A stretch of 32,868 bases of DNA, taken from a virus. The stretch is from positions 1 to 32,868 of the IMG/VR virus record IMGVR_UViG_3300047457_001076; one strand, given 5' to 3'. A program made the position numbers and the translations under genes. The notes below the pieces were generated by a model that saw only the letters and a program-made list of their open reading frames with translations, ran no database searches and was not told the origin of the DNA. Shown in pieces: positions 1 to 32,868 of the stretch. Numbering within the stretch: the stretch's first letter is position 1; each line of letters opens with the position of its first letter.

Positions 1-127
1 AGCCGATCCGTTGCTCGCGCTGGTTACGGTTCCTGAGGAGGTGCTGCCGGAAGCCGATCCGTTGCTCGCGCCGGTTACGGTTCCTGAGGAGGTGCTGCCG
101 GAAGCCGATCCGTTGCTCGCGCTGGTT
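1..127 (-). repeat. 51-bp tandem repeat coding for a 17-residue Ser/Gly/Thr-rich repeat
   Basis: Two full 51-bp units (1-51 and 52-102) and the first ~25 bp of a third are visible; the units differ by one base in the part seen. They lie in frame in the C-terminal part of the tape measure protein and encode a 17-residue unit rich in Ser, Gly, Thr and Asn (core ASNGSASGSTSSGTVT). The array starts at or beyond the left edge, so the copy number is unknown. Confidence 0.9.
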
Positions 128-3100
128 GCCGGTGCGCCGTTTAGCAATGGCAGCAGCTTGGCGTATGCCGGTGTGTCCCTGAAATAGATCGCATTGGCCA
201 GCGGGGCGATTGTCGTGTCGTTTTTGGTGAGGGTTTCGACGAACGATTTGGATGCGCTGTATGTCTGGCCCTGGGTGATTGCATCCAGGGCTGATCGCTG
301 CGTAATGTTCAGTAGCTTCAGTTGACTGACCGCGTCTGCAGCCGCATCAATCTGCGCCTGCGCCGATGTGGCCAGTGTGTCCAGCGGGGCGGACAGGCTG
401 TTTAGCGCGGTCAGCGTATCCGACTGATACGTATTGGCCACGGCGGTGCCGCCCAGTTCGGTGAGTTTGCCCTGGACGGTGGCGTACTGGGTCGCATACT
501 GAGCCGTTGGTCCCATGTAGGCCAGCATGGATTTGAGGTACTGATCGGCGGTGCCGGTAACCTGGTTCAGCAATTCGGTTTTTTCCGCCGGGGTTTTGGC
601 GGCATTGAGCGCTGTCAGCAGGCTGTTGTATGCGGATTGCGCGGCGCGGTATTGCGTTTCCGGGCTGGCTACGGAATTTGCCGAAAAAACCAGATTTTTT
701 GAATAATCCGCAATGTTTTTGTAGGCCCGAGTGAGCCCGTCGGCGACCTCTTTTTGCGCCTGGTAGTTGGCCAGTATCGCGGTTTGTGCGGCACCGATGC
801 GGCTGAGTGCGTCGGCCTGTGTCGTGTCCTTTGTGATGGTGGTGAGACCAGAAATCGCCTCCCGCATAACAGCCGCAGTATCAACCGAAACGCCACTCAC
901 CTCGTTGATGGCCAGTGTCAGCGCGGTTTTGGCGTCAGTCACTGGCTGTCGAATCTGGTTGGCCAGGTTGCTGAACGCGCCCAGCAGGGATTCACCAACC
1001 GCTTCCATTGAGACGCCCAGGGTTTCGGCGTCGGCCGCAAATTGACGGAATTGTTTGCTGAGATCGGCGACCGCGCTGCCGACGGCGTCAGCTACACCGG
1101 CGGCAGCCTTCAGATTGCCGATGAGCGTATCTTTCAGGGCCTTTTCGGCGGACTGGCGGGCGGCTTCCAGGGTTTCCGGCTGGATGGCTTTGTAGACCAG
1201 ACCCATTTTGTCGGCGAACTGTGCCAGCTCCCGATCTTTGGTGGTGATGGTTTTGATGGCCTGGTTGATGCCGGCGAGGGCATCGGCGGCATCCGTGCTG
1301 ACTCCGGTCAGTTCGCCCAGGTTGGTTTGCAGGGCGCGGGTCAGGCTGGCGAACTGGGTCTGAACCGCTTCCAGCAGGTCGGCCTGGTAGGCGGTGCGGT
1401 CGGCGGCATTGGCCCGGCCTGGCAGCAGCGTGTTCAGGTTGTCGGAGTATTTCAGATACCGACGATTCAGATCAGCCAGGGCAGGGGCGTTTTCGCTGAT
1501 GTCCCCCGTGAATATCCGAATTTTGTTGGCGCGGTTGTAGTTGGTACTGAGATCGTCGGCGGTTTCTGATAATTTGACGGCACCGCGAATCAGAGCGGAG
1601 TCAAATTGGCGTAATGTGTTTTCGCGCTTCAGGACGGAGACGATGAACCGATCAATGACCGAGCGAACCTGGGTATCGCCCGCCTTGACGGTCTGGTTGA
1701 AAAAGATACCGCTTTCGTCCTGGCCCCAGACGTTTAATTTATTGCCCCGCTGGTAGAGCGTAGCGTCAAACTGCCCCAGATTGATGCCAAAATTGCGCTC
1801 CATTTGCCGAAACGGTTGGTACAGCCCCTCGCCCAGGCTCATCAACGGGGCGGTTTTGCCGCCGTTTTTACGCCAGGAGTCCAGCAATTCCATGCGGTTG
1901 GCACCGCCTTCGTAGCGGAATTTGGTCTCCGCCTTGGGTGTTGAATTGAACAGGCTGGAAAAAATGGTTCCCAGGAACGCGCCCAAAATTGCGCCGATTG
2001 GCCCGGCCAATGAACCCAATTTGGCACCGAGAGCAGTACCGGCCAGTGCGCCACCGGCCATGCTGCCCGCAATGCCGCCAACAGCAGGAAACGCCATATT
2101 CGCAATTTTATTGGTGCCGGTGAATCCCAACAGGTTACCGAGCAAGCCGCCAGCGCCCCCCCATCCGGCGTTGGCAAATCCAGAGCCGATGACGCCAGCG
2201 GTTGCTGAACCCACGCCGATCTTGCCGAGTCCTGCGGTGACGAACCGGGCCAGTTGGTTGCTGGCGCCGAGGCTGGAGAATGAGAATCCGGAGGCACTGC
2301 CTGCTGCGGTTGGAGCGATGTTGGCCAGGCCAGAGGGCGTGACGGCGTTGATGCCCGCCTGGCCGGTGATGGAACCCAGGCCGCCCGTGGTGGCGACGGG
2401 CAATGTCCCGCCAGCGGCGGCGGCAGTGCTGCCGGTCAGTTGGGTGAGTGCGTTACTGGCGGCACCTGCGCCGGTACTGACTGCTGACAGGGTGTTGCCC
2501 AGGCTGTCCAGGCCGGGCGTGATGGCGGTGCTGATGCCGCTGGTCACTGCGGAGTTGAGGGGCACCAGTGCGGTGCCTGCGGCGGCTGCCCCGGCGGCGG
2601 CATTGGTGGTGGCACCGCCTTCCAGCCACGACGTGGCCCTGGTCAGGAGAGAGGTCAGGATGTCGCCGGAGCCGCTGCCGGGTGTTGTCGATCCGATACC
2701 CAGTGTTTGCAATAACTGGCCGGTCAGGGGTTTGGTGATGGCGGCGTGCGCCACTTCGGCCAGCGTGCTGCTCAACATTTTTTTGAGCGAACTGCCAACC
2801 GAGTTTTGCCCGCTGATTAAATCCTCCCACAAATTCTGGAACGTATCATCAATGCGCCGGGCGGCCGCTCTCCAGAGTTCGGCGTATTGGTCGGCACTCT
2901 GTTTGGCCTGGTCAATGACCCGCTGATACTGCTCGGTGGCGGTGGCCTCCTGTTGAATCGCTGCCTGAATGTCGGCCCGACCGGGCAGATCGCGTTCGGC
3001 TTGGAGGAGCCTTTGTTTCAGGTCGAGTTGGCGCTGGATTTGGTCGGCGGTAGCACCCTCGGCAGCCAGTCGCTGTGCCAAAATGGCGAGTTGTTCCCGA

Positions 3101-4995
3101 TCGGCGGCAGAGCTTTGCAGTTGCGCCAGTTGGGCATCACCTCGGGCACGCTCGGCCTGCTGGAGCCGCTCCAGCGATGCGGTGGCATTATCGTACAGGG
3201 CGTTCAGTTCGCGCTGGTGATCGGACAGTTGGCCCGCGATTTTGGCGGCGTCGCTCCTGTCCTGGGTGGTTTGCAGCAATTGGCGGTCGTAGTCAATTTC
3301 CGCTTGCAGGCGTTCCTGATTCAGGACCCGTTGGTTTTCAATGTAGCGGGCCTCGATCTCGATCTGCTGTGCGCGATTGCTACCGGCGCGGATCAATTCG
3401 ATGCGTTTTTCGGCGTCTGCCGTGTCCAGTAGTGCCTGGATTTGCCTCGCAGATGCGGCGCGGTTGTTTTCGATGGCCTGCGTGGCGGTTTGCAGGGCTT
3501 CGCGGTTGTCGCGTACTGCCGTGCTATTGGTTTTGCGGGCGGCGGTTTCCTGTTCCTTTTGGGCGATGAGCCGCAGACCCTGCTCAACGTATTTTGCGCT
3601 GGCCTCGGCGCTCAAACCTTTATCGCGGGCTTCCAGCGTCAACGCCTCGCGGTAGTCGCCGGATTGTTCAAGTAGTTTTTTGTACTGCTCTGACAGGGCG
3701 TCAGCGTCGGTTTTCCGCTGTTTCAGTACGTCCTGCGGAATGGTAGGCCCGGTGAAACCGCTGGTGTCGGCCTGGTTGTTGCGGAGGGCCGGCAGGGCGG
3801 AATCCATGCGCCTGGCCAGATCGGCCTGGTAGATTGTAGCCAGTTGATCGTCGCTGAATTGGCTCTCCGCCGGATCCGTCGCAACGTTTGATGCTCCCAG
3901 CAGATAGCCACCTCGCTGCCAGGTGCGGATGGCGGGGCCAACGGATTCGGGCAGACGGAACTCGCGCAACGACCGCAACGTTTCCGTCACGCCGTCGGCG
4001 ACCACCTTCACCACCAGCGTAATCGGTTCTTCCGCCGCTTTGGCCAGCAACTCCCATTCACGCTGGATGTCGTTGGCTGCGGCGGTGAGGGTTCCGGCAG
4101 AGCGTTCGGCAGAGCCGCTCATATCGTCGAGAACCCGGATCAGGGAGCTTTTTACAGTTTCACTCAGCAACTGGCCCCGATCAGCCAACTCCCGGAATGC
4201 GCCGCCGGGCAATCCCGCTGCTTTTTCCATTTTTATCATCAGGCCCGGGATTGGGTCGGTAACCTGGTGCAACTCGTCCATTTGCGAATTGGTCGTGGAC
4301 AATACCTGCGACAACCCTTCCAGCACCAAACTGAGGCGGTCAGTATTTAGGCCGTACGCGGTCTGCGCGTTTGAGAGACCCTCGATAATTTTGGTGCCCT
4401 GCTCCCGGGTCAGAATGCCCGCCTCCTCCAGGGTCAGGATTTTGGCGTAACCGTCTGACAGGCTGGTCAGGGTTTTGTGGTGTCGTTCTGCCAGGTTGAT
4501 GAGGTAGGATTCTGCCTCGGAAAATGTATTGGTAGCGTCGGTGACCGCGTGCAATCGCTGTTCCATGTCCTGCATCCGTTGGGCGGTTTCAACCAGGCTG
4601 TGCATTGAGTGGGTCAATGCGTCAACGGCAATAACCCCTGCGCCTAATCGCGTCAATGCGCCGCCCAGGCGGTCAAATCCGTCCGCTGCCTGGGTGGTTG
4701 CCCGAGCGCTGTTGGCAGCCGATCTGCCTGCGTTTTCCATGTGGCGCAGGGCTTGACTGCCTGCCTCGCCAGCACGCGACAGTCGATCCATGGCCCGGCT
4801 GGCGTCCGTGCCCAGCCGTTCGATCATCCCGGCAGCACTGGCAGTGCTGGCCCGGGCGGCCTGCATTTCTCTCGCCATGCGTTCAACCTCAGCCACCATG
4901 CTCCGCAGTTGAGACTCGGTGCGGGCAGCACCGGGGCCAACAGCGGCATCGTCGTAGCCGATTCTGATGTTGAAGTTGAGGTTTTGCGATGCCAT
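1..4995 (-). CDS. Tail tape measure protein (partial, C-terminus beyond the window)
   Basis: One reading frame stays open for 1,665 codons from an ATG at 4995 to the window edge, without a stop. It probably sets tail length and aids DNA delivery. The start follows the tail tube and G/GT-type chaperone genes, which is where lambda-like phages keep this gene. The N-terminal 600 residues are helical and rich in Glu, Gln, Arg and Ala with coiled-coil character. Roughly residues 905-1020 (about 1935-2280) are a long Gly/Ala-rich hydrophobic segment, typical of tape measures. The part nearest the left edge ends in 17-residue low-complexity repeats. No strong Shine-Dalgarno is seen; the start lies about 20 bases after the stop of the upstream frame, so coupling is possible. 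No lytic domain was recognised in the part seen. Confidence 0.93.
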   Translation of the reverse strand, partial: MASQNLNFNIRIGYDDAAVGPGAARTESQLRSMVAEVERMAREMQAARASTASAAGMIERLGTDASRAMDRLSRAGEAGSQALRHMENAGRSAANSARATTQAADGFDRLGGALTRLGAGVIAVDALTHSMHSLVETAQRMQDMEQRLHAVTDATNTFSEAESYLINLAERHHKTLTSLSDGYAKILTLEEAGILTREQGTKIIEGLSNAQTAYGLNTDRLSLVLEGLSQVLSTTNSQMDELHQVTDPIPGLMIKMEKAAGLPGGAFRELADRGQLLSETVKSSLIRVLDDMSGSAERSAGTLTAAANDIQREWELLAKAAEEPITLVVKVVADGVTETLRSLREFRLPESVGPAIRTWQRGGYLLGASNVATDPAESQFSDDQLATIYQADLARRMDSALPALRNNQADTSGFTGPTIPQDVLKQRKTDADALSEQYKKLLEQSGDYREALTLEARDKGLSAEASAKYVEQGLRLIAQKEQETAARKTNSTAVRDNREALQTATQAIENNRAASARQIQALLDTADAEKRIELIRAGSNRAQQIEIEARYIENQRVLNQERLQAEIDYDRQLLQTTQDRSDAAKIAGQLSDHQRELNALYDNATASLERLQQAERARGDAQLAQLQSSAADREQLAILAQRLAAEGATADQIQRQLDLKQRLLQAERDLPGRADIQAAIQQEATATEQYQRVIDQAKQSADQYAELWRAAARRIDDTFQNLWEDLISGQNSVGSSLKKMLSSTLAEVAHAAITKPLTGQLLQTLGIGSTTPGSGSGDILTSLLTRATSWLEGGATTNAAAGAAAAGTALVPLNSAVTSGISTAITPGLDSLGNTLSAVSTGAGAASNALTQLTGSTAAAAGGTLPVATTGGLGSITGQAGINAVTPSGLANIAPTAAGSASGFSFSSLGASNQLARFVTAGLGKIGVGSATAGVIGSGFANAGWGGAGGLLGNLLGFTGTNKIANMAFPAVGGIAGSMAGGALAGTALGAKLGSLAGPIGAILGAFLGTIFSSLFNSTPKAETKFRYEGGANRMELLDSWRKNGGKTAPLMSLGEGLYQPFRQMERNFGINLGQFDATLYQRGNKLNVWGQDESGIFFNQTVKAGDTQVRSVIDRFIVSVLKRENTLRQFDSALIRGAVKLSETADDLSTNYNRANKIRIFTGDISENAPALADLNRRYLKYSDNLNTLLPGRANAADRTAYQADLLEAVQTQFASLTRALQTNLGELTGVSTDAADALAGINQAIKTITTKDRELAQFADKMGLVYKAIQPETLEAARQSAEKALKDTLIGNLKAAAGVADAVGSAVADLSKQFRQFAADAETLGVSMEAVGESLLGAFSNLANQIRQPVTDAKTALTLAINEVSGVSVDTAAVMREAISGLTTITKDTTQADALSRIGAAQTAILANYQAQKEVADGLTRAYKNIADYSKNLVFSANSVASPETQYRAAQSAYNSLLTALNAAKTPAEKTELLNQVTGTADQYLKSMLAYMGPTAQYATQYATVQGKLTELGGTAVANTYQSDTLTALNSLSAPLDTLATSAQAQIDAAADAVSQLKLLNITQRSALDAITQGQTYSASKSFVETLTKNDTTIAPLANAIYFRDTPAYAKLLPLLNGAPATSASNGSASGSTSSGTVTGASNGSASGSTSSGTVTSASNGSA

Positions 4996-5015
4996 TTCGT
5001 GGTGTCGTGTGGTTT

Positions 5016-5339
5016 TTAGGCGGTGGGTTGGCGATCCCGCAGGATGCCGATAGCGGTTTGTTCCAGAGTGCGGATGCCGTGGAACAGCGTCGTTTTATGA
5101 CGGTCGGGGATGTCCAGCAAAAACATGACCTCTCTAATATCACCGGGTCGAATGCCGACCGGTTGCCCCATAGGGCTATACTCCCAGTTCAGATTCAAAA
5201 ACACCCGGACCGTATCGACGTTGGGTTGATAGACGGGCGGTTTCGAGCAGGTTGCGCCGCGTTGAACACATAGCCCGCGACAGGAGCGGCAATACTCCGC
5301 TCCGTCGGCGGCATACAGATACCGGGCTATGTCGGTGAG
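5016..5339 (-). CDS. Tail chaperone extension (T-like, DUF1799-like), made by -1 frameshift
   Basis: This frame has no good independent start: a GTG at 5204 would give only 62 residues. It is open upstream exactly back to the slippery site at 5339-5345. A -1 shift there joins 98 residues of the upstream protein to 107 residues of this frame, a 205-residue fusion equivalent in layout to lambda gpGT. The C-terminal part, with MGQPVGI followed by a helical segment, resembles the DUF1799 phage family (recognised by eye). The middle part has cysteine pairs (CRSC, then CVQRGATC), a possible small metal site. The fusion would act in the cytoplasm as a tail assembly chaperone that brings tail tube subunits to the tape measure protein, the next gene. 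Confidence 0.82.
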   Translation of the reverse strand, partial: LTDIARYLYAADGAEYCRSCRGLCVQRGATCSKPPVYQPNVDTVRVFLNLNWEYSPMGQPVGIRPGDIREVMFLLDIPDRHKTTLFHGIRTLEQTAIGILRDRQPTA

Positions 5340-5632
5340 TTTTTTACCAGAAATTCACCGCGCAGAATCCCGACCCACGCATCGTCCAGTGCCCGCATAA
5401 AAATCGGGTTTCTCATGCGTTTTTCCAGGGTAACCCGGTTGAACTCGTTTTCACCGGGTATGTTGCGCCAATCCTCGATAAAATCCGAGATTTTATGGTT
5501 TTCCAGATTATCAAAATCCGGGATGCGAAATTTGATTTCACCGGTGATGGGTGTGATTTTCTCGCCATCGTCAGACGGGAACTTGAAGATGACTTTTTGC
5601 CAGACGGCGTATGCAGTGTCGAAGTTATACAT
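5327..5632 (-). CDS. Tail assembly chaperone (lambda G-like)
   Basis: This 101-residue protein is the unshifted product of the two-frame chaperone pair. It lies between the tail tube gene and the tape measure gene, the conserved place for the short tail chaperone of siphoviruses. It is acidic with a tryptophan near each end and no membrane segment. The ATG at 5632 follows the tail tube stop (5659) by 26 bases, with GGAGCC just upstream as a likely ribosome site (AACGGAGCCTCCTC). Sequence identity to named families could not be judged from memory; the call rests on position and on the frameshift site at its end. Confidence 0.85.
   Translation of the reverse strand: MYNFDTAYAVWQKVIFKFPSDDGEKITPITGEIKFRIPDFDNLENHKISDFIEDWRNIPGENEFNRVTLEKRMRNPIFMRALDDAWVGILRGEFLVKNSPT
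5339..5345 (-). promoter_or_regulatory. Programmed -1 ribosomal frameshift site A-AAA-AAC
   Basis: On the minus strand the zero frame reads GTA AAA AAC, so the heptamer A AAA AAC is in phase with the canonical X XXY YYZ rule. The zero frame stops four codons later (TCA CCG ACA TAG). The -1 frame continues for 107 codons. Position at the end of a small tail gene just before the tape measure matches the lambda G/GT arrangement. Confidence 0.9.
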
Positions 5633-5658
5633 GAGGAGGCTCCGTTAGGTGATTTGGA

Positions 5659-6702
5659 TTAGGTTGCGGGGATGGTGATTGCACCAGTCGCATTGGCAAG
5701 GGGGGCGGTAGGCGACAGCATCGTGATGACCATGGAATTTTCTGTGGAGTCCGCGATGTACGCCTTGAATGAAAATGCCACTTTGATACCGCCGGGGCCG
5801 GCCACCTCGGGTGAGGTGCGTTCCAGTAGTGCGTTGGGGATTTCAATGGTGAGCTTTTCTTTGCCAAGGGTTCCATCTGAACTGGCTGAATGCAGTGTTT
5901 TTGCGAATATAATTTTTATACTAACTTTCGCATTTGTTTCCGCTTTAGTCAGCAATGTTGCGGTGCTGGCGTTATCGATGGAATCGTCGAATATGGCGGA
6001 CAACTGGCCGGTGACGGTTTGAAACCCGGCGGGCAAATCAGATCGTTTGCCATCGGCTTTGATGGTATACATGGATTCATCCAGTGCGTTACTGAGCGAA
6101 ACAGAGAGCGACTCAATGTTGCTGGATGACGTGTTATCGATCTGGATCAGGCAATGGTATGATGAAAACGGCGTAAAACCGGATACATTAAAAGGGGCGG
6201 AATCCAATGCCGTGGCTGAAATATCGGCAGTTTGACCAATCACATCATAGCTGACTGTCACAAACCCGCTGTTCGGAACTTGCAGGTTCATGTTATTGAT
6301 TTTGCAGCCCGTGAATTTTGAGTATTGAGCAGTGGCGGGCGCGTTGTCTCCGTAATTCATTTCAGCCGTAAATGACGGATGATTGGTCGAACCGGTTTTG
6401 AACGTATGAGTGTACGGTGCGGTCGCTCCTGAACCCGTATAACTCCCCAGGGCCGCATACAGCAAAAACATGCTGCCCTCAGTCGCCAGTTCGGTGGCTA
6501 TTGAACCGGAGACGTTGATATTGCTCAGCGCCGGTTTCAGCCGTTCACGGCTGGAGCTGATCGTGTTGGAATCCAGCGATTGTTGCGAGACTTTCAGGGA
6601 TTCGCTGACGAATGGCTGCTTAATTCCGGAGGTTCCTGCTGTGCCGTAGGTCGACTCAGTAAATAAAACCAGCGATGTCTGTGTACCGTATGCAATGGCC
6701 AT
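5659..6702 (-). CDS. Phage tail tube (major tail) protein
   Basis: A 347-residue protein beginning MAIAYGTQTSLVLFTESTYG, the usual opening of the long phage tail tube family. It is rich in Ser, Thr, Ala and Gly and predicted to be mainly beta strand, with no signal peptide or membrane segment. It polymerises into the inner tail tube. The length is above the ~250 residues of lambda gpV and near that of other phage tail tube proteins of this family (~300-350). Position directly before the G/GT-type chaperones and after the tail completion genes supports the call. Start ATG at 6702 is the only sensible one; AGGCATATCAATC precedes it. Confidence 0.88.
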   Translation of the reverse strand: MAIAYGTQTSLVLFTESTYGTAGTSGIKQPFVSESLKVSQQSLDSNTISSSRERLKPALSNINVSGSIATELATEGSMFLLYAALGSYTGSGATAPYTHTFKTGSTNHPSFTAEMNYGDNAPATAQYSKFTGCKINNMNLQVPNSGFVTVSYDVIGQTADISATALDSAPFNVSGFTPFSSYHCLIQIDNTSSSNIESLSVSLSNALDESMYTIKADGKRSDLPAGFQTVTGQLSAIFDDSIDNASTATLLTKAETNAKVSIKIIFAKTLHSASSDGTLGKEKLTIEIPNALLERTSPEVAGPGGIKVAFSFKAYIADSTENSMVITMLSPTAPLANATGAITIPAT

Positions 6703-6717
6703 GATTGATATGCCTCG

Positions 6718-6936
6718 TTAAACTGCGGTAAAACCTTTCCGCTGCAAAACCTGAATCAGGTCGGCATCGGTCTGGGTGTTGAATGTGTAATCTGTTTTGA
6801 AAAAATACTGACCGCACGCCTCGTACCCGTCCAGGCCCGGATGACGCAGGGTAATGGTGGTGGGCGCGGGTGGCGGGTTTGTTTTGACCGGTGTGGGTGC
6901 CGGTGTGGGGCTGGTGGTGTCTGTGGTGGTGGTCAT
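6718..6936 (-). CDS. Small tail-region protein with Thr/Pro-rich N-terminus
   Basis: This 72-residue protein starts with about 28 residues of Thr, Pro and Ala, followed by a compact domain from LRHPGLDGYEACG to the end. The domain is of the kind seen in small structural proteins of Mu-like and lambda-like phages, in which a GxY...G...F segment is followed by a short helix. Its start overlaps the stop of the upstream gene (ATGA at 6933-6936), so it is part of the tail operon. No function can be assigned; it may be a minor virion or tail assembly factor. Real gene status is supported by coupling and tight packing. Confidence 0.7.
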   Translation of the reverse strand: MTTTTDTTSPTPAPTPVKTNPPPAPTTITLRHPGLDGYEACGQYFFKTDYTFNTQTDADLIQVLQRKGFTAV

Positions 6937-7400
6937 TGGATGTATCTCTCAGTTGTCAGTCCTAAAACGGTGGCGTGGCAAATCGCGCCCGCGAATTGCG
7001 CCAGGCCAGTATCAATAATCTCAATTCCGGCGCGGTCGTCGGTGGTGGTGGTCAGTCCGGCAATACCTAAATCCCGGAACACCCTGAATTTGTCGCGGAT
7101 ACTATCCAGCATGGCGTTGAATTCCAGGGCCGATTGGCCGCCTTCGCTGACCTCCCAGAATCCCAGTATCCGCCAGTTCACCCGCTCGACATTCTGGAAT
7201 GCGCCCAGCGTGCCGAGGGTTCCCGGCACTTCGACCAGGCTGTCCCGGAGTACGGCCCATCCACGGATTCGGCCATTGAGGAGGTATCGTGCGGTCAGTT
7301 CCTGCGCCTGCCGGTGGTACGGTTCGTGGTCGAAAACCTGGCCGATGTCGGTGATGGTTTTCAGTGTGGCCACAATGGCCGCCTGCACAGCGTCGGTCAT
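6933..7400 (-). CDS. Tail completion / tail terminator-type protein
   Basis: A 155-residue soluble protein with the pattern of phage tail terminators: an N-terminal helix (TDAVQAAIVATLKTITDIG), then beta strands containing RIRGWAVLRDS and a central W-R-I-L-G-F motif. The function is inferred from position between the gpZ-like joiner and the tail tube gene: it would cap the tail tube and connect it to the head. The start at 7400 overlaps the previous stop (ATGA at 7397-7400). It could equally be described as an uncharacterised minor tail protein; no catalytic motif is present. Confidence 0.68.
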   Translation of the reverse strand: MTDAVQAAIVATLKTITDIGQVFDHEPYHRQAQELTARYLLNGRIRGWAVLRDSLVEVPGTLGTLGAFQNVERVNWRILGFWEVSEGGQSALEFNAMLDSIRDKFRVFRDLGIAGLTTTTDDRAGIEIIDTGLAQFAGAICHATVLGLTTERYIQ

Positions 7401-8002
7401 GGGGTGTTGGCCTGGTTGCGGTTGGGCCTGACGTTGACCTCGTAATTGAGTTCACGGGCAAAATTCACCTCCAGTCGCTCGCCACCCGACTCAATGCGGC
7501 GGGCCTGCACCACTGCCTCGGCCACACCGTTCAGCGGTACGGCGAGTTCCCGAATTGGCAGGTTAGGTTGCCACGTGTGTTTGCGGTTGCGACTCCAGTG
7601 CGTGAGTGGCGGCTGGCGTTCAAACACGCCGACGTGGCCCGATTGCATCCTGGCCACAAATGCGTGGGGGTAGTTGACCCCTCGAAAATCCACCCCGTTC
7701 GGGAACCGGTTTCGCGGTTTACCCATGTAGACAAAGGCCATGTCGTTGTAGCCGACCCAGACAATACCCAGTTCCGGTTTGATGACCGGGGTGCGAACCC
7801 GTCCGCGTCCGCCGGGGGGCGGCCCCAGTAGTTTTTGGGTGATGCGGTTTGCGGTGGCAATGCCGCGCTTCACGTCTTTTGATACTTGCCGGGTCGTGAT
7901 TTTGATGGCCCGGCGTTTAGCGCGAATGACTTGGTTCGGGAGTTCGGAGAAACTCTCCAGAATCCGGGCAACCTGGCGCGGATTGACTTGCGTCTCAATC
8001 AT
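7397..8002 (-). CDS. Prophage minor tail protein Z-like (gpZ family)
   Basis: A 201-residue basic protein. The N-terminal half is helical with many Arg and Lys residues (RAKRRAIKITTRQVSKDVKR), which is typical of the gpZ family of lambda-like phages; in the middle come GPPPGGRGRVRTP and a beta segment ending in HAFVARMQSGHVGVFER. The latter motif is a hallmark of gpZ-like proteins. It acts in joining finished tails to heads. Start and stop overlap both neighbours by four bases (ATGA at 7999-8002 and 7397-7400), so translation is coupled through the head-tail joining block. Confidence 0.82.
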   Translation of the reverse strand: MIETQVNPRQVARILESFSELPNQVIRAKRRAIKITTRQVSKDVKRGIATANRITQKLLGPPPGGRGRVRTPVIKPELGIVWVGYNDMAFVYMGKPRNRFPNGVDFRGVNYPHAFVARMQSGHVGVFERQPPLTHWSRNRKHTWQPNLPIRELAVPLNGVAEAVVQARRIESGGERLEVNFARELNYEVNVRPNRNQANTP

Positions 8003-8331
8003 TCGACGAACTTCCTCAGTAGGCAGTGGGTCAGGCCGGTGTCGTCCATTTCGACCGACAGAATGATGTAAATGTGGTCGCCGTCCAGCACTCGGGCGCC
8101 CTCCTGTGCGTCAGTAGCGGCGAACTCGCTGGACAGAAACCGGGCGTGGGCGTCGCACATGCGAACCGGTGCCTGGTTGATCGTGTCGTCACGCCAGCGG
8201 ATGGTGTCCAGCAGTCCGACGATTGGATACGGCCACACGTCTGTTTCCACCACCAGTTCACGGGCACCAATCAGCGGATTTTTGACCGTGGCGGTGTTGA
8301 GGGTGGCGGCCAGTGCGTTCCAGGTTGTCAT
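7999..8331 (-). CDS. Head-tail joining protein (gpFII-like)
   Basis: A 110-residue protein rich in beta strands, the size of lambda gpFII (117 aa) and in the same place, directly upstream of the gpZ-like gene. A segment from DGDHIYIILSVEMDDTGLTHCLLRK resembles the C-terminal strands of this family, here described by eye only. It would attach to the portal neck and provide the tail-binding surface. Start overlaps the previous stop by four bases (8328-8331). Confidence 0.68.
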   Translation of the reverse strand: MTTWNALAATLNTATVKNPLIGARELVVETDVWPYPIVGLLDTIRWRDDTINQAPVRMCDAHARFLSSEFAATDAQEGARVLDGDHIYIILSVEMDDTGLTHCLLRKFVE

Positions 8332-8729
8332 GGTTTTTTGCCGTCCATCACCAGCGCCAGCAACTGATCGCTGAACTGGGTCGCAATCACTGCAATCGCG
8401 CCCATCATCCAGCGTAGCGCGGTTTTCACTGCCGCGTGGTTGCGCTCCAGGGTTTCGATGCGCTCTTCCAGCAGTTCCATTCGTTCGGTGGCCTGCGCGG
8501 TCTGGGCCTGGGCAGATGTGATCAAACCCTCAACCCGCACCATCTGAGCGATCATCCCGTCAAATTTGCGGGTAAACTCGCCGAACCCCTCCAGGGTTTT
8601 GTCAACCCGGTCAACCCGGCCATCCAAATGCTCAATAGTCACCGAAAGTTTTGCGATAGCGACGGCGAGATCCCGGGTGTCGCTGTCAACCCGCGTAATG
8701 ACCGGGCAGTGGTCGTCTGGCGGCGTCAC
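8328..8729 (-). CDS. Coiled-coil protein with C-terminal membrane-like helix
   Basis: A 133-residue protein from a GTG at 8729, chosen because that GTG overlaps the stop of the upstream small gene (GTGA, 8726-8729) with GGA upstream; a longer start at 8756 would overlap more. Residues ~15-90 are heptad-rich (ELLEERIETLERNHAAVKTAL in the last part) and are followed by a hydrophobic stretch near MMGAIAVIATQF, then a short polar tail. The layout recalls XhlA-type or other phage coiled-coil anchor proteins, but no family was recognised with confidence. Together with the preceding small hydrophobic protein it could belong to a lysis or membrane function inserted among the head genes. Confidence 0.7.
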   Translation of the reverse strand: MTPPDDHCPVITRVDSDTRDLAVAIAKLSVTIEHLDGRVDRVDKTLEGFGEFTRKFDGMIAQMVRVEGLITSAQAQTAQATERMELLEERIETLERNHAAVKTALRWMMGAIAVIATQFSDQLLALVMDGKKP

Positions 8730-8893
8730 GTGGGGGTTCCGTCCGCAGACAGCCACCCCAACACTGCAATGATCAGTGCAAATGTCAGGGTTTGGCTGTC
8801 AGGGGTTTCGCCGCGTGCCAGCAACGGTTCCAGGACGCTATACAGTGCCCCGGACAGGCCCGCCGTGGTCGTTTTCCAGTTGCGCGGTTTCAT
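8726..8893 (-). CDS. Small one-helix membrane protein, holin-like (55 aa)
   Basis: An ATG at 8893 with GGAG seven bases upstream opens a 55-residue frame. It begins MKPRNWKTTTAGLSGALYSV and carries a hydrophobic segment TFALIIAVLGWLSA near its C-terminus. The NWKTTxAGL opening with a later hydrophobic helix is common in tiny phage proteins annotated as putative holins or superinfection-related membrane proteins. It fills the gap between the DUF2190 gene and the coiled-coil gene and overlaps the latter by four bases. The membrane location is well supported; a holin role is inference. Confidence 0.75.
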   Translation of the reverse strand: MKPRNWKTTTAGLSGALYSVLEPLLARGETPDSQTLTFALIIAVLGWLSADGTPT

Positions 8894-8910
8894 GGGCGGC
8901 TCCGTCGTGG

Positions 8911-15789: not shown

Positions 15790-15995
15790 AAGGCTCTGCG
15801 CCTGCGCGTTTGTTGGATGGCGTCTGTACAGACGCTCTGGGGTGTGCGTTCGCTATCCCCTTCCTGCTTCATCGAGGCTGGTTTCACGGTGCCGAAACAC
15901 CGCCAGAGCCGTCCTCTCCACAGGCTGACACCGCAGACCCTGCGGCGTATTTGGCCAGGTTAATGGCCGCATTCATATTGCCTTCGTTTCTTTCA
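15790..15995 (-). pseudogene. Decayed 3' end of an IS605-family TnpB gene
   Basis: Minus-strand translation from about 15990 gives RNEGNMNAAINLAKYAAGSA then VSACGEDGSGG, the C-terminal signature of many TnpB (OrfB) proteins, which end NAAxNL...SAVSACGE. After a stop at 15884 the tail continues in another frame as VKPASMKQEGDS, again typical of TnpB ends. So at least one frameshift separates the two parts. Nothing upstream of about 15995 resembles TnpB, where the small HTH gene begins its 3' end. The remnant ends close to the first (rightmost) CRISPR-like repeat. Confidence 0.72.
15820..15835. repeat. 16-bp perfect palindrome
   Basis: GCGTCTGTACAGACGC is perfectly self-complementary. It lies inside the TnpB remnant's 3' tail, 33 bases from the last array repeat. 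IS200/IS605 ends carry subterminal hairpins, so it may be a former element end; an operator is also possible. Confidence 0.6.
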
Positions 15996-16008
15996 GGCGG
16001 CAGTCTCG

Positions 16009-16209
16009 CTACCACACTTCGCCGGAGATAATCCGGCAAACGGTGCTTTGCGAAATGCCGTACTGAACGGCTAAATCCTTTTGCTTGCACCGGGTTGCAA
16101 GGTAAACGGTGCGGATTTCCATGGCCTTTTCAGCCGTCATGTTTCTGTAGAATCGCTTGGGCCGGTATAACGCGCCAGATTTTGCTGCGGTTTTCGGCAT
16201 TCTATTCAT
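16009..16209 (-). CDS. Small helix-turn-helix protein
   Basis: A 66-residue basic protein. The second half is a clear HTH: AEKAMEIRTVYLATRC, then KQKDLAVQYGISQSTVCRII and a final SGEVW. The same DNA-binding unit is found in small phage regulators and at the front of HNH/homing endonucleases, where the GISQSTVxRIxxGxxW pattern is typical. The nuclease part is absent here, so it is either a stand-alone regulator or a stub. It follows the DUF1566-like gene on the same strand, overlapping nothing; the TnpB remnant starts right behind it. Confidence 0.75.
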   Translation of the reverse strand: MNRMPKTAAKSGALYRPKRFYRNMTAEKAMEIRTVYLATRCKQKDLAVQYGISQSTVCRIISGEVW

Positions 16210-16224
16210 GACGGCTGTCCGGGT

Positions 16225-16761
16225 TTAGGTGATCACGATCCGGCGCACCAACCGGATAATGGCAACTTCGTGCAGAGGTTTCAGTTCCGTGTCCCCGTCG
16301 TTGGGGTGGGCGTACAGTGCCCAGGCATTGGTTGTTGTGGCGTGGCCCAGGGTGTCCGACCAGTACCAGGTCGGGCTGAACTCGGTGGTACGAAAGCTGA
16401 ACCGTGACCATGCCGCCCGGTCGTTTTCGTACCAGGCAATGTCAATCGGGGCTTTGCGGTAGCCCCATATCGCAAACAGGTGCTCCAGTTCATCGCGGGA
16501 CGGGATTGTCCAGGGCGCGTCCCATTCTGCGTGGGGGTGGTTTGGTGGGGTTGGGACGATGGCCGGGGTCGGCGGGACTGCCTCGATAATGCCCTTGTCG
16601 TCCAGACGCAACGTGGCAGTGTATTCGCCGAGCTCCTTCGGTGCCATCACCAGGGCTGCCCGCTGGCCGTCGTGGTACGTGATCCCTGAGAATATCCCGC
16701 CCGCAAGGGGGCTGCCGATCCGCCCAATGCCGGCCCTGCTGTAGGATGAAATAATGCTCAT
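16225..16761 (-). CDS. DUF1566 (Lcl-like) domain protein
   Basis: A 178-residue protein from the ATG at 16761, chosen because it overlaps the upstream stop (ATGA, 16758-16761). Residues ~1-65 are Gly-rich with beta strands. Residues ~80-178 carry the DUF1566/Lcl pattern: WTIPSRDELEHLFAIWG, YWSDT, NAWALY and a final IIRLVRR. This is a C-type-lectin-like fold seen in phage and surface proteins. Unlike the DUF1566 gene at 32238, codons at the exposed positions do not follow an NNC/NNT pattern, so it shows no sign of mutagenic homing. Role unknown; possibly a virion or host-surface protein. Confidence 0.78.
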   Translation of the reverse strand: MSIISSYSRAGIGRIGSPLAGGIFSGITYHDGQRAALVMAPKELGEYTATLRLDDKGIIEAVPPTPAIVPTPPNHPHAEWDAPWTIPSRDELEHLFAIWGYRKAPIDIAWYENDRAAWSRFSFRTTEFSPTWYWSDTLGHATTTNAWALYAHPNDGDTELKPLHEVAIIRLVRRIVIT

Positions 16762-17414
16762 ACTGCCCACCCCTGGGTTCCGCCCTGGCCGGTTTGATCC
16801 AGGGTGGGGTAATCCCACTCCTCGAAGAGGAGTATTATTTCGTTCGTAATAGAACGCGGCACGGTGTTCATCGCCAGGGACGAAAAATGGAACGCCAGAA
16901 AATGCGGCTTGTATTTTCCGAACGGGCTGGCTACTGTCAGCCAGCCTACAATCTTACCCTGCCCGTTGGGCCGCCAGATCGGCAACCGGACACAGCAAAA
17001 TTCCGGCAGGTGACGGCCATTGGCCAGGATGCGGGTGTCGTTGACCTCCGGCGACAAATGCCGGGTTTCACCACGGCCTGCGTATTCGCGCAGGTACGGA
17101 TCAAGGCTGTCCGGCAGGTCGGGTCCTGACCCGCCCGAACCGGACGCAAAACCGGTTACCGGTACCCGGTTGCTGTAGCAGTGATATTTGACTGCGGCAT
17201 CAATGCCGCAGTGAACCGGCGCCGTGTAGGCCGGGATGATTCCGGTGGTGGTCATGATTTGCATGGTTTTTTCCTCGATCAATTTTCTAAACCCTCTGGA
17301 AAAACTCCCGTTTCCCAGCAGGACTGTGAGTGCGTGCTGCTCATCCGTGAGCGCAATGGACCGTACCTTGGTAGGTTGTTCTTTGAACGTGCCCTTGGGG
17401 CGGCCTCTGGTCAT
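16758..17414 (-). CDS. Unknown protein with N-terminal DNA-binding-like segment
   Basis: A 218-residue protein. Residues 1-50 (GRPKGTFKEQPTKVRSIAL, then a helix and FSRGFRKLIEE) look like a small RHH-type DNA-binding protein. From Met51 on, the sequence changes character: CYSNRVPVTGFASGSGGSG, then a beta-rich part ending FEEWDYPTLDQTG. GAGGA lies seven bases before the Met51 codon (17264), so a second protein may start there. Not recognised as a family. It is the first gene after a strong repressor-type promoter (17461-17504) and is coupled to the DUF1566 gene. Confidence 0.7.
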   Translation of the reverse strand: MTRGRPKGTFKEQPTKVRSIALTDEQHALTVLLGNGSFSRGFRKLIEEKTMQIMTTTGIIPAYTAPVHCGIDAAVKYHCYSNRVPVTGFASGSGGSGPDLPDSLDPYLREYAGRGETRHLSPEVNDTRILANGRHLPEFCCVRLPIWRPNGQGKIVGWLTVASPFGKYKPHFLAFHFSSLAMNTVPRSITNEIILLFEEWDYPTLDQTGQGGTQGWAV

Positions 17415-17460
17415 CGTTGGTAGTGGTTTGGGTTGTACCGCCTGATCAGCGGCTGGCGAT

Positions 17461-17504
17461 TATTTTATGCTATTAAAAAATCGACAGTCAATAGCAATGA
17501 TATT
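17461..17504 (-). promoter_or_regulatory. Promoter with two phage operators
   Basis: TTGACT (17486-17491) and TAAAAT (17462-17467) with 18-base spacing on the minus strand, about 40 bases before the 17414 start. The operator AATAGCAATGATATT (17490-17504) overlaps the -35 box. A weaker copy, AATAGCATAAAATA in minus orientation (17461-17474), overlaps the -10. The same operator occurs at 28005-28019, 28659-28673 and 28684-28698. Confidence 0.8.
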
Positions 17505-17506
17505 TT

Positions 17507-18718
17507 TTAATCGCCGAACGGCTGGCCGGTGGTGGCGTGGATGGCCTGGTTGCCTGTGAACCGCTGCCAGCGACGCACAGCGACATCGACGTATTGTGGG
17601 GCGAGTTCCATAGCGTAGCAGCGGCGGCCTGTTTGCTCGGCAGCAATGATGGTGGTGCCGGATCCGGAGAAGGGTTCGTAAATGCTGTCACCGGGCAGGC
17701 TGTTATTTTCTATGGGCCGCCTCATGCACTCGACTGGCTTTTGAGTGCCGTGCCCATGACCATGATCCTCTCGCGCCTTAATGTTCCATACCGTTGTCTG
17801 TTTGCGGTCGCCATTCCAATGGCCAGTCGCGCCTTTTTTTACGACGTACCACGCCGGTTCGTGTTGCCAGTGGTAATGGCCTCGGCCTAACCTGAATCTA
17901 TCTTTTGACCATATAATCATTGCGCGGCATTGAAATCCGCATGATTCCAGGGAATCAAGCACTATGCTGGTGAATGTAGATGCATGCCACACATAGGCAA
18001 CATCACCAGGAAAAAGAGACCATGCCTCACGCCAGTCAGCCCGGTCGTCGTTCAGTACTTTTCCTGATTTCAGCGAGTTATTGCTGGCGTGAGTTGGGTC
18101 GTATTCAACCCCATACGGCGGATCAGTAACCATAAGATGCGGTTGCCCCCCCCCTAACAGCTCGGCAACGTTGTCGGCATTAGTGCTATCACCGCACATC
18201 AGCCGATGCCGTCCCAGCAACCACACGTCACCTGGCGCAGTAACGATTTGGGTTTGTGCATCTGGCACATCATCCGGGTCGGTCTGGCCTTCCGGGGTTG
18301 CCTCACTCAGTGCCAGCATTTCGCTGATTTCATCATTATCAAACCCAATCAACTCCAGATCAAAATCCATGGATTGCAGGGTTTTGAGTTCCTGTGCCAG
18401 CAGGTCTTCATCCCATCCGGCCAGTTCTGCCAGTTTGTTATCCGCTAATACGTAAGCCTGGCGTTGAGCGGCAGTGAGTCCGGTCAGGATCAGGCATGGC
18501 ACTTCAGGTAGCGCCAGGTGTTTGGCTGCCATGACCCGGCCATGACCGGCGATTATTTCGCCGGTTTCGTCGATCAGTACCGGATTGGTAAAGCCGAACT
18601 CGCGCATGGATGCCGCAATTTGCTGTACTTGTTGCTCGCTGTGCGTTCTCGCGTTGCGTGCATAAGGGATCAGTGATTCTGTTGGGCGTTTTTGTAGATT
18701 GGTATGTAAAACCGTCAT
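17507..18718 (-). CDS. ParB-domain / DNA methyltransferase fusion
   Basis: A 403-residue protein from the second ATG (18718), which has GGAGG seven bases upstream; an ATG six bases earlier is also possible. Residues ~15-95 form a ParB/Srx-like domain (YARNARTHSEQQVQQIA, REFGFTNPVLID, IIAGHGRVMAAK). Residues ~160-385 are a class-beta amino-methyltransferase: DPPY at 199-202 and the SAM motif FSGSGTT at 350-356, with TQKPVE between them. It should methylate adenine or cytosine exocyclic N in DNA; the site is unknown. ParB-methylase fusions are common in phages next to terminase genes and are thought to protect phage DNA. Start overlaps the nrdB stop. It shares its first domain with the gene at 22257. 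Confidence 0.93.
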   Translation of the reverse strand: MTVLHTNLQKRPTESLIPYARNARTHSEQQVQQIAASMREFGFTNPVLIDETGEIIAGHGRVMAAKHLALPEVPCLILTGLTAAQRQAYVLADNKLAELAGWDEDLLAQELKTLQSMDFDLELIGFDNDEISEMLALSEATPEGQTDPDDVPDAQTQIVTAPGDVWLLGRHRLMCGDSTNADNVAELLGGGQPHLMVTDPPYGVEYDPTHASNNSLKSGKVLNDDRADWREAWSLFPGDVAYVWHASTFTSIVLDSLESCGFQCRAMIIWSKDRFRLGRGHYHWQHEPAWYVVKKGATGHWNGDRKQTTVWNIKAREDHGHGHGTQKPVECMRRPIENNSLPGDSIYEPFSGSGTTIIAAEQTGRRCYAMELAPQYVDVAVRRWQRFTGNQAIHATTGQPFGD

Positions 18719-19710
18719 CCCCATGCCTCCATCAGTTGTTCCATCGGGGTGGGGTCGCCAAAATCGAGCGCGGAGCCGCTTTGGTACTCGGTGATGTGGC
18801 TTTCGAAGAAATTCTTCTCTTTCTTCAGTTCGAGCATCTCCGATAGCCAGGGCAGTGGTTGGGCTGCGTGCAGTGGGAACAGCGGCTGCAATCCAATTTG
18901 CTCCAGCCGCAAGTTGACCAGGTAGCGCGTATGTTCGATGTGCAGTCGGGGGTTGTAGCCCGCCAGTTCGGGGATGGCGTGGGCCGCGTAGTCGCTCTCG
19001 GCCAGCGTCAGGCGGCTGAACATTTGCCGGATCGGTTCGGCTGCGCGGGCGTGGGCGCGGTGTTCGTCCAGCAGCTCTTGTATCAGCCGCAGGCCAAACT
19101 GAAAATGCGTCACTTCATCCCGGGCGATGTACAGCAACTGTTCGGCTGTGCCGGTCATTTTGCCCATCTGGCCCAGGCGCAGAATGGGCGAGAATCCGTG
19201 GTAGAACCAGATACCCTCCCATCCCAGGTAGAAAAATGCCAGGCCGGTGATGCGTTCAATCGGATCATCCGACAGGATTTTTTGCGCGTACTCGTTGCCG
19301 AATTTGAATTTTTGCAGAATGTACGGGCGCTGCTGGTAACGCTGATAAATGCTGGCATCGTCGAGTGCAAGGCACTCGATAATATGTTGGTAACTGTAGC
19401 TGTGCAGCGATTCATCGGCCATTTGGTGGCTCAGAAACAGCCGGATTTCAGGCGGGGTGAGAATATCGTAAATGCGGCTGGCCAGGTTCTCCTGGATCGC
19501 AAGGTCAGCCGTGGTGAGCGTGGCAAACACGTCCAGGAACATTTGTCGCTCTGAGTCAGTGAGGCTGGCAAACTGTGCCACATCCTGGCCCATTTTGATT
19601 TGTTCCGGGTTCCAGAAATTTTTGCGGGCCGTTTTGTACATTTCAAACGACCAGGGGTAACGCAGCGGTGACAAGTTGTAGGGTTCATCAGTTTTGAACA
19701 GGGTTTTCAT
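18715..19710 (-). CDS. nrdB: Class I ribonucleotide reductase small subunit
   Basis: A 331-residue protein of the R2 family, which makes the radical needed to reduce ribonucleotides to deoxyribonucleotides. All six metal ligands line up with E. coli NrdB: Asp69, Glu100, His103, Glu165, Glu199 and His202 (ESLH, WEGIWF and DEVTH motifs). The radical tyrosine is Tyr107, four residues after His103, as Tyr122 in E. coli. It therefore looks catalytically complete. No large subunit (nrdA) gene is in the window, so it would have to pair with a host or distant phage subunit. The start at 19710 lies inside the end of the preceding small gene, with only a weak ribosome site. Confidence 0.95.
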   Translation of the reverse strand: MKTLFKTDEPYNLSPLRYPWSFEMYKTARKNFWNPEQIKMGQDVAQFASLTDSERQMFLDVFATLTTADLAIQENLASRIYDILTPPEIRLFLSHQMADESLHSYSYQHIIECLALDDASIYQRYQQRPYILQKFKFGNEYAQKILSDDPIERITGLAFFYLGWEGIWFYHGFSPILRLGQMGKMTGTAEQLLYIARDEVTHFQFGLRLIQELLDEHRAHARAAEPIRQMFSRLTLAESDYAAHAIPELAGYNPRLHIEHTRYLVNLRLEQIGLQPLFPLHAAQPLPWLSEMLELKKEKNFFESHITEYQSGSALDFGDPTPMEQLMEAWG

Positions 19711-19900
19711 GGGAAATACCTATGCGTGTTTTGAGTAGCGGGGGGATTTTCGGGAGTGGTGACCATGCGATGAAGCCTTGGCCCCAACAGCCGATGCAGG
19801 CGGTGCCGGTGTAGGTCAGGAGCAGGATTTTTTTGGCGAGTGGCGGCGGATCCGTGCGGGGATCACGCCAGGTTGCTGTGGGGGCGGTGACGGGTTTCAT
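19688..19900 (-). CDS. DUF551-like small protein
   Basis: A 70-residue protein with the pattern of small phage DUF551-type proteins: WRDPRTDPPPLAKKILLLT, then a strand IGCWGQGFIAW and PLPKIP. These proteins are frequent in phage accessory regions and have no known function. Start overlaps the stop of the Mor-like gene (19897-19900). Its end overlaps the nrdB start by 23 bases. Confidence 0.72.
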   Translation of the reverse strand: MKPVTAPTATWRDPRTDPPPLAKKILLLTYTGTACIGCWGQGFIAWSPLPKIPPLLKTRIGISHENPVQN

Positions 19901-20178
19901 TTGAGTATCTGGTAAATCCGGCGTTTGCTGAGTCCATAACGCATGGCCAGTTCCGTGATATTGCGGCCGTTGTATGCGGCCCGGATTTGATCGGCGTCAG
20001 TGCGAGGGCGGAGTGGAACGTAAACGCTTTGGCCGCCGACCGTGGCCAGTAAATCCCGCACGATTTGATCAGCGATTTGTTCGGATTGGGGCTCGGTCAG
20101 GTGCGGCACGATGTGCTGGATAGTTCGAGAGACAGTCCACGTCCAGTTCAGAATCAGGTCGTCGCGGGTATTGTTCAA
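19897..20178 (-). CDS. Mor-type transcription activator
   Basis: A 93-residue protein. The N-terminal half is helical, the C-terminal half carries the Mor-family HTH: DADQIRAAYNGRNITELAMR followed by YGLSKRRIYQILK. In phage Mu, Mor turns on middle genes; family members elsewhere activate late or middle phage operons. Here it sits directly downstream of the large terminase (ATGA overlap, 20175-20178), so it may switch on late genes. It is shorter than Mu Mor (129 aa) but keeps the entire DNA-binding part. Confidence 0.88.
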   Translation of the reverse strand: MNNTRDDLILNWTWTVSRTIQHIVPHLTEPQSEQIADQIVRDLLATVGGQSVYVPLRPRTDADQIRAAYNGRNITELAMRYGLSKRRIYQILK

Positions 20179-22103
20179 AACTGCCAGTCCTCGCGGGCAA
20201 AGCCGTTATTGGCGGGGGGTTTAACCGGCGGGCGCCGGGCAGGCGGGGGCTGAATAACCGGTGCGGTAGACGCAGTGGGTGCGGGGGATTGTGGGTTGGC
20301 TCGAGTCGGGCTAAGTGCTTGATCCAGTAGTTCCCATTTCGCGGCGGACAGGGTGTGATAGCGCAGTTCAGCGTGGTAGGCAGCGGCATAGGCATATACC
20401 AGGGTATCCAGCGGTTCGTTTCTGGCTCCCCGTTTTTTGACGAATCGGTTTTGTCGGGGGTCGAATGTCTCCGACACCAGGCCGGTAAAATAGTCCAGTT
20501 CCAGCTCATTGCTGAAATGCAGGCGGCGGCATGGGGCGTCTTTTTCGGCATCTACTGACATGAGCGAAAACAGGGCATGTTTGACGGCGACCGTGCCGAC
20601 CTGGTACGCCGTGACCCCTTTTTTATCAGTGCGCCCCCGGTATGACACGTCGAGCAGTTTCGGTCGGGATAATACCGGGGCGTTGGCGGCGACAGCACCG
20701 GTAATCGCCATTGGGCGACGAATGCGGCGTTCCCGGCAGTAGTGCTTGACTGATTCTGAGCGGTGGCCGCCGGTATCAATCGCGGTGGCTTGAACGCTCA
20801 AATACGCGCCGTCATCGCGTGGCACTGGCGTATTCAATAGTTCGGTCAGGGTGACCCACACATCGGGTTCTGCCGGGTCGCCAGGTAATTCGACGTAATC
20901 CAGTACCCACGCCGTGAATCCGCGACCCCATCCGACCATTTGCACGGCCAACCGGTTGTCCTGGGTATCCACGCCTACAGTGATGGCGATCACGTCAGCG
21001 GGGGCGTGGCGCAAACGGTAGGGTTCGGCACGATCAGCCAGTACGTTGAAGCGGGCGGCTCGCAGGGAGCGATCTTCCCAGGGTTGTGCCAGGCGGTCGT
21101 TGATGAAAGTCTTTAGTCGGGCGGGGTCATTCTGGCAGTCGAGCCACATTCGAGCCAGTTCGGCCCATCGCGGGCCTAAGCCGAGTTGGTAGTACAGGCA
21201 GTTCAGGTTATATCCCCTGATTTTTCGCTCCGGGTGAGCAGGTACCCATTTGCCTGTGGCAATCATTTCGGTTTTGAGGTGTTCCTCGATCAGGACCCCG
21301 CAATCCTGGCAGACGTACCAAGCGTGGGATGCGTCCCGGTTCCATTTCAGGCCCGACCATTCCATGTGTTGCTCGTGATTGCAGTGGGGGCAGTTCACGT
21401 AATACCGGCGTTGATCGGATTTCTCCCAAAGCTCCTCGGTGCGGCTAATACCCTGAATTCCGGGGGTTGATATGTACAGTCGTTTGTATGTGGCCGGAAA
21501 TGCGGATGTTCTTCCGATGAGCATATCCAGCGGATCGTCACCGCCAGTCAGGTTGACGCTGAACTCGTCGAGTTCGTCAACGATCAGGGTGCGGACGCTG
21601 GTGGATTTGAGTCGGGAGGGGCTGCCTGCATGTTCCAGGTAAAGCTGCCCGCCGGCGAAATCCTTGAACGTACGGGTATTGGATGCGTCCCGACTGGCCA
21701 GGGTTGTCAGGGTTTCCTGTACTACCGGGCATTCCTCGATCATTGGGTTGAGTTTTTGCTGAACCCATTTATTCATCGAGACCTCGCCCGGCAAACACAC
21801 CATGATCGGGCCGGGATTGTGTTCCATTGAGTAACCGAGAATGTTAACCGCACATTCGGTTTTTCCAGCCTGAATGGGAAACATCAGTACGACATCCCGC
21901 ACGGGTGAACGGGCCGACAGGCAATCCATGGGTTCTCGCAGGGGCGGGTTGCGGCTGGTGCGCCAGGGTCCCGGTTCAGCCGAACCTTTTTTCGATAGTA
22001 TACGGTGTGAATCCGCCCACTCACTCACGGCCAAACTTTTGCGCGGGGCAAGGGCTTTCGCCAGGGCGGCATGGATGGTTTTGTGGGCGTTTTCGGGGGT
22101 CAT
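20175..22103 (-). CDS. Phage terminase large subunit, GpA family
   Basis: A 642-residue ATPase-nuclease that cuts and packages concatemeric DNA into the prohead. It follows the lambda gpA layout: Walker A in QAGKTE (78-83), Walker B LIVDELDE (173-180), two Cys pairs (CPHC and CQDC, residues ~238-270) of a zinc-ribbon insertion, and the nuclease part starting with ITVGVDTQDN. Length equals lambda gpA (641). The start at 22103 follows a small gene; the stop overlaps the Mor-like start. The C-terminus is Pro/Ala-rich. Lambda-type packaging implies cos ends, but no cos site was identified. Confidence 0.96.
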   Translation of the reverse strand: MTPENAHKTIHAALAKALAPRKSLAVSEWADSHRILSKKGSAEPGPWRTSRNPPLREPMDCLSARSPVRDVVLMFPIQAGKTECAVNILGYSMEHNPGPIMVCLPGEVSMNKWVQQKLNPMIEECPVVQETLTTLASRDASNTRTFKDFAGGQLYLEHAGSPSRLKSTSVRTLIVDELDEFSVNLTGGDDPLDMLIGRTSAFPATYKRLYISTPGIQGISRTEELWEKSDQRRYYVNCPHCNHEQHMEWSGLKWNRDASHAWYVCQDCGVLIEEHLKTEMIATGKWVPAHPERKIRGYNLNCLYYQLGLGPRWAELARMWLDCQNDPARLKTFINDRLAQPWEDRSLRAARFNVLADRAEPYRLRHAPADVIAITVGVDTQDNRLAVQMVGWGRGFTAWVLDYVELPGDPAEPDVWVTLTELLNTPVPRDDGAYLSVQATAIDTGGHRSESVKHYCRERRIRRPMAITGAVAANAPVLSRPKLLDVSYRGRTDKKGVTAYQVGTVAVKHALFSLMSVDAEKDAPCRRLHFSNELELDYFTGLVSETFDPRQNRFVKKRGARNEPLDTLVYAYAAAYHAELRYHTLSAAKWELLDQALSPTRANPQSPAPTASTAPVIQPPPARRPPVKPPANNGFAREDWQF

Positions 22104-22107
22104 CTTA

Positions 22108-22290
22108 TTACCAGTCTAGTAGTTCCTTGGTTGTTTTTTTTAGTGCTATTCCGGTCAGGTTTCGTCGATTGCTGAAAAATTTTTTGTTTTTTTCCAGATT
22201 TTCACGACGGATGGCGGCTGCGCTTTTGCTGGGGGTGCGGTAACCGTTTTTTGTTTTTACGGTGCCTCGGCTTTCTGAACCAGTTGCCAT
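22108..22290 (-). CDS. Small basic protein upstream of the large terminase
   Basis: A 60-residue, Lys/Arg-rich protein from the ATG at 22290, chosen for GAGGAG nine bases upstream; an earlier in-frame start at 22353 lies well inside the ParB-PLD gene. No hydrophobic segment. It contains SKSAAAIRRENLEKNKKFF and a short C-terminal helix. Not recognised. Tight packing, 34-base overlap with the upstream gene and a 4-base gap to the large terminase suggest it is translated with them; it may be a DNA-binding packaging helper. Confidence 0.65.
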   Translation of the reverse strand: MATGSESRGTVKTKNGYRTPSKSAAAIRRENLEKNKKFFSNRRNLTGIALKKTTKELLDW

Positions 22291-23360
22291 AATTGATTTC
22301 TCCTCAAAAGTTTGTGGCTGGCTTGATAGGTGTTCAGGATGTTTGCCATCCATTTACGATGAAATGCGTATTGGATGGGGCAGTTATCGAGCGTGATTTG
22401 CTCGATATTCATGGAGGATCGCAGGTTTGCGCTGCCTCCGATGACCAGGTTCATGCCGCAGGTGGTGCGGATGAGGGTGATTTTTGTGTGAATTCCGGCG
22501 ACAGCCAGCGTGAATGGGCCATCGCCCAGATGTTTAACGATGTCCTCAATTCCGTCTTTGCGTTCGTGCGCGAAAAAATAATCGCTGATGATTAGGCCGA
22601 TTCTGCCTGTTTCTGACAATTTGTATTCCTGGACGGTTTTCAGGCTATCTACGTTTTGACTGGACATTGAGAGGGTGCTGATTATGATTTCGTCTGCAAT
22701 CAGGTCGTTCTCAAAAAGGTAGGCCTCAATAAAATCGCCTGCAATAAAATCACCGGAAACAATCGCGTTGACATGTTCTCCGGTTTGGAGTTTTCCGATT
22801 TTTTGAGCCAGGTCTTGCGCCAGTTCGTATTTGACTGCTTTTGGTCGTTGGTAACGAGTGATTTTTACAAAATCATGCGTTGCTTCGGGTTGTTGTTTTT
22901 CTTCTTCCGTCAGATAGGCATCGGCAGGTATTATTTCCTCGTTTCCGGTATTGACGTTTTCAATGATTTCGTGGCTCGATTTATCTGTTAATTCGGCCGC
23001 AAATAATTCATCCATGTCAAATCCTGGCAAATCGATGTAGTTCAACTCTTCTGCCAGCAGGGTTTCATTCCAGCCCGAATTGAGTGCTATCTGATTGTCG
23101 GCAATGACGTATGCCCGTTTTTGCTGTTGGGTCAGGTGCGTGAGCCGAACGCATGGTATTGATTCAAGGCCCATACGTTTGGCTGCCATGACCCGTCCGT
23201 GACCTGCAATGATTTCGTTTTTTTCGTCAATCAGTACCGGGTTTGTAAATCCAAATTCGCGGATACTGGCAATTATTTGTGAGATTTGGGTATCGCTGTG
23301 AGTTCGGCTGTTTCGAGCGTACGGGATTAGTTGATCGGTGGGGAGGCTGTTTAATATCAT
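22257..23360 (-). CDS. ParB-domain / PLD-like (HxK) fusion protein
   Basis: A 367-residue protein. Residues 1-95 form a ParB/Srx-like domain very close to that of the gene at 17507 (YARNSRTHSDTQISQI, REFGFTNPVLID, IIAGHGRVMAAKR). The C-terminal ~170 residues look like a phospholipase-D-type domain with one motif: HTKITLI followed by LVIGGSANLRSS, where H-x-K and G-S-x-N are the family marks; the usual Asp is not seen in place. The middle part (KITRYQRPKAVKYELAQDLA) is unknown. It may be a nuclease or nuclease-like DNA-binding protein. Coupled to lysozyme by ATGA (23357-23360). It sits between terminase genes and its base composition is more AT-rich than its neighbours, suggesting transfer. 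Confidence 0.8.
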   Translation of the reverse strand: MILNSLPTDQLIPYARNSRTHSDTQISQIIASIREFGFTNPVLIDEKNEIIAGHGRVMAAKRMGLESIPCVRLTHLTQQQKRAYVIADNQIALNSGWNETLLAEELNYIDLPGFDMDELFAAELTDKSSHEIIENVNTGNEEIIPADAYLTEEEKQQPEATHDFVKITRYQRPKAVKYELAQDLAQKIGKLQTGEHVNAIVSGDFIAGDFIEAYLFENDLIADEIIISTLSMSSQNVDSLKTVQEYKLSETGRIGLIISDYFFAHERKDGIEDIVKHLGDGPFTLAVAGIHTKITLIRTTCGMNLVIGGSANLRSSMNIEQITLDNCPIQYAFHRKWMANILNTYQASHKLLRRNQLWQLVQKAEAP

Positions 23361-23884
23361 GGGAACTGGCCCTGCAAAAACAGTTTTTTCTCCGCAAGGC
23401 GGCGTCGGGTCAGGCCGGTGAGGACGCGGCCAGAGGCCTTATTCCAGCGTTCGAACTGGTTGGCCGCCTCGTCGATTTTGGAGACGTTCAGCAGTTTCAG
23501 CAGGGTGGAACCGGCAAACGCTCCGCGCCCGACGTTGTAGCAAAACGATACCAGGGCACCGTGCTGGCAACTGGCCAGGTTGGCCCGGACCTTATGGCTG
23601 ACGAAATCAGCGAACTCCTCCAGATCGTCCGCCAGCATCAAATCCGCCTCGGATTCGGTGAGGGCGGGGTATTGGGCCAGTGCGGCAGCGTGATCGTCCT
23701 CGCCCATCAGGAACGCCCCGGTGTCGGGGTCGCGCAGGGTTCTGCCCCAGCCGACCGTCCATATTCCTGCCGGGCAGAGTTTCGGCTGTAGGCCGATGAC
23801 GGTTTCGTCGCCGTCGTGCAGGGATTCAAAGTGCTGGATCAATGCAATGGCCCGTTCGTCGATGGGCCAGGTGGTGGTAGTCAT
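23357..23884 (-). CDS. Endolysin, GH24 (T4-type) lysozyme
   Basis: A 175-residue phage lysozyme that cleaves the glycan of peptidoglycan at host lysis. The catalytic Glu20 is in IQHFESLH; the CPAGIWTVGWGRT motif follows at residues 37-49, the GH24 core, with the subfamily form in which the Asp is replaced by Cys. A later GALVSFCYNVGRGAF is the conserved second lobe motif. There is no signal peptide or SAR helix, so it needs a holin; the small membrane protein at 8726 is one candidate, but it is far away. An insertion of about ten residues follows Glu20. Start and stop overlap neighbours by four bases. Confidence 0.93.
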   Translation of the reverse strand: MTTTTWPIDERAIALIQHFESLHDGDETVIGLQPKLCPAGIWTVGWGRTLRDPDTGAFLMGEDDHAAALAQYPALTESEADLMLADDLEEFADFVSHKVRANLASCQHGALVSFCYNVGRGAFAGSTLLKLLNVSKIDEAANQFERWNKASGRVLTGLTRRRLAEKKLFLQGQFP

Positions 23885-24483
23885 GGTGTCTCCGGGGGAG
23901 TGTGTGCGAGTTTTTGGAACTGGCGGGAGAGTTCCGCCAGCGTGAGTTCGACGTGATCCAGCAATGCGGTGCGGCAGCGCTGTTCGTCGGTTTCTGCCGC
24001 CAGTTGCGGCGAGAGGATGTCCGGCATCGCCTCCAGCCGTGCCCGGACAATGGTGGCAGCGGTGGCGACAATGCGGGCAACGTCGGCGGCACGGAGTAAT
24101 TCGCCCGTGCTGATTTCGTAGTCCCGTTTAGCCGCCATGGCGTTGTATTTTTCGCGCAACGCCTTGCTGGCCTGGTACAGGGATCCCGCCTTGTCCGTTT
24201 TGAGTTCCTGGGTGATGTCCCCGGTGGGGGGCGGTGGCTGCGGGGCGGGTTGTTGTGCAGCGGCACGGTTTGCCGCGTGACGGTCAACCGTGCCCTGGCG
24301 GGACGGGTCTCGGGTTGCGTTGATGAGTTCTACGCTCTCCGCGACACGCACTCGCTGACCGTCGTCTGTCAGCACCACCCGGCCCGCCGTGATGAGCTGG
24401 GTGACGTAACCCCGTTTCACGTTGAGATACGCGGCAAATTCGGATTTTGACAGCGTACCGTCAGCGGCAACGATGATTTTCAT
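23881..24483 (-). CDS. Terminase small subunit (Nu1-like)
   Basis: A 200-residue protein. The first 60 residues are a winged-helix/HTH domain: LSKSEFAAYLNVKRGYVTQL, then GRVVLTDDGQRVRVAESVEL, as in lambda Nu1. A Pro-rich linker (QQPAPQPPPP) leads to a helical C-terminal half that would assemble the ring and contact the large subunit. It recognises the packaging site. Unlike in lambda it is separated from the large subunit by lysozyme, the ParB-PLD gene and a small gene. The start ATG at 24483 lies next to the iteron field, so the packaging site may be close to the origin. Confidence 0.85.
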   Translation of the reverse strand: MKIIVAADGTLSKSEFAAYLNVKRGYVTQLITAGRVVLTDDGQRVRVAESVELINATRDPSRQGTVDRHAANRAAAQQPAPQPPPPTGDITQELKTDKAGSLYQASKALREKYNAMAAKRDYEISTGELLRAADVARIVATAATIVRARLEAMPDILSPQLAAETDEQRCRTALLDHVELTLAELSRQFQKLAHTPPETP

Positions 24484-24951
24484 GGTTTTATGGCCCTCAG
24501 AGCGTCGTGGTGGCGTTTTTCGTCATGGGTTGCGCCATGACTAGCGGGTTGCTGTTTTTTTCTGCCAGGGAGGGAGAGATGGATTCTTCCTCCTTTTTTC
24601 TTTCCCCACACGTTGAGAAATGTGATGTGTTTGGGGGATTTTGGGTTTGTGCAGGGTGCTGCGCGATTTGTGCAGGGTGGTGTGCAGGGTCAAATGTGCC
24701 GTGAACCCGCTAAAAATGCGGGGTGTGCAGGGTGTGCAGGGTGTGCAGGGTGTATACGTGTGCGTGAATGCGTTTGTGGTGTGGTGGGCGGAGTGTGTGC
24801 CTGCGTTTCCCGCGTACGTGTGCGTGAGACCCTGCACACCCTGCACAAGCGGCATTCTGACTGGGTTTTGACCCTGCACAGCACCCTGCACAGCACCCTG
24901 CACACCCTGCACAATCAGTTGATTTTGCATAAAATAAGCACCTTTTGTGGT
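24484..24951. repeat. Iteron field, probable replication origin (6 + 6 inverted 9-bp repeats)
   Basis: Between small terminase and primase-helicase there is no real gene. GTGCAGGGT occurs six times on the plus strand (24649, 24670, 24682, 24725, 24734, 24743) and its reverse complement ACCCTGCAC six times (24829, 24838, 24871, 24883, 24895, 24904). A centre of ~77 bp separates the two groups and contains a direct repeat TACGTGTGCGTGA (24755-24767 and 24815-24827). The arrangement matches iteron-type origins next to P4-like primase-helicase genes. A hairpin GTCATGG/CCATGAC lies at 24522-24541. Confidence 0.8.
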
Positions 24952-27354
24952 TTAGCCGCCTTGATTCAGCCCGGCTTTGTAGTCCGAGACTGCGGCTCGG
25001 AACGCTGCGACGCACTCGCCCAGCCAGACTGATTCGGATTGTGCGCCTGGGGCGGCACTATGGGCCGGTACCAGGAACGTCTGCGGGTTTTTGGAGGGAG
25101 CCAGTCCGATCAAATAGCGTTTTCGCTCCTTGCTGCCAAATCCGCTTTTGGTTATTTTGTCGATTACTTTGTTGATCGGTGCCGCCTTGAACCCCGCCCG
25201 CTGGCAGAATGTCCGATAAACGTCGTAAATGTCCTCGGTCAGTGCAGGCACCACGGGTAAGCCGAGCGAACCGTCTGCCCACTCGATCCTGAACCGGTCA
25301 ATCGAATCGCGGGATAAATCAATCAACTCCCGCTTTGCCTCCGTCATGGGGGGTTTTGCGTGTTCATCAAAATCCCCCATCTCGACCTGGAGCAAATAGT
25401 GATGCAGGGCGGCCCGGCCACCATTTTTTAGCTCTGCTACTACCTCATCGTAAAACGATTTTTTGAGTTTTGCGGGTGTCCAGACAATCGCGTGACGCCG
25501 GTCGTCTTCTTCCAGCACAGTAGGCATCCTTTCGTTACTCAGAAAAACCATATTGGCGTGGTTTTTCTCGTCGTATGCAGCGGCACCCTTGGGGTTAATG
25601 CGTATCCAGTCGCCGGTGACGAACGATTTCAGCTTGTTTTTTACATGAAACAATTCCTGCCGGGCCACCGTTTCGTCAGCGATCAAAAACAATTTCGCTG
25701 ATGCCCAGTCGTTGAATTTGTCCTCCAGGCTATTCTGGTCGATAACCCGCCCATACCTGCCGTATATCGCCATCACGGTCTCAAAAAACAGGTTTTTGCC
25801 AGTGCCCTGTGGGCCGTGGACGACAATGGTCGTTTTCATTTTCGCCCCAGGGTTTTGAAGCGGGTATGCCAGCCATCTCACTATAAAATTGTACAGGGGC
25901 AGCGGATCCGATTCCCCCTCGCACATGTACATCAGCAAATCCAGCAACCTGGAGCAATCGCCCTCGGCAGGCTGAGTGGGCCATCCTGCCCACAGATTGC
26001 AACTGATCTCCGGGTCAGTGCCCGCCGGGTCAAACCCGACGCTCTCCAGCCGGACAATCCGGCGATCGGGCGATGCCTGCCATTCCCTGCCCAGTTCGCG
26101 GAACCGGCAGGCGTCCCTCATGCTGCCGAGCTTCATCAGCCGATGTTCCACGTGATCGAACACCATGCCGTCGCTGGCGTATACCAGGCTGAACCGGTCG
26201 AGGAGTTCATCGACTGTAGTGAATGGCTTTATCTCACCCCGCCCCCCCGACGGAGGTTCGCCCGCGCTGGCGGCAGGTTCGGCGTTCCATTGCAGTTGTT
26301 GCAGCGCGGCATCGATCTGATTCCTGACCAGGGATAGTCCCTCGATGCAGTGCAGGTCGTTGAAATCGGTAATTTTTGTGCCGGTGGCCTTGTATGCGTC
26401 AAACCGGGCCGCGTTATCACTAAACCGGGGAGCGACCCATGCGCCCTGCACCAGCAACGCCGATGAGCTGGCTGCCTCGATGCCGGCATTGCGGCAGCCA
26501 TGCGGCTGGCCGCAGTGGCCGCAGGTTGCGCCGGCACTTTTCACGATGGGCTCTTTGCAGTGGCCGCACTGGCCAAAATCATCATCGTCGGCGCAAATCA
26601 GCCACCGGGTGCGTTTGTGTTGTTTCCGCAGTTCCCGCAGGTTCGGCTGAATCTGACTGTCGGAAAACGCGACCAGGACAGGCAGGCCGGTGGCGGCTCG
26701 CAGTGATGCCCCGGTGGCGTATCCCTCGGTGACCAGGCAGATCGGGCCGGGGGTGCCGATCCAGTGATGACCGCACTTGACTGCCGCGCCCTTTGGCCAG
26801 TACCGCTTATCCTTCCCCCCGTTTTTTTTGATTTCGTCCTGGCTATGTTCGCGCGAAAAAATCAGTTGCACGGCTGTCAGTCTGCAATCCGGCTGGTGTA
26901 TCGGCACGACCAGATCGCCTCGATCCGTGTAGCGCACGCCGTAGCCCTGGATTTTTTTTCGCTCCAGGTAATCGCTGCGTCCGTCCGAGGACAGTGAATC
27001 CCAGAATGCCCGTGCCTCCGCTGCCGCTGCCGTTTCTCGGGCTCTCTCCCGTCGCTCGAACTCACGCTGGTCTGCCGCCATGCGCTCGCGTATAGCGGCA
27101 CGCTGCTCTGCACTCATATCCGTGGGCAGCCCGCCAATTTTCTGGTAGCCGTTGTCCGAATTGCCGTCCCATATCCCGTAACCCCCGACAATCCAATCGT
27201 CGCCATTGTTTGAGATCAGGTGTAACCGATACCACCCCTGTTTATGCGGCCTCCCTTTGACTCTGGTTTTGACCTCGCGCCCACTGACCTCCAGTCGGGT
27301 CACGTCCAGGCCGTGGGCCTGGAGTTCTGCCAAAACGTCGCTGTAATTTTTCAT
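24952..27354 (-). CDS. Phage primase-helicase (Toprim plus SF3/DUF5906)
   Basis: An 800-residue replication protein of the P4-alpha kind. Residues ~120-300 are the primase part: a DNA-primase core with VTEGYATGASL (Toprim Glu210) and the acidic LICADDDDFG (252-261). Inside the latter domain sits a small zinc ribbon (CGHC at 263-266, CGHC at 278-281). Residues ~375-690 are the SF3 helicase: Walker A GPQGTGKN (514-521), Walker B LFLIADE (555-561), and the sensor region NMVFLSNE. The C-terminal ~100 residues form a winged-helix-like tail. It would recognise the iterons beside its 3' end, unwind and prime. ATG at 27354 has GAGAG upstream. It is the main replication gene visible. Confidence 0.93.
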   Translation of the reverse strand: MKNYSDVLAELQAHGLDVTRLEVSGREVKTRVKGRPHKQGWYRLHLISNNGDDWIVGGYGIWDGNSDNGYQKIGGLPTDMSAEQRAAIRERMAADQREFERRERARETAAAAEARAFWDSLSSDGRSDYLERKKIQGYGVRYTDRGDLVVPIHQPDCRLTAVQLIFSREHSQDEIKKNGGKDKRYWPKGAAVKCGHHWIGTPGPICLVTEGYATGASLRAATGLPVLVAFSDSQIQPNLRELRKQHKRTRWLICADDDDFGQCGHCKEPIVKSAGATCGHCGQPHGCRNAGIEAASSSALLVQGAWVAPRFSDNAARFDAYKATGTKITDFNDLHCIEGLSLVRNQIDAALQQLQWNAEPAASAGEPPSGGRGEIKPFTTVDELLDRFSLVYASDGMVFDHVEHRLMKLGSMRDACRFRELGREWQASPDRRIVRLESVGFDPAGTDPEISCNLWAGWPTQPAEGDCSRLLDLLMYMCEGESDPLPLYNFIVRWLAYPLQNPGAKMKTTIVVHGPQGTGKNLFFETVMAIYGRYGRVIDQNSLEDKFNDWASAKLFLIADETVARQELFHVKNKLKSFVTGDWIRINPKGAAAYDEKNHANMVFLSNERMPTVLEEDDRRHAIVWTPAKLKKSFYDEVVAELKNGGRAALHHYLLQVEMGDFDEHAKPPMTEAKRELIDLSRDSIDRFRIEWADGSLGLPVVPALTEDIYDVYRTFCQRAGFKAAPINKVIDKITKSGFGSKERKRYLIGLAPSKNPQTFLVPAHSAAPGAQSESVWLGECVAAFRAAVSDYKAGLNQGG

Positions 27355-27456
27355 CTTGCTCTCGTCAGATCATTCATCATCGCCCTTTTCGGGTCTTTTT
27401 TGTATGATGAAAAAACAAAACCCCCGTCAGAGTCCGCTGTCGAGGGTTTTGTGGCG

Positions 27457-27660
27457 TCAGTTTTGGCCAGATTCTGTACTAGCCGGGAATCCTGACTCCC
27501 GGAATAATTGTTGCCGACTGGCGTGGCTGACATCCTGCAGCGCCAGCAGGCGCAGATACGCCGACTCGGACAGACCCAGGCTGTCCCTGCGGTTGCGGAT
27601 GGCGGCCCATTCAGTTGGGTTCACCAATACCTTCAGTGCAATGTCTCGTTTCTCGCTCAT
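27457..27660 (-). CDS. Small RHH-type protein
   Basis: A 67-residue protein from the ATG at 27660, which has GAGGA seven bases upstream; an earlier Met at 27690 has no site. KRDIALKVLVNPTEWAAIRN, then a helix with LGLSESAYLRLLAL, resembles the ribbon-helix-helix core found in plasmid MobC-like and phage repressor-like proteins. It lies between the Cro-like gene and the primase gene and probably binds DNA as a dimer, perhaps at early promoters or the origin. The 102-base gap to the primase gene holds a weak GC-rich hairpin followed by a T-rich stretch. Confidence 0.68.
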   Translation of the reverse strand: MSEKRDIALKVLVNPTEWAAIRNRRDSLGLSESAYLRLLALQDVSHASRQQLFRESGFPASTESGQN

Positions 27661-27713
27661 TGTCAGGTCCTCAAACATGTTCATCATCACGTACCCGGCC
27701 CGTGGTGGTTGAT

Positions 27714-27739
27714 AAAAAAGCCGCCGACGAATCGGCGGC
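27714..27739 (-). terminator. Terminator after the Cro-like gene
   Basis: GCCGCCGA (27732-27739 region, minus strand) pairs perfectly with TCGGCGGC, loop TTCG, followed by six T at 27714-27719. Downstream early genes would need antitermination or read-through. Confidence 0.88.
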
Positions 27740-27767
27740 GAGCTTGGCGGCGGTAGGAAATCGTCGG

Positions 27768-27971
27768 TTAATCGGGGGGGTAAACGTCGGGGCGGGTCTC
27801 GTGTCGCCGTACCCGTCCACCGGTGATCTGCTCCAGCAGGAGTGCGTGTTTCGCTTGTGGCAGTACACGCCCAGTCACCCAGTGCGACACCGCGCCCTGA
27901 CTGACCCCCAGTTGTTTAGCCAGGTCGGCCTGGCTCATTTGCATCAATTTGAGGTAATCACCGATCGTCAT
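27768..27971 (-). CDS. Cro-like repressor
   Basis: A 67-residue HTH protein of the Cro/YdaS type: TIGDYLKLMQMSQADLAKQL then GVSQGAVSHWVTGRVLP. It faces the CI-like gene at 28085 across a 113-base switch region, the standard lysis-lysogeny layout. The ATG at 27971 is only about seven bases from the predicted -10 box of its own promoter, so the mRNA is probably leaderless or nearly so. The next 40 residues are a short basic tail. Confidence 0.88.
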   Translation of the reverse strand: MTIGDYLKLMQMSQADLAKQLGVSQGAVSHWVTGRVLPQAKHALLLEQITGGRVRRHETRPDVYPPD

Positions 27972-28084
27972 GCGCGAAAAATATAGCTGATAGTTGAATT
28001 TGTCAATAGCGATGATATTTGAGCGGGGCGTGAATCAGTGATAGCGTTCCGTTTCCCATCAACAATCCATTGAGTGATTAAAAT
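27972..28084. promoter_or_regulatory. Divergent lysis-lysogeny switch region
   Basis: Minus strand: TTGACA (28001-28006), 17 bases, TATTTT (27978-27983), the cro promoter. Operator AATAGCGATGATATT (28005-28019) overlaps its -35; a weaker copy with ATAGCTGATAGTT (27983-27995) overlaps the -10. Plus strand: TTGAAT (27994-27999), 16 bases, TATTTG (28016-28021) could drive the CI-like gene, again covered by the operator. The CI-like start at 28085 has no Shine-Dalgarno. Confidence 0.75.
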
Positions 28085-28552
28085 ATGATCAAAAAAACCA
28101 GACAGCGGGCGGCCCCCGCACAGTGGCAAATTGAAGATGCCGCGAGACTGAAAGCTCTATTTTTTGAGCGGAAACGCCTGGAGGGTCTGACCGAGGCTCA
28201 GTTTGCCGCCGATTTTTTCGATGGGGCATCCCAGGGCGCAGTGAATCATTACCTGACCGGGCGTCAGCCACTCAACCTGGACGCACTGATCCGTTTCAGC
28301 AAGGGCCTCGGCTGCCTGGCCAGTGAAATCAGTCCGCGCCTGAGCGAACGCCTCACCGATGCGCTGCACAGCGGCGTCCTGGAGCGGGCAGCCAGTTATT
28401 CACCCGAGGTGGCTGCCATCGCATCACTGGCGGAGTCCCTGGATGCCGAGGGTAAAAAAGCTGTTCGGCAAATTGCTCAAAATGAGAAACGGAATTTCGA
28501 TCTGCGGCAGCAGATGGCCGAAATGGTAAAAAATCTACGCAACACCGCATAG
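28085..28552 (+). CDS. CI-like repressor without protease domain
   Basis: A 155-residue protein. Residues ~20-75 hold an HTH with SQGAVNHYLTGRQPLN, in which QGAVNHYLTG matches the Cro-like protein's QGAVSHWVTG, so both probably bind the same operators. Residues ~40-70 recognise, then a helical tail (AEGKKAVRQIAQNEKRNFDL) likely serves dimer formation. There is no LexA-type Ser-Lys peptidase domain, so induction cannot be by RecA-driven self-cleavage; the antirepressor at 13976 offers another route. It is followed by a strong terminator. Confidence 0.85.
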   Translation: MIKKTRQRAAPAQWQIEDAARLKALFFERKRLEGLTEAQFAADFFDGASQGAVNHYLTGRQPLNLDALIRFSKGLGCLASEISPRLSERLTDALHSGVLERAASYSPEVAAIASLAESLDAEGKKAVRQIAQNEKRNFDLRQQMAEMVKNLRNTA

Positions 28553-28604
28553 CCTGCCAGGTTCGATTCGGTCTACCTGGTCTGATCGAACCCGACCTAC
28601 CCAA

Positions 28605-28630
28605 CCCGCCATGATGGCGGGTTTTTTTTT
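28605..28630 (+). terminator. Terminator of the CI-like gene
   Basis: CCCGCCA (28605-28611), loop TGA, TGGCGGG (28615-28621), then nine T. It lies 53 bases after the CI-like stop. Confidence 0.93.
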
Positions 28631-28658
28631 GCCTGTCGCATTCGTCATTGCAAAAAAT

Positions 28659-28700
28659 TATATCACTGCTATTTACAACTAAAAATAGCAACGATATTAT
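28659..28700 (+). promoter_or_regulatory. Right early promoter with two operators
   Basis: TTTACA (28672-28677), 17 bases, TATTAT (28695-28700). Operator copies lie on both boxes: inverted copy ending GCTATT at 28659-28673 overlaps the -35, AATAGCAACGATATT at 28684-28698 overlaps the -10. This should be the repressed promoter for genes from 28796 on. Confidence 0.85.
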
Positions 28701-28756
28701 TTGCGCCAACGCTGTTCCTCGCGTTAGCCGGTAAACCGGCGCTTGTCAGACCACTC

Positions 28757-28781
28757 AGGGCAGGGAAGCCCTCTTTTTTTT
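28757..28781 (+). terminator. Attenuator-like terminator in the early leader
   Basis: AGGGC (28757-28761) pairs with GCCCT (28768-28772), then TC and eight T (28774-28781), just before the first early gene. A CCGGT/ACCGG hairpin lies upstream. It may hold back early transcription unless antitermination acts. Confidence 0.6.
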
Positions 28782-28795
28782 CAAGAGGCAAAACG

Positions 28796-29116
28796 ATGCG
28801 CTTTGTATTTATCAGTCGGCACCAGCCGACCGACGACCAGATCCGCCTGGCGGACGAACACGAAATTGAATTGATCCATGTCGGCGACACGGACGGATTC
28901 ACCGTCACCGGCGATTGGGTGGATGCCAGCACCAGCCAGCATGTTGACGGCGTAGTGGTCGTTCACGCGGCAGCTGCGGTGCGGCTGCTGATGGAGGGGT
29001 ATACGGTCGGCATTTTTGAAAACGCCAACCGGGCCGAAGTAGGCCAACCGCCCGAATTTAAGGCGGTTGCTCTGCACATTTACGACAAGGATTTCGGAGG
29101 CGACCATGAGTATTAA
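28796..29116 (+). CDS. Unknown small alpha/beta protein, first gene of the right early operon
   Basis: A 106-residue protein with a Rossmann-like alternation: MRFVFISRHQPTDDQIRLA, then ELIHVGD, a strand VDGVVVVHAAAAVRLLMEG and YTVGIFENANRAE. It starts after AAGAGG and an attenuator. Family not recognised with certainty. The opening strand followed by SRH and a helix, and the later GxVVVxHxAAA pattern, faintly recall Csx16-type proteins (opening TRHPGAxEW), but this is only an impression. First early genes in temperate phages often act against host defences or control the switch. Confidence 0.7.
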   Translation: MRFVFISRHQPTDDQIRLADEHEIELIHVGDTDGFTVTGDWVDASTSQHVDGVVVVHAAAAVRLLMEGYTVGIFENANRAEVGQPPEFKAVALHIYDKDFGGDHEY

Positions 29117-29402
29117 GATGTTGAAAAAAATGGGAGCGACTCTCAAAAACTTGTCACTCAGGTGGGCGGTATGGTGGAACCAGGTATTGCTGGCGATTGA
29201 CGACTGGCTGATTTTGCGGCGGGTTGCCGCCATAAAAACTGCCGAAAAACGGGCGGGAAAAACCATTGAACGCTCGACCCGACGGCTAGTAAAGCTTCGC
29301 CTGGCTCAGGCAAACGCCATGGCCGATGCCAGCATGGCAGCAGCAACCCCGCGCAGACGACCGACCACCTGCGCTATTCGAGTCATCAGGCCATCTATAT
29401 GA
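29106..29402 (+). CDS. Unknown basic helical protein
   Basis: A 98-residue protein from the ATG at 29106, which has GGAGG upstream. The N-terminal half has a Trp-rich helix (LRWAVWWNQVLLAIDDWLIL) that might lie on a membrane; the rest is strongly basic and helical (ATPRRRPTT near the end). Start overlaps the previous gene; the stop overlaps the next start (ATGA, 29399-29402). With the following hydrolase it might form a small lysis-related pair, but there is no clear transmembrane segment. Confidence 0.65.
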   Translation: MSIKMLKKMGATLKNLSLRWAVWWNQVLLAIDDWLILRRVAAIKTAEKRAGKTIERSTRRLVKLRLAQANAMADASMAAATPRRRPTTCAIRVIRPSI

Positions 29403-29731
29403 TGGCCACATCGCTCCTTTGCCTCGCCCTGGTCGTCGCCAGGGAGGCAGGCGGGGAACCGCCCAACGTGCAACGAGCGGTGACCCACGTAGTTCGCAAC
29501 CGCATGGCACACACCGGCAAATCGGTGTGTTATGTAACGAAGCTGCGCCAGCAATTCCAGCGGGCGCGGCGCAAGCCCGACATTGCGCTGATCGAACGGG
29601 TTGCTTCAGCATGGCGACAAGCCGACATCACCCACGGTGCTACCCATTTCCACGATCCCAGGCGCAAACCGGCCTGGGCCAGACACATGACCCAAACCGC
29701 CCACCTGGGGCGACTGCGGTTTTACAAATAG
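29399..29731 (+). CDS. Cell wall hydrolase, SleB-type
   Basis: A 110-residue protein with a short hydrophobic start (MATSLLCLALVVA) leading straight into the catalytic motif AREAGGE (Glu16). Conserved parts follow: AVTHVVRNRM, VCYVTKLRQQFQ, ITHGATHFHDP, PAWARHM and a final LRFYK. These are the marks of the SleB/Hydrolase_2 family, which cuts peptidoglycan. The hydrophobic start could be a signal or anchor, but it merges with the domain. It is a second lytic enzyme besides the lysozyme at 23357 and lies in the early operon, which is unusual for a lysis gene. Confidence 0.85.
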   Translation: MMATSLLCLALVVAREAGGEPPNVQRAVTHVVRNRMAHTGKSVCYVTKLRQQFQRARRKPDIALIERVASAWRQADITHGATHFHDPRRKPAWARHMTQTAHLGRLRFYK

Positions 29732-29882
29732 GGTTCGGGTTTTTTTTGGGTTGCATACCCACCGCAGGGATCATGGATGACTGGGCGGGCCGGAGTGAGA
29801 CGTCGGCAACTGGGTTTTTTTCATGAATCCCGGTCAACACTCACACGAAATCGGGCCGGACTCGGGCTTGGGTTTCGGGATT

Positions 29883-29907
29883 CGCCGCCCTAAGCGGCGT
29901 TTTTTTT
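29883..29907 (+). terminator. Terminator inside the early operon
   Basis: CGCCGC (29883-29888), loop CCTAA, GCGGCG (29894-29899), eight T. It separates the hydrolase gene from the methylase gene; no gene is seen between 29732 and 29953. Confidence 0.9.
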
Positions 29908-29953
29908 GAACGAGGCGGCTTTCCGCTGCACCGACGAGTTATATGCCGCCTTG

Positions 29954-30400
29954 ATGAATACAGAATTGATGTTTTCGAGCGCAAATGATGTTTGGGCTAC
30001 CCCGCAATGGTTGTTCGATGCGCTCAACAAAGAATTTGGATTTACCCTTGATCCGTGCAGCGACGGCACGAACGCCAAAACGGAAAAGTTCTTCTCGATC
30101 TACGATAGCGGGCTGCTGAAAGACTGGGGCACAGAAACAGTATTTATGAATCCGCCCTACAGCGAGTGCAAAAAATGGATGCAAAAGGCTTATGGAGCAG
30201 CGCAAGAAGGCGCGACAGTTGTTTGCCTTGTCCCTGCCAGAACCGACACCGAATGGTGGCACCGCTTCGCCATGAAAGGTGAAATCAGGTTGTTGCGGGG
30301 GCGGCTGAAATTTGGAGATGCCAAGAGTGCCGCACCGTTCCCGAGTGCCATCATTGTTTTCCGGCCCCGCGAATTCAAGATGGTGGCGTGCGACTTCTAA
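29954..30400 (+). CDS. Phage DNA N6-adenine methyltransferase (Dam family)
   Basis: A 148-residue protein. The phage Dam-type pattern is complete: FSSANDVWATPQWLFDALN, LDPCSD, GLLKDWG, and the catalytic FMNPPYSECKKW (N-PPY), followed by VVCLVPARTDTEWWH. It methylates adenine, probably to hide phage DNA from restriction. The start is uncertain: ATG at 29954 and 29969 are both reasonable and neither has a clear Shine-Dalgarno; a TTG at 29906 inside the terminator T run is unlikely. Confidence 0.92.
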   Translation: MNTELMFSSANDVWATPQWLFDALNKEFGFTLDPCSDGTNAKTEKFFSIYDSGLLKDWGTETVFMNPPYSECKKWMQKAYGAAQEGATVVCLVPARTDTEWWHRFAMKGEIRLLRGRLKFGDAKSAAPFPSAIIVFRPREFKMVACDF

Positions 30401-30416
30401 CAATGTTGAGGCTGAC

Positions 30417-32868: not shown

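Follow-up and report, generated by a model that had tools for sequence, protein, structure and literature searches.

Why should a phage carry twelve copies of one 9-bp word, six on each strand, directly past the end of its primase-helicase gene? The question is raised by an IMG/VR virus record of 32,868 nucleotides, which was analysed over its full length (hereafter the window), and in which an exact-match scan finds GTGCAGGGT twelve times at 24649-24912 (six per strand) and a single further time in the 32.9 kb, at 10444. Allowing up to one mismatch raises the count to 25, a number that none of 100 dinucleotide shuffles reaches (9.15 ± 2.85 matches). A preliminary description of this DNA had taken the array for a probable replication origin, and that reading holds up well. 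We consider it very likely, on computational support, that the array is a phage replication origin with the adjacent primase-helicase as its initiator, because (i) the array follows the primase-helicase gene through most of the family, (ii) its word co-varies with the winged-helix domain of that protein and (iii) one arm in eight relatives repeats the annotated layout of the P4 ori. A literature search found no paper on this array (searching for the word returned primers only), and a nucleotide search with 24500-25000 against phage records gave no match.

The array consists of two opposed six-site arms around a centre, and starts 39 bp past the primase-helicase stop (24952). Arm 1, the primase-proximal one (24829-24912, minus strand), is organised as 4+2, with sites at 24904-24912, 24895-24903, 24883-24891 and 24871-24879, then a gap, then 24838-24846 and 24829-24837. 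Arm 2, on the terminase side (24649-24751, plus strand), is organised as 3+3, with three tandem sites at 24743-24751, 24734-24742 and 24725-24733, then a gap, then 24682-24690, 24670-24678 and 24649-24657. Along the primase strand the sites start at 0, 9, 21, 33, 66 and 75 in arm 1, and at 0, 9, 18, 61, 73 and 94 in arm 2. The 'perfect 6+6 inverted symmetry' that had been claimed is thus correct for the number of sites but not for their spacing. Between the arms lies a 77-bp centre (24752-24828) that is G+T-rich on the plus strand and holds two direct copies of the 13-bp TACGTGTGCGTGA (24755-24767 and 24815-24827, plus strand). These elements (six and six opposed copies, tandem 9-mers, centre and direct repeat) are as first described, as are the neighbouring genes. 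With about 35-50% AT per 20-bp bin, the centre does not have the AT-rich character of a central melting region. AT content is 65-70% in the 40 bp that precede the first site, and the AT-rich stretch between the array and the primase stop (24913-24945, containing TGATTTTGCATAAAATAAG), which is kept in the two nearest relatives, is a candidate unwinding region. GC skew, which had been proposed as a check, does not turn at the array and is uninformative as an origin signal in this window.

On the minus strand, the gene order is primase-helicase (24952-27354), array, small terminase subunit TerS (phrog_57, 23881-24483, a neighbour that is not counted in the origin), endolysin, a ParB-like gene and a gpA-type TerL, beyond which come more genes, among them those for portal, head protease, decoration and minor tail proteins. 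Since it encodes its own virion proteins, the window is no satellite. A nucleotide-metabolism set also sits amid the structural genes, consisting of a ribonucleotide reductase small subunit (18715-19710, minus strand), a ParB-like/DNA methyltransferase fusion (17507-18724, minus strand; another ParB-like gene lies at 22257-23360) and a protein of the thymidylate synthase family (30312-31040, plus strand).

The primase-helicase is a protein of 800 aa whose AlphaFold model (mean pLDDT 84) combines a Toprim primase, an SF3 hexameric-helicase domain (DUF5906) and a C-terminal winged helix, that is, the three parts of a P4-type initiator, as judged from the model and its structure matches. The primase part matches T7 gp4 and DnaG (Z 13-14), and the nearest structures to the helicase part are hexameric NrS-1 (Z 24.8, with a profile match to the protein at E 5.5e-23) and the SaPI5 primase-helicase (Z 16.3). 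The C-terminal domain, when folded alone, gives mostly winged-helix matches, with RFX among the first, at a modest Z of 5-6; its predicted coding part (residues ~684-765) lies at 25060-25305 on the minus strand. The profile of P4 alpha matches the protein with a probability of 98.6 over the primase half only; a profile comparison of the winged helix with P4 alpha gave no significant match, and the P4 ori-binding domain 1ka8 is absent among the structure matches listed for the model and for the C-terminal domain.

Is the array a peculiarity of one phage? Relatives of the primase-helicase (80 from a scan of viral contigs and 80 from a scan of bacterial genomes, 30-99% identical) were collected, and word finding was run locus by locus on the 157 that had enough flanking sequence. 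With an array defined by a word score of at least 8 (a cut-off that we chose; shuffled sequence peaks at about 5.5), a two-arm array lies beside the 3' end of the primase-helicase gene in about 135 of these 157, mostly with the same spacing; 22 score below the threshold, and in several distant relatives an array was looked for and none was seen. From primase stop to first site the median distance is 16 bp (5-95% range 1-43 bp). The left arm most often starts its sites at 0, 9, 21, 33, 65 and 74 (or 0, 9, 18, 30, 74 and 83) and the right arm, on the opposite strand after about 76 bp, at 0, 9, 18, 61, 73 and 82, so that the 4+2/3+3 asymmetry of the window is the common pattern among its relatives. 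Their centres are not AT-rich either, and AT-rich stretches flank the array instead. The hosts include Xanthomonas, Stenotrophomonas, Comamonas, methanotrophs and Zetaproteobacteria.

The number of sites was assessed by looking at fixed slots: of 140 arrays, 94 have a complete left set of six and 69 a complete right set of six, and the opposite-strand control mostly fills 0-2 slots. Automatic motif runs had also returned extra weak sites in the G+T-rich centre, which this controlled slot test superseded. A (6,6) count is the commonest class (41 loci). Five Stenotrophomonas-type loci (L051, L063, L065, L070 and L073) show one more site on the same strand, a degenerate seventh copy about 103-109 bp beyond the left arm's first site, which weakens a strict 'always six' reading. 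In L011 and L017 some 0.55 kb separate the primase stop from the displaced array, which in L017 spans about 558-830 bp after the stop and has ATATACCG as its word. TerS relatives lacking the primase, sought as a negative control, turned up in too small a number to serve as one; L286 has the array at a contig end, 1.1 kb from TerS. The word itself varies by lineage (TGTGCAGG, TGTGCGGG, GTGAAGGG, GCGCACGG and GGTTACGC, among others) and is uniform inside each array, and the sites of an array therefore change in concert.

The word apparently varies in step with the part of the primase-helicase that is proposed to read it. In 72 non-redundant loci whose words were put in register (the register being our decision), the winged-helix columns 684-770, which had been picked from the predicted structure beforehand, are by mutual information more informative about iteron base 6 than the remaining primase columns (P=9e-9) and also than those of TerS (P=1e-5; 70 of the loci have a TerS sequence). 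Shared ancestry inflates mutual information, and the rest of the protein and TerS serve as controls for it. The top-scoring columns, 756 and 759, are both in the predicted wing. Of the 43 loci where base 6 is G, 42 have Gly as residue 756, and all six where it is C have Asn; residue 759 is Arg in five of the six loci with C, mostly Thr with A, and Gly, Ala or Ser with G. Arg 759 in the loci with C would fit the familiar contact of arginine with guanine, here on the opposite strand.

On a tree built with the winged-helix domain left out, base 6 needs 10 changes; when it is scored as G or not G, residue 756 tracks it in 4.4 of 5 independent pairs and never runs counter to it. Switches within clades can be seen in L048 (C, NQVR) versus its sisters L019 and L259 (G, GPHG), and in L052 (C, NPAR) versus L055 (A, NPKT); residue 732 tracks base 6 too, with just one change on the tree. 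Since there are only about five well-supported independent switches, the tree-based test is not significant alone (p=0.06), and the co-switching of residue 756 and base 6 is suggestive. The fuller claim that wing residues ~756-759 amount to a simple amino-acid-to-base code, by which twelve iterons switch together with the protein, we regard as doubtful.

Which known origins does the array resemble? In the annotated P4 ori, six type-1 iterons stand at 0+, 10+, 21+, 42-, 86+ and 96+, and the left arms of eight relatives match it at six of six sites within 3 bp, orientation and the inverted fourth site included (for example 0+, 9+, 18+, 42-, 86+ and 95+ in L008), when a mirrored control gives none. 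Alpha, the P4 initiator, likewise unites a Toprim primase, an SF3-type helicase and a C-terminal winged helix in one protein, and crr is directly 3' of alpha as the window's array is directly 3' of its primase-helicase gene. However, ori and crr are two sites about 4.7 kb apart in P4, whereas the window has a single contiguous array of two opposed arms, which contain no inverted site and do not reproduce the spacing and orientation of the P4 iterons. P4 is also a satellite, whereas genes for head, portal and tail proteins are present in the window itself.

Origins of phage-inducible chromosomal islands (PICIs) are immediately 3' of the initiator gene and have two iteron sets around an AT-rich centre. 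The paper that describes them states that no other bacterial replicon was known to have this layout, and E. coli supports replication of a pri-rep-ori fragment (PMC6092414). The window shares with them an array immediately 3' of the primase/initiator gene (39 bp, versus a median of 16 bp in relatives) and two iteron sets that flank a central region, and with SaPIs an SF3 helicase of SaPI5 type, but its centre is G+C-rich and the phages in question carry virion genes of their own (terminase, portal, head protease, decoration and tail). NrS-1 offers the closest solved helicase fold, but has an archaeo-eukaryotic PrimPol in place of Toprim, and its genome has only two 8-nt recognition sites and no array (PMC7102993). 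The plasmid pRN1 has a required origin element directly 3' of its primase-helicase gene (PMC4234260), which differs in being a stem-loop without iterons.

The array could in principle be an operator or control element (for autoregulation, copy control or a late-transcription switch), bound by the primase-helicase or by another regulator, with replication starting elsewhere. Its position between an early replication gene and the late genes would suit such a switch, and iterons of plasmid origins often double as copy control. We nevertheless find this very unlikely as the whole explanation, since an origin accounts better for twelve sites in a rigid two-arm spacing 3' of a gene, for a word that co-varies with an initiator-type protein and for the agreement with P4 ori geometry; the array may have a control role in addition.

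A second alternative, which the preliminary description had itself named by pointing to terminase as a possible binder, is that the array is a packaging site (pac or cos) bound by the small terminase subunit of the adjacent gene. Other phages are known to have repeats next to the TerS gene to which TerS binds, the gene that comes next in the window and in many relatives is that of TerS, and most arrays have a small terminase homologue linked to them. Yet in 46 of 128 loci over 700 bp, and up to 3.4 kb, lie between the primase stop and the start of TerS, with the array still next to the primase; the word shows less co-variation with TerS columns than with the primase winged helix; and a better candidate for packaging is found on the other side of the primase gene. 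There, about 87 bp upstream, a GGGTCCY...GGGTAAT block is conserved in 89 of 137 relatives (65%; about 3% by chance), and 17 contigs, including the record of phage S1, begin 35-158 bp upstream of the primase. This conserved block and the contig starts near it point to a cos site upstream of the primase, and the block is probably the cos site of this phage group. In full it reads GGGTCCYYCC...GCGGGTAATNCG...GTAGNTAG, for example in L014, L019, L026, L033 and L063; a search near the window's own primase did not find it. With TerS as much as 3.4 kb away and a cos-like block upstream of the primase, a packaging function for the array is highly improbable.

That the repeats are coding sequence, as in-frame VQG repeats of the 129-codon ORF that spans the array (24541-24930, minus strand), is extremely improbable even though the corresponding region (2454-2804) of Stenotrophomonas phage S1 (NC_011589, our L068) is annotated as hypothetical gp2, since the ORF has no family match, the spacings of 32 bp and 43-44 bp that many relatives have are not divisible by three, DNA binding accounts for the inverted arms and the word switching, and GC-rich repeats with few stops are expected to leave frames open, so that neither this ORF nor gp2 is probably a gene.

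How could an origin of this kind work? The primase-helicase encoded just upstream would act as initiator, with its C-terminal winged helix binding the 9-bp iterons, six in each opposed arm. The bound arms would then place two SF3 helicase assemblies facing in opposite directions, the duplex would open at or beside the array, the helicases would unwind outwards both ways, and the fused Toprim primase would prime synthesis in both directions. It is tempting to let six sites serve six helicase subunits, which stays a speculation because the count is usually, not always, six and because the arms are spaced differently.

Several implications follow for the biology of these phages and their relatives. 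First, a two-set iteron layout that was held to be restricted to PICIs (PMC6092414) is found here in phages with their own structural genes, and one arm having the P4 origin layout in some phages suggests a link between the origins of P4, PICIs and phages. Second, the 6+6 layout recurs in more than 100 related phages despite a changing word. Third, the word and a small protein domain have switched jointly on several occasions, which makes the family a natural data set on the joint change of an initiator and its dozen sites, a question that can be approached with an 80-residue domain and short DNA.
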